46,066 bases of DNA from Streptomyces otsuchiensis (GTDB lineage: Bacteria; Actinomycetota; Actinomycetes; Streptomycetales; Streptomycetaceae), in assembly GCF_004305975.1 (NCBI RefSeq), contig NZ_BHZI01000007.1, positions 1-46,066 of the forward strand, given 5' to 3'. The position numbers and the translations under genes were made by a program. The notes under the pieces are model-generated. The model was not told the origin of the DNA. It did no database searches and worked only from the letters and a program-made list of their open reading frames with translations. Positions 1-46,066 of the stretch are shown piece by piece. Position 1 is the first letter of the stretch. Every line of letters starts with the position of its first letter.

Positions 1-82
1 CCGCGCGCAGGGAGGGCCCCACGCGGACCCCGCCACGCCCACGAACGCCCCTGCCACGCCCGCGAGCGCCCCCGCCGCGTCC

Positions 83-1378
83 GTGCCGCAGCCGGGACGG
101 CGGCGGCCCCGGGTACCGGCGTCCGTGCGCCGGGTGGCGGCCTGGCCGCAGCCCGCGCTGCGCACCCTGCGCCGCTTCCCCTGGAGCCGGTTCCCGGCGG
201 CGGCACGTCAGGTGCGTGGACGGATCTCCCACAGCCGCGAGCTGGACCGCACCCGCACCCGTCCGCAGCGGCTGGCGCCGCGCAGTCGCCGCATGGAGGC
301 GGCGGCCGTCGCCGGTTCGGTGCTGCTCTGCCTGCTGGTGGGGGCCGTGGCGCCCACGCCCGGCTCGCAGAACCGGGAGGCACAGGCTTCCGCCGCCGGG
401 GAGACCGGTTCGGCCGCGCCGGACGGCGAGGTGGACGGGTCGGCCATGGACCGCTCCGACCCGACCCGCATCCGGGTGCCGCAGATCGGGATCGATGTCG
501 AGGTGTTCGGCGCCGACCTGGACCCGAACGGTGGCCCGCCGAGCCCGGCCGAGGAGGACGCGATGCGCGCCGCCTGGTACGCGGGCGGTGTCTCCCCGGG
601 TGAGAACGGCTCCTCGCTGATCGTCGGCCACCTCGACACCCTGACCGGCCCGGCCGCGTTCGCGGGGCTGGGGATGCTGGAGCCCGGCGGGACGATCGAG
701 GTGGACCGTGAGGACGGCAGCACCGCCGTCTTCACCGTGGAGACGGTCGAGCAGTACCCGAAGGAGGACTTCCCCAACGACCGTGTCTACGGAGCCACCG
801 AGGACCCGCAGCTGCGGCTGATCACCTGCGGCGGCCGGTGGACGGCCGACGGCGGCTACGACGCCAACATCGTGGCCTACGCCCGGCTCGGAGACGGTTC
901 CGGACCGCCCGCCTCCGGCGACGCCGGCGCTGACGGGGGCTCCCCCGACGCCGACGGCGCCCCGGACACCGACGGCGCCGTGGACGACGGGCTGGACCTG
1001 CCGTTCTACCCGTTCGTCCCCGAGGGGGAGCGCGGTGACGCCGGACCGGACGCCCCCGGAGCCACCGGCCCGGGGATGTTCAGCCGGCTCGGTGGCATCG
1101 GCAGCCTGACCGAGCTGGACGGTTTCGCGCTGCCCGAGGGTTTCGGCAGCCCGGACGGCACCACCCCGAACGACGGCTTCCCGGAGTCGTTCGGCGGCGA
1201 CGAGTTCGGCAACGGCTTCACCGGGCACCTCGACTCCTTCGAGGGCGCCCACGCCCCCGGTGACGTCCTCGGCGACGTGTTCGGTGACGTCTTCGCTGAC
1301 GGCGCCGGCGACGCCGTCAGCGACCTCGCTCCGGAGGCTCCGCCAGCAGATTCCGGAGAGCCAGCGCCAGGGTGGTGA
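83..1378 (+). CDS. class F sortase, N terminus possibly outside the window
   Basis: Sortase-family cysteine transpeptidase, anchored in the membrane and acting outside the cell. A hydrophobic segment follows Met71 (VAGSVLLCLLVGAVA). The sortase fold spans about residues 125-270, with a catalytic His in VGHLDT (H183), Cys in LITCGG (C249) and a nearby Arg (R252). This compact form without the usual C-terminal membrane helix fits class F. Residues 270-431 are a Gly/Asp/Pro-rich low-complexity tail, unusual for the family. The GTG at 83 is only the first start available: the frame is open to base 2, encoding a Pro/Ala/Thr-rich stretch, so the gene may begin outside the window; ATG at 293 is another possible start. 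Its last 62 bases overlap the opposing formamidase gene. No pilin-like or LPxTG substrate is seen nearby. Confidence 0.8.
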   Translation: MPQPGRRRPRVPASVRRVAAWPQPALRTLRRFPWSRFPAAARQVRGRISHSRELDRTRTRPQRLAPRSRRMEAAAVAGSVLLCLLVGAVAPTPGSQNREAQASAAGETGSAAPDGEVDGSAMDRSDPTRIRVPQIGIDVEVFGADLDPNGGPPSPAEEDAMRAAWYAGGVSPGENGSSLIVGHLDTLTGPAAFAGLGMLEPGGTIEVDREDGSTAVFTVETVEQYPKEDFPNDRVYGATEDPQLRLITCGGRWTADGGYDANIVAYARLGDGSGPPASGDAGADGGSPDADGAPDTDGAVDDGLDLPFYPFVPEGERGDAGPDAPGATGPGMFSRLGGIGSLTELDGFALPEGFGSPDGTTPNDGFPESFGGDEFGNGFTGHLDSFEGAHAPGDVLGDVFGDVFADGAGDAVSDLAPEAPPADSGEPAPGW

Positions 1379-2117
1379 ACGCCGGGGTCTCCGGCAGGAA
1401 CGGCGCGTAGTGGCCGACCCCGGGCAGCCGCAGCAGCTGCCCGGGGTGCCGCTCGGCGTAGTTCAGGGACAGTTCCAGCGGGACCTGCGCGTCCTTGGTT
1501 CCGTGCACCAGCGTGACCGGCGCGGCCGGTGCGGGAAGCCGCAACGGGTCCGTCTCCGGGAGGAGTTCGCGCCAACCCTCCCCGAGGAAGTCACGGACCG
1601 CGCCGCCGCCCAGCTCCAGCCGTTCGGCCAGCTCCAGGTCGGCGACCGGCGCCACCGCGACCGTGTGGTGGACCCGCTCGGGGTGGCGGGAGGCCGCCCA
1701 CAGGGCGAGCTGGCCTCCGGCGGAGTGCCCGGCGAGGACCACCGGCTCCTCGAAGCGGGTCAGCGCGGCGGCGATGTCGTCGAAGGTCTCCGGGTGGCCG
1801 CCGCCTCCGCCCACCCTGCGGTACTCGACGAGGGCCACCGGGATGCCGTGCCCGGCCAGCGCGCCCGCGAACGGCGCCAGGTGGCGGCGGTCGTACGCCT
1901 CCCGCCAGAACCCGCCGTGCAGCACGACCAGCCGGGGGTCGCCCTCGCCGTGGAAGTCGATGAGCTGGGAGGGGTGGTCCCCGTACCGCTCGGTGCGGTC
2001 CGGGAGCACGGGGGCGAGCCGGGTCAGCTCGCGCATCTCCGCCGCGTCCTGGCCGGTCTCGCGCACTCCGGTGCCGCTGCCCCGCGCGGGGTCTCCCCCG
2101 CTCGTTCCGCCGTTCAC
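1317..2117 (-). CDS. kynB: alpha/beta hydrolase, probable N-formylkynurenine formamidase
   Basis: Likely hydrolyses N-formylkynurenine to kynurenine and formate, the second step of oxidative tryptophan breakdown. The 266-residue protein has the oxyanion-hole motif HGGFW near residue 68, the nucleophile elbow GHSAGG near residue 130, a late Asp in HGTKDAQVP and a catalytic His in GVGHYAPF. The HGG-type oxyanion motif is typical of kynurenine formamidases of the alpha/beta-hydrolase (esterase/lipase) type. The function rests mainly on position: it is the third gene, 151 bases downstream of kynureninase and on the same strand. The GTG start at 2117 is supported by AAGGAG about nine bases upstream. 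It could be another esterase, but the context makes formamidase the best reading. The bacterial KynB name usually denotes an unrelated metal enzyme, so the symbol is functional only. Confidence 0.78.
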   Translation of the reverse strand: MNGGTSGGDPARGSGTGVRETGQDAAEMRELTRLAPVLPDRTERYGDHPSQLIDFHGEGDPRLVVLHGGFWREAYDRRHLAPFAGALAGHGIPVALVEYRRVGGGGGHPETFDDIAAALTRFEEPVVLAGHSAGGQLALWAASRHPERVHHTVAVAPVADLELAERLELGGGAVRDFLGEGWRELLPETDPLRLPAPAAPVTLVHGTKDAQVPLELSLNYAERHPGQLLRLPGVGHYAPFLPETPAFTTLALALRNLLAEPPERGR

Positions 2118-2268
2118 GCTGCTGCTCCTTCCGGCGTTGGTTCGTCACGCTCCCGGTCGCGTACCCGGGCGGACAGCCCTCACGCGGCCGGGCCACAGCC
2201 GGCCCGCCTCCGGGCCACGGGCCCCGCCCTCCGGCCCCACCCCGGCGGGCGGGGCCGGAGGCGCACGG

Positions 2269-3570
2269 CTACCGCTCGTCGATCACCGCCGCCAGGACGG
2301 TCGCGGCGCGCAGCGCGTCACCGAACGAGGTGTACAGCGGCGTGAAGCCGAACCGCAGCACATCGGGCTGCCGGAAGTCGCCGACCACACCGCGCCGGAT
2401 CAGCTCGGCCATGACCTCCCGCGCTCCCTCGCAGCGCAGCGCGACCTGGCTGCCGCGCCGGGCGTGCTCGCGCGGCGTCACGCAGCTGACCGCGCCGTCC
2501 GGCAGCAGCGCCGAGACGCACTCCAGGAAGAAGTCGGTGAGCGCCAGGCTCTTGGCGCGCACCTGCTGCGGGTCGACGCCGTCCCAGACCTCCAGCGCGC
2601 TCTCCAGGGCGAGCATCGACAGGATGTCGGGGGTGCCGACGCGGCCACGCGCGGCGCCCTCCGCCGGGGTGTACGCGGCCTCCATGGCGAACGGCTCGGC
2701 GTGCGAGTTCCAGCCGGGCAGCGGCGAGTCGAACCGGCCCTGGTGTTCGCCCCGCACATAGAGGAACGCGGGTGCGCCCGGACCGCCGTTGAGGTACTTG
2801 TATCCGCAGCCGACCGCGAAGTCGGCGCCGTCCGCGTCCAGCTGGACGGGGAGGGCACCGGCGCTGTGGCAGAGGTCCCAGACGATCAGAGCCCCGGCGG
2901 CATGCGCGGCGGCGGTCAGCGCGGGCAGGTCGTACAGCTCGCCGGAGCGGTAGTCGACGTGGTTGGCCAGCACCACGGCGGTGCGCGGGCCGACCTCCGC
3001 CGCCAGGTCGGCCATGGCGACGGCGCGCACCGTGCGGCCGGTGAGCCGCGCGGCGGAGGCGGCGATGTAGCCGTCGGTGGGGAAGGTCGCCGCGTCCACC
3101 AGGATCTCGTCACGCGCGGGCGACTCCGTCACGCCGTCATCCCCGTCCGCCCCTTCCGCCGCGTCGGCGAGACGGACGGCGGCGACCAGCGCCTTGAAGA
3201 TGTTGACGCTGGTGGAGTCGCCGACGACGACCCGGCCGGGGCCCGCGCCGACCAGGGGGGCGATCCGGTCACCGACGCGTTCCGGCGCGGTCCACCAGCC
3301 GGACTCGGTCCAGGATCGGATGCGCAGTTCGCCCCACTCGCGGGCGACCACGTCGGCCAGCCGGGCGGGAACGGCGGCCGGCAGCGCGCCGAGGGAGTTG
3401 CCGTCGAGGTAGACGGTGTCGTCCAGGACGAAGGCCGCCCGGAGGCCGGCCAGCGGGTCGGCGTCGTCCAGCGCCGCCGCCCGCTCGGCCAGGCGCGACG
3501 GCGCCGGCGAGGGCGCGACGGCGGCTTCCGGGGCTCCGGGGGTCTGGGTGGTCCGGGTGGTCTCAGACAT
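2269..3570 (-). CDS. kynU: kynureninase
   Basis: PLP-dependent hydrolase that cleaves kynurenine to anthranilate and alanine. The 433 residues match the usual family length. Visible marks are the N-terminal YLDGNSLGALP motif near residue 53, the substrate-pocket stretch VVGDSTSVNIFK, a WDLCHSAGA motif carrying the PLP-pairing Asp, and the Schiff-base lysine in GCGYKYLNGGPGAPAF. The start overlaps the end of the tryptophan 2,3-dioxygenase gene by eight bases, so the two are probably translationally coupled. With the formamidase downstream this yields anthranilate, usable for tryptophan recycling, secondary metabolism or further catabolism. The first 25 or so residues are a low-complexity Thr/Pro/Ala extension. 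Confidence 0.95.
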   Translation of the reverse strand: MSETTRTTQTPGAPEAAVAPSPAPSRLAERAAALDDADPLAGLRAAFVLDDTVYLDGNSLGALPAAVPARLADVVAREWGELRIRSWTESGWWTAPERVGDRIAPLVGAGPGRVVVGDSTSVNIFKALVAAVRLADAAEGADGDDGVTESPARDEILVDAATFPTDGYIAASAARLTGRTVRAVAMADLAAEVGPRTAVVLANHVDYRSGELYDLPALTAAAHAAGALIVWDLCHSAGALPVQLDADGADFAVGCGYKYLNGGPGAPAFLYVRGEHQGRFDSPLPGWNSHAEPFAMEAAYTPAEGAARGRVGTPDILSMLALESALEVWDGVDPQQVRAKSLALTDFFLECVSALLPDGAVSCVTPREHARRGSQVALRCEGAREVMAELIRRGVVGDFRQPDVLRFGFTPLYTSFGDALRAATVLAAVIDER

Positions 3571-4405
3571 GGCTGCGGGCCGTCCAGAGCTCGGGGAAGA
3601 CGTTCTTGCGGGCCCGCTTCTCCAGCCAGGCCACCCCGGCGGAACCGCCGGTGCCGACCTTGGAGCCCATCGCGCGGCGGGTGGCCACCAGGTGGTCGTT
3701 GCGCCAGCGCCAGACCAGCTCGCCGACCTCGGTCAGTCCCTCGCCGAGACGGACCAGTTCGCCGTCCTGCTCGCCCCGGTAGACCTCGGCCCAGAGGGCC
3801 TCGACCTCCGGGTGCGGCTCGTGGCGTGCGGTCGGCTCGCGTTCCAGGACCGCCGCCGGTACGGCGAACCCGCGCCGGTGCAGCAGCCGCAGCACCTCGT
3901 CGTAGAGGCTGGGCTGCGCCAGCGCCTTCTCCAGCTCGGCGTGGACGCGCGGCGCGCCCCGGTGCGGGACCAGCATCGACGCGGACTTCTCACCGAGCAG
4001 GAACTCCATCCGCCGGTACATCGCCGACTGGAATCCGGAGCCCTCGCCGAGCGCGGCCCGGTAGGCGTTGAACTGGGCGGGCGTGAGGTGGGCGATCGGC
4101 TTCCACGAGGCGTTGAGCGACTCCAGCTCCCAGGTGGAGCGGCGCAGCGCGGACAGGGCGACCGGGATGTCGTCGCGGCGCAGGGCCTCGGCGGCGGTCT
4201 CCCACTCGTGGACGATGACGGTGAACCACAGTTCCATCACCTGGGTGGTCACCAGGAAGACCATCTCGCCCGGATCGTCGGACCGGGGGTGCTGGAGGTG
4301 GGTGAGGACCTCCGCCTGGACGTAGTCCTCGTAGGGGGTGGTGCCCTGGAAGTCGAGGTTCGGCAACCCCGGGTCGGCCTCCGTGGGCGCAGGCTGGTGC
4401 GACAT
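3563..4405 (-). CDS. kynA: tryptophan 2,3-dioxygenase
   Basis: Haem dioxygenase that opens the indole ring of L-tryptophan to N-formylkynurenine, the committed step of the kynurenine route. The 280-residue length is normal. Diagnostic segments are the N-terminal YEDYVQAEVLTHLQ, FLVTTQVMELWF near residue 50 (substrate-binding region), and the C-terminal RWRNDHLVATRRAMGSKVGTGGSAG block, whose His is the expected proximal haem ligand and whose GTGGS motif contacts substrate. It is the first gene of the kynA-kynU-formamidase run. A GGAG ribosome site lies about eight bases before the ATG at 4405. Confidence 0.95.
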   Translation of the reverse strand: MSHQPAPTEADPGLPNLDFQGTTPYEDYVQAEVLTHLQHPRSDDPGEMVFLVTTQVMELWFTVIVHEWETAAEALRRDDIPVALSALRRSTWELESLNASWKPIAHLTPAQFNAYRAALGEGSGFQSAMYRRMEFLLGEKSASMLVPHRGAPRVHAELEKALAQPSLYDEVLRLLHRRGFAVPAAVLEREPTARHEPHPEVEALWAEVYRGEQDGELVRLGEGLTEVGELVWRWRNDHLVATRRAMGSKVGTGGSAGVAWLEKRARKNVFPELWTARSHV

Positions 4406-4758
4406 CGCTGTCTCCGTGAAGTCTTGCCACCGGGTAGCGGTCCGCCCCTTCCTTCCGGCTTGGAGGCCCCGGTCCCCTCAGGTCCACCCGTCCGCGACCG
4501 CGTTCGGGGGCCTGGGGAAATCATCGGTCGCGCGCCGCCGATCGGCAAGGCACGGCGGGCCGGGTACCCGGCGGGGTGGCGAACGCGACACCGCAGGCGG
4601 GGGCGGGGCGCCGCCCGGCGCGCGGCGGGATCACGGCGGGCGGCAGGACGGCGGGGGCGCTCGGTGGCGCGGCGGCGCGGTGGCGCGGTGGCGTGGAAAC
4701 GCGAACGGCGCCCGCCGGGAGGGCGGGCGCCGAGGGGCGCGGCGGGCGCCGCGCGCCG
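4406..4758. other. non-coding gap upstream of kynA and downstream of the DUF3151 gene
   Basis: About 350 bases without a convincing gene. The kynA side should hold its promoter, but no clear -35/-10 pair is visible. The middle (about 4663-4693) is a degenerate run of GCGGTGGC-like units. The far end carries the hairpin at 4706-4732, listed separately. Confidence 0.5.
4706..4732 (-). terminator. hairpin terminator after the DUF3151 gene
   Basis: Perfect 11-bp GC stem (4706-4716 with 4722-4732) and a 5-base loop, 27 bases past the stop of the DUF3151 gene at 4759. There is no U-tract, which is common for GC-rich actinobacterial terminators. Confidence 0.6.
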
Positions 4759-5181
4759 TCAGTACGTTCCGGAGAGCGTCTCGGCGGCGGTCGGCGAGCT
4801 GTCCTTGAGGAACATGCAGCAGCGCTGCTGCTCCTCGTCCTCACCGATCGCCTGGGCGGCGCGGGCGAGGGCGTGCAGGGCGCGGAGGAAGCCGCGGTTG
4901 GGCTCGTGCTCCCACGGCACCGGGCCGTGGCCCTTCCAGCCGCTGCGCCGCAGGGCGTCCAGGCCGCGGTGGTAGCCCGTGCGGGCGTACGCGTAGGAGG
5001 CGACGTTGTCGCCGGCCTCGAACGCGTCGTCGGCGAGCTGGGCCCAGGCGAGCGAGGAGGAGGGGAAGCGGGCGGCGACGTCCGACGGCTGGGTGCCGCC
5101 GGCGAGCATCTCGCGGGGTTCCGGGTCGTCGGGCAGGTGGGTCGGGGGCGGTCCCCCGAGCAGGTTCTCGTGCATGGACAT
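4759..5181 (-). CDS. DUF3151 domain-containing protein
   Basis: A 140-residue soluble protein that I recognise as the actinobacterial DUF3151 family, of unknown function. It begins MSMHENLLGGPPPTHLP and continues with helical segments (SSSLAWAQLADDAFEAGDNV, then YAYARTGYHRGLDALRRSGW), with a Cys pair in EQQRCCMFLKDS near the C terminus. The ATG at 5181 was chosen over an upstream in-frame extension to 5397 because the extra residues are low-complexity and the family normally begins here. It lies downstream of the aldolase gene on the same strand but is separated from it by 283 bases and a putative terminator. No signal peptide or membrane segment. Confidence 0.85.
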   Translation of the reverse strand: MSMHENLLGGPPPTHLPDDPEPREMLAGGTQPSDVAARFPSSSLAWAQLADDAFEAGDNVASYAYARTGYHRGLDALRRSGWKGHGPVPWEHEPNRGFLRALHALARAAQAIGEDEEQQRCCMFLKDSSPTAAETLSGTY

Positions 5182-5340
5182 GGTTCCAGTCTGCCTGCTC
5201 CGGGCCGCCGGGCGGGCCGGGAGGCCGGGAGTTCCGGCCGGAAGTGGCCGTCCCGGGCACCCCTCGGCGCCCCGCGACGCCTCGCGGTGGCGCGGGAACC
5301 GCCGGTGACGGCGAGCGCCCTGACCGCCCTGACGTGCGGA

Positions 5341-5380
5341 AGGGCGGGCCGGTACCGGTGATCCGGCAACGGCCCGCCCT
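5341..5380 (-). terminator. possible terminator after the aldolase gene
   Basis: A 10-bp perfect GC inverted repeat, 5341-5350 with 5371-5380, enclosing a 20-base loop. It lies about 85 bases beyond the aldolase stop at 5465. The large loop lowers confidence. Confidence 0.4.
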
Positions 5381-5464
5381 CGGGACGCGATACACACGGC
5401 GGGCGGGCGCCCGGCTCGCGCCGGTGGGCGCGCGCTCCAGCGCTCCCGTTCACCCGCCCGCGTA

Positions 5465-6487
5465 CTACTTCAGGCGGGTACCGGTGGAGCGCAGGTCGGC
5501 GCAGGCGCTGGTGACGCGCGCGGCCATCGAGCCCTCGGCCAGCTTGCCCCAGCTGCGCGGGTCGTACGTCTTCTTGTCGCCGACCTCGCCGTCGACCTTC
5601 AGCACGCCCGCGTAGTTGCGCAGCATGTGGTCGGCGACGGGGCGGGTGAAGGCGTACTGGGTGTCGGTGTCGAGGTTCATCTTGACCACACCGTTCTCCA
5701 GCGCGGTGGCGATCTCCTCGGCGGTGGAGCCGGAACCGCCGTGGAAGACGAAGTCGAACGGCTCCTGCTTGCCGTACTTGGCGCCGACGCCCTCCTGGAG
5801 GTCCTTCAGCAGCTCGGGACGGAGCACCACGTTGCCCGGCTTGTAGACACCGTGCACGTTGCCGAAGGAGGCGGCCAGCAGGTAGCGGCCGTGCTCGCCC
5901 AGGCCCAGCGCCTCGGCGGTGCGCAGCGCGTCGTCGACGGTGGTGTACAGCTCGTCGTTGATCTCGTGGGTGACGCCGTCCTCCTCGCCACCGGTCGGGG
6001 TGATCTCGACCTCCAGGATGATCCGGGCGGCGGCGGCCAGCGCCAGCAGCTCCCTGCCGATCTCCAGGTTGTCGGCCAGCGTCTCCGCCGAGCCGTCCCA
6101 CATGTGCGACTGGAACAGCGGGTTCTCACCGCGCTCGACGCGCTCCCGGGAGACGGCCAGCAGCGGACGGACGTAGCCGTCCAGCTTGTCCTTCGGGCAG
6201 TGGTCGGTGTGCAGCGCGATGTTGACCGGGTACTTCTTCGCGACGACGTGCGCGAACTCGGCGAGGGCGACCGAACCGGTGACCATCTCCTTGTCGTACT
6301 GGCCACCGAGGAACTCGGCACCGCCGGTGGAGATCTGGACGATGCCGTCGCTCTCCGCCTCGGCGAAGCCGCGCAGCGCGGCGTGCAGCGTCTGCGTCGA
6401 GGTGACGTTGATGGCGGGGTAGGCGAACCTGCCTGCCTTCGCCCGGTCGAGCATCTCGTTGTAGACCTCGGGGGTCGCGATGGGCAT
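5465..6487 (-). CDS. fbaA: class II fructose-bisphosphate aldolase
   Basis: Zinc-dependent glycolytic/gluconeogenic aldolase converting fructose 1,6-bisphosphate to dihydroxyacetone phosphate and glyceraldehyde 3-phosphate in the cytoplasm. The 340-residue protein starts MPIATPEVYNEML and carries the class II metal-site motifs: HTDHCPKDK (about residue 96), the glutamate-rich EITPTGGEEDG, GNVHGVYKPG, and FHGGSGS with the phosphate-binding Gly/Ser residues. The ATG at 6487 is preceded by AAGGAG at good spacing; the upstream in-frame extension to 6634 has no such support. The gene appears monocistronic, about 290 bases from pyrE. Confidence 0.96.
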   Translation of the reverse strand: MPIATPEVYNEMLDRAKAGRFAYPAINVTSTQTLHAALRGFAEAESDGIVQISTGGAEFLGGQYDKEMVTGSVALAEFAHVVAKKYPVNIALHTDHCPKDKLDGYVRPLLAVSRERVERGENPLFQSHMWDGSAETLADNLEIGRELLALAAAARIILEVEITPTGGEEDGVTHEINDELYTTVDDALRTAEALGLGEHGRYLLAASFGNVHGVYKPGNVVLRPELLKDLQEGVGAKYGKQEPFDFVFHGGSGSTAEEIATALENGVVKMNLDTDTQYAFTRPVADHMLRNYAGVLKVDGEVGDKKTYDPRSWGKLAEGSMAARVTSACADLRSTGTRLK

Positions 6488-6777
6488 CGTCCGCTCCTTG
6501 GGGTGTACCGGTGCACTTGTGCGGGTCGGCCCGGGACGTCGCACACACACGCGCCTGCCTGGATGAGGCTGGTACGCGTACGCGCGCCCGACCACCGGCG
6601 TCCTGGGCCACGGGACGACCTCAGCGTCGTCCAAGCCAGGCCCATCTTCCCAGACCGGCCGCCGGAGGTCAGCCCGGCCCGGATCGCACTCCGGCGCGGC
6701 CCTCCCGGGCGCGCCCCGGCGCGCGTTGTCCGAACGCTGTGGGCGGGCGTGCGGCGGCGGGCGGCGGGTGCCGCCGG

Positions 6778-7314
6778 TCAGCCCAGGCCCAGCTCGGGGA
6801 GGCCGAACACCTGCCGGTACTCCAGACCCGCCTCGGCCATCGCCGGAGCGGCGCCGCGCTCGACGATGACGGCGACCGCCACCACCTCGGCGCCCGCCTC
6901 CCGCAGCGCCTCGACGGCGGTCAGCGGCGAACCGCCGGTGGTGGAGGTGTCCTCGACCACCAGCACCCGGCGCCCGGCGATGTCCGGCCCCTCGATCCGG
7001 CGCTGCATGCCGTGAGCCTTCTGCGCCTTGCGGACCACGAAGGCGTCGAGCTTCCGGCCCTCGGCGGCGGCCACGTGCAGCATCGAGGTGGCCACCGGGT
7101 CGGCGCCCAGGGTGAGGCCGCCGACCGCGTCGTACTCCAGGTCCGCCGTCGCGTCGAGCATGGCCCGGCCCACCAGTGGCGCGGCCTGCGCGTCGAGGGT
7201 GATCCGCCGCAGATCGATGTAGTAGTCGGCCTCCAGGCCGGAGGAAAGGGTCACCCGGCCGTGAACCACGGCCTTGTCCTGGATCTGCCGCAGCAGCTCG
7301 TCACGCACGCTCAT
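6778..7314 (-). CDS. pyrE: orotate phosphoribosyltransferase
   Basis: Joins orotate and PRPP to form orotidine 5'-phosphate in de novo pyrimidine synthesis. The 178-residue protein starts MSVRDELLRQIQDKAVVHG. The PRPP-binding signature VLVVEDTSTTGGS lies near residue 115, and the catalytic-loop stretch FVVRKAQKAHGMQRRIEG just before it. The ATG at 7314 is preferred to the extension up to 7551, which is low-complexity and overlaps the epimerase gene. It lies about 110 bases downstream of that gene on the same strand. Confidence 0.94.
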   Translation of the reverse strand: MSVRDELLRQIQDKAVVHGRVTLSSGLEADYYIDLRRITLDAQAAPLVGRAMLDATADLEYDAVGGLTLGADPVATSMLHVAAAEGRKLDAFVVRKAQKAHGMQRRIEGPDIAGRRVLVVEDTSTTGGSPLTAVEALREAGAEVVAVAVIVERGAAPAMAEAGLEYRQVFGLPELGLG

Positions 7315-7423
7315 GCGGCCAGAGCCTAGGCGATGGGCGCGCGCCGCTCCCCGGCGGGCGCGCGGCGGGACCGCCCGCGCCGGGCCGCCCGCAGGGCGGT
7401 GGCAAGGCCGGCGGCAGCGCTGG

Positions 7424-8284
7424 TCAGGGGGTGTCAACGCCGTTGTGCCGGGCCCAACTCCAGGTGGTGGCGATCTCCAGCGGGTCGATCCGGGTGACCA
7501 GCCGGGGGTGGGTGTTGAGCCCGTTCGGCGGGCCGGACTGTGGCTCGACACACACGGCGTGGTCCTGCTCGTCGTAGACCACCACCCACTCGGCGCGGCT
7601 CGCGACCCGCAGGGTCAGCTCATCCGGCCACCGCAGGGTGACGTCCACGCCGTCGGGCATCGTGAAGCAGTCGTCCCACGGGCCGGGGCCCGGCTCCACG
7701 ACGGTGGTGGTGGCCAGCCCGTCCGCGCGCACCAGCTGCCCGGCCGGGTCGAAGTCGATCTCCACGTCCTTGCCGTCGGCGCTGAGCCGGCGCGGGAACC
7801 ACGGGTGCCAGCCCGCCTGGGCGGGGAAGGAGTCGCCGAGCGTCTCCACGCCCAGGGTCAGCGTCAGCCCGCCGCCGTCCTCGGCCAGCTCGACCAGCTG
7901 CGTGACCCGGCCGCGGTAGGGCCACGGTTCGGCGAGGTCCACCACGAACGCCGCGCTCCGCCCGTCGTCGGAACGGCTCACCGTCTCCCACGCCTGGTGG
8001 CGGACGGTGCCGTGGATGGCGTGATCACCCGCGTCCTTCGGCAACCGGTGCGTCCGGCCGCCGTCACGGAAGACGCCGCCACCGGTGCGCCCGCACCACG
8101 GCGCCATCACGAACGAACCGAACCCGCGCCCACGCACCAGGAGTTCGGTCCCGCCGACCGTCACCGAGCCGAGCCGGCAGCCCTCGTCGGGCAGCACGGT
8201 CACCTCGGCGTCGCCGGCACGCAGCCGCACGGCGCGGTCGTCGGTGCCGGTCACGTCGGGTTTGGCGGCGTCATGGAGAGTCAC
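7424..8284 (-). CDS. aldose 1-epimerase family protein
   Basis: A 286-residue cytoplasmic beta-sandwich protein of the aldose 1-epimerase (mutarotase)-like family. Visible marks are the substrate-pocket Arg in APWCGRTGGG, the first His in HAIHGTVR, the second in GWHPWFPR, and VVYDEQDHAVCVEPQSGPPNGLN, which contains the conserved Glu expected as the base. The GTG start at 8284 begins MTLHDAAKPDV. It probably interconverts sugar anomers, but the true substrate (glucose, galactose or a sugar phosphate) cannot be read from sequence. It is upstream of pyrE on the same strand and may be cotranscribed. Confidence 0.88.
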   Translation of the reverse strand: MTLHDAAKPDVTGTDDRAVRLRAGDAEVTVLPDEGCRLGSVTVGGTELLVRGRGFGSFVMAPWCGRTGGGVFRDGGRTHRLPKDAGDHAIHGTVRHQAWETVSRSDDGRSAAFVVDLAEPWPYRGRVTQLVELAEDGGGLTLTLGVETLGDSFPAQAGWHPWFPRRLSADGKDVEIDFDPAGQLVRADGLATTTVVEPGPGPWDDCFTMPDGVDVTLRWPDELTLRVASRAEWVVVYDEQDHAVCVEPQSGPPNGLNTHPRLVTRIDPLEIATTWSWARHNGVDTP

Positions 8285-8353
8285 AGCACGACGATAGTCC
8301 GCCGGGGCCGTCGCCGCGACGGCGGACGGGTGGTTCCCGGGGGCGGTGCGGAG

Positions 8354-9382
8354 TCAGCGGCGGCGGCGGATGACCCGGCCGATGGCCACGGCCCCGGCGA
8401 CCGCGATGGCGGCGGCGGGCGCCGCCCAACGCAGCGTGGCTCGCGCGGCGTTGGCGCCGCCGGGCGCGGGCTGCGGGGCGTACCGGCCGCGCGGCGGGGC
8501 GTGGTCGACCTCCTCCGCGCTGCGTCCGATCATGGTCCGACGGGCCAGATCGGCCTCGGGGGCGTACGGCGGCTGGGCCTCGACCGGGTCGACGAGGTCG
8601 TCCGCGTCCTCCGGTGTGTGCGGGCCGTCGAGGTGGTCCCGGCCGGGGGAAGCGGGCTCGGCCGGCGCGGAGGGGGCGGCGTCCTCATGGTCTCCGGTCC
8701 CCTGCGGGCGGTCGGCGGCCAGCTCGGCACCGAGGTCCGGCTCGGGGTCGGGGTCGTTCTCCGCGTCCTGCTCGCCGGCGGTCGCGTCGTCCGCCGGGCC
8801 CGCGTCGGTGCCCTCGGCCGTGTCGGTGCCGTCGGTCTCCTCGGTGGCGTCCGACGCGCGTCCGTCCGTGCCGCGCTCGGCCGGGCCGGGGATGCCGGGG
8901 ATGGCCGGCTCGTCGTCGTCCGCCCGGTTGGGGGCGGCCGGCGCGGCGGCGGAGATCTCGCCGACCAGTGCCTCGGTGAAACGATCCAGCAGGCGCCGCG
9001 CGGCGGTCTCCCGCTGCTTGGCGTCCAGTTCCGCGAGCCGCCCCTTCGCCTCCACACTGCCGGTGTACGACAGGGTCGTGCCCGAGCCGTCCTCGACCGG
9101 GCGGGGGACGACGGTCAGCCGCAACCGGACGGTGCCGTTGCCGCGCGCCTCGGTGCCGGCGGCGTCGACCTCCAGCCCCTCACCGCGCCCGGCGAGGGCC
9201 ACGGTGCCGCGATAGGTGATGGTGGAGCCGCCGATCCGCAGCCGCAGCCGGCCGGCGAGAGCGTCCGGGTCGTCACCCGGCTCGACCTGGAATCCGGGGA
9301 CACAGCGGGCGATGCGCTCCTGCTCGGCGAGCGCGGCGCGCACCACGGTGGCCGAGAACGGGACATAGATCTCGTGCTCCAT
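8354..9382 (-). CDS. SRPBCC/CoxG-like domain protein with C-terminal membrane anchor
   Basis: The N-terminal 145 residues (MEHEIYVPFSATVVRAALAEQERIARCVPG onwards in meaning, ending near GEISAAAP) match the carbon monoxide dehydrogenase subunit G-type SRPBCC fold: a domain opening with strand then PVWxxL-like helix, a CVPGF motif, alternating strands, and a C-terminal helix with LLDRFTEALVGEI. Residues 150-310 are an Asp/Glu/Pro/Thr-rich disordered linker. A single transmembrane helix (AAAIAVAGAVAIGRVI) and an RRRR tail end the protein. CoxG domains are linked to membrane recruitment of CO dehydrogenase, but no cox genes are present, so the role here is unknown. It lies 81 bases after the spermidine-synthase-like gene. 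Confidence 0.75.
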   Translation of the reverse strand: MEHEIYVPFSATVVRAALAEQERIARCVPGFQVEPGDDPDALAGRLRLRIGGSTITYRGTVALAGRGEGLEVDAAGTEARGNGTVRLRLTVVPRPVEDGSGTTLSYTGSVEAKGRLAELDAKQRETAARRLLDRFTEALVGEISAAAPAAPNRADDDEPAIPGIPGPAERGTDGRASDATEETDGTDTAEGTDAGPADDATAGEQDAENDPDPEPDLGAELAADRPQGTGDHEDAAPSAPAEPASPGRDHLDGPHTPEDADDLVDPVEAQPPYAPEADLARRTMIGRSAEEVDHAPPRGRYAPQPAPGGANAARATLRWAAPAAAIAVAGAVAIGRVIRRRR

Positions 9383-9463
9383 GGGCGGAGCCTACCCACT
9401 GGGAGTCGTCACACGTGGGGGGCACGGCGCAATTGCCCGGGTCTGTCGCGCATCGCGTCCCGT

Positions 9464-10489
9464 TCAGCAGACGGCGGCGGGCACCACGGCCGGTACGGCG
9501 GCGGCGGACGCGGCGATGGCCGTCCGGTCCGCCTCCTCCGGCCCGGGGTGCGGCGGTTCGGCGGTCGCGTCGGCCTCCGCCTCCTGCACCGTGCGGGTCA
9601 CCGCCTCGTCCAGCGAGCCCCCGAGGGCCATCGCCCCGACCAGCGTGGCGACGACGGCGGCGCTGAACGCCAGCAGCACCGCCCGGGGCCGGCGGCCGAG
9701 ATCACGCCGGAAGAGCCACAGGACCACGGCGCCACCGGCGAAGGCGTTGACCACCCCGATCAGCAGCGAGGCGTTGAGCTGCCCCAGATGCGGCAGCAGG
9801 AGAAAGGGGAAGGCGAGCCCGCCGAGGAGCGCGCCGACGTAGTCGGCTGCGGAGAGGTCGGCGACCGCGCCGCCCGGGTCCTGCCGGCGGATGCGCTGGA
9901 TGAGCGTCATCAGCAGCGGCATCTCCATGCCGATGAGAAAGCCGATGGCGAGCGCGAAGCCGAAGAGCACCGGGCGGATCTCGCCGAACCACAGGTGGGC
10001 GGCGAAGAGCACCATGGTGGAGGTGCCGCCGACGAGGGCGAGCAGCGCCTCGATCAGCCCGAAGCTGAAGGAGGCGCGCCGCCGCATCCGCTTGGCGGCG
10101 AGTGACCCGATGCCCATCGCGAAGACCATGAGGGAGAGGACGACCGAGGTCTGGGTGACGGTGTCGCCCACCAGGTGGTCCGCCACCGCGATCAGCGTCA
10201 GCTCGTAGACCAGCCCGCAGGCGGCGCAGACGAAGACAGCGAGCAGCACGAGGAAGCGGCCCGTGCCGTCGGGGACCGGGAGCCGGCCGGAGAGCGGCGG
10301 TTCCGGGGCGGCGCCACCGCCGCCGGCCGGCTCGGCGCGGTCGGGCCGGGGGACGGACGCGGCACGGGAACGGCCGGACACGGCACGGGAACGGCCGGGT
10401 GCGCCCCCGGCGACCACTCCGGGGCCGCCGGGGGCCAGGCGGCCTATGGTTCCGGAGCCTCCGGCGAGGGCCTCGATGGGGTCGGTCAT
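9464..10489 (-). CDS. spermidine-synthase-like membrane protein lacking the catalytic domain
   Basis: A 341-residue polytopic membrane protein resembling the N-terminal membrane half of actinobacterial membrane-fused polyamine aminopropyltransferases. Recognisable stretches are [41 protein letters not shown], and [17 protein letters not shown]. About seven to eight transmembrane helices lie between residues 65 and 300, followed by an Asp/Ala/Pro-rich tail. The Rossmann-type aminopropyltransferase domain with its Gly-rich decarboxy-SAM motif, usually expected after the helices, is absent: the frame stops, and only 81 bases separate it from the next gene. It may be a natural membrane-only variant or a truncated gene. 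The first 65 residues are a low-complexity cytoplasmic stretch. Confidence 0.72.
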
Positions 10490-10757
10490 GCCGGGAACGC
10501 TACGTGACCCGCAGCACCGGAAACGTCACCCTCAGGAGTGGAGTTGGGCTTCGGCTCGCACGTGCGGACGGCTGCTGGGGGCTGCCGTGCGGGCCCCTCC
10601 CGGACGCCCCGGCAGGCGGTCGCTCCGAAGCCGCCCACGGAGCGCACAGGGGCCGCCCTGAGCTCTCCCGGGGGGGCCGCGGCCCGCCGGTCCCGGCCAG
10701 ACCGCCCGCCGCCCACCACCGGCCGCCCGCCACCGGCCAGGCGCAGCCCGCCGTCCT

Positions 10758-11444
10758 TCAGCGCAGCGCGGTGTCCACCGCGCCGGTGGCGGCGTTGGCA
10801 CCGGCGCCGGCGACGAGTTCGGCCGCGACGGCCCGGTGGGCCCGGTGGGCCCGGTGGACGCCGTCCTCGCCGTCGACAGCCGTGGCGGGAGTCGCGCCGG
10901 CCGCACGCGCCGAGCACGGGTCCCGTGCCTCCGGTTCGCGTTCGCGTACCGCGACCCGGGTGCGGGTCGCGACCAGGCGGCCCTCCTGCGGGTAGGAGTG
11001 CCAGGTCCGCCAGTGCACCTGGCCCTCGTGGCGGTGTGCCAGCAGGGCGGTGAAGGCGTCCGGGGCGCCGGGGAAGGTGGCGGCCAGCCCGTGGGGGTGG
11101 TCGGCCACCAGGGCCAGCAGTTCCTGGGCCCGGCCGGAGAACGACCCCGGGCTGAGGGTCTCGACCCGGGCGGCGAACTCGTACTCGATGTCGCCGATCC
11201 GCTTGGAGACGCCCAGCGGCAGCGGGGTGCGGCTGCCGGGCATGCAGGCGACGGTCTCCGAGCAGGTGGCGCCGCGGCAGCGGAGCAGCACCTGGTGCGA
11301 GGCGCCGAGGACGCGCAACTGCACCTGTGCCCCGTCCAGTTCGAGGTCGAGCGTGGCCAGGGACGGCTGTGGTTCCCGGCCGAGGGCCCAGGCAAGGTCG
11401 GCGGCCCTGGTGTCGGAGTAGGCGGTATCGATGGTGGTGAGCAT
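10758..11444 (-). CDS. DUF2617 family protein
   Basis: A 228-residue soluble protein beginning MLTTIDTAYSDTRAADLAWALG, which I recognise as the actinobacterial DUF2617 family of unknown function. Conserved-looking segments are LDLELDGAQVQLRVLGASHQV, a Cys-containing segment LLRCRGATCSETVACMPG, and YEFAARVETLSPGSF. The ATG at 11444 was chosen over upstream in-frame extensions because the family starts here and a GGGAGC ribosome site precedes it. It sits upstream of the spermidine-synthase-like gene, a pairing I recall from Streptomyces chromosomes. Residues 185-228 are a low-complexity Ala/Val/Arg tail. Confidence 0.82.
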   Translation of the reverse strand: MLTTIDTAYSDTRAADLAWALGREPQPSLATLDLELDGAQVQLRVLGASHQVLLRCRGATCSETVACMPGSRTPLPLGVSKRIGDIEYEFAARVETLSPGSFSGRAQELLALVADHPHGLAATFPGAPDAFTALLAHRHEGQVHWRTWHSYPQEGRLVATRTRVAVREREPEARDPCSARAAGATPATAVDGEDGVHRAHRAHRAVAAELVAGAGANAATGAVDTALR

Positions 11445-11834
11445 GGGTAAGCTCCCGCATGCACGCAGTGAGAGTGTGGCCCGGGGCTTGCCGGACTCGC
11501 TACTCAACCGAACCACGAAAAGCCTTGCCACTACAGCGTTTTCGCCCAAGTTGCCGGGGTTTCCATCCCCCCGGGGTCAGGGGGGCTCAGATGTTCACCC
11601 CCCGGACGCTCTCCACTCGCCCGGATTGCGAACGACTACGCACGTAGATCGTTACATCACCACCACCGAATGTCCGGTTGCGGAGCTTTTCAACCCCTAT
11701 TTTGGTCACAGCTCAGCCTGCCTTGAGTCTCGTCTGCACAACGGTCATCCGATCGGCCTTGTGAGCACGCTCGGGAGTGACGAAGCTCTCCGAAACTTCA
11801 CACCCGAAGTCATCACAGCGTGGAAGGCCCGAAG
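11445..11834. other. divergent intergenic region, DUF2617 / peptide-binding lipoprotein
   Basis: About 390 bases separate two outward-reading genes and must contain both promoters. The half near the transporter (11660-11800) is clearly less GC-rich than its surroundings, with stretches such as CCCTATTTTGG, as expected for regulatory DNA. I could not settle on a convincing -35/-10 pair, and I see no gene. Confidence 0.55.
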
Positions 11835-13637
11835 ATGACCCGTTTCGGCACGAAGTCGAAGCTGGTCGCAGCCGCGGTGGGTGGGGCTCTTGTCCTCACC
11901 GCATGCGGCAGCGACAACGGCGACGGCAATGGCAGCAGCGACGACGGCGCGCAGAGCGACGGTGGCGGGGGCGGCACCATCACCCTCGGCTACGAGCAGG
12001 AGTGGACGACGTGGAACGCCACCACGTCGGACGGCAACCTGTCCGCCAACTCCGTCGCCACGTACCACGTCACCACCGGTTTCTGGTACTTCGGTGAGGG
12101 TGGCGAGATCACCCCGAACGAGGACTTCGGCAGCTACGAGGTCGTCAACGAGGACCCGCTGACGGTCACGTACACCTTCCACGAGGACGCCGCCTGGTCG
12201 GACGGCACCCCGATCGACTGTGTCGACGCGCTGCTGTGGTGGACGCAGCAGGGTGGCTACCTCGACTGGTCGACCCCGGGCACGGGTGGCATTGAGGACA
12301 CCAAGATGCCCGACTGCAACGCGGGCGACAAGGAATTCACGATCGAGTACCTGACCCCGTACGTGGACTGGGAGGCCGCCGGCCCCGGCCACGGCAACAA
12401 CTCCATCCAGCCCGCGCACGTGGTCGCCGAGCAGGGTGGCCTCGACAGCGCCGACGAGCTGATCGACATCATCAAGGCCGTCGAGTGGGACTACTCCACC
12501 CCGCACAACGCCCGTGAGCACGGCGGCATCGAGGAGGCCGAGGACGCCCTCGCCGAGGCCATCGACTTCTTCAAGACCGGCTGGATCATCGACGGCGCCC
12601 TGCCCGACGAGGCCCTGATCCCCTCCTCCGGCCCGTTCACCGTCGGCTCCTACGACGCCGGCGAGCAGCTGACCCTGGTCCCCAACACCGAGTACTGGGG
12701 CACCCCGGCCGCCGCCGACGAGGTCGTCTTCCGCTACATCGCGCAGGACGCCCAGGCGCAGGCGCTGCAGAACGGCGAGATCGACATCATGGCCCCGCAG
12801 CCGTCGGTCGACCTGAAGAACCAGCTGGAGTCGCTGAGCGGCGTCGAGGTCGAGGTCTACGACCAGTACCTCTACGAGCACGCGACCTTCAACTTCGAGA
12901 GCGGCCCGTTCTCCGAGAGCCTGCCGCTGCGTGAGGCCTTCATGAAGTGCCTGCCGCGCGAGACCCTGGTCGAGAACCTGATCCGCCCGGTCGACCCCGA
13001 GGCCGAGGTCCGCAACTCCGTCGTGGCCCACCCGCTGGACCCGTACTACGACGCTGTCGTCGACGCCTCGCTGCCCGCCGAGTTCGCCGAGCAGGACATC
13101 GACGGCGCCCGCGAGATCCTTGAGGACGAGGACGCGGTCGGCACCGAGATCCGTCTGCGGACGCTGGACAACCCGCGGCGCAACGCCCAGGGCCAGCTGA
13201 TCAAGGACGCCTGTGACGAGGCCGGCTTCGAGGTCGACTTCGAGGCCCACGGCGACTTCTTCGCGCAGGACGGCGCCATGTACACCAACCGCTACGACGT
13301 CGCCATGGCCGGCTGGTCCGGCTCCGCCGTCATCGCCGGCTGGAACTCCACCTACTCCACCCCGGACGAGTGCTCCGCCTCCGGCAAGGGCAACAACAAC
13401 GGCTGCTACTCCAACGCCGACCTGGACGCCCTCCTGGAGCAGGTGCTCGAGGCCGCGGACGAGGACGAGAAGGTCGAGCTGATCAGCGAGATCTCCTCCA
13501 TCCTGTGGTCCGACGGTGTCTCGGTGCCGCTCTTCAACCACCCCGGCATGGCCGCCTGGGCCGATGACGTGCAGAACGTCGTCCCCAACCCGGCGCAGTC
13601 GGACATCGTGTGGAACATGCCGCTCTGGGCGCGGTGA
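11835..13637 (+). CDS. oligopeptide ABC transporter substrate-binding lipoprotein (family 5)
   Basis: The extracellular solute receptor of a peptide importer. The 600-residue precursor begins MTRFGTKSKLVAAAVGG and has a lipoprotein signal ending in the lipobox LTAC (Cys about residue 24), followed by a Gly/Ser/Asp linker. Family 5 (DppA/OppA-type) features are a tyrosine-rich early strand (ITLGYEQEWTTWNA), YTFHEDAAWSDGTPI near residue 115, and SSGPFTVGSYDAGEQLTLVPNTEYW in the central domain. It contacts two permeases and two ATPases encoded next. An ATG with GGAAGG upstream was preferred over the GTG at 11820. Peptide specificity is not readable. Confidence 0.92.
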   Translation: MTRFGTKSKLVAAAVGGALVLTACGSDNGDGNGSSDDGAQSDGGGGGTITLGYEQEWTTWNATTSDGNLSANSVATYHVTTGFWYFGEGGEITPNEDFGSYEVVNEDPLTVTYTFHEDAAWSDGTPIDCVDALLWWTQQGGYLDWSTPGTGGIEDTKMPDCNAGDKEFTIEYLTPYVDWEAAGPGHGNNSIQPAHVVAEQGGLDSADELIDIIKAVEWDYSTPHNAREHGGIEEAEDALAEAIDFFKTGWIIDGALPDEALIPSSGPFTVGSYDAGEQLTLVPNTEYWGTPAAADEVVFRYIAQDAQAQALQNGEIDIMAPQPSVDLKNQLESLSGVEVEVYDQYLYEHATFNFESGPFSESLPLREAFMKCLPRETLVENLIRPVDPEAEVRNSVVAHPLDPYYDAVVDASLPAEFAEQDIDGAREILEDEDAVGTEIRLRTLDNPRRNAQGQLIKDACDEAGFEVDFEAHGDFFAQDGAMYTNRYDVAMAGWSGSAVIAGWNSTYSTPDECSASGKGNNNGCYSNADLDALLEQVLEAADEDEKVELISEISSILWSDGVSVPLFNHPGMAAWADDVQNVVPNPAQSDIVWNMPLWAR

Positions 13638-13716
13638 AACTCCTGAAGTCAGCTGAGTAGTACGGCGGTCGGCCACCGCGTCGCCGCCGCACCGCACGGC
13701 ACATCACGCAATAGCG

Positions 13717-13751
13717 CGGGGCCGGGGGGCCTCACAGACCCCCCGGCCCCG
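13717..13751 (+). terminator. attenuating hairpin between binding protein and permease genes
   Basis: A 13-bp perfect GC stem (13717-13729 with 13739-13751) and a 9-base loop, 80 bases past the binding-protein stop. Inside an otherwise continuous transport operon it probably acts as a partial terminator or 3' mRNA stabiliser, making the binding protein more abundant than the permeases. Confidence 0.65.
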
Positions 13752-13799
13752 TCCGCGTACCAACTTCCTTCTGTCACGGAAACTTCAGGAGTCAGCGCC

Positions 13800-15320
13800 A
13801 TGCTCGTCTTCATCGCGCGGCGGCTCTTCGTCTCGCTATGGGTGTTCCTGGCCGCCACCGCGGTCATGTTCGTCCTGGCCGCCAACGCCAACGACCCGCT
13901 GGAGGAGGCCCGTCAGCTTCCCGACAACGAGCGGGACGCGGCGATGGCGACCATCACCGAGCGGATGAACCTCGACAAACCGGTTCTGATCCGCTATCTG
14001 CTCTGGCTGACCAGTGCGATCACCGGTGACCTCGGTGTCAACCGCCAGGGCCAGGACGTCAACACGATGCTGGGCACCGCGTTCCCGGCCACCATCCAGC
14101 TGCTGACGGCGGCGACGATCCTCGCCATCGTCTTCGGCATCTCCATCGGTGTGATCTCCGCGCTCCGCCAGTACAGCGGGCTGGACCAGACCGTCACCTT
14201 CATCGCCTTCGTCTGCTTCTCGCTGCCGCTGTTCTGGGTCGGCACGCTGCTCAAGCAGTACGGCGCCATCGAGATCAACAACTGGCTGGCCGATCCGACG
14301 TTGTCGGCGATGGTCATCGCGATCCTGTCGATCGTCGTGGGACTCTCCTGCAGCGCCCTGCTGATCACCGACCGCCGCACCCGCTGGACCACCTTCGCGG
14401 TGACGACCGTCGTCATGGCGATCCTGCTGACCGTCCTCTCGGCCACCGGCTGGTTCGCCGAGCCGGGCCTGGGCATCTTCGTGATCGCCCTGACCTCGAT
14501 CGCCGGTGCCGTCGCCTTCACCACCCTGGTCAGCGGCCTGGAGTGGAAGAGCCCGCCGATGCGGGCCGCGCTGAGCGCGGCCGCGATCGGCATCGTCTGC
14601 GCCGTGGTGCTCGCCCCGCTGCTGGACGACCCCAACATCGCCACGCTGCTGGTCCTCACCCTGATCACCGTCGCCGTCTGCGCCGGCCTCGGCTGGTTCT
14701 TCGGCGGCGAGCTGTACCGCCGGCAGGCGATCCCGGCCGCCGTCTTCACCGGCCTGTTCACCGCGGGCGTGATCTTCACCGACCGCGTGATGCAGTCCTT
14801 CGCCGACTACTCGGCGCACAGCCGGATCCGCGGCCGCCCGATCTCCACGATCGGCCCGTCCACCCCGAACTTCGAGGGAACCTTCTGGGAGCACACCCTC
14901 GACTCCGCCGGGCACCTGCTGCTGCCCACCCTGGCCCTGGTGCTGGTCTCCCTGGCGGGCTACACCCGCTACACCCGCGCCAGCATGCTCGAGGTGATGA
15001 ACCAGGACTACGTGCGCACCGCGCGTGCCAAGGGCCTGACCGAGCGGGCGGTGATCACCCGCCACGCGCTGCGCAACGGCATGATCCCCATCACCACGCT
15101 CACCGCCTACGACATCGGCACCCTGATCGGTGGCGCGGTCGTCACCGAGCGGGTGTTCGGCTGGAAGGCGATGGGTGTGCTGCTCTTCGACGGCATCGAG
15201 CAGGGCGACCCCATGCCGATCATGGCGTTCTTCCTGGTGGCAGGCGGCGCGATCGTGATCTTCAACATGATCGCGGACATCGCCTATGCCTTCCTCGACC
15301 CGCGTATCCGGCTGTCCTGA
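13800..15320 (+). CDS. peptide ABC transporter permease (DppB/OppB type) with extra membrane insert
   Basis: First inner-membrane permease of the peptide importer. The N terminus (MLVFIARRLFVSLWVFLAATAVMF) and the C-terminal block with the coupling-helix EAA motif (DYVRTARAKGLTERAVITRHALRNGMIP paraphrased here as residues about 400-428) are typical of the DppB family. At 506 residues it is about 180 longer than the usual 310-330. The extra length lies between about residues 165 and 355 and looks like five or so additional hydrophobic helices (for example LSAMVIAILSIVVGLSC and FAVTTVVMAILLTVLSATGW). It precedes the second permease by 12 bases. Confidence 0.9.
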   Translation: MLVFIARRLFVSLWVFLAATAVMFVLAANANDPLEEARQLPDNERDAAMATITERMNLDKPVLIRYLLWLTSAITGDLGVNRQGQDVNTMLGTAFPATIQLLTAATILAIVFGISIGVISALRQYSGLDQTVTFIAFVCFSLPLFWVGTLLKQYGAIEINNWLADPTLSAMVIAILSIVVGLSCSALLITDRRTRWTTFAVTTVVMAILLTVLSATGWFAEPGLGIFVIALTSIAGAVAFTTLVSGLEWKSPPMRAALSAAAIGIVCAVVLAPLLDDPNIATLLVLTLITVAVCAGLGWFFGGELYRRQAIPAAVFTGLFTAGVIFTDRVMQSFADYSAHSRIRGRPISTIGPSTPNFEGTFWEHTLDSAGHLLLPTLALVLVSLAGYTRYTRASMLEVMNQDYVRTARAKGLTERAVITRHALRNGMIPITTLTAYDIGTLIGGAVVTERVFGWKAMGVLLFDGIEQGDPMPIMAFFLVAGGAIVIFNMIADIAYAFLDPRIRLS

Positions 15321-15332
15321 CAGGAGTTTGAG

Positions 15333-16337
15333 ATGATGCGCAAGAACAAAGCGCAGCCGGCCGGGACCACGCAGACACCCGGTACGGCCGCCGACGCGGC
15401 CCAGGGCATGGACGTCGTCGCACGGACCCAGTTCCAGCTCGTGGTACGCCGGTTCTTCCGGCACAAGGGCGCGCTGGTCGGCATGGTGCTGTTCGGCCTG
15501 ATCCTGGGCCTCGCCTCCACCTCCATCGGCTGGGGGCCCATCCCCGGCTGGTGGGACAAGAACCCGGTCTCCACCGGCGCCGTGGTCGAGGGCGGGCGCC
15601 CGACACTGGGCCTGTGGCCGTCGTTCCTCGGCGGTGGCGGCCTCTCCTGGGGTGAACACCCCTTCGGCCAGGACGACATCGGCCGGGACTACTTCGCGGT
15701 GGTGATGCGCGGCACGCAGGTCTCGCTGACCGTCGCGTTCCTCGTCGGCATCGTCGCCACCGTCATCGGCACCGTCATCGGCGCGGTCGCGGGCTACTTC
15801 CGCGGCTGGACCGAGGCCGTGCTGATGCGCCTCACCGACGTCATGATCACCATCCCGGTGCTGGTCTTCGCCGCCGTGGTCGCCGCCATGGCCGGCCGCA
15901 AGGGCATCGTCTTCCTCGGCATCATGCTGGGCCTGGTCACCTGGACCCAGACGGCCCGCCTGGTGCGCGGTGAGGTCCTCTCGCTGCGGGAGAAGGAGTT
16001 CGTGGAGGCGGCCCGCTCCGTCGGCACCTCCGCGAAGCGGATCATCTTCCGCCACCTGCTGCCGAACGTCGTCGGCATCATCATCGTGTCGGTGACGCTC
16101 GCCATCGCCGCAGCGGTGCTGCTGGAGTCCGCGCTGTCCTTCCTGGGCCTCGGCGTCCAGCCGCCCGACACCTCGCTCGGCAGGCTGATCACCGACTACC
16201 AGACCGCGATGATGACGCGCGCCTGGCTCTTCTACTGGCCAGGTGTCTTCATCATCGGCATCGCGCTGTCGGTCAACTTCATCGGTGACGGCCTGCGCGA
16301 CGCCTTCGACCCCCGACAGAACCGGGTGCGTGACTGA
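15333..16337 (+). CDS. peptide ABC transporter permease (DppC/OppC type)
   Basis: Second permease subunit, 334 residues, normal for the family. A cytoplasmic N terminus is followed by a first helix (ALVGMVLFGLILGLAST), the characteristic HPFGQDDIGRDYFAVVMRG motif near residue 110, and five more helices. The EAA coupling region lies near residue 228 (EFVEAARSVGTSAKRIIFRH). The ATG at 15333 has CAGGAG just upstream. Its stop overlaps the start of the first ATPase gene by one base (TGATG), so translation is coupled. Confidence 0.93.
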   Translation: MMRKNKAQPAGTTQTPGTAADAAQGMDVVARTQFQLVVRRFFRHKGALVGMVLFGLILGLASTSIGWGPIPGWWDKNPVSTGAVVEGGRPTLGLWPSFLGGGGLSWGEHPFGQDDIGRDYFAVVMRGTQVSLTVAFLVGIVATVIGTVIGAVAGYFRGWTEAVLMRLTDVMITIPVLVFAAVVAAMAGRKGIVFLGIMLGLVTWTQTARLVRGEVLSLREKEFVEAARSVGTSAKRIIFRHLLPNVVGIIIVSVTLAIAAAVLLESALSFLGLGVQPPDTSLGRLITDYQTAMMTRAWLFYWPGVFIIGIALSVNFIGDGLRDAFDPRQNRVRD

Positions 16338-17524
16338 TGAGCATCAACCCTCCCCTCAACACCTCGGGGACGCTGAACACCGGTTCCACCGCAGCGGAAC
16401 CGGTGACCGAGGCCGCCGAAGAGGTGCACACCGCCTACACGCTGGCCGACGCCAAGCCGCCGCTCGACGAGGAACTCCTCAAGGTCGAGAACCTCACCGT
16501 GGAGTTCCCCACCGACGACGGCGCCGTCAAGGCGGTGCGCGGAGTCAGCTACACCCTCCACGCCCGCGAAGTCCTGGGCATCGTCGGTGAGTCGGGCTCC
16601 GGCAAGTCCGTGTCGTCCATGGCTCTCATGGGGCTGCTCCCCAAGAGCGCCCGGATCTCGGGCTCGATCACCTACCGCGGCCAGGACCTGCTGTCCATGC
16701 GGCCCGCCCAGCAACGCGCCCTGCGCGGCGAGAAGATCGCGATGATCTTCCAGGACCCGATGACGTCGCTGAACCCGGTGCACAGCGTCGGCGACCAGCT
16801 GGCGGAGGCGGTCCTCGCCCACCACCTGGTGCCGCGCAAGCAGGCGCTCGGCCGGGCCAAGGAGATGCTCGACATGGTCGGCATCCCGCAGGCCGACAAG
16901 CGGCTGCGGGCCTACCCGCACGAGTTCTCCGGCGGTATGCGGCAGCGCGTGATGATCGCCATGGCGATCATCAACAACCCGGACGTGATCATCGCGGACG
17001 AGCCGACCACCGCGCTCGACGTGACCGTCCAGGCGCAGATCCTGGAGAAGCTGCTGGAGGTCAAGGACGCGGTCAACGCCGCGATCCTGATGATCACCCA
17101 CGACCTCGGCGTGATCGCCGGCATGGCGCACAAGACGCTGGTCATGTACGCCGGGAAGTCCGTGGAGGTCGGCGACACCGACCACATCTTCTACGAGCCG
17201 CGGATGCCCTACACCGCCGGCCTGCTGGGCTCCATCCCCTCCCTGGAGGGCGAGACCGACAGCCGGCTGCGGCCGATCACCGGCACTCCCCCGTCGCTGA
17301 TCCACCTGCCGCGGGGCTGCCCGTTCTCCCCGCGCTGCCCGCTGGCGACCGACGTCTGCGAGGAGTCCGAGCCCGATCTCGCCGGAGTCGGCGAGGGACA
17401 CTGGGCCGCCTGCCACCACAGCGACAAGCTGGCGGAGGCGGAGGACCCCACGGCGTTCTTCCGCGCCGACCCCGAGACCGCGCCGCCCGCCGGCGCCGGA
17501 ACCGAAAGTGAGGAGGGGCGATGA
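16337..17524 (+). CDS. peptide ABC transporter ATPase (DppD/OppD type)
   Basis: Cytoplasmic ATPase driving peptide import, 395 residues. Walker A is GESGSGKS near residue 92, the Q-loop lies in [10 protein letters not shown], the signature is FSGGMRQR, Walker B is [12 protein letters not shown], and the switch His is in MITHDLGV. The C-terminal oligopeptide domain includes [14 protein letters not shown] with the Cys residues common in these subunits, followed by a disordered Pro/Ala tail. It overlaps the next gene by four bases (ATGA). Confidence 0.94.
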
Positions 17525-18702
17525 CGGCGACCTCCGAGAAGACCGGCCCCGCCGGCGCGGAGAGCGCCGACGAGCCCACCGCCAACGACGCGGGGACCAG
17601 CACCGGCACCGGCGCCACGGCCGGCGCGGGTGACGGGACCGGACCTGCCGCCGGTGGCGCCTCCACCGACGGCAGGGCCGGTGCCACCGACCTGGCCAAG
17701 AAGTCCGAGGACCGCGAGGAACTCCTCGAAGTCCGCGACCTGGTGGTCAACTTCCCGGTATACGGCTCGGGCGTGCTGCGCCGGGTCGTCGGCCAGGTCC
17801 AGGCCGTCAGCAAGGTCAACTTCAGTGTGGACGCGGGCCAGACGCTGGGCGTCGTCGGCGAGTCCGGCTGCGGGAAGTCCACCACCGGGCGGGCCATCCT
17901 CCAGCTGATCAAGCCGACCTCCGGGTCGGTGCGGTTCGACGGGCAGGAGATCACCGGGCTCAAGCGCGGCCCGATGCAGGCGGTCCGCCGCCACGCCGGC
18001 ATGGTCTTCCAGGACCCGATGGCCTCGCTCAACCCCAAGCTGCCGGTGAACGACATCATCGCCGAGCCGCTGAAGGTGCAGGGACGCTGGCGCGACGGCG
18101 GACGCGACCGGGTCGCCGAACTGCTGCGGCTGGTCGGCCTGAGCCCCGAGCACGGCAACCGCTACCCGCACGAGTTCTCCGGCGGTCAGCGGCAGCGCAT
18201 CGGCATCGCCCGCGCGCTGGCGCTGGCACCGAAGCTGCTGGTGCTGGACGAGCCCGTCTCGGCGCTGGACGTCTCGGTGCAGGCAGGTGTCGTCAACCTC
18301 CTGGAGGACCTCCAGGACCAGCTGGGCCTGGCCTACGTCTTCATCGCGCACGACCTGTCCGTGGTCCGCCACATCTCGGACCGCGTCGCGGTGATGTACC
18401 TCGGCAAGGTCGTGGAGACCGGGCCCCGCGAGCAGGTGTACACCAGCCCCTCGCACCCGTACACCCAGGCGCTGATCTCGGCGGCCCCGCTGGCCGATCC
18501 CCGGAAGGAGCGCAAGCGCCGGCGCACGGTGCTCACCGGCGACGTCCCCAGCCCGATCGACCCGCCCAGCGGATGCCGCTTCCGGACCCGCTGCTGGAAG
18601 GCGCAGGACATCTGCGCCACCGAAGAACCGGCACTGAAGGACCGCGGTATGGGCCACCCGGTCGCTTGCCACTTCGCGGAGGTCGACACCAAGGTCATCT
18701 GA
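17521..18702 (+). CDS. peptide ABC transporter ATPase (DppF/OppF type)
   Basis: Second ATPase of the importer, 393 residues, starting at an ATGA overlap with the previous gene. About 60 residues of Gly/Ala/Thr-rich disordered sequence precede the ABC domain. Motifs are Walker A GESGCGKS near residue 117, [10 protein letters not shown], the signature FSGGQRQR, Walker [13 protein letters not shown] and [11 protein letters not shown]. The C-terminal extension has the Cys-rich [14 protein letters not shown] motif. It closes the five-gene transporter operon; a strong terminator follows 32 bases later. Confidence 0.94.
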
Positions 18703-18734
18703 CCGCGGTCGACCGGCCTCCGGCCGGCAGCGTG

Positions 18735-18769
18735 AGGAAGCCCCGGGCGCGATCCGCCCGGGGCTTCCT
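18735..18769 (+). terminator. terminator of the peptide transporter operon
   Basis: Perfect 15-bp stem, 18735-18749 with 18755-18769, closing a 5-base loop, 32 bases past the last transporter stop. It is the strongest hairpin in this part and separates the transporter from the RiPP operon. Confidence 0.85.
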
Positions 18770-18819
18770 GCTGTGCGCGACCGGAACTCCGCATTCCGTT
18801 CTCGGCACCGACTCGGCCC

Positions 18820-18840
18820 CGTTCCGGATCCGTTCCGGAT
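18820..18840. repeat. 11-bp-period direct repeat CGTTCCGGAT
   Basis: Two identical 10-base copies (18820-18829 and 18831-18840), one helical turn apart. A third, degenerate unit may follow at about 18843. This geometry is used by SARP and PhoP-type activators, but the sequence matches no consensus that I can name. Confidence 0.4.
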
Positions 18841-19160
18841 ATCCTTCGGTCCACGACTAAACCTGAAGTCACCGTGGCGCCACGCACTTGATACCCATCG
18901 GGACGGAAGGGCCCCGGAATTCACTTCTGTTGATACGCTGCGGATACGCAGACTTTCGGCCCAGCGGACGCGCCGCGCACCCGCGACCGGACATCACTCC
19001 AGCTCACGGGCTGTTTTCAGCCGGATGAAGCCGGGACACTCGCTACGAAACAGGACAACCGGCGGACCGACTTCTTCCTGTATCCACTCCGAAACCACGA
19101 TATTCACGGGCAGCACCGGGCAGCTATTTCGCCACCCGCACCGGGCCTTTCGCATTCCGC

Positions 19161-19190
19161 TTGACGCTTTCGCGAATTGACTGCGAGTCT
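19161..19190 (+). promoter_or_regulatory. candidate promoter of the RiPP operon
   Basis: TTGACG (19161-19166) and GAGTCT (19185-19190) are separated by 18 bases and lie about 180 bases upstream of the precursor start, in the least GC-rich part of the gap. The -10 match is partial. Confidence 0.35.
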
Positions 19191-19371
19191 TGCCGCCGTC
19201 ACGTGACATCGCACAGACGGCCGCACCGACGCGCCCGGCGTTCCCACGAACCCGGGCCAGGCGACGGCCACCCCACCACGGAAGCCCCGGACCCGCCGCC
19301 CGCCAGCGGGCGACTCCGGCACGCCCGGACGGTCATCCGGCGGGCTTCCCGACCTGTGAGGAGTGATCAGC

Positions 19372-19539
19372 ATGGCAGCACCCCAGGAGTTCACCGAGCC
19401 GGTGACCGGGATCGACGCCTTCGACCTCGTCGTCGGTGAACTGGAGACCGAACTGCCCGAGGGGCAGACCACCTCCATGTTCTCGGTGGGTCACCCGGGC
19501 ACCTGCAGCAGCCACTACTGCTGCATCGCCGCAGTCTGA
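19372..19539 (+). CDS. RiPP precursor peptide, lanthipeptide-like
   Basis: A 55-residue peptide with the build of a ribosomal peptide precursor. The acidic leader (residues 1 to about 34) contains AFDLVVGELETELPEG, reminiscent of the FDL-type recognition motifs of class I lanthipeptide and thiazolylpeptide leaders. The Gly, Ser, Thr and Cys-rich C terminus includes SMFSVGHPG and TCSSHYCCIAAV, with three Cys (45, 50, 51) and candidate dehydration sites Thr33, Thr34, Ser35, Ser38, Thr44, Ser46 and Ser47. There is no obvious GG or GA cleavage site, so the leader/core boundary is uncertain. The ATG at 19372 follows GAGGAG by eight bases. It lies directly ahead of a LanM-type dehydratase. I do not recognise the core. 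Confidence 0.82.
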   Translation: MAAPQEFTEPVTGIDAFDLVVGELETELPEGQTTSMFSVGHPGTCSSHYCCIAAV

Positions 19540-19545
19540 ACCACC

Positions 19546-19576
19546 TCCGCGCCCGGGCGGTCCGCCCGGGCGCGGA
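19546..19576 (+). terminator. first hairpin after the precursor gene
   Basis: A perfect inverted repeat of 15 bases per arm (19546-19560 and 19562-19576) around a single base; sterically the loop would be at least three bases. It begins six bases after the precursor stop and is probably an attenuator or mRNA stabiliser. Confidence 0.7.
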
Positions 19577-19591
19577 CGCGGCGACGGACCA

Positions 19592-19622
19592 GGGGCCCCG
19601 GGCACGGCTGGCCCGGGGCCCC
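19592..19622 (+). terminator. second hairpin between precursor and dehydratase
   Basis: A perfect 12-bp GC stem, 19592-19603 with 19611-19622, and a 7-base loop. With the preceding hairpin it forms a tandem pair that should lower transcription of the enzymes relative to the precursor. Confidence 0.65.
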
Positions 19623-19747
19623 GCCGCCCACCCCGCAGCGCCGGCGGGACGAGGCCGGCCCGGCCCGGCCGTGCGGCGCCCCGGCGCCGACGCCCGCACC
19701 CGCGCCCCCGAGGCCGGAACATCCCCGCGACGTCACGGACCACGCGA

Positions 19748-21742
19748 ATGAACAACGCTCCCCACCCGCCCCTGCTCCGGCTTCCCGACGCGCCGGCCAC
19801 CGCACCCCGGCAGACCACTCCGGCCGGCGCGGCGCCCGGCCGGGTCAGCGCGCTCCGGCGCCTGACGGAGCTGGTGCGCACCTCGGGCGCGCCCGGCGCC
19901 ATCCCGCCCGTCCTCACCTCGGGCCCCGGCGGAATGCTCGTCCACGAAAGGGAGTTGACCGGACCGGACGAAGCGGCCGGGATCGGACTGCTGCTCGCCG
20001 GGGAACGGTTCGCACCGCTGCGTGCGGCGATCGACCGCTTCGACGGCTACTGCGCCCGCACCGCGCCCCGGCATTCCGCCGTCCTGGCGCCACACGTCCT
20101 CGACGTCACCGACACCGGACTGTTCGGCGCGGTCACCGGCGAGATCTTCGCGGCCTGCGCGGCGGGCGACCCCGGCACCGCCGCCCGCTACGCCGAGCAC
20201 CGCGCCGCCCAGTACTTGGCCTTCCTCGATCTCTTCCTGGACCGGCTGGGCCGTGACCTGGGCGCGCCGGGCTGGCCGTCCGGCGCCCGCTGGCAGGGCC
20301 CGGTCACCTCACTGTGGGCCAACGGCGAGGAGACCCACAACGGCGGGCAGCGGGTGCTGCGCGTCGGCCTCGCGGGCGGTGGCCACGCTGCCTACAAGCC
20401 GCGCCCCGCGACCGGGGAGGAGCTGCTCGTCGGCGAGGACGGCTCACTGTTCGCGCTGCTCACCTCCCTTCCCCCCGCCTCCGGTCCCGTCCGGCTGCCC
20501 ACCCTGCGCGTGTGGCACGGCACCGGCGACGCCTCCGGCCACAGCTGGCAGGAGTGGATCGACCCACCCGCCCAGCAGGGGACCCTGCGCGAGGAGAACG
20601 GCTGGCGGCTGACCGGCACCGTGCTGGAGCCGGCCGACGCCCGCCGCTTCTGGCACCGTGCCGGGGCCTTCGCGGCCACCGCGTTCGGCCTGGGCATCGC
20701 CGACCTCAACGGGGACAACGTGCTCGCCGGCGCCCGGCCCGGCGACGAACCGCTGCTGTACGCGGTGGACACCGAGGCGTACCTCGCCGGGCTGGGCGGG
20801 CTCACCGCCACCGGGCTGCTGCCCGACGCCGCCGACGACGCCTGGCACCACGTGGGCCTGGAGACCGACGCGCGCTGGTGCGCCCCGACCGGCCCGGTGC
20901 TGTACTGGCTCCGCGCGGACGACGGCGGGCTGGAGCTCCACCGTCGGCGCGGCGCGGTCGCCCGCACCTCCACCCGGTCGGTGGTCGGCGACACCACGGG
21001 CCGTACCGGGTACGCCGGTTACCTGCCGGCCCTGCTGCGCGGCATGTTCGACGGCTGGACCCATCTCGTCCGGCACCGCGACGCGGTGCGGGAGTTCATC
21101 GCCGACCGGGCGGCCGGCCAGTACGTACGGGTCATCCCCCGGCGGACCGCCCACTACGCGGGCGCGCTCGACGCCTGGCTCTGGCCGTCCGAAGCCCCCG
21201 GTGTGCCACCGGCCGCCGCGCCCGGGGCGCCGGACCGGGCACAGGCACCCTCTGCTGCGCCGGGCCCGTCCGGCACCTCCGGCGGCAGCCCGGTGTTCGG
21301 TCCCGACGAGCTGCGGCAGCTTCTCCGTGGCGACGTCCCGTACTTCTTCCGCAGCGCCGACGGCGGCCCGCTGCTGGCGATGGAGCCGCCCCCGGCCTCC
21401 TTCGACGTCCGGCCCGCCGATGTCGACTCCCCCTTCGCGAGCGTGCTGCCACCGGTCGCCTCCGTCGCCGGCGGCGACCGGCTGACCCTGGCCGGGCTCG
21501 GCATCGCGCTCCGGGACGCCGTCGAGCACGTACGGCACCAACTCCCCCACCTGGACGGTCACACGGTCATCGAGGAGCTCGGCCACGGGGTGCGCCTGGA
21601 GCTGCGTGGGCCGCAGCACGGCCAGGTCGCGTTCGACTGGCCGGCCGCCGGGCGTCGGATCACCTACCAGTGGGAACCGAACCGGCTGCGCCTGCGACTC
21701 GACACGCTCAGCCGCCCGACCGAGGAGGTCGCCACACCATGA
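19748..21742 (+). CDS. stand-alone LanM-type dehydratase (DUF4135), no cyclase domain
   Basis: A 664-residue enzyme corresponding to the N-terminal dehydratase half of class II lanthipeptide synthetases; expected to phosphorylate Ser/Thr of the precursor and eliminate phosphate to give dehydroamino acids. Family kinase residues are visible: ETH with H197, AAYKPR with K217 (the His to Lys spacing of 20 matches CylM), DLNGDNV with N324, and VDTEAY with D341 and E343. The elimination pair lies in VRVIPRRTAHY (R461 and T467). GDVPYFF near residue 530 is another family mark. The usual DLH motif reads DLN. The LanC cyclase domain (zinc ligands GxxH and CHG-type) is absent: the chain ends about 65 residues after the DUF4135 region. 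A frame extension upstream to 19436 was rejected. It overlaps the next gene by four bases. Confidence 0.85.
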   Translation: MNNAPHPPLLRLPDAPATAPRQTTPAGAAPGRVSALRRLTELVRTSGAPGAIPPVLTSGPGGMLVHERELTGPDEAAGIGLLLAGERFAPLRAAIDRFDGYCARTAPRHSAVLAPHVLDVTDTGLFGAVTGEIFAACAAGDPGTAARYAEHRAAQYLAFLDLFLDRLGRDLGAPGWPSGARWQGPVTSLWANGEETHNGGQRVLRVGLAGGGHAAYKPRPATGEELLVGEDGSLFALLTSLPPASGPVRLPTLRVWHGTGDASGHSWQEWIDPPAQQGTLREENGWRLTGTVLEPADARRFWHRAGAFAATAFGLGIADLNGDNVLAGARPGDEPLLYAVDTEAYLAGLGGLTATGLLPDAADDAWHHVGLETDARWCAPTGPVLYWLRADDGGLELHRRRGAVARTSTRSVVGDTTGRTGYAGYLPALLRGMFDGWTHLVRHRDAVREFIADRAAGQYVRVIPRRTAHYAGALDAWLWPSEAPGVPPAAAPGAPDRAQAPSAAPGPSGTSGGSPVFGPDELRQLLRGDVPYFFRSADGGPLLAMEPPPASFDVRPADVDSPFASVLPPVASVAGGDRLTLAGLGIALRDAVEHVRHQLPHLDGHTVIEELGHGVRLELRGPQHGQVAFDWPAAGRRITYQWEPNRLRLRLDTLSRPTEEVATP

Positions 21743-23082
21743 ACGCGACGACCGGCCCCAACCGCCCCGGCCACCGCGACGACGCGGTGCCCATCGCCGA
21801 AGCCGGTGCGCCCGCCGACGCGACCGCCGGCTCCGGCACGTCCACGGCGGCCGGGCGGGCACGGCTGCTCCGCCACCACTGGGGACGCGGACCCGAGGTG
21901 CTGGCCGTTCCCTCGGCCCTGTCGGCTGCGGACGCCCATCGCTGCGCCGTGACCGTCGGCGAACCGTTCCGGGACGGCACACAGGCCCATGTCCTCACCC
22001 GGGCGCGGTTCTTCACCACCGCCGGTCGCATCGTGGTACCCGGCCGGCTGCTGCCCGAGGACACCGACGACGACCACGCCCACTACCGCCGCCGCGTCAA
22101 CGAGCGTCTGAACGGCGCCGGCTGGCTGCTGACCCTGGAGAACCCCTTCACCCACGAGTACAGGTGGTGGTCGGCGGTCAGCGCCCAACTGCGCTCTATC
22201 TGGGACGAGGTGGGCCAGCCACCGCTGCCGGTCACCGCCGAGCTGACCGCCGGCGAGCGCTACCGGCGGACCACGGGCTTCCCGGGACCTCCCGGCTCCG
22301 CCGTCCTGTTGTGGGTGCTCGACGGCTCGCTGGACGTCGAGCTCCGGCGGGAGGACGAGGGCGAACGTCGGCCGGGCGCCGACGCACCGGCCACCGAGGA
22401 CCGCCCCCACCACCGGCTGCGCGGCGTGGCGGGTGAACTGCTGCACTGGCCGGCCGGGTACCGCTCCGAGGAACTGCACGGCGAGGGCTGCCGGACCCTG
22501 CGGGTCGCGGTCCCCGCCGGCGCGCGGGACGCCGAGGAGCTGCTGCGGGAGGTGCTGACCTGGGCCGCCGGAGAGCGGCGGCCCGACGAGGGCACCGGGG
22601 GCACCGTCCCGTTCGTCCACTTCCCCGCCGCCGCGGCCGACCCGGTGACCGTGCCCGAGGCGCTGACCGAAGCCGCCTCTCTGCTGCACGAACTCGCCGC
22701 CGGGCCGGACCTGGAACGGCTGCTGCGGCACCAGTGGGCGGCGCGCCGTTCGGCCGGGGGCCTGGAACCGCCCCCGCCCCCGGCCCGTGACTCCCCGCTG
22801 GACGAGGACACCCCGGTCCGCCGCATCGCGGAGATCATCCAACTCGCCGACGGCCCCGGCCGGAGCGTATGGGCGGTCAACGGCCACCTGCTCCCGCTCG
22901 GCGGTGGCACACCCGCGCGGCTCCACCACGAACTCGCCACCGCCCAGGGCCCGGTGACCGCACGCGAACTCGCCCAGCGGCTCGGCGCCCCGGCGGGCAG
23001 CACCGCCGTGCTGTCGCTGCTGCGCACCCTCCACCGGTTGCGTGCCCTCACCACCGACGATCAGCGGGGAGCCCTCCGATGA
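21739..23082 (+). CDS. JmjC/cupin-like protein A, metal ligands missing
   Basis: A 447-residue protein paralogous to the third cupin protein of the operon and more distantly to the JmjC enzyme between them. After about 40 disordered residues comes a cupin-like core with SAVLLWVLDGSLDVELR and GELLHWPAGYRSEELHG, aligning with the iron-site strands of the middle protein, but the HxD pair and the distal His are not present. The C terminus (about 330-447) contains WAARRSAGGLEP, ADGPGRSVWAVNGHLLPL and a winged-helix-like ARELAQRLGAPAGSTAVLSL, as in ribosomal-oxygenase-type JmjC proteins. It is probably a non-catalytic partner, perhaps for precursor binding; this is inference. ATGA overlaps link it on both sides. 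Confidence 0.65.
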   Translation: MNATTGPNRPGHRDDAVPIAEAGAPADATAGSGTSTAAGRARLLRHHWGRGPEVLAVPSALSAADAHRCAVTVGEPFRDGTQAHVLTRARFFTTAGRIVVPGRLLPEDTDDDHAHYRRRVNERLNGAGWLLTLENPFTHEYRWWSAVSAQLRSIWDEVGQPPLPVTAELTAGERYRRTTGFPGPPGSAVLLWVLDGSLDVELRREDEGERRPGADAPATEDRPHHRLRGVAGELLHWPAGYRSEELHGEGCRTLRVAVPAGARDAEELLREVLTWAAGERRPDEGTGGTVPFVHFPAAAADPVTVPEALTEAASLLHELAAGPDLERLLRHQWAARRSAGGLEPPPPPARDSPLDEDTPVRRIAEIIQLADGPGRSVWAVNGHLLPLGGGTPARLHHELATAQGPVTARELAQRLGAPAGSTAVLSLLRTLHRLRALTTDDQRGALR

Positions 23083-24359
23083 CGGTCACCACCGGCCCGC
23101 TCACCGTTCTCGGCGCCCTGGACTGGGACACCTTCGCGGCGCGGCACTGGGACCGGGGGCCGGTGCTGTTCAAGGGGGTGGCCAGCCCGCCGTTCACGCG
23201 CGACGAGGTGTTCGCGTGCGCCGTCGCCGCCTGCGAGGACGGCCGGGGTCACTCCATGCCGCCGGGGGTGGAGTTCGGCGTGGGCCGCAACCACCCCCTC
23301 TCCCCCATGGGCAGGCTGCCCCGCGCCGAGGACGGCTCCTGGGACGGCTACGCCCGGCGGATGCGGGACGAACTCCACGGTGAGCGACACTCGTTGGTGA
23401 TCTCCGGCTTCCACACGCACCACCATCCGCTCTGGCAGCGGGAACGCGCCTTCTACGCGGGGCTGTGGAGCCGGGTCGGGCAGCCGCTGACCGGCGCGAT
23501 CACCACCCTGTTCCACGGCAACTACAGCCACTCGCCGGTCGGCGTCCACAAGGACCGCTACGCCACGTTCATGTTCGCCCTCGAGGGCCGCAAGCGCATG
23601 CGGTTCTGGCACCGGCGGCCCTGGGAGCACCAGGTCTCCACGGTGGTCGACTACGAGCGCCACCTGCCGAGTTCGTTCACCGCGGAGGCCGAGCCCGGCG
23701 ACCTCTTGTACTGGCCCGCGTCGTACTACCACGTCGGTGAGAGCGACCTCTCCGACCGGCCCGCCATCAGCGTCAACATCGGTGTGCCGCGCGAGATCCC
23801 CTACTCCACCTTCTCCCTGCCCGACCTGCTGGCCCCGGCCCGCCAGGCATCGAGCCCGCCGGCCACCGCGCTTCATCAACCACCCGGCGGTGAGAACGAG
23901 TTGCCGCCGGTGCTGCGCGACGCCCTGGAGTCGGTCCGCCGGCTCACCGGCGAGCGCCAGGGACCGGACCGCCGCACGGCGCTCGCGCTGGAGTACGCCA
24001 CGGCCGGCGGGTTCCGCCCGGCCCCCGCGCCGGCCCCGGCGCCCGTCGCCCTGCCGGACCGCGCCGAGGTGTGCGCGCGGGAGCCGGTTCGCTGGGCGCG
24101 GGGCGGCCACTCCGTGCTGTGTGCAGCGAGCGGGCTGGTGACCGCCACCCGGCTGCCGCCCCCGGTGCTGGTGCGGCTGCTCGCCGCGCTCGAACCCGGC
24201 GCCGGGGTACGGCGGGTCGGCACCCTCCTCGACCTGGCTCCGGAGCACCGTGAGGACGCCCGCGCCCTGCTGCGGGTGCTGGTGGGGTTCCGCGCGCTGA
24301 CGGCCCTCGGCCCGCCGGGCACCGGAGACGGGGACGCCGCCACCCAGGCCGCCCCATGA
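23079..24359 (+). CDS. JmjC-domain iron/2-oxoglutarate oxygenase
   Basis: A 426-residue protein of the cupin_4/JmjC family (bacterial ribosomal oxygenase-like). The iron triad is visible: H157 and D159 in GVHKDRYATFMFALEG, and H218 in LLYWPASYYHVGE. Leu-Phe-His-Gly strands precede it and ISVNIGVP follows, completing the double-stranded beta helix. The C-terminal part (about 310-426) is a divergent version of the winged-helix-like domain seen in its two neighbours. Known members hydroxylate side chains in proteins; here the natural substrate would be the precursor peptide or its dehydrated form. It starts and ends at ATGA overlaps, between two metal-less homologues. Confidence 0.82.
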   Translation: MTVTTGPLTVLGALDWDTFAARHWDRGPVLFKGVASPPFTRDEVFACAVAACEDGRGHSMPPGVEFGVGRNHPLSPMGRLPRAEDGSWDGYARRMRDELHGERHSLVISGFHTHHHPLWQRERAFYAGLWSRVGQPLTGAITTLFHGNYSHSPVGVHKDRYATFMFALEGRKRMRFWHRRPWEHQVSTVVDYERHLPSSFTAEAEPGDLLYWPASYYHVGESDLSDRPAISVNIGVPREIPYSTFSLPDLLAPARQASSPPATALHQPPGGENELPPVLRDALESVRRLTGERQGPDRRTALALEYATAGGFRPAPAPAPAPVALPDRAEVCAREPVRWARGGHSVLCAASGLVTATRLPPPVLVRLLAALEPGAGVRRVGTLLDLAPEHREDARALLRVLVGFRALTALGPPGTGDGDAATQAAP

Positions 24360-25774
24360 CACCGGCCGGTCCGCCGTGCCCACGCGACGAACGCGAGCGC
24401 TGGGCACCGGTGGTGCGTGCCTGGGACCGGACACCGGCCCGACTCATGGGCGGCGCCGCCTCGTTGGGCGTCGAGGGGGTGTTCGCCGCGGCGGTCTCCG
24501 GCGCCCGCCGCTCCGCTTCGGCCCAGATCGGCCCGGCGGCGGCGCGCGCCGATTTCCACGCCGCGGACGGCATGGTGGAGGAGCCCGGCACACTCCTCCC
24601 GGGCGGCGGGGACCGGGGACCGCTCGGCTACGCCGAACGCGTGGACGGCGTCCTGGGAACGGGCACGGAGTGGCGGTGCGAGGTCCGGCACGCGCTGGGG
24701 CTGGATGTCGGGGCCTGGCGCGCGGTACGGCGGGCCCTGCGCGGGCTGTGGGAGTCGGTCGGGTGGCCGGCGCTGCCCCTGACGACCGAGATCGTCCTCG
24801 CGAACGGCACGGTCCGCTGCCACCGCGCGCTGCCGTCGGGCGAGGCGGTGCTGCTCTGGGTGGTGCGCGGCACGGTGACGGTGGAGTTCACCGACCCGGC
24901 GGAGACCGCGGCCCCTGGCCCCGGAACTCCACCGCAGACAGGGTCGGCGGGCGACCTGCTCTACCGACCCGCCGGGCTGCGCAACGCGGAGCGGTACGGA
25001 CCCGCCACCCTGGCACTGCGGCTTTCGCTCCCCGCCCAGTACCGGGCGGCACTGGCGGCGGTGAAGAACCAGTTGGGCGACCTCGCGGCCGCCACCACGG
25101 ACACGACGGGCACGGCGGACACGGCGGGCACCACGGACACGACCCCCGGACCTACCGCGATCGGCGAGCTGACCAAGGCGCTGGTCCACGGCGACGCGGT
25201 CGAGCGCACGCTACGGGCCCGGTGGGCGGCCCGGCGCTCGGCCGCAGGGCTGGAGCCCGCCCCGGCCCCCGCTCCCGCGTCCGGGCTGACCGCCGGCACC
25301 CCCGTGCGGCTGAGCGGCGAGATCGTGCACCTGGGCGACGGCCCCGGGCGCACCCTCTGGGCGGTCAACGGCCACCTCCTGCCGCTCAGCGGCCGCGTCC
25401 CCGCGCTGCTGCACCAGCGGCTGACGTCGGCCTCGGCTCCGGTCACGGCCCGCGAGCTGAACGAGACGCTGGGCGCGCCGCCGGGCAGCGCCGGAGTGCT
25501 GCCGCTGCTCCGGGCGCTGGACCGCCTGCGCGCGCTGACCGTCGCCCCGGGCGCCGCCGACACCCGGACGACGCGGTTGACGGCGGCACCGGCACGGGAG
25601 GTGACGCCCGGCCCGCCCACGCCGAACGCGTCACACGGCGCCTCCGCCCGGCTCCTCCGGCCGTCCTCCCGCCCACTGTGCGGGGAAGCCCTGCTGCTCA
25701 CGGCGCTGACGGCGTCGGCCCGGCCGCCGTCGCCCGGGGTGTGCGACCGGGCCGTCACCAGGGACACACCATGA
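24356..25774 (+). CDS. JmjC/cupin-like protein C, metal ligands missing
   Basis: A 472-residue paralogue of protein A: shared blocks are EAVLLWVVRGTVTVEF, GDLLYRPAGLRNAERYG, RARWAARRSAAGLEP and GDGPGRTLWAVNGHLLPL, followed by the winged-helix-like ARELNETLGAPPGSAGVLPL. Neither the HxD pair nor the distal His of the JmjC iron site is found at the equivalent strands. A Thr/Gly/Ala linker with repeated TDTT and TADTAG units lies near residues 243-264. The last 80 residues are low-complexity. It may form a hetero-complex with the active oxygenase; the function is unknown. It is coupled to the flanking genes by ATGA overlaps. Confidence 0.62.
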   Translation: MTPAGPPCPRDERERWAPVVRAWDRTPARLMGGAASLGVEGVFAAAVSGARRSASAQIGPAAARADFHAADGMVEEPGTLLPGGGDRGPLGYAERVDGVLGTGTEWRCEVRHALGLDVGAWRAVRRALRGLWESVGWPALPLTTEIVLANGTVRCHRALPSGEAVLLWVVRGTVTVEFTDPAETAAPGPGTPPQTGSAGDLLYRPAGLRNAERYGPATLALRLSLPAQYRAALAAVKNQLGDLAAATTDTTGTADTAGTTDTTPGPTAIGELTKALVHGDAVERTLRARWAARRSAAGLEPAPAPAPASGLTAGTPVRLSGEIVHLGDGPGRTLWAVNGHLLPLSGRVPALLHQRLTSASAPVTARELNETLGAPPGSAGVLPLLRALDRLRALTVAPGAADTRTTRLTAAPAREVTPGPPTPNASHGASARLLRPSSRPLCGEALLLTALTASARPPSPGVCDRAVTRDTP

Positions 25775-26313
25775 CCACCAGCAGCACCACCTCCGCGGGG
25801 CGCCGCGTGCACACCGTGACGGACAGCCCCTGCGGTCCGCTGACGCTCGTCGCCGAGGACGGCCGGCTCGTCGGCCTCTACATGGAACGGCAGCTCTACC
25901 GTCCCTCCGAGGAGCTCTTCGGTGCACCGGACACGCGGCCGTTCCACCGGGCGCGGGAGCAGCTGGAGGAGTACTTCGCGGGGCGCCGCACCGTCTTCGA
26001 CCTGCCGCTCGGCCTGCGGGGTACGCCGTTCCAGCGCACGGTGTGGGAGGCGCTGCTGGAGATCCCGTACGGGCGGACCGTCTCCTACGGGCAGCTCGCG
26101 GAGCGGATCGGACGGCCGACCGCCGCGCGGGCCGTGGGACTGGCCAACGGCAGGAACCCGATCGGCGTCATCGTCCCGTGCCACCGGGTCGTGGGCGCGC
26201 GTGGAGACCTGACCGGTTACGGAGGCGGGATGGCGCGCAAGCGGCGACTGCTGGAGCTCGAACGCGCCGGCTCCGTGCGGCCCGAGCGGCCCGGGGCCGA
26301 CGCCACTCGGTGA
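25771..26313 (+). CDS. ogt: methylated-DNA--protein-cysteine S-methyltransferase
   Basis: A 180-residue suicide repair protein that transfers alkyl groups from O6-alkylguanine in DNA to its own cysteine. The active site PCHRV carries C137, preceded by GNGRNPIGVIV-type sequence (ANGRNPIGVIVPCHRVVG spans the loop) and the helix-turn-helix segment YGQLAERIGRPTAARAVG. Family length is normal. The ATG lies inside the stop of the preceding cupin gene (4-nt overlap), so it is the last gene of the RiPP operon. A DNA-repair gene there may be self-protection against an alkylating product, or may simply be a captured housekeeping gene. A strong terminator follows. Confidence 0.93.
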   Translation: MTTSSTTSAGRRVHTVTDSPCGPLTLVAEDGRLVGLYMERQLYRPSEELFGAPDTRPFHRAREQLEEYFAGRRTVFDLPLGLRGTPFQRTVWEALLEIPYGRTVSYGQLAERIGRPTAARAVGLANGRNPIGVIVPCHRVVGARGDLTGYGGGMARKRRLLELERAGSVRPERPGADATR

Positions 26314-26339
26314 GCGGAGGCCGGACGGTGCCGTCGCGG

Positions 26340-26379
26340 CGGTGGGCCGCCACACCTCTACAGGCGTGGCGGCCCACCG
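26340..26379. terminator. bidirectional terminator after ogt
   Basis: A 14-bp perfect stem (26340-26353 with 26366-26379) and a 12-base loop, between the stop of ogt (+) and the stop of the phosphatase gene (-). It can serve both convergent units and marks the right border of the RiPP operon. Confidence 0.85.
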
Positions 26380-26410
26380 GGTTCGGCCGTACCAGGGGGA
26401 GCGGCGGGGT

Positions 26411-28387
26411 TCAGTCCACCGGGAAGAGCGAGACGTGCACCGCGCCGCGGTAGCTGCCCTGTCGCGTGGACGCGGGCACGTCCAGCACCAGGTCGGCGGA
26501 GAGGTCGGTGGTGCCCCAGCGGGAGTGGTCGTCGGCGACCGCGAGACGGTGCGAACCGGCCAGCCCCTCACCGCCGTTGAGCAGTCCGGGGACGTTCGGG
26601 CCGCCGTCGGCGGTGGCACCGTTGAGGACGAGCGGGTTCCAGCCGAGGTAGCCGGCGGAGAGGCGGCCGCCGGTGCCGGTGAGGTCGCCCGCGCCGCCGG
26701 TCACGGACCAGCCGGCCGCCTCGTAGCGGGTGTCGGTGACGGACAGGGTCGGCAGGTCTGCGCCGAAGGACCAGCGGTCGCCGCCGTCGCGGGCCTCGCC
26801 GAGGGAGACGACCTCGCCCTCGCCGGCGATGGTCAGGGTCAGCGCGCCGGGCTCGATCTCCCGGTCGGGGACGACGGCCTCGACCACGATGTCGCCGTCG
26901 ACGGGCTCCGCCGCGCCGTCGGCGAGGCCGGTGGCGACCCGGCGCTCGATGCCCTCGGTCACGCTCTTGGAGCCGTCGGCGTGACGGGAGACGGTGAAGG
27001 AGTCGATGGTCTCGCCCAGCTCCAGGCCGGTGGTCGGGCTGCCGCCCTTCTGGGCCACGATCGCCTCGTAGGAGATGCTGTCCGGGGTGACGCGCAGACC
27101 GGAGGTGATGGAGGTCTGGGCGTGCCGCACCACCTGCGTGGCGCCGTTGTTCACCCAGACGTTGTCGTCGACCGGGGCCAGGTTGTAGTACTTCGGGCCG
27201 GAGTTGGAGACGACGAAGACGGGGCCGTCGGTGACGCCGGGGTCGTCGGTGCGGTCGCTGTCCAGGTATCCCCGGGCGTAGGTGTGGTCGTGCCCGGAGA
27301 GCACCAGGTCCACGTCGTGCTTCTTGATGACCGGCACCCAGTTGGCGCGGACCTCCGCGTTGTCGCGGCCGGCGGAGACCGAGTAGGCCGGGTGGTGGTA
27401 GGTCACCACGGTCCAGTTGCCGTCCTCCTCGGCGAGGACGCGGTCCAGCCATTCGGCCTGGACTCCGAAGTAGAGGCTGCGCCACTCGGCGGTGGACAGG
27501 GCGGGGAGGGTGACACCCTGCTCGTTCTGGACGGCGTTCTGGCCGACGGTGTGGGAGTTCAGCTGGACGAAACGGACACCCTGGTAGTCGCTGTAGTAGA
27601 CCTGGTTGCGGAAGTGCTCGGTGATGATCTCCAGGTAGGGCCGGTCCTTCTCGGAGGCGTCGGCAGGCACCCGGGGCCCGTTGTCCGGCACGGTGAAGCC
27701 GGCGTCCCAGAAGTCGGCGGCCGGGTCCTGGCTGTACTCGTGGTTGCCGATGGCGGGCAGCCAGTTCTCGGTCTGCCGCTCACCGCCGGTGATGGTGAAC
27801 CACTCCTCCCACTCGTTCTCCACGGAGCGGTCGATGAGGTCACCGGACTGCAGGGTCAGTTCGGAGTTGGGGAAGGCCCGGGAGGTCAGCTCGACGATCG
27901 GGGTCCACTTCTCCGTCAGGTCGTTCTGGCCGTCGGCGTACCAGGTGAAGGTGAAGGGCTCGTCGGAGTCGGCCGCGGTGGTGAAGGAGTTCCACTCGCC
28001 GGCCCGCTCGCCGCTGATCGGCCGGTAGGCGTAGCCGGTGGACGGGGCCAGTCCGGTGAGGGTCGCGGAGAAGGTGACGGCGGGGCCGCCGGGGAGCGTC
28101 ATGTCCTTGGTGGGCGACGCCAGGACCTTCTCCACCCGGCCGTCGGGGTGCCGGAGTTCGACGACCGCGGTGAGGTCGGCGGAGACCCCGACCGAGCGCC
28201 AGGTGACGGTCTGGGAGGTCGTCGGGTCGGCGGTCGGATTGAGGATGACCCGCTCGGGGGAGCCGGCGACCGCCGCCGTGGTGGCTTCGGACGCAACGGC
28301 GGGCGCGGCACCGGCGGTTGCCAGCAGCCCGGCCGTGACCGCGCCGGCGAGCCATCCGTGGCCGCGCCGCATCGCAGAAGTGCGCAT
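26411..28387 (-). CDS. secreted purple acid phosphatase-like metallophosphoesterase
   Basis: A 658-residue exported phosphoesterase. The signal peptide has an RRGHGWLAGAVTAGLLATAG core and ends near AVASE. A fibronectin-like purple-acid-phosphatase N domain (about residues 45-150) includes TSQTVTWRSVG. The metallophosphoesterase domain (about 155-440) shows the metal-binding series YADGQND, LQSGDLIDR, AIGNHEYS, VVTYHHPAYS and LVLSGHDHTYARG. The C-terminal 200 residues are beta-rich and end with a surface-type domain. It probably releases phosphate from organic esters outside the cell. The ATG at 28387 has AAGGA nearby. Confidence 0.88.
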   Translation of the reverse strand: MRTSAMRRGHGWLAGAVTAGLLATAGAAPAVASEATTAAVAGSPERVILNPTADPTTSQTVTWRSVGVSADLTAVVELRHPDGRVEKVLASPTKDMTLPGGPAVTFSATLTGLAPSTGYAYRPISGERAGEWNSFTTAADSDEPFTFTWYADGQNDLTEKWTPIVELTSRAFPNSELTLQSGDLIDRSVENEWEEWFTITGGERQTENWLPAIGNHEYSQDPAADFWDAGFTVPDNGPRVPADASEKDRPYLEIITEHFRNQVYYSDYQGVRFVQLNSHTVGQNAVQNEQGVTLPALSTAEWRSLYFGVQAEWLDRVLAEEDGNWTVVTYHHPAYSVSAGRDNAEVRANWVPVIKKHDVDLVLSGHDHTYARGYLDSDRTDDPGVTDGPVFVVSNSGPKYYNLAPVDDNVWVNNGATQVVRHAQTSITSGLRVTPDSISYEAIVAQKGGSPTTGLELGETIDSFTVSRHADGSKSVTEGIERRVATGLADGAAEPVDGDIVVEAVVPDREIEPGALTLTIAGEGEVVSLGEARDGGDRWSFGADLPTLSVTDTRYEAAGWSVTGGAGDLTGTGGRLSAGYLGWNPLVLNGATADGGPNVPGLLNGGEGLAGSHRLAVADDHSRWGTTDLSADLVLDVPASTRQGSYRGAVHVSLFPVD

Positions 28388-28523
28388 GGTGTTCCTTCAC
28401 TGTGTGGGTGACGTGAACGTCGTCGCATCGCACCTTGTCAGCCGGTCGCCAATGCGGACCCAACGACGTGTGACGGTCGGGTCGGTGTCAGATGAACGCG
28501 CCACCGACGGCACGTGCGGAGTG

Positions 28524-29696
28524 CTACGGGGAAGGGATCTCCGGGGACGGCGCCTGATCGGCGCGGGCAGCGGCGACCGCCTCGGCCAGCCGCTCGCGCT
28601 GCCTGCGACGGCGCCACCGATGGGCCACGACGGTGAGCGGCACCAGCGCCAGCAGGCCAAGTTGGGGCCAGGGCACCGCGATGACACGGGCCCGCGCGTG
28701 GGCGTCGCGCAGCGCCGCCTCGACGACGTCCTCACCGACGGTGCGCTGTTCCGCCGTGATCTGGGCGGAGAGCCGGCCCAGCGGCCAGACCTCCGCCGCG
28801 TACCGTTCCTCCGTGCCGTTCCCGCCGGGAAGCACCTCGCGCTGCTCGGCGACCGCCGGGCCGGTGGCGGACCCGAGGCCGAACGGGCCGGCGACCTCGA
28901 CGTCCTGGGCCGAACCGAGCCGGACGTTGCCGGTGTTGGCGACCGTCCAGGAGACCTCGACCGTTCCGGGCCGGAAGGGGTTCCAGGAGGTCCGGTACGT
29001 GGCCCGGACGTCGGTCAGCTCGACCCGCGGGGCGAGTTCCCCGGCCACCCGCAGATGCGTCCGCACACCGACTCGGGCGTCCAGCGCCACCGCGTTGCCC
29101 CGATCGTCCTCACCCGTCGTGAGGACGGACACGGCGATCCCGCCGGGGTGGTCGCCGGGGAGCGCGTCGTGCGGCACCTCCAGGGTGAACGGCACCACGG
29201 CACTGCTGCGCCCGTCCAGTGAGAGTTCCTCCTGGATCGTGATCCAGGAGCCGCCACCGACCGGTTCCTCCGACCGCGGCAGCAGGTCGAACTCCCCCGA
29301 GTCCACGATCACCCCGTCCGACGCGGTCAGGGAGAAGGTCACGGGGCGGTCGGAGAAGTTGGTGACCTCCACGAAGTCACGGTGTGCCGAGCCGGGTTCG
29401 GCCTCCAGCCGGAGTGAGACCCGGCCGTCCGCACCGTCCTCCCCGGCGGGTACCACGCCCCAGGTGAGGCGGGAGTCGGCCTCCTGCTGCTGGCGGGAGT
29501 ACCCGGCCGACGGCGGCTGAGCCGTGGCGGCACCGGCCGGCCCCGCCAGGAGGGCGAGCAGCAGGGCCAGGCCGGTCGCGGCGGACGTCCGGGCGGTGGA
29601 TGTCCGTGCCCCGGGCGTCCGGGCGGTGGGCGTTCGCCGCCCGCGGCGCAGCGGTGTGCGAGCCGGGCCGGCTGCTGGTCGGAGGGCGAGGCGCAT
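28524..29696 (-). CDS. DUF916-like membrane-anchored surface protein
   Basis: A 390-residue exported protein. After an Arg/Thr-rich N terminus a hydrophobic stretch (GLALLLALLAGPAGAATA, about residues 42-59) acts as a signal. The body (about 75-330) is beta-rich, with WGVVPAGEDGADGRVSLRL, FVEVTNFSDRPVTFSLTASDG and a second Ig-like part (VSWTVANTGNVRLG), resembling the DUF916/WxL-interacting type of wall protein. A C-terminal helix (LGLLALVPLTVVAHRW) and basic tail anchor it. The ligand is unknown. It stands 136 bases upstream of the phosphatase gene on the same strand. Confidence 0.68.
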   Translation of the reverse strand: MRLALRPAAGPARTPLRRGRRTPTARTPGARTSTARTSAATGLALLLALLAGPAGAATAQPPSAGYSRQQQEADSRLTWGVVPAGEDGADGRVSLRLEAEPGSAHRDFVEVTNFSDRPVTFSLTASDGVIVDSGEFDLLPRSEEPVGGGSWITIQEELSLDGRSSAVVPFTLEVPHDALPGDHPGGIAVSVLTTGEDDRGNAVALDARVGVRTHLRVAGELAPRVELTDVRATYRTSWNPFRPGTVEVSWTVANTGNVRLGSAQDVEVAGPFGLGSATGPAVAEQREVLPGGNGTEERYAAEVWPLGRLSAQITAEQRTVGEDVVEAALRDAHARARVIAVPWPQLGLLALVPLTVVAHRWRRRRQRERLAEAVAAARADQAPSPEIPSP

Positions 29697-29891
29697 GGCG
29701 GCGTGTCCTGTCGGGATCGGCCGGGGCGGCTGCCCCGGGGCACGCCCGGCACGCTAGGCAGGGACGGTGAACGTCCGCCGCCGCCCCGCCTCCCGTTCCG
29801 ATGAACGCCGGGTGACCGCCGTCCACGCGAACGGCCCCCTTCCCACCGTGCGCCGTCCGATCCCACCGCGGCCCGGGACACCGCCCCTCGC

Positions 29892-30772
29892 CTATCGCGC
29901 CATCAGCTCCCGGAGCGCGGTGGCGACGTCGGCGGGCGCCTCCTCGGCCATGAAGTGCCCGCACGAGACGGTGGAGTGGCGTAGGTCGGCCGCCCAGGCG
30001 CCCCAGAGCGCTGCCGCCTCGTAGCCGAGGGCGGCGCCCCAGTCCTGCTGCAGCACCGTGACCGGCATCGACAGCCGGTTCCCGGCGGCGCGGTCTGCCT
30101 GGTCGTGCGCCACATCGGGCCCCGCGGACGCCCGGTAGTCGGCCACGATGGATGGGACGGCGTTACGGCACGCCTCCAGATACACGGCGCGGACATCCGC
30201 CGGGACGGCGTCCGGGCTGTGGGTCCAGGTGTCGAGGAAGTGGCCGAAGAAGGCGTCGGGGTCGGCTTCGATCATCCGTTCGGGAAGTCCGGGTGGCTGT
30301 GCCATCAGATACAGGTGGAACCCGACCGCGGCGGTCGTGCCGTGCAGCGCCTCCCACATGTCGAGCGTCGGCAGGACGTCCAGGCAGGCCAGGTGGGTGA
30401 CGGTGCCCGGGTGGTCCAGCCCGGCGCGGAAGGCGACGAGCGCTCCGCGGTCGTGGCCGGCCAGCGCGAAGCGCTGATGGCCGAGAGAGCGCCCGCCAGG
30501 GCGACGACATCGGCCGCCATGGTGCGCTTGGAGTAGGTGTCCGGCCCCTCCTCGCGCGGCTTGTCGCTGTCGCCGTAGCCGCGCAGGTCCGGGCAGATCA
30601 CGGTGTGGTCCGCCGACAGGTCCGCGGCGACGTGGCGCCACATCAGATGTGTCTGCGGAAAGCCGTGCAGCAGGACCACGGGCGGGCCGGACCCGCCGAC
30701 GGCCGCCCACAGTTCCACACCGTCGGCGACGGTCACGCGGTGGTGGGCGAATCCGGGAATCGTCTGTGCCAT
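29892..30772 (-). pseudogene. alpha/beta hydrolase (haloacetate dehalogenase-like), frameshifted
   Basis: Reading from 30772, the N-terminal half is a clear alpha/beta hydrolase ([41 protein letters not shown]) and then turns into nonsense. Two bases out of phase the protein resumes with [20 protein letters not shown] (nucleophile Asp in GHDRG) and runs to 29892, with the catalytic His in SCGHFMAEEAP. The switch falls at a CT dinucleotide run (30483-30489 on the plus strand reads GAGAGAG), consistent with a 2-nt insertion. Repaired, it would be about 292 residues, normal for haloacetate dehalogenase/epoxide-hydrolase-type enzymes. It may be a true pseudogene, a phase-variable locus or a sequencing error. 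It is divergent from a SARP regulator. Confidence 0.8.
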
Positions 30773-30912
30773 GGTGTGCCTCGTTCCGGTCGTTCAGGTG
30801 AGCGGCCGGTCCGGCGGCGGTGCCGTCGGCCGGTGTCTCCACCCTCGGGCCGCCGGATGAGCGTTCGATGAGCGAGCGTGCCGCGGACGGGCACGGGAAG
30901 GCGGCCGCGGAC

Positions 30913-32895
30913 ATGGGCGTGGAGTTCGGGGTGCTGGGGGCGGTCACCGCCTGGGACGGCGACGGCAGGCCACTGGCCCTGCGCGGCCCCAGGCACCGCG
31001 CCGTGCTGGCCCGGCTGATCGTGGCCCGGCGCCGCGTCGTGCCCGTCGCCCGTCTGGTGGCGGACCTGTGGGACGAGCCGCCCAGCGACGCCGTCGGCGC
31101 GGTCCGTACCTTCGTCTCGGCGCTCCGCAGGTCGCTGGAGCCCGGCCGGCCGCCGCGGGCACCGGCCCGCCTGCTGGTCACCGAGGGCCCCGGATACGCC
31201 CTGCGGGCCGGGGTGGACGAGGTCGACGCCTGGTGGTTCGAGCAGGTGACCCGCGACGTGGAGGACGCGCCGCCCGGGCTGGTCGCCGCCCGCCTAGGCG
31301 AAGCACTCGAGCGGTGGCGTGGCCCCGCCTACGCCGACTTCGGCGACTCCGCCTGGGCCCGCCCTGACCGCTCCAGGCTGACCGACCTGCGCCTGCACGC
31401 GGTCGAGCGGTACGCGGAGGCCCGCGTCACGCTGGGGTCCGCGGCCGAGGTGGCGGCCGAGCTGGACGCGCATGTGGCCGAGCACCCCTGGCGCGAGGAG
31501 GGCTGGCGGCTGCTCGCCCTGGCCCTCTACCGCGCGGGCAGGCAGGCCGACGCGCTCTCGGTCTCCCGCCGGGCGCGGACGATGCTCCGCGAGGAACTGG
31601 GAGTGGACCCCGGCCCCCGGCTGCGCCGCCTGGAGGAGGACGTTCTGCGGCAGGCGGACCACCTGGGCCCGGGCGGCGACACGACGGACCGGGTATGGGC
31701 CGAGGCGACCGCCGCCTACGAGAGGGCGGTCGCGCCCCGTGCGGGCACCAGGCTGGAGTCCACCGCCGGGCTGATGCGGGATCTCGCCGTCACCGGCGGC
31801 GGCGGGCTGGAGTCGGCACGCAGGCACCGGGTGGCGGCGGTCGCGGCGGCGGAACGGCTCGGTGACCCGGAGCTGACCGCACGGGTCATCGGCGTCTACG
31901 ACGTGCCCGCCGTCTGGACCCGCTCCGACGATCCGGAACAGGCCCGGTGGCTGGTCGGCGTGGCCGACCGCACCCTGAGGCAGCTGCCGGCCACGGGGCA
32001 CGAGGCGGCCAGGTGCCGACTGCTGGCCACCGTGGCCGTCGAGTCACGGGGCACCCCTCCTCCGGGGGCCGACCCCGCGGGCACCGGCGCGCGTGCACGG
32101 CGGGCGGCCAGGCAGGCCGAGCAGCTGGCCCGCGGCCTGGACGACGCGGCGCTGCTGGCCTACGCGCTCAACGGCACCTACCTCCAGACCTTCACCAGGA
32201 CGGGGCTGGCGGCCCGGCGCGACGCGATCGGCGCAGAGGTACTGGAGCTCGCGGAACGCAACGGCCTGGCCCGGTACGCGGTCCTGGGTCACCTGGTGCG
32301 CGTCCAGGCGCGGTGCGCGCTGGCGGACCTCGCCGGAGCGGACCGGCACGCCGGAGCGGCCGACGAGCTGGCACTGCGGCACGAGCTGCCGCTGGTCGGC
32401 GTCTTCACCGGCTGGTACCGAGCGCTGCGCACGGCTGTCCGGGAACCGCCCGAGGCGGCACAGGCGGCGTACCGGCGGGCGGCCGAGCCGCTGAAGGACG
32501 CGGGCATGCCCGGGGTCCGGGAGGGGCTGCTTCCGCTGGCCCTGCTGAGCGTCGACGTGTTGCACGGGCGGCCCGTCGTCGCCGACAGCGACGCGTGCTG
32601 GGGGCCGTACGAGCCGTGGGTGCGTCCCCTGCTGCTGGCGTCCGAGGGACGGACCGATACCGCGCGTGAGGCGTTGCGTGGGGTTGCCGCACCGCCGGGA
32701 GATCTCCTCACCGAGGTCCTGTGGTCGCTGCTCGGGCGGGCGGCCCTGCTGGTGGGCGACCGCGCCACCGCTCGGCGCGCCGTGGAGAGCCTGCGGCCGG
32801 CGGCGGCCGAGCACGCGGCCGGTAGCGGCATGATCACCCTGGGCCCGGTAGGCCAACAGCTGCGGGATCTGGAAGCACTTGCCGACGGCCGGTGA
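30913..32895 (+). CDS. SARP/BTAD-family transcriptional regulator
   Basis: A DNA-binding activator of the AfsR/SARP type, about 660 residues. The N terminus MGVEFGVLGAVTAWDGDGRP leads into an OmpR-like winged helix (HRAVLARLIVARRRVVPVARLVADLWDE region, about residues 25-95), followed by the bacterial transcriptional activation domain (about 105-250: DAWWFEQVTRDVEDAP, then WREEGWRLLALALYRAGRQ and LREELGVDPGPRLRRLEE). The remaining 400 residues are helical, TPR-like, without a visible NB-ARC P-loop. The ATG at 30913 has GGAAGG 11 bases upstream; ATG 30868 and GTG 30820 are alternatives. It is divergent from the broken hydrolase gene, which it may control. Confidence 0.85.
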   Translation: MGVEFGVLGAVTAWDGDGRPLALRGPRHRAVLARLIVARRRVVPVARLVADLWDEPPSDAVGAVRTFVSALRRSLEPGRPPRAPARLLVTEGPGYALRAGVDEVDAWWFEQVTRDVEDAPPGLVAARLGEALERWRGPAYADFGDSAWARPDRSRLTDLRLHAVERYAEARVTLGSAAEVAAELDAHVAEHPWREEGWRLLALALYRAGRQADALSVSRRARTMLREELGVDPGPRLRRLEEDVLRQADHLGPGGDTTDRVWAEATAAYERAVAPRAGTRLESTAGLMRDLAVTGGGGLESARRHRVAAVAAAERLGDPELTARVIGVYDVPAVWTRSDDPEQARWLVGVADRTLRQLPATGHEAARCRLLATVAVESRGTPPPGADPAGTGARARRAARQAEQLARGLDDAALLAYALNGTYLQTFTRTGLAARRDAIGAEVLELAERNGLARYAVLGHLVRVQARCALADLAGADRHAGAADELALRHELPLVGVFTGWYRALRTAVREPPEAAQAAYRRAAEPLKDAGMPGVREGLLPLALLSVDVLHGRPVVADSDACWGPYEPWVRPLLLASEGRTDTAREALRGVAAPPGDLLTEVLWSLLGRAALLVGDRATARRAVESLRPAAAEHAAGSGMITLGPVGQQLRDLEALADGR

Positions 32896-32899
32896 CGGA

Positions 32900-32962
32900 C
32901 CGCCCGGCGGGACGGCCGTCCTCCCCGCCGGGCGGCGCCACGAGTCGCCCGGCGGGAGGACG
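32900..32962. terminator. paired, mutually exclusive terminator hairpins
   Basis: Between the convergent regulator (ends 32895) and the LLM oxidoreductase (ends 32967). One stem is 32900-32911 with 32924-32935 (12 bp). The second pairs 32917-32934 with 32946-32962 (17 bp, one bulged C). They share the middle arm, so only one can form at a time. Confidence 0.7.
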
Positions 32963-32966
32963 CCCG

Positions 32967-33902
32967 TCAGCCGCCCAGGCCGGCCAGCTGGGGCTGGACC
33001 TGTGCGGCGATCAGCTCCAGATGGTCCAGGTCGTGCAGGTCGAGGATCTGGAGGTAGATCCGGGAGGCGCCGATCTCCGCGTACCGCCCGATCGCGTCGA
33101 CGACCTCGGCGGGTGAACCGGCCAGGCCGTTCTCCCGCAGCTCGGCGGCGTCCCGGCCGATCGCCGCCGCGCGCCGGGCGACTTCGGCGTCGTCCTTGCC
33201 GACGCAGGCCACCAGCGCGTTGGAGTACACGAGATCCCGTGGATCGCGTCCCTGTTCGCGGGCGGCCTCGCGGACCCGGCCGAACTGCCGCTCGCTGTCC
33301 TGGACGGACGCGAACGGGATGTTGAACTCGGTGGCGTAGCGGGCCGCCAGGCGTGGGGTGCGCCGGGCTCCGAGGCCGCCGATCAGCACCGGGACGCGCT
33401 CCTGGGCGGGCTTGGGCAGCGCCGGGGAGTCCCGTACCTGGTAGTGCTCTCCCTCGTAGCTGAAGCTCTCCCCCGCCGGGGTCCCCCACAGCCCCGTGAC
33501 GATGGCCAGCTGCTCCTCCAGCCGGGGGAACTTCTCCTCCGGGAAGGGGATGCCGTAGGCGGTGTGCTCGCGCTCGTACCAGCCCGCGCCCAGGCCGAGT
33601 TCGACGCGGCCGCCGGACATCGCGTCCACCTGCGCGACCTGGATGGCGAGCACGCCCGGCAGCCGGAAGGTGCCGGCGGTCATGAGGGTACCGAGGCGGA
33701 TCCGGCTGGTCTCGCGCGCCAGTCCGGCGAGGGTGATCCAGGCGTCGGTGGGGCCGGGCAGCCCGTCCGCGTCGCCCATGGCCAGATAGTGGTCGGAGCG
33801 GAAGAAGGCGTCGAATCCGAGGTCCTCGGTCGCCTTCGCGACCGTCAGCAGCGTGTCGTAGGACGCCCCCTGCTGGGGCTCGGTGAAGATGCGCAGGTCC
33901 AT
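32967..33902 (-). CDS. LLM-class F420-dependent oxidoreductase
   Basis: A 311-residue TIM-barrel flavin/F420 enzyme of the luciferase-like monooxygenase superfamily. The start MDLRIFTEPQQGASYDTLL, FDAFFRSDHYLAMGD near residue 35, RIRLGTLMTAGTFRLPGVLAIQV near 70, and SGGRVELGLGAGWYEREH near 100 are all typical of the F420-dependent subgroup found in actinobacteria. PVLIGGLGARRTPRLAARYA is the second conserved block. The substrate is unknown. The ATG lies at 33902. Confidence 0.88.
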   Translation of the reverse strand: MDLRIFTEPQQGASYDTLLTVAKATEDLGFDAFFRSDHYLAMGDADGLPGPTDAWITLAGLARETSRIRLGTLMTAGTFRLPGVLAIQVAQVDAMSGGRVELGLGAGWYEREHTAYGIPFPEEKFPRLEEQLAIVTGLWGTPAGESFSYEGEHYQVRDSPALPKPAQERVPVLIGGLGARRTPRLAARYATEFNIPFASVQDSERQFGRVREAAREQGRDPRDLVYSNALVACVGKDDAEVARRAAAIGRDAAELRENGLAGSPAEVVDAIGRYAEIGASRIYLQILDLHDLDHLELIAAQVQPQLAGLGG

Positions 33903-34012
33903 GGCCCCATCCTGCTACACCGGGCCACGACCGCCGGCCCGTGGCAGGCCGGTGAGAGCCGTCTCGCGGAGCGCGGGGCACGGAGCGCGGACGGGGGCCG
34001 TGCCGTGCCCGG

Positions 34013-34810
34013 TCACAGCCGGGTGGTGGGCAGCTCCCGGTAAGTGGCGGCGAGGCGGCGGATCGTCGGGTGCGCGGCGGGGAACCGGAGGTCGTCGATC
34101 AGCGTGACGGGACGGACGCCGGTCACCGCGTTGGTGGCGAACACAGCCTCGTAGTCTCCGAGTTCGCCGACAGAGACGGGCGCGGTGCGCGGATTGCCGG
34201 CATCCCGCAGCAGTTCCATCGCCGTACCGGTCAGGCAGGGCGCGTCCGGCCACAGGACGCGGTCGCCCCGGACGAAGCCGATGTTCCAGGTACCGCCCTC
34301 GGAGACGGAGCTCTCCCGGTCGGTGAAGAGCACGTCGTCGAAGCCGTCCCGTTGCGCCGCGCGGCGGTGGCGCAGCGCGCCGAAGAGGCCGACGCTCTTC
34401 ACCTCGGGAAGGTCGCGCAGATGCACGGCGGTGCGCACCCGCAGCGGCCCGGGAGGGTCCGGCGCCGCCGGCCGTGCCGTGACGAGGACGGCGGGGGCGG
34501 CGCCGGCGGCGATCCGACCGAGGTCGAGGGCCGGGTCGAACACCGTGAGACGGAGGATCCGGCGCCCGGGGCCGGGGGCGAGCCGTCGCGCCCAGTGGCG
34601 TGCGCGCTCGGTGTCGAGCGCGGTCCCGAAGAGGGTTCGGCAGTCCCGGGCGAGGCGTCGCAGGTGGAGCTCCAGCCCCCGGACCCGGCCGTCCTCGACG
34701 AGCATGGTGGTGAAGTGGCCGTAGTTGGTCAGGGCGAGGGTGCGCAGCGCCCCGGGGTCGACCGGGCCGCCGTTCAGTTCGCCGGTGGCGATCTCAGTGG
34801 TGGCGTTCAT
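34013..34810 (-). CDS. class IV aminotransferase (aminodeoxychorismate lyase/BCAT-like)
   Basis: A 265-residue PLP fold-type IV enzyme starting MNATTEIATGELNGG. The PLP lysine lies in LPEVKSVGLFGALRHRRAA, and the conserved cofactor-binding stretch is VLFTDRESSVSEGGTWNIGFV, followed by PCLTGTAMELLRDAG. These fit the family including 4-amino-4-deoxychorismate lyase, D-amino-acid and branched-chain aminotransferases; the sequence alone does not choose. The ATG at 34810 was preferred to 34870, whose extra residues translate a short tandem repeat. Confidence 0.85.
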   Translation of the reverse strand: MNATTEIATGELNGGPVDPGALRTLALTNYGHFTTMLVEDGRVRGLELHLRRLARDCRTLFGTALDTERARHWARRLAPGPGRRILRLTVFDPALDLGRIAAGAAPAVLVTARPAAPDPPGPLRVRTAVHLRDLPEVKSVGLFGALRHRRAAQRDGFDDVLFTDRESSVSEGGTWNIGFVRGDRVLWPDAPCLTGTAMELLRDAGNPRTAPVSVGELGDYEAVFATNAVTGVRPVTLIDDLRFPAAHPTIRRLAATYRELPTTRL

Positions 34811-34825
34811 GACCGCCATCGTCGC

Positions 34826-34855
34826 GCACGGACGCACGGACGCACGGACGCACGG
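34826..34855. repeat. 8-bp tandem repeat GCACGGAC
   Basis: Three perfect copies plus a partial fourth, just upstream of the class IV aminotransferase start. No coding role. Confidence 0.75.
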
Positions 34856-34900
34856 GACACGCGGAGGCACGGACGCGCGCGACGCTCCGGACCGGGTGGG

Positions 34901-34942
34901 TCGGTCCGGAGCGGTCCGGAGCGGTCCGGAGCAGTCCGGAGC
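34901..34942. repeat. 10-bp tandem repeat GCGGTCCGGA
   Basis: Four near-perfect copies (the first and fourth differ at one base) in the gap between the aminotransferase start and the phosphopantetheinyl transferase stop. Each unit contains the palindrome TCCGGA. Confidence 0.75.
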
Positions 34943-34964
34943 GGGCGACGGCGGGCGGGGGTGG

Positions 34965-35630
34965 TCAGCCGGCCCGCTGGACGACGATGGAGGTCACCAC
35001 CAGGCCGTTGCCGGTGGTCCAGCGGCCGTCGAAGCCGGTCAGCGGCCGTCCGTCGAGCTGTGGGGCGGGGACGAGGAGGCGGGCGGTGAAGGTTCCGTCC
35101 GGGGAGATCCGGACGGACGCCTCGGGGAAGTCCAGCGGCTTGCCGGTCACCGGGTACCACGCCTTGTAGATGGACTCCTTGATGCTGAACAGCACCCGGT
35201 CCCAGGCGATCGGGGACACGGCCCCGGAGTGGGTGAGCGCGGCCAGGACGGTCCGTTCCTCGGGGCGCGAGATGGCCTCCAGCACCCCGTCGGGGAGCGG
35301 CTGCAGCGGCTCGGCGTCGATCCCCACGGCGGCGATCTCATGAGCGTGCCCGACCACGGCCGCGCGGTAGCCCAGGCAGTGGGTCATGCTCCCCGCGACG
35401 CCGTCGGGCCAGCCGGGGGCGCCACGGGTTCCCGGGATCAGCGGGGAAGGCGCGTGGCCGAGCTCGGCCAGTGCCTCCCGGGCGCAGGCTCGCACCGTGG
35501 TGAACTCGGCCTGGCGCTTGGCGACCGCGTTGGCGATCACGGCCCGCTCCTCGGGGAACAGCTCGACGTCCCCGCGGTCGGTGAACGACTGCGACCAGCG
35601 CACGGCCGCGGGCAGGATGTCGCCGATCAC
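34965..35630 (-). CDS. Sfp/EntD-type 4'-phosphopantetheinyl transferase
   Basis: Transfers the phosphopantetheine arm of CoA to carrier proteins of polyketide and non-ribosomal peptide synthases. The 221-residue length is that of the EntD/Svp subgroup. Motifs seen are GSMTHCLGYRAAVV, the magnesium-binding AAVGIDAEPLQPLP, and FSIKESIYKAWYPVTG with the catalytic Glu and Lys. The GTG start at 35630 lies within the stop of the metallophosphoesterase gene (4-nt GTGA overlap), a pairing I recall from other streptomycetes. No synthase genes lie in the window, so it probably serves clusters elsewhere. Confidence 0.93.
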   Translation of the reverse strand: MIGDILPAAVRWSQSFTDRGDVELFPEERAVIANAVAKRQAEFTTVRACAREALAELGHAPSPLIPGTRGAPGWPDGVAGSMTHCLGYRAAVVGHAHEIAAVGIDAEPLQPLPDGVLEAISRPEERTVLAALTHSGAVSPIAWDRVLFSIKESIYKAWYPVTGKPLDFPEASVRISPDGTFTARLLVPAPQLDGRPLTGFDGRWTTGNGLVVTSIVVQRAG

Positions 35631-36478
35631 GGGGCCACCTCACGTCGGGGGACGATCTGACGGGCGAGGTCGGAACGAAGCCCGAAGCGGCGCCACTCAC
35701 GCGGGTAGCCGATCGAGACCTCTTCGAACGGGACGCCGTCGTAGACGGTGCGCCGGGGGATGTGGAGGTGTCCGTAGATCACCAGCTCGGCGCCGAAGCG
35801 GGTGTGCCAGTCGGCGGTGTGTACCGTGCCGCACCACTGGACGAACTCCTGGTGCGTCATCACCTCGGTCGGTTTGCGCACCAGCGGCCAGTGGTTGACC
35901 AGGATCAGCGGCAGATCGCCGGCGACCTCCGCCAGCCGCCGCTCGCTCTCGGCGACGCGCGCGGCGCACCACGCCTGACGGCTGGGGTAGGGCGCGGGGT
36001 CGAGGAAGTACTCGTCGGTGCAGACGATCCCGGCCTCGTACGCCTTGGCGAGGGAGTCCTCACGGTTGGTGGTCCCGGGGGCGAGGAAGGTGTAGTCGTA
36101 GAGGACGAACAGCGGGGCGATCCGCACCGGTCCGCCCGCTCCCGTCCACACCGGGAAGGGGTCCTCTGGGGTGAGGACGCCGAGCCCGCGGCACATCTCG
36201 ACCAGGGCGTCGTAGCGTTCGACGCCGCGCAGCGGGTGGGTCTCCTGCTTGACCTTCCACAGTTCGTGGTTGCCGGGGACCCAGATCACCTTGGCGAACC
36301 GGTCCCGCAGCAGGGTCAGGGCCCACTCGATGTCCTCCATCAGCTCGCCCACGTCACCGGCGACGATCAGCCAGTCGTCCGGGGAGCCGGGTTTCAGCTC
36401 CTCGACGATCCGCCGGTTCTCCGGGTAGGCGATGTGCAGGTCACTGACCGCGCGTATCACTCCTGCTGTCTCAACCAC
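35627..36478 (-). CDS. metallophosphoesterase
   Basis: A 283-residue cytoplasmic calcineurin-like phosphoesterase. All metal motifs are present: SDLHIAYP (DxH) near residue 13, IVAGDVGE (GDxxE), WVPGNHELWK (GNHE), LILVNHWPL (H) and VIYGHLHIPR (GHxH). The substrate is unknown. The GTG start at 36478 begins MVETAGVIRAVSDLH. It is coupled to the phosphopantetheinyl transferase downstream, suggesting a link to carrier-protein or CoA metabolism, for example removal of the phosphopantetheine arm; this is inference only. Confidence 0.9.
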   Translation of the reverse strand: MVETAGVIRAVSDLHIAYPENRRIVEELKPGSPDDWLIVAGDVGELMEDIEWALTLLRDRFAKVIWVPGNHELWKVKQETHPLRGVERYDALVEMCRGLGVLTPEDPFPVWTGAGGPVRIAPLFVLYDYTFLAPGTTNREDSLAKAYEAGIVCTDEYFLDPAPYPSRQAWCAARVAESERRLAEVAGDLPLILVNHWPLVRKPTEVMTHQEFVQWCGTVHTADWHTRFGAELVIYGHLHIPRRTVYDGVPFEEVSIGYPREWRRFGLRSDLARQIVPRREVAP

Positions 36479-36765
36479 CCTGTCAGGTTAGACGATCGGT
36501 TCCCGCCCGCCGGAGAGACGCCGGGTGGGCGGTTCCGGCCACCGCGGGCCGCCTCCGCCGTGCGCCCGCCGTGCAGCGGGCACGGGCACGGGCACCGGGT
36601 GACAGTGGGGCCACCGCTGCGGACAGTGTTCGGTCCACGCCCGGCCAGGGCCCGGCCAAGCGCCGCGAGGGCCGGGCGCGGGCCCGTTCGGGCGTCGGGT
36701 GGGCGGGGCGTGGCCGTGCCCCCGCCCGCCCGGCGGCCGAGACCGCGTGCGCCGGCCGGCGTGGC

Positions 36766-37869
36766 TCAGTGGTGGGCGTGGCCCGCGTGCTCGTCGTCCT
36801 CCCCCGTCGCGTCACCGGACCGCTCGTCGGTGGAGTGCTCACCACCGGACTGCTCGTCGGCGTGCGGGTGGTCGGGGTGGTGCGGTTCGTAGCCGGGGAT
36901 GGTGCCGTCCTCCTTGGCGATCAGCAGCAGCCCGGCCATCCCCATGTCGGAGTGGCTCTGGACGTGGCAGTGGTACATCCAGGCGCCCGGGCCCACGCCC
37001 TCACCGGCGATGATCTGGAAGCCGAAGGAGTCGGCCGGTCCGCAGATCTTGTTGTCGATGACGCGGCTCGGGTCGTCCGGGCCGGTGAGGATGCCGGTGC
37101 GGTTGTCCGCCCAGCGGTGCCCGTGCACATGGAAGGTGTGGTACAGCTCACCGTGGGTGATGGAGATGATCTCCAGCCGGTCCCCGATGGTGGCCTCGAA
37201 GTCCGGGCCCACGCGCTGGTTGTTGGTGAGCATGTCGTTGAAGACGATGGTGAAGGTGTCGTCGGGCAGCAGGTCGCCGTCGCGCCGGACCACCAGGGGG
37301 CCGTACAGGCCGTTGCGGACGCCCGCGGTGCCGTGGTCGGTGCCGACGACGTGGTCGTGGTAGTGCCAGTAGCCGGCGCTGCCCTCGCGGTAGGTGCCGT
37401 CGGCCCGGGTGCCCGGGGTGTGGGTGCGCCAGGTGTAGGTGCGCTTCTGCCCGGGCGGGACGTGACTGCGGCTCATCCGGGTGCCGTCGCTGGTGATCTC
37501 GTAGTCGACGCCGTGCACGTGGAGGCTCGCGTCCACGTCCATGAGGTTCTCCACCTCGATGTGGAGGGTGTCGCCCTCGACCATCTCGATGAGCGGCCCG
37601 GGGATGGTGGCTTTGCCGGGTTCCAGCCCGTAGCCCATCTGGCCGTCGGCCAGCCGCTCGATGTAGAGCTTCATGTTCCGGACCTGGTTGCGGGCGCGGG
37701 CCCGGGGGGCGGTGCCCGGGTCCGAGTTCGCGGGCGCGGCGCCGGTCAGTGACGCGGCGCCCGCCATCGCCGCCGCACCCAGGAAGAGCGAACGTCTCCC
37801 CACCCCGCGCCCGTTCTCCGCGCCCGGCTTGTCCGATCGGTTGCCGCTATCGCCCGCCATGGCATTCAT
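36766..37869 (-). CDS. two-domain multicopper oxidase (small laccase)
   Basis: A 367-residue exported laccase-like enzyme oxidising phenols or metals with reduction of oxygen to water. The Tat signal has [20 protein letters not shown]. The four copper motifs are complete: [30 protein letters not shown] and [15 protein letters not shown], the order of the homotrimeric SLAC type. The C terminus is an Asp/Glu/His-rich tail ([11 protein letters not shown]), a possible extra metal site. The ATG at 37869 has GGAG eight bases upstream. It is divergent from a secreted sugar-oxidation operon. Confidence 0.94.
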
Positions 37870-38009
37870 CAGCTGAACTCCGCGTGACTGTAACGAGATT
37901 GAGCCGGGCACCGGGTGCCTCTCGACCCCAGGGACGCGGCACAAGGTAGCCATCCGGAATTCATTTATCCAGACCCCTGACAAATATTTCTCTCGTGTCG
38001 TCGGACCCC

Positions 38010-38038
38010 TTGGCGGCACCTGAGAAAACGTTTACCTT
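38010..38038 (+). promoter_or_regulatory. candidate promoter with CG-centred palindrome
   Basis: TTGGCG (38010-38015) and TACCTT (38033-38038) with a 17-base spacer. The sequence GAAAACGTTTAC (about 38023-38034), a near-palindrome centred on CG as in LacI-family operators, overlaps the -10 box. It lies about 40 bases upstream of the ThuA/sugar dehydrogenase start. Confidence 0.5.
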
Positions 38039-38077
38039 CATCGGCTGACCCCGTTACCAATGAGGAGTGGGTGGCAC

Positions 38078-40618
38078 ATGCGGCCAACACCGCATCACGG
38101 TCCCATGAGTTCGGAGAGACGGAACAGACCCGCCGCGGGCCGGGCGGGCGCACACCTCGGGCGGCGCGTGCGCGTCCGGAGCTGGGCGGCGGCGCTTCTG
38201 TCGGGAGTACTGGTCACCGGCGCCATGGCGGCGACGCCCGCGAGCGCGCAGCCCACCGCGGAGTCGGTGGCCGAGGCGCTGAGACTGCCGTCCCCGCCGG
38301 GCGGCGACAACGTCAGAGTGCTGGTCTTCCACGGGTCCGCGGGCCAGGAGCCGCCGACCGTCAACGCCGGAATCGCGGCGATCGAGAGCATCGGGCGATC
38401 GGGCCCGGCGATGGAACGGTTCTCCATCGAAGCAACTGACGACGCGTCAGTATTCACCGACGGTTCCCGTCTGGGCGAGTTCAATGCCGTGGTGTTTCTC
38501 ACTGGCGCCGGCGATGTTCTCGACGCGGAACAGGAGCTCGGACTTGAGGCGTATCTCACAGCCGGCGGAGGTTTCCTCGGCGTTCACGACGCGGCACGCA
38601 CGGAGCCCTATTCCGACTGGTACACCGGACTGATCGGCGCCCGCCCCGCCGAGGGCGGCGGCACCGCGGCGCAGCGCGCCACGGTGGAGGTCGGCGACCG
38701 CCAGCACCCGGCCACCGCCTCGCTGCCGCTGGAGTGGAACCGCCTCGACGTGTGGCCCAACTGGCAGGAGAATCCCTCCGGTTCGGTGCACACCGTGGCG
38801 CGTGTCCGCGAGCTGGACTACGAGCCGGGCGAGAGCGCCAACGGCCCGGACCACCCCATCGCCTGGTGTCAGGACTACAGCGGCGGACGCTCCTTCTACA
38901 CCGGCATGGGCGGCACCGTGGCGTCCTGGGCGGAGGCGGACTTCCGCGACCACCTGCGGGGCGCGCTGATGTGGACCACCCGCATCTCCCGGGCCGACTG
39001 CCAGGCCACCGTCACGGACAACTACGTGGCGGAGCGGGTGACCGAGCCCAACCAGCCCGGTGAGCACGACCAGATCGGCGAGCCGCACGGTCTGGTGACC
39101 GCTCCGGACGGCCGCGTGTTCTACATCGGCCGCGGCGGCGCGGAGAGTTCGGCGCCGGTCGTCACCGACTGGGACGACCCGGAGATCGGCAAGGGTGAGG
39201 GCGAGATCCACGTCTACGACCCCGCCACCGACGAGGTGTCCCTGGTCGGGTCGCTTACCATCTTCGGCAACAAGGGCGGCGGCGACGAACTCACCAAGAC
39301 CGAGGAGGGGTTGCTCGGCATCGAGCTGGACCCGCGCTTCTCCTCCAACGGGTGGGTCTATCTGCACTGGACCCCGCACTCGGAGCTCGACCGTCAGACG
39401 CGCACCGCCGAGCGCCGCGTCTCCCGGTTCACCGTGAACCGCAACTCGGGCCGGCTGGACCTCTCCTCGGAGAAGGTCGTGCTGTCCTGGCCGGTCCAGG
39501 TCCACAGCTGCTGCCACGCGGGCGGCGGCATGGCCTGGGACTCCGACGGCAACCTCTACATCGCCACCGGTGACACCAACTCCTCCGGCTTCAGCGGCGG
39601 TTACTCGGGCAACAACCCGGAGCCCACCTTCCAGGGTGTCTCCTTCGCGGACGCCCGGCGTACCTCCGGCAACACCAACAACCTCAACGGCAAGATCCTG
39701 CGCATCCACCCGGAGCAGGACGGGACCTACACGCTCCCGGAGGGCAACCTCTTCACCGGCGAGGAGACCGCCGAGGGCGGCGGCAAGACCCGCGGCGAGA
39801 TCTACGCCATGGGCGTCCGCAACCCCTCGCGCATCTCGGTGGACCCGGAGACCGACGTGCTGCACGCCGGCTGGGTCGGCCCGGACGCCTCCGAGCCGAG
39901 CACCACCTGGGGCCCGGCCAAGTACGAGACGTTCACGGCGATCACCGGGCCCGGCAACTTCGGCTGGCCCTTCTGCATGGGCAACAACCAGCCCTACCGG
40001 GACCGCAACCTGCCCAACCCCGACCAGCCGCTGGGCTGGTACGACTGCGACGCGCCGAAGAACGAGTCGCCGCACAACGACGGCCTCGTCAAGCTGCCTC
40101 CGGTGACGCCCAGTTCGATCTGGTACTCACCGCAGGGCGGCGGACCGGACTTCCCGCGCGACGCCAACGGCGTCCCCTCCTACGTCATGGACGAGCAGAC
40201 GTTCCTCATGCCGTGGATGAGGGGCGGCGGTCAGGCAGCCATGAACGGGCCGGTCTACCGCTTCGACGAGAACCGCAACAGTGACGTCAAGTGGCCCTCC
40301 TACTGGGACGGCAAGTGGTTCGTCGGCGACCTCTACGACGGCACCCAGCCGCGACACGCGGTCGTGATGGACCCCGACACCCTCGGCCAGGGCGCGATCC
40401 CCACCCACGCCGAGTCGCTGAAGCAGATCATCCCCGTCGGCCAGGGCGGCATCCGCAACCTGATGGACTGGAAGTTCGCACCCGACGGGTCGCTCTACGT
40501 CCTGGACTACGGCCGCGGCTTCTTCACCTCCGACTCCGAATCCGCGCTCTGGCGCGTGACCTACACCGGCGGTGAGGCGACTCCCGCCGCCGCCGACCTG
40601 GTCAGGAAGGGCGACTGA
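38078..40618 (+). CDS. secreted ThuA domain plus PQQ-type sugar dehydrogenase
   Basis: An 846-residue exported two-domain protein. A signal peptide (SWAAALLSGVLVTGAMAATPASA) is followed by a ThuA-like glutamine-amidotransferase-fold domain (about residues 45-265: VRVLVFHGSAGQ-type start, FLTGAGDVLDAEQE, GGGFLGVHDAARTE, IAWCQDYSGGRSFYTGMGG). A six-bladed glucose/sorbosone dehydrogenase beta-propeller follows (about 290-840: GEPHGLVTAPDGRVFYIG, LLGIELDPRFSSNGWVYLHW, GGGMAWDSDGNLYIATGD, YAMGVRNPSRISVDPETD). It probably oxidises sugars outside the cell. ATG 38078 follows GAGGAG; ATG 38060 is an alternative. It is coupled by TGATG to the next gene. Confidence 0.9.
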   Translation: MRPTPHHGPMSSERRNRPAAGRAGAHLGRRVRVRSWAAALLSGVLVTGAMAATPASAQPTAESVAEALRLPSPPGGDNVRVLVFHGSAGQEPPTVNAGIAAIESIGRSGPAMERFSIEATDDASVFTDGSRLGEFNAVVFLTGAGDVLDAEQELGLEAYLTAGGGFLGVHDAARTEPYSDWYTGLIGARPAEGGGTAAQRATVEVGDRQHPATASLPLEWNRLDVWPNWQENPSGSVHTVARVRELDYEPGESANGPDHPIAWCQDYSGGRSFYTGMGGTVASWAEADFRDHLRGALMWTTRISRADCQATVTDNYVAERVTEPNQPGEHDQIGEPHGLVTAPDGRVFYIGRGGAESSAPVVTDWDDPEIGKGEGEIHVYDPATDEVSLVGSLTIFGNKGGGDELTKTEEGLLGIELDPRFSSNGWVYLHWTPHSELDRQTRTAERRVSRFTVNRNSGRLDLSSEKVVLSWPVQVHSCCHAGGGMAWDSDGNLYIATGDTNSSGFSGGYSGNNPEPTFQGVSFADARRTSGNTNNLNGKILRIHPEQDGTYTLPEGNLFTGEETAEGGGKTRGEIYAMGVRNPSRISVDPETDVLHAGWVGPDASEPSTTWGPAKYETFTAITGPGNFGWPFCMGNNQPYRDRNLPNPDQPLGWYDCDAPKNESPHNDGLVKLPPVTPSSIWYSPQGGGPDFPRDANGVPSYVMDEQTFLMPWMRGGGQAAMNGPVYRFDENRNSDVKWPSYWDGKWFVGDLYDGTQPRHAVVMDPDTLGQGAIPTHAESLKQIIPVGQGGIRNLMDWKFAPDGSLYVLDYGRGFFTSDSESALWRVTYTGGEATPAAADLVRKGD

Positions 40619-42870
40619 TGCGACGGACCCTGCCCACCCGGGGACACCCGGGCCGAAGAACGCGCCACCTGTGGATCGCGCTGACCGGTGCCCTGGTGCT
40701 GCTGCTGGGGCTCACCCCGGCGACGGCCGCCGGCAACGACGCCCGCCCCGCCGGGGGCGGTGAGGAGACGGAGACCGCGCAGGCCCAGGAACTCACCTGG
40801 ACCGCCGACGACCGGGTCGACGTGTACGCCTCCGCGCCGCAGACCGCGGTGGCCGGCCCGGCCACCATCGTCTTCGACAACAGCGAGGCCGCCGGCAACA
40901 CCACGGCGATGCCGCACACTCTGACCTTCGACACCAGCAACTCCGACTACAACAACGACGTCCAGCTCAACATCCTCGCCAACCCCACCGACTCCAACGG
41001 CGGCGTCCACACGGCGGAGGTGACGCTCACCCCGGGCGTCTACCGCTACTACTGCGCCATCCCCGGCCACGGGCAGATGCAGGGCACGCTGGTGGTCACC
41101 GAGGACGACGGCGAGGACACCACCCCGCCGGAGGTCACCGCCTCGGTCGACGGCGTGCAGAACGACGACGGCGACTACTTCGGCTCCGCCACCGTCACCC
41201 TCGACGCCACCGACTCCGGATCCGGTGTCGAGAGCGTGGAGTTCGCCGAGGGCGCGGACGGCGAATGGCAGCCGTACACCGACCCGGTCGTCGTCGACCG
41301 GCTGGGCGACCACCTGCTGCGCTACCGGGCCACCGACGCCGCCGGCAACGTCTCGGAGGAGGGAACGGTCGAGTTCACGGTCGTCGCGCCGCCCACCGAC
41401 GACGAGGAGCCGCCGGAGACCTCGGCGACCGTCAGCGGTGAGACGGACGAGGACGGCAACTACCTCGGCATGGCCACCGTCACCGTCACCGCCTCGGACG
41501 CCGGAGCGGGAGTCGACTCCATCGAGTACGCCCTCGGCGCCGACGGGGAGTGGCAGTCCTACGACGCGCCGGTGATGATCCACGAGACCGGCACCCACCT
41601 GCTGCGGTACCGCGCCACCGACCGGGCCGGCAATGTCTCGGAGGAGCAGAGCGTCGAGTTCACCGTCGTGGAGGTCGTCGAGGAGGACACCACGCCGCCC
41701 GAGGTCTCCGCGACCGTGAGCGGCAACCGCGACGCCGGCGGCGCCTACGTCGGCCACGCCCGCGTCACCGTCGAGGCCACCGACGAGGAGTCGGGCGTCG
41801 AGCGGGTGGAGTACTCCCTGGACGCCGGACCGTACCTGGAGTACGGCGACCCGGTGATCGTGGACCGGGTGGGGCGGCACACCGTCTCCTACCGTGCCAC
41901 CGACGCGGCGGGGAACACCTCCGAGGCGTCGCAGGTCGCCTTCACCGTCGCACGCGGCGGCGGTGTCCCGGCCCCCAACTGCGCCGAGTTCGACGAGCGG
42001 CGCACGGTCATCGTCGGTGACGTCGACACCGGTGTGCCGAACCGCATCACCGACAACCGCTGCCGGATCAACGAGCGGATCGAGGACGAGCGCGACTGGT
42101 CCTCCCACGCGCTCTTCCTGCGGCACGTGAACACCGTTCTCGGCCAGCTGCTGGACGAGGGCGTCATCGACGAGCGCGAGCGCGGGCTGATCGAGCGGGC
42201 CGCCCGTGACTCCGGCATCGGCACCCCCGGCCAGACCGACGGCTACCGGAAGATCTTCGACGGCACCGAGGAGACCTTCGAGTCCTGGCAGCAGGTCGGC
42301 GGCGGCTCCTTCGAGCTGACCGAGGACGGCGCCATGACCAGCGGCACCGATACGCCGGGGATGGGCATGCTGTGGTTCCCGGAGCGGCAGTACGAGAACT
42401 TCTCCCTCAAGCTCCAGTGGCGTGACGACGCCGCGGACGGGATGTTCACCAACGGCGGCGTCTTCGTCCGCTTCCCCGATGTGCACGACCACCCCGAGGA
42501 GAACCGCCCCGAGTGGGTGGCCATCAACTACGGGCACGAGGTGCAGATCAACGACCGTCCCGACGGGGACATGTACAAGACCGGCTCGATCTACGGCTTC
42601 GACCGGGTCGGCCTCGGCGGCGCCGGAGTCACCCCGAAGGGCACCTGGAACGACTACGAGATCCGGGTGATCGGCCAGTCCTACGAGATCTACCGCAACG
42701 GTGTGCTGATCAACGAGTTCGAGAACTTCCGCGGGCAGAAGTTCGAGCCGCCGCGCGCCGGTGACCCCGGCACCAGCGGCCGCCGCTACGCCTCGGGCTA
42801 CCTCGGCCTCCAGGTCCACAGCGTCTCGGAGGTCGTCTCCTACCGCGACATCCGCGTCAAGGAGCTGTAA
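40618..42870 (+). CDS. secreted cupredoxin / OmpL47 repeat / DUF1080 fusion
   Basis: A 750-residue exported protein. The signal helix is IALTGALVLLLGLTPATAAG. A plastocyanin-like domain (about 55-162) has type 1 copper ligands H100 (MPHTLTF) and C146, H151, M154 in YYCAIPGHGQMQG. Three OmpL47-type Ig repeats (about 168-258, 265-355, 360-450) each end in a YRATDxAGNxSE motif. A small helical part with two Cys follows, then a DUF1080 concanavalin-like domain (about 545-750) of the 3-keto-disaccharide hydrolase type. It may bind and cleave oxidised sugars beside the dehydrogenase. It starts at a TGATG overlap. Confidence 0.88.
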   Translation: MRRTLPTRGHPGRRTRHLWIALTGALVLLLGLTPATAAGNDARPAGGGEETETAQAQELTWTADDRVDVYASAPQTAVAGPATIVFDNSEAAGNTTAMPHTLTFDTSNSDYNNDVQLNILANPTDSNGGVHTAEVTLTPGVYRYYCAIPGHGQMQGTLVVTEDDGEDTTPPEVTASVDGVQNDDGDYFGSATVTLDATDSGSGVESVEFAEGADGEWQPYTDPVVVDRLGDHLLRYRATDAAGNVSEEGTVEFTVVAPPTDDEEPPETSATVSGETDEDGNYLGMATVTVTASDAGAGVDSIEYALGADGEWQSYDAPVMIHETGTHLLRYRATDRAGNVSEEQSVEFTVVEVVEEDTTPPEVSATVSGNRDAGGAYVGHARVTVEATDEESGVERVEYSLDAGPYLEYGDPVIVDRVGRHTVSYRATDAAGNTSEASQVAFTVARGGGVPAPNCAEFDERRTVIVGDVDTGVPNRITDNRCRINERIEDERDWSSHALFLRHVNTVLGQLLDEGVIDERERGLIERAARDSGIGTPGQTDGYRKIFDGTEETFESWQQVGGGSFELTEDGAMTSGTDTPGMGMLWFPERQYENFSLKLQWRDDAADGMFTNGGVFVRFPDVHDHPEENRPEWVAINYGHEVQINDRPDGDMYKTGSIYGFDRVGLGGAGVTPKGTWNDYEIRVIGQSYEIYRNGVLINEFENFRGQKFEPPRAGDPGTSGRRYASGYLGLQVHSVSEVVSYRDIRVKEL

Positions 42871-42904
42871 CAGCGGTCCCGTCGGCCCCGTTGCCGGCGC
42901 GCAC

Positions 42905-42945
42905 GTGCCGGGTCCCGGTCCTCGTCGAGGGCCGGGACCCGGTGC
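42905..42945. terminator. bidirectional terminator between DUF1080 fusion and ferredoxin genes
   Basis: A 19-bp stem with three G-T wobbles (42905-42923 with 42927-42945) and a tight 3-base loop, 35 bases past the DUF1080 gene stop and 48 bases past the ferredoxin stop. Confidence 0.85.
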
Positions 42946-42992
42946 GTGGGGGCGACACCCCGCCCGCCGCCCGGCGGGCGGGGTGTGCCGGG

Positions 42993-43187
42993 CTACTCCG
43001 TCAGCTGGATGGCGAGCGCCGGGCAGACGTCGGCGGCGTGCCGTACGTCCTCGGCCGACTCCGCCGCCGGGGCGGGGTCGAGCAGCACCGCGATGCCGTC
43101 CTCGTCACGCTGGTCGAAGACGGCGGGCGCGGCGACGACGCACTGCCCGGAGGCGACACACTTGTCCTGTTCGAGGATGACCTTCAT
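42993..43187 (-). CDS. 3Fe-4S ferredoxin
   Basis: A 64-residue electron carrier for the adjacent P450. The iron-sulphur ligands are C10 and C16 in DKCVASGQC and C55 in DVCPALAI; the position of the missing fourth Cys identifies a [3Fe-4S] type common beside CYP105-like enzymes. The ATG at 43187 has GGAGAG upstream. It lies 90 bases downstream of the P450 gene, across a short tandem repeat. Confidence 0.94.
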   Translation of the reverse strand: MKVILEQDKCVASGQCVVAAPAVFDQRDEDGIAVLLDPAPAAESAEDVRHAADVCPALAIQLTE

Positions 43188-43222
43188 GGCTCTCCAGTTC
43201 TGGCCGGCGGGGCCGGCCCGTG

Positions 43223-43258
43223 GGTTCGGCGGTCGGTTCGGCGGTCGGTTCGGCGGTC
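43223..43258. repeat. 12-bp tandem repeat GGTTCGGCGGTC
   Basis: Three perfect copies plus a partial fourth, in the short gap between the P450 stop and the ferredoxin start. Confidence 0.8.
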
Positions 43259-43277
43259 GGTCGGCGAGCGGCGGGTG

Positions 43278-44501
43278 TCACCAGCTGACGGGTAGTTCGT
43301 ACACCCCGTACACCGCTCCGTCGTGCTTGAACGGGACGCGCTCGATCTCCGTGGCGAGACGCAGCGTGGGAACGCGGCGCAGCAGCGTGGCGTAGGCGAT
43401 CTGCAGTTCCATCCGCGCCAGCGGCTGACCCAGGCACTGGTGCGCGCCGAAGCCGAAGGCCACGTGGTGGCGGGCGTCGCGGTGGATGTCGAGCCGGTCC
43501 GGCTCGGGGAACGCCCCGGGGTCCCGGTTGGCGATGTCGTTGGGGAAGATGATGCCCTCTCCGGGCCGGATGACCTCCCCCGCGATGTCGATCTCCTCCA
43601 GCGCCACCCGGCGCCGGCCGTCGTGGGTGATGTGCAGGTAGCGCAGGAGCTCCTCGACGGCCCCGGTGATCACGGCCGGGTCCTCGGTGTCCCGCAGCTC
43701 GGCGAGCTGGTCGGGGTTCTGGAGCAGCGCGAGCGTACCCAGGGCGATCATGTTGGCCGTGGTCTCGTGGCCGGCGATCAGCAGCAGGACGCTCATCTGC
43801 GCCGCCTCGCGCCGGCTCAGCTCACCGGCGTCCACGCGTTCCGCCAGTCCGGAGAGCAGGTCCTCGCCGGGCGCGTCGAGTTTCTCGCCCAGCAGCCGGT
43901 CCAGGTAATCGGTCAGCCGCCCGAGCGCGGCGAGCTGACGCTCCTGGCCGGACTCCCGGTTGATGATGATCTTGCTGTTGTCCTGGAAGAACTCGTGGTC
44001 GGCGTAGGGCACTCCGAGCAGTTCGCAGATGACGAGCGAGGGCACGGGCAGGGCGAATGCCGTGACCAGGTCCGCCGGCCGGGGGCCGGCGAGCATCTCG
44101 TCGAGGAAGTCGTCCACGATGCGCTGCACGCGCGGCCGCATCGCCTCGATCCTCTTCACGGCGAACCGTGCGGTGACCATCCGCCGCAGCCGCGCGTGCT
44201 CGGGGTCGTCCATCAGGATGAAGCTGACGGTGTTCTCCCGGACGGGGGCGCCGGCCGGGTAGCCCGGGCGCATCACGTCGGCGCTCACCCGGGGGTCGGC
44301 CAGCAGCGCCCGCTGGTCCGCGTAGCGCGTCACCAGCCAGGGGGTGCTCCCGTCCCACAGGCGCACCTTGGCCAGGGCGCCCTCCTGCTGTTGCTTCGCC
44401 AGGGTCGGCGGCGGGTCGAACGGACATCCTTGTGCACGGGTCATCGGGTACTCGGGCAGGTCCGCCGTGTCCTGCGCGGCGGTGGACGTCGTTTCGGTCA
44501 T
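43278..44501 (-). CDS. cytochrome P450 (CYP105-like)
   Basis: A 407-residue haem monooxygenase. The I-helix motif is LLIAGHETTANMI, the ExxR motif lies in AVEELLRYL, and the haem-binding loop is FGFGAHQCLGQPLARMEL. The N-terminal QGCPFDPPP and the neighbouring ferredoxin recall the CYP105 family, whose members oxidise xenobiotics and macrolides; the substrate cannot be read. GGAAGG precedes the ATG at 44501. It is the middle gene of reductase-P450-ferredoxin. Confidence 0.94.
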   Translation of the reverse strand: MTETTSTAAQDTADLPEYPMTRAQGCPFDPPPTLAKQQQEGALAKVRLWDGSTPWLVTRYADQRALLADPRVSADVMRPGYPAGAPVRENTVSFILMDDPEHARLRRMVTARFAVKRIEAMRPRVQRIVDDFLDEMLAGPRPADLVTAFALPVPSLVICELLGVPYADHEFFQDNSKIIINRESGQERQLAALGRLTDYLDRLLGEKLDAPGEDLLSGLAERVDAGELSRREAAQMSVLLLIAGHETTANMIALGTLALLQNPDQLAELRDTEDPAVITGAVEELLRYLHITHDGRRRVALEEIDIAGEVIRPGEGIIFPNDIANRDPGAFPEPDRLDIHRDARHHVAFGFGAHQCLGQPLARMELQIAYATLLRRVPTLRLATEIERVPFKHDGAVYGVYELPVSW

Positions 44502-44619
44502 GGGTTCCTTCCGGTCGGTGGTGCCGGTGGTCGCGCTCGTGGGGTCCGGCGGTCGGCAGCCGGCGCAGGGGGCTGCTCGCCCCGTGCGGCGTCCGCGCGG
44601 ACGTTCCGCGTGGACGGGA

Positions 44620-45837
44620 TCAGAGGGTGGCGCGGGAGGCGGGGCGGGGACGGGAGTACACGGCGGAGAGTTCCGCGGCCCGCAGCCGCGCCTGTTTGGG
44701 CATGTTCCAGCCGACCACCGCGGTCAGGGCGCCCTCGGTGCGGTGGGCGGCGACGAAGCGGCCGCCGGCGGGGTCGCCCTCGACGACGGTGACCTCGGCG
44801 TCCGGCGAGATCACGCCGTACACCTGGACGCGCGCGTCGAACTGGTCGGTCCAGAAGGAGGGGACGGGCTGGTAGGGGCGCTCCGCGCCGAGGATCGTCC
44901 CGGCGACGGCGAGTGCCTGCGCGGTGGCGTTGGCGCGGTTCTCCAGCCGCACCGGGCGGTCCAGCGCCGCGTGGTGCCAGCGGGCCACGTCGCCTGCGGC
45001 GTAGACGCCCTCCCCCGCGCGGCAGTGGGCGTCGCACAGCACGCCGTCGTCCAGTGTCAGACCGCTGTCGGTCAGCCATCCGGTGTCGGGTACGGCACCG
45101 ATGGCGACCAGCACCACGTCGGCCGGAAGCACCGGGCCCGAGACCAGCCGGACGCCGCTCACACGGTGGTGGTCGTCGGCGATCAGCCCCGCGGCTCCGT
45201 CGCCCGGCAGCAGCCGTACGCCGTTGCGGGTGTGCGACTCGGCCAGCAGCCGGGCCGCGTCGGTGCCCAGCTGGGCGGCCATGGGGTAGGGCTGGGGACC
45301 GAGCAGGGTGGTGTCCACCCCCAGCCGGCGGGCGGTCGCCGCCACCTCGCTGCCGAGCACGCCGTCACCGACCACGACCAGCCGGGAGGCGGTCGCCAGG
45401 TCGGCGCGCAGGGCGCGCGCGTCGTCCAGGGTGCGCAGCAGGTGCGTGCCGCGCGGCCCCGCTCCCCCGGCCGGAGGGCGCGGGGTGAGTCCGGTGGCGA
45501 TGACGACGGCGTCCGCGCGCAGTTCGCGCCCGGCGGCGGTGCGCACGGTCCGGGCCGGGAGGTCCAGGTGGGCGGCGGGGTCGCCGAGGAGCAGCGTGGC
45601 ACCGAGCCGCTCGATCGTCTCCGGGGGCCGCAGCACGGCACGGCTCTCCTCCCACTGGCCGGACAGCACCTGTTTGGAGAGCGGCGGCCGGTCGTAGGGC
45701 AGGTGCTCCTCGGCCCCGAGCAGAGTGAGGGAGCCGGTGTACCCCTGGCGCCGCAGCGCCTCGGCTGTGGTGAGCCCGGCCGCGGAGGCGCCGACCACCA
45801 GGACGTGGCCGGGGGCGGGTGCACGCGTGGCGCTCAT
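44620..45837 (-). CDS. FAD-dependent ferredoxin reductase
   Basis: A 405-residue NAD(P)H-ferredoxin reductase of the rhodocoxin/putidaredoxin-reductase family, passing electrons to the 3Fe-4S ferredoxin and P450. Visible marks are the FAD dinucleotide fold HVLVVGASAAGLTTAEALRR, YDRPPLSKQVLSG near residue 52, a second NAD(P)H-binding fold RLVVVGDGVLGSEVAATARR, and GVYAAGDVARWHH. The ATG at 45837 begins MSATRAPAPG; a GTG at 45849 is possible. It contains the first copy of the 77-base repeat found at the window end. Confidence 0.93.
   Translation of the reverse strand: MSATRAPAPGHVLVVGASAAGLTTAEALRRQGYTGSLTLLGAEEHLPYDRPPLSKQVLSGQWEESRAVLRPPETIERLGATLLLGDPAAHLDLPARTVRTAAGRELRADAVVIATGLTPRPPAGGAGPRGTHLLRTLDDARALRADLATASRLVVVGDGVLGSEVAATARRLGVDTTLLGPQPYPMAAQLGTDAARLLAESHTRNGVRLLPGDGAAGLIADDHHRVSGVRLVSGPVLPADVVLVAIGAVPDTGWLTDSGLTLDDGVLCDAHCRAGEGVYAAGDVARWHHAALDRPVRLENRANATAQALAVAGTILGAERPYQPVPSFWTDQFDARVQVYGVISPDAEVTVVEGDPAGGRFVAAHRTEGALTAVVGWNMPKQARLRAAELSAVYSRPRPASRATL
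45577..45653. repeat. first copy of a 77-bp exact direct repeat
   Basis: Lies inside the ferredoxin reductase gene, in frame with LRPPETIERLGATLLLGDP. The second copy is 45990-46066, at the very end of the window. Confidence 0.95.
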
Positions 45838-45864
45838 CCGGCGCACCACGCGCCGGTGACCGTG

Positions 45865-45903
45865 GCGGACGGGGCGGGGCGGGTGGCGCCCCGCCCCGTC
45901 CGC
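45865..45903 (-). terminator. 17-bp GC hairpin upstream of the reductase gene
   Basis: A perfect 17-bp stem (45865-45881 with 45887-45903) and a 5-base loop, only 28 bases before the reductase start. It probably ends a gene lying to the right, or attenuates readthrough into the reductase-P450-ferredoxin operon. Confidence 0.65.
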
Positions 45904-45989
45904 GCGGCTGATCCGGTGCGGGCGGGGTCGTCCTTCTCGCGGGTGACGCTCACGGCTGTTCTCCTTCCGGCGCGGGGCCGGGTCGTGGG

Positions 45990-46066
45990 GGGGTCGCCGA
46001 GGAGCAGCGTGGCACCGAGCCGCTCGATCGTCTCCGGGGGCCGCAGCACGGCACGGCTCTCCTCCC
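45990..46066. repeat. second copy of the 77-bp exact direct repeat, at the window edge
   Basis: Identical over all 77 bases to 45577-45653 and cut by the window edge. The base just before each copy differs. This is probably an assembly-graph overlap at a contig end rather than a second gene; see findings. Confidence 0.9.

Follow-up and report, generated by a model that had tools for sequence, protein, structure and literature searches.

A conserved gene cluster of Streptomyces otsuchiensis and distant relatives, probably a RiPP pathway with a LanC-less DUF4135 dehydratase and a JmjC oxygenase

Class II lanthipeptide synthetases (LanM) carry a DUF4135 and a LanC-like domain in one protein, and LanC-domain proteins were the starting point for the genome mining described in the available part of PMC7268733. 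For JmjC/cupin-like enzymes, BipG and PbsQ provide a precedent of RiPP core hydroxylation, according to the accessible portions of PMC12707348 and PMC12257519. A pathway joining DUF4135 to JmjC/cupin proteins was not reported in the literature searched, which consisted mostly of non-subscription journals; within that literature, the preliminary description of this gene set as undescribed holds. The set lies in a stretch of 46,066 nt (the window; Streptomyces otsuchiensis, GCF_004305975.1, contig NZ_BHZI01000007.1, positions 1 to 46,066, forward strand). We interpret it as a RiPP pathway built around three conserved modification proteins, an explanation to which, taken as a whole, we give a probability of roughly 60%. 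The operon comprises the following features:

19372..19539, + strand: precursor peptide gene (55 aa, ATG start, GAGGAG upstream)
about 19546-19576 and 19592-19622, + strand: two GC-rich RNA hairpins found by folding, between the precursor and enzyme genes
19748..21742, + strand: DUF4135 (LanM-type) dehydratase without a LanC domain (664 aa, Pfam)
21739..23082, + strand: cupin1, ribosomal-oxygenase-like and triad-less (447 aa)
23079..24359, + strand: JmjC Fe(II)/2OG oxygenase of the ribosomal-oxygenase type (426 aa, ligands H157, D159, H218)
24356..25774, + strand: cupin3, a second triad-less paralogue of cupin1 (472 aa)
25771..26313, + strand: Ogt-type methylguanine-DNA methyltransferase (180 aa, Pfam Ogt domains)

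The last five genes, from DUF4135 to Ogt, are joined by four junctions that are each a 4-nt ATGA overlap. This run of six genes on one strand, headed by a 55-aa precursor, had been noted before; its layout recurs in 24 clusters, beyond chance. Pfam scores reach 81 bits for DUF4135, 30 bits for JmjC_2 and 125 and 44 bits for the Ogt domains; no family attains its cut-off in cupin1 or cupin3, and the precursor matches neither Pfam nor NCBIfam. A spacer of 208 nt separates the precursor stop from the start of the DUF4135 gene. Its hairpins (z -4.1) were equalled in stability by none of 200 shuffles, and the seven cluster spacers folded in all gave z from -1.6 to -5.9, those of L037, L043 and L003 being equalled by 18, 11 and 6 of 200 shuffles, respectively. 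The hairpins could possibly control precursor versus enzyme levels. A scan for promoters and terminators gave no signal exceeding shuffles.

The leader part of the window precursor, FDLVVGELETELPEG, and its core part, which ends in GTCSSHYCCIAAV, contain motifs common to the precursors of 23 other clusters. A core ending in [ST]-C-x(3-5)-Y-C plus 1-5 residues is present in a precursor of all 24 clusters, though the precursors were gathered with this very pattern, to which the Tyr and both Cys belong. Two controls were applied to this collection. In a six-frame scan of ORF ends over the 24 loci (422,455 bases), the core pattern occurred 26 times, always in precursors; the 24 clusters hold 26 precursors, with T at the [ST] position in 16 and S in 10. 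A scan for a leader motif listed 22 of these precursors, and a loosely defined leader motif is present in 25 of the 26. The small ORF could be taken for something other than a precursor, as its missing Pfam and NCBIfam matches might suggest, but the same leader and core recur upstream of DUF4135 in 24/24 clusters and no other ORF of these loci has such an end, which leaves this reading exceedingly improbable. In every one of the 24 clusters, the modification enzymes have beside them a short peptide gene whose leader and core are conserved. This supports the RiPP operon proposed in the preliminary description, and we consider it very likely that the locus is a RiPP pathway. Among the selected neighbouring genes scanned, none clearly encodes an exporter for the peptide or a peptidase for its leader, which counts against the explanation as a whole.

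The conserved core comprises, in the same order in 24/24 clusters, the precursor, the DUF4135 dehydratase without a LanC domain, the triad-less cupin1 and the JmjC enzyme. Two of the clusters belong to this genome, and others are found in the same genus, in another genus and in another family of the order. Clusters also occur in Streptomyces palmae, in Nonomuraea gerenzanensis and, in another phylum, in Lysobacter antibioticus, whose JmjC row falls within the actinobacterial rows (SH-aLRT 98, on a long branch). Thus neither the gene order nor the precursor is peculiar to this strain, 24 clusters and 26 precursors sharing one core motif. The second cluster of this genome (C158) is absent from the preliminary description.

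The JmjC profile matched 27 of 392 genomes of the same genus. The complete cluster is present in fourteen of these, with two copies in this genome; five carry a pair of aldehyde-dehydrogenase type (L049-L052 and L054) and two a radical SAM locus (L055 and L117); L053 was placed in no type, and G086, G088, G138, G175 and G368 were left out of the classification. No precursor-like ORF was seen upstream of cupin1 in the DUF4135-less pairs L049-L054. The same profile matched 1 of 396 genomes of the phylum sample, namely this genome itself, and 14 of 293 of the order sample. Of these 14, G312 has a locus of aldehyde-dehydrogenase type and L116 (G849) is fragmentary, while L113 (G791), truncated where its contig begins, stands outside the 24. 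Conversely, among 199 genomes of the genus, all seven dehydratase-profile matches covering the DUF4135 part (E up to 1e-25) fall within clusters that include the JmjC gene.

The six-gene set is not supported as a unit, however, since Ogt and cupin3 are found in the window cluster only (1/24 each); these two are local additions. A fragment upstream of the second precursor (P0011, C158) matches cupin3 only at E 0.013. The genome contains three Ogt matches, including the window gene, and the latter overlaps cupin3 by ATGA, which could speak for a function within the pathway, such as self-protection against an alkylating product. We rejected this role, which appears very improbable: Ogt is absent from the other 23 clusters, and the window protein is 60-68% identical to Ogts that adjoin an Ada-AlkA gene in 10/10 relatives examined; within this genome, it is the gene most closely related to the AlkA-linked repair gene found elsewhere in the genus. 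It was first suspected to be a displaced AlkA-linked gene. The sole AlkA match of this genome (C153) is, however, already adjoined by an opposite-strand Ogt, 49% identical to that of the window, so relocation and transfer of the window gene both fit. When the window proteins were compared with the Ogt loci of the ten relatives, Ogt matched in 10/10, two weak (27-29%) ABC ATPase matches appeared and no shared flanks were found. Ogt is probably a bystander, a member of the operon by its overlap yet not conserved in the family.

No LanC-like domain was detected by Pfam on the DUF4135 proteins of the window (P0006) or of C158 (P0009), which score 39 and 32 bits with the LanM model against a cut-off of 304; DUF4135 and LanC-like domains are thus not united in one protein, in agreement with the cyclase-less class II type dehydratase proposed earlier. 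The same proposal held that this enzyme keeps its phosphorylation and elimination residues, which is true for most of them. Seven of eight CylM residues compared are invariant in 24/24: the equivalents of Lys274, Asp347, Asn352, Arg506 and Thr512 in the alignment with CylM, and an Asp and a Glu equated with Asp364 and Glu366, which were placed by the D-x-E motif outside the printed alignment. The roles of the CylM residues other than Glu366 are taken from the available part of PMC4550811, according to which H349A retains only small residual dehydration. The His349 position, the His of the kinase DxH, is the exception, being replaced in all 24 (I 16, G 5, N 2, T 1). The His254 equivalent is kept in the 23 rows with letters at that position, and the Asp252 equivalent is Glu in 23/23. 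The changes at His349 and Asp252, as read from the alignment, count against the preferred explanation. The replacement of the DxH His could mean that the DUF4135 protein acts as a peptide kinase, or is otherwise altered, and does not dehydrate, a phosphate or other activation being used by the oxygenase pair. The C-terminal part of the relatives points the same way; it was aligned in 16 of 17 rows, and a Pfam scan of a single member identified it as DUF6624. But a pure kinase would have no need of the Arg506 and Thr512 equivalents, invariant in 24/24, and such an enzyme is quite improbable, dehydration being likely. In Pfam scans, DUF4135 was the one domain of this kind on the window protein, and its C158 paralogue had DUF4135 plus DUF6624, a domain of the related dehydratases that had escaped the preliminary description. 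That the window enzyme lacks this C-terminal part was weighed against the best explanation.

The ligands H157, D159 and H218 of the JmjC enzyme form an HxD...H set that is invariant in 24/24 clusters, and the JmjC profile matches YcfD and NO66. The three JmjC/cupin proteins announced earlier are one enzyme with an iron triad, as had been stated for one of them, and two triad-less relatives; that both of these lack the triad had not been noticed. In alignments of remote paralogues, the set is complete in 0/24 rows of cupin1 (two ligands in 2 rows; first His in 2, Asp in 1 and distal His in 16 of 24), and cupin3, 42% identical to cupin1 across 355 aligned positions, has L, S and N at the triad positions. 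In a Foldseek search with the cupin1 model, the top 30 matches are all ribosomal oxygenases (YcfD-like, NO66 and MINA53, with one match titled FLJ14393 that we take for MINA53), with low TM-scores of 0.17-0.25. Both structure models are weak (mean pLDDT 51 for cupin1 and 34 for JmjC, the latter from a two-row alignment). Their C-terminal domains are predicted to have three strands then three helices in JmjC (block pLDDT 34-88) and four strands then three helices in cupin1 (61-86), to be compared with the RRE-like beta3-alpha3 order as defined in the accessible part of PMC12710340. Cupin1 is a conserved neighbour and probably the partner of the JmjC enzyme.

This conserved association of an enzyme with a triad-less partner suggests more than simple tailoring. 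The JmjC pair could perform an oxidative cross-link, joining a core Cys to Tyr (or oxidizing Cys or the backbone) while DUF4135 prepares the neighbouring Dha/Dhb, so that ring formation would be independent of LanC. Both Cys and the Tyr indeed follow a fixed order in 26/26 precursors, albeit also as part of the collecting pattern, and of the 22 clusters that could be read on the downstream side, 9 have no LanC. However, the related enzymes named (YcfD/NO66 type, BipG, PbsQ) hydroxylate, and no JmjC cross-linking precedent appeared in the literature searched, where searches were aimed more broadly; we regard such a cross-link as rather unlikely. For the preferred pathway, hydroxylation and other oxidations are about evenly balanced.

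A LanC gene follows the core in 13/24 clusters (in L110 as two called pieces), 22 being scored because the contigs of L005 and L115 end inside JmjC. The 13 form one clade with four-Cys cores in a quick tree, which counts L005 and L115 as LanC-less and flags long branches for L003, the window, L114, L005 and L004. The 24 clusters are not independent; since the LanC-containing rows are one clade with many near-copies, the link between LanC and four Cys amounts to one event rather than a correlation test. LanC-less lineages surround this clade, so that LanC looks added, not lost. The product could also be a class II lanthipeptide, with ring closure either under substrate control or by a cyclase supplied from elsewhere in the genome, and JmjC adding only a hydroxyl. 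The LanC genes of the 13 clusters are in line with this, as are LanC-like matches at five places on other contigs of this genome and the substrate-controlled lanthionine formation of rosins (PMC12291118, as far as its available text goes). Nevertheless, the dehydratase score far below the LanM cut-off and the position of the LanC clade among LanC-less lineages make a lanthipeptide of this kind an unlikely, though not far-fetched, outcome. In the nine visible clusters that lack LanC, a thioether ring would have to close under substrate control or with a LanC acting in trans; we hold such a ring to be slightly less probable than its absence.

Collectively, these data most likely point to a product whose invariant Ser/Thr is dehydrated and which is also oxygenated, with the invariant Tyr as a possible site and the chemistry inferred. 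The predicted winged domains of the oxygenase pair would bind the leader motif [FL]-[DE]-L-[VT]-[IV]-G-[DEN]-L-E. DUF4135 would phosphorylate the Ser/Thr preceding the core Cys and eliminate the phosphate to give Dha/Dhb, and JmjC, paired with cupin1, would hydroxylate the core. The invariant Tyr, its most likely target, is a guess based on conservation. The Cys following Tyr could then add to Dha/Dhb without LanC in a substrate-controlled ring, or the two Cys could form a disulfide; in the LanC-containing subtype, the added LanC would close further thioether rings through the two extra Cys. More speculatively, and with odds clearly against it, the core [ST]-C-x(3-5)-Y-C may define a separate RiPP class. 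There, a two-subunit ribosomal-oxygenase-like enzyme, made up of the catalytic JmjC and its triad-less leader-binding partner, would act together with a LanM-type dehydratase, whether or not the latter carries DUF6624, to build an oxidized C-terminal ring without LanC, lanthionine chemistry being added later, once, in one clade through a LanC gene and a four-Cys core.

As these genes and the unusual end of the peptide are found again in distantly related bacteria, the clusters appear to represent a family of peptide natural products not yet described. If so, LanC-based mining would miss this family where LanC is lacking, and a class II type dehydratase would be paired with two related proteins, a JmjC oxygenase and a counterpart lacking the triad. 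The family would then be a test case for a protein-hydroxylase fold recruited to peptide biosynthesis and for cyclase-free rings, with 24 clusters and a shared motif as ready substrates and mutants. DUF6624 is suspected to be an undiscovered RiPP enzyme, as stated in the accessible part of PMC13097080, and its fusion to the dehydratase in relatives offers a route to its function.

Among known systems, class II lanthipeptides (LanM, e.g. CylM) share the DUF4135 with most of the kinase and elimination residues, core Ser/Thr and Cys, and the expected dehydration, but here the dehydratase has no LanC domain, a changed DxH His and a DUF6624 part in relatives, and it is accompanied by a constant JmjC pair and a different precursor family. 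Dehydrazoles (LanMbC and YcaO, carnazolamide; PMC10676384, accessible part) likewise show DUF4135 dehydration in a RiPP without lanthionine rings. Their DUF4135, however, forms a fusion with a class III type cyclase-like domain and has YcaO as its partner, neither of which belongs to the window operon; the YcaO/dehydrogenase of a dehydrazole cluster is lacking here, Pfam giving no YcaO match among the six operon proteins. The rosins, class V lanthipeptides in which substrate-controlled lanthionine formation is sped by a kinase-lyase pair, offer a model for LanC-less closure but use other enzymes (RosK, RosY) and the AviMeCys cyclase RosX, following the available text of PMC12291118. Biphenomycin-type systems (BipG/BpmG, PbsQ) also direct a JmjC/cupin-like enzyme to a RiPP core, though in a context of MNIO, B12 radical SAM and arginase, and on Orn in an FRF motif; the portions of PMC12707348 and PMC12257519 available name no DUF4135 dehydratase or triad-less partner. 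Finally, the ribosomal oxygenases YcfD, NO66 and MINA53 represent the family to which the profile assigns the JmjC protein and the structure model assigns cupin1, a winged domain at the C-terminus being predicted here too, but they act on ribosomal proteins, whereas here an enzyme and its triad-less paralogue share an operon with a precursor peptide.

The window cluster (19372-26313) carries the following genes, among which cupin1 and cupin3 denote JmjC-like paralogues that lack the iron triad kept by the JmjC protein.

19372-19539, + strand: precursor gene, 55 residues; no family above the Pfam cut-off
19748-21742, + strand: DUF4135 protein; Pfam DUF4135, 81 bits, no LanC-like domain
21739-23082, + strand: cupin1; no family above the Pfam cut-off
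23079-24359, + strand: JmjC protein; Pfam JmjC_2, 30 bits
24356-25774, + strand: cupin3; no family above the Pfam cut-off
25771-26313, + strand: Ogt; two Ogt domains (Pfam)

These coordinates, together with a 4-nt ATGA overlap at all four junctions among the five genes from DUF4135 to Ogt, bear out the preliminary description of a 55-residue precursor and five ATGA-overlapping genes on one strand. In Pfam, the JmjC_2 match is restricted to the JmjC protein and absent from cupin1 and cupin3. The DUF4135 protein scores 39 bits against the NCBIfam LanM model, for which the cut-off is 304. An Opp-type peptide transporter lies upstream of the cluster and a purple-acid-phosphatase-like gene downstream, on the opposite strand. 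A BTAD-domain transcriptional regulator of the SARP type, encoded a few kb downstream (30868-32892), might control a cluster close by.

A genome search for a conserved precursor and gene order, as the preliminary description had proposed, revealed that precursor, DUF4135, cupin1 and JmjC genes recur in a total of 24 DUF4135-containing clusters. A 4-nt overlap joins DUF4135 to cupin1 in 23 of them and cupin1 to JmjC in 22; the latter overlap is a single base in locus L107, and L003, the second cluster of the window's genome, fell outside the coverage of the script. The JmjC profile matched in 27 of 392 same-genus genomes, 14 of which hold the full cluster, with two in the window's genome. In the phylum-wide sample it matched only the window's own genome (1/396), and in the order-wide sample 14 of 293 genomes, with representatives of a further genus in the family and of one further family; among these 14, G312 and G849 have no RiPP cluster as far as seen and G791 is cut. 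A species-level genome scan contributed the clusters of Streptomyces palmae and Lysobacter antibioticus; the plasmid collection, which files the 11.9 Mb record of Nonomuraea gerenzanensis, contributed the cluster of that species. Furthermore, when the dehydratase profile was run over 199 same-genus genomes, all seven matches (E up to 1e-25) spanning its DUF4135 part fell in these clusters, the other matches reaching only its C-terminal DUF6624 part.

Every one of the 24 clusters encodes one or more precursors whose C-terminus reads [ST]-C-x(3-5)-Y-C plus 1-5 residues; together they number 26, of which 23 are different. Thr precedes the first motif Cys in 16 precursors and Ser does so in the other 10, and the spacing x is 3 in 20, 4 in five and 5 in one. 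Precursors of the L037 or L041 type are the simplest, with a single TC-x3-YC core. Since the precursors were gathered with this core pattern itself, within 1.5 kb upstream, the firmness of the claim rests on two other observations: no further ORF end carries the pattern in the 24 loci (422,455 bases, six frames), and a FDLVIGELE-type leader motif, defined loosely, is present in 25 of the 26 precursors. The exception is one of the two precursors of the Lysobacter antibioticus cluster (L005:5600-6700); locus L112 has two precursors as well.

The spacer between the precursor and dehydratase genes (window 19540-19747) is very GC-rich and contains two hairpins according to RNA folding. A hairpin of uneven strength follows the precursor in all seven clusters folded (the window and six others), its stability lying far past shuffles in four (window, L036, L039, L114) and by a lesser margin in three. 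Such a hairpin would be compatible with precursor output exceeding enzyme output.

The second cluster of the genome, on contig C158, has the same order as the window: precursor, a DUF4135 + DUF6624 protein, cupin1 and JmjC. Identity to the window is 46-47% for the JmjC and DUF4135 proteins and 41% for cupin1, and the two precursors have the leader and core end in common. The C158 dehydratase is the sole DUF6624 match found in a search of the genome. An open frame at the contig end (8277-8969, minus strand), upstream of the second precursor, weakly matches cupin3 (E 0.013).

The preliminary description had also counted Ogt in a six-gene pathway, but this gene occurs in the window cluster only (1/24). 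Its closest relatives, 60-68% identical, adjoin an Ada-AlkA gene in all ten genomes examined, with domains checked in one; the Ogt adjoining AlkA in the window's own genome is 49% identical. We take the window Ogt to be a passenger.

A LanC-like gene directly follows JmjC in 13 of the 24 clusters (phmmer; Pfam-checked in L038, L039, L042, L107, L109 and L111); nine lack it, and the contigs of L005 and L115 stop inside JmjC. At L110:3922-5014 the LanC homologue is called as two separate pieces, which could reflect a disrupted gene or a sequence error. All 13 LanC-containing clusters have a four-Cys core of the form NSGSGT[AS]CG[TS]CA..YCC or close to it; three Cys are present in the window core, and two per precursor in the remaining ten LanC-less or cut clusters. 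In a quick JmjC tree, the LanC-containing rows form a single clade (SH-aLRT 100) among LanC-less lineages, so that LanC and its matching core represent one acquisition and no repeated correlation. This single acquisition argues that LanC is dispensable for the DUF4135/JmjC core and acts on the extra Cys.

Loci of other make-up were also observed. In five (L049, L050, L051, L052, L054), cupin1 and JmjC genes are paired but accompanied by neither DUF4135 nor any recognisable precursor; an aldehyde dehydrogenase gene adjoins each pair, and the JmjC proteins of these loci are the sister group to those of the RiPP clusters in the JmjC tree. L055:8160-12032 and L117:5570-9464, which combine a distant JmjC relative, a 776-aa radical SAM/B12-binding protein and a 50-aa ORF, look like another RiPP-type locus. 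A distant cupin protein (30%) on a Streptomyces sp. BB1-1-1 plasmid (L108, 6920-8245), with an amidinotransferase and a DUF3865 protein annotated alongside, belongs to a different pathway.

We propose that leader binding would fall to the predicted winged domains of the two oxygenase-type proteins, and that the DUF4135 protein would turn the invariant Ser/Thr into Dha/Dhb. Hydroxylation of the core would be carried out by the JmjC protein together with the triad-less cupin1, and its best candidate target is the invariant Tyr. The Cys following this Tyr has two possible partners: the dehydro residue, by addition, or the first Cys. The constituent domains are already known, and the literature searched yielded no report of a pathway of DUF4135 with JmjC/cupin proteins and a single paper naming DUF6624; as far as searched, the precursor family, the enzyme pairing and the motif are new. 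LanC-based mining (PMC7268733) would overlook the LanC-less clusters and may have classed the LanC-containing ones as class II. Precedents exist for individual steps: BipG and PbsQ are JmjC or cupin-like hydroxylases of biphenomycin-type RiPPs (PMC12707348, PMC12257519), dehydrazoles employ DUF4135 without lanthionine rings (PMC10676384), and lanthionine closure in rosins is reported to be substrate-controlled (PMC12291118).
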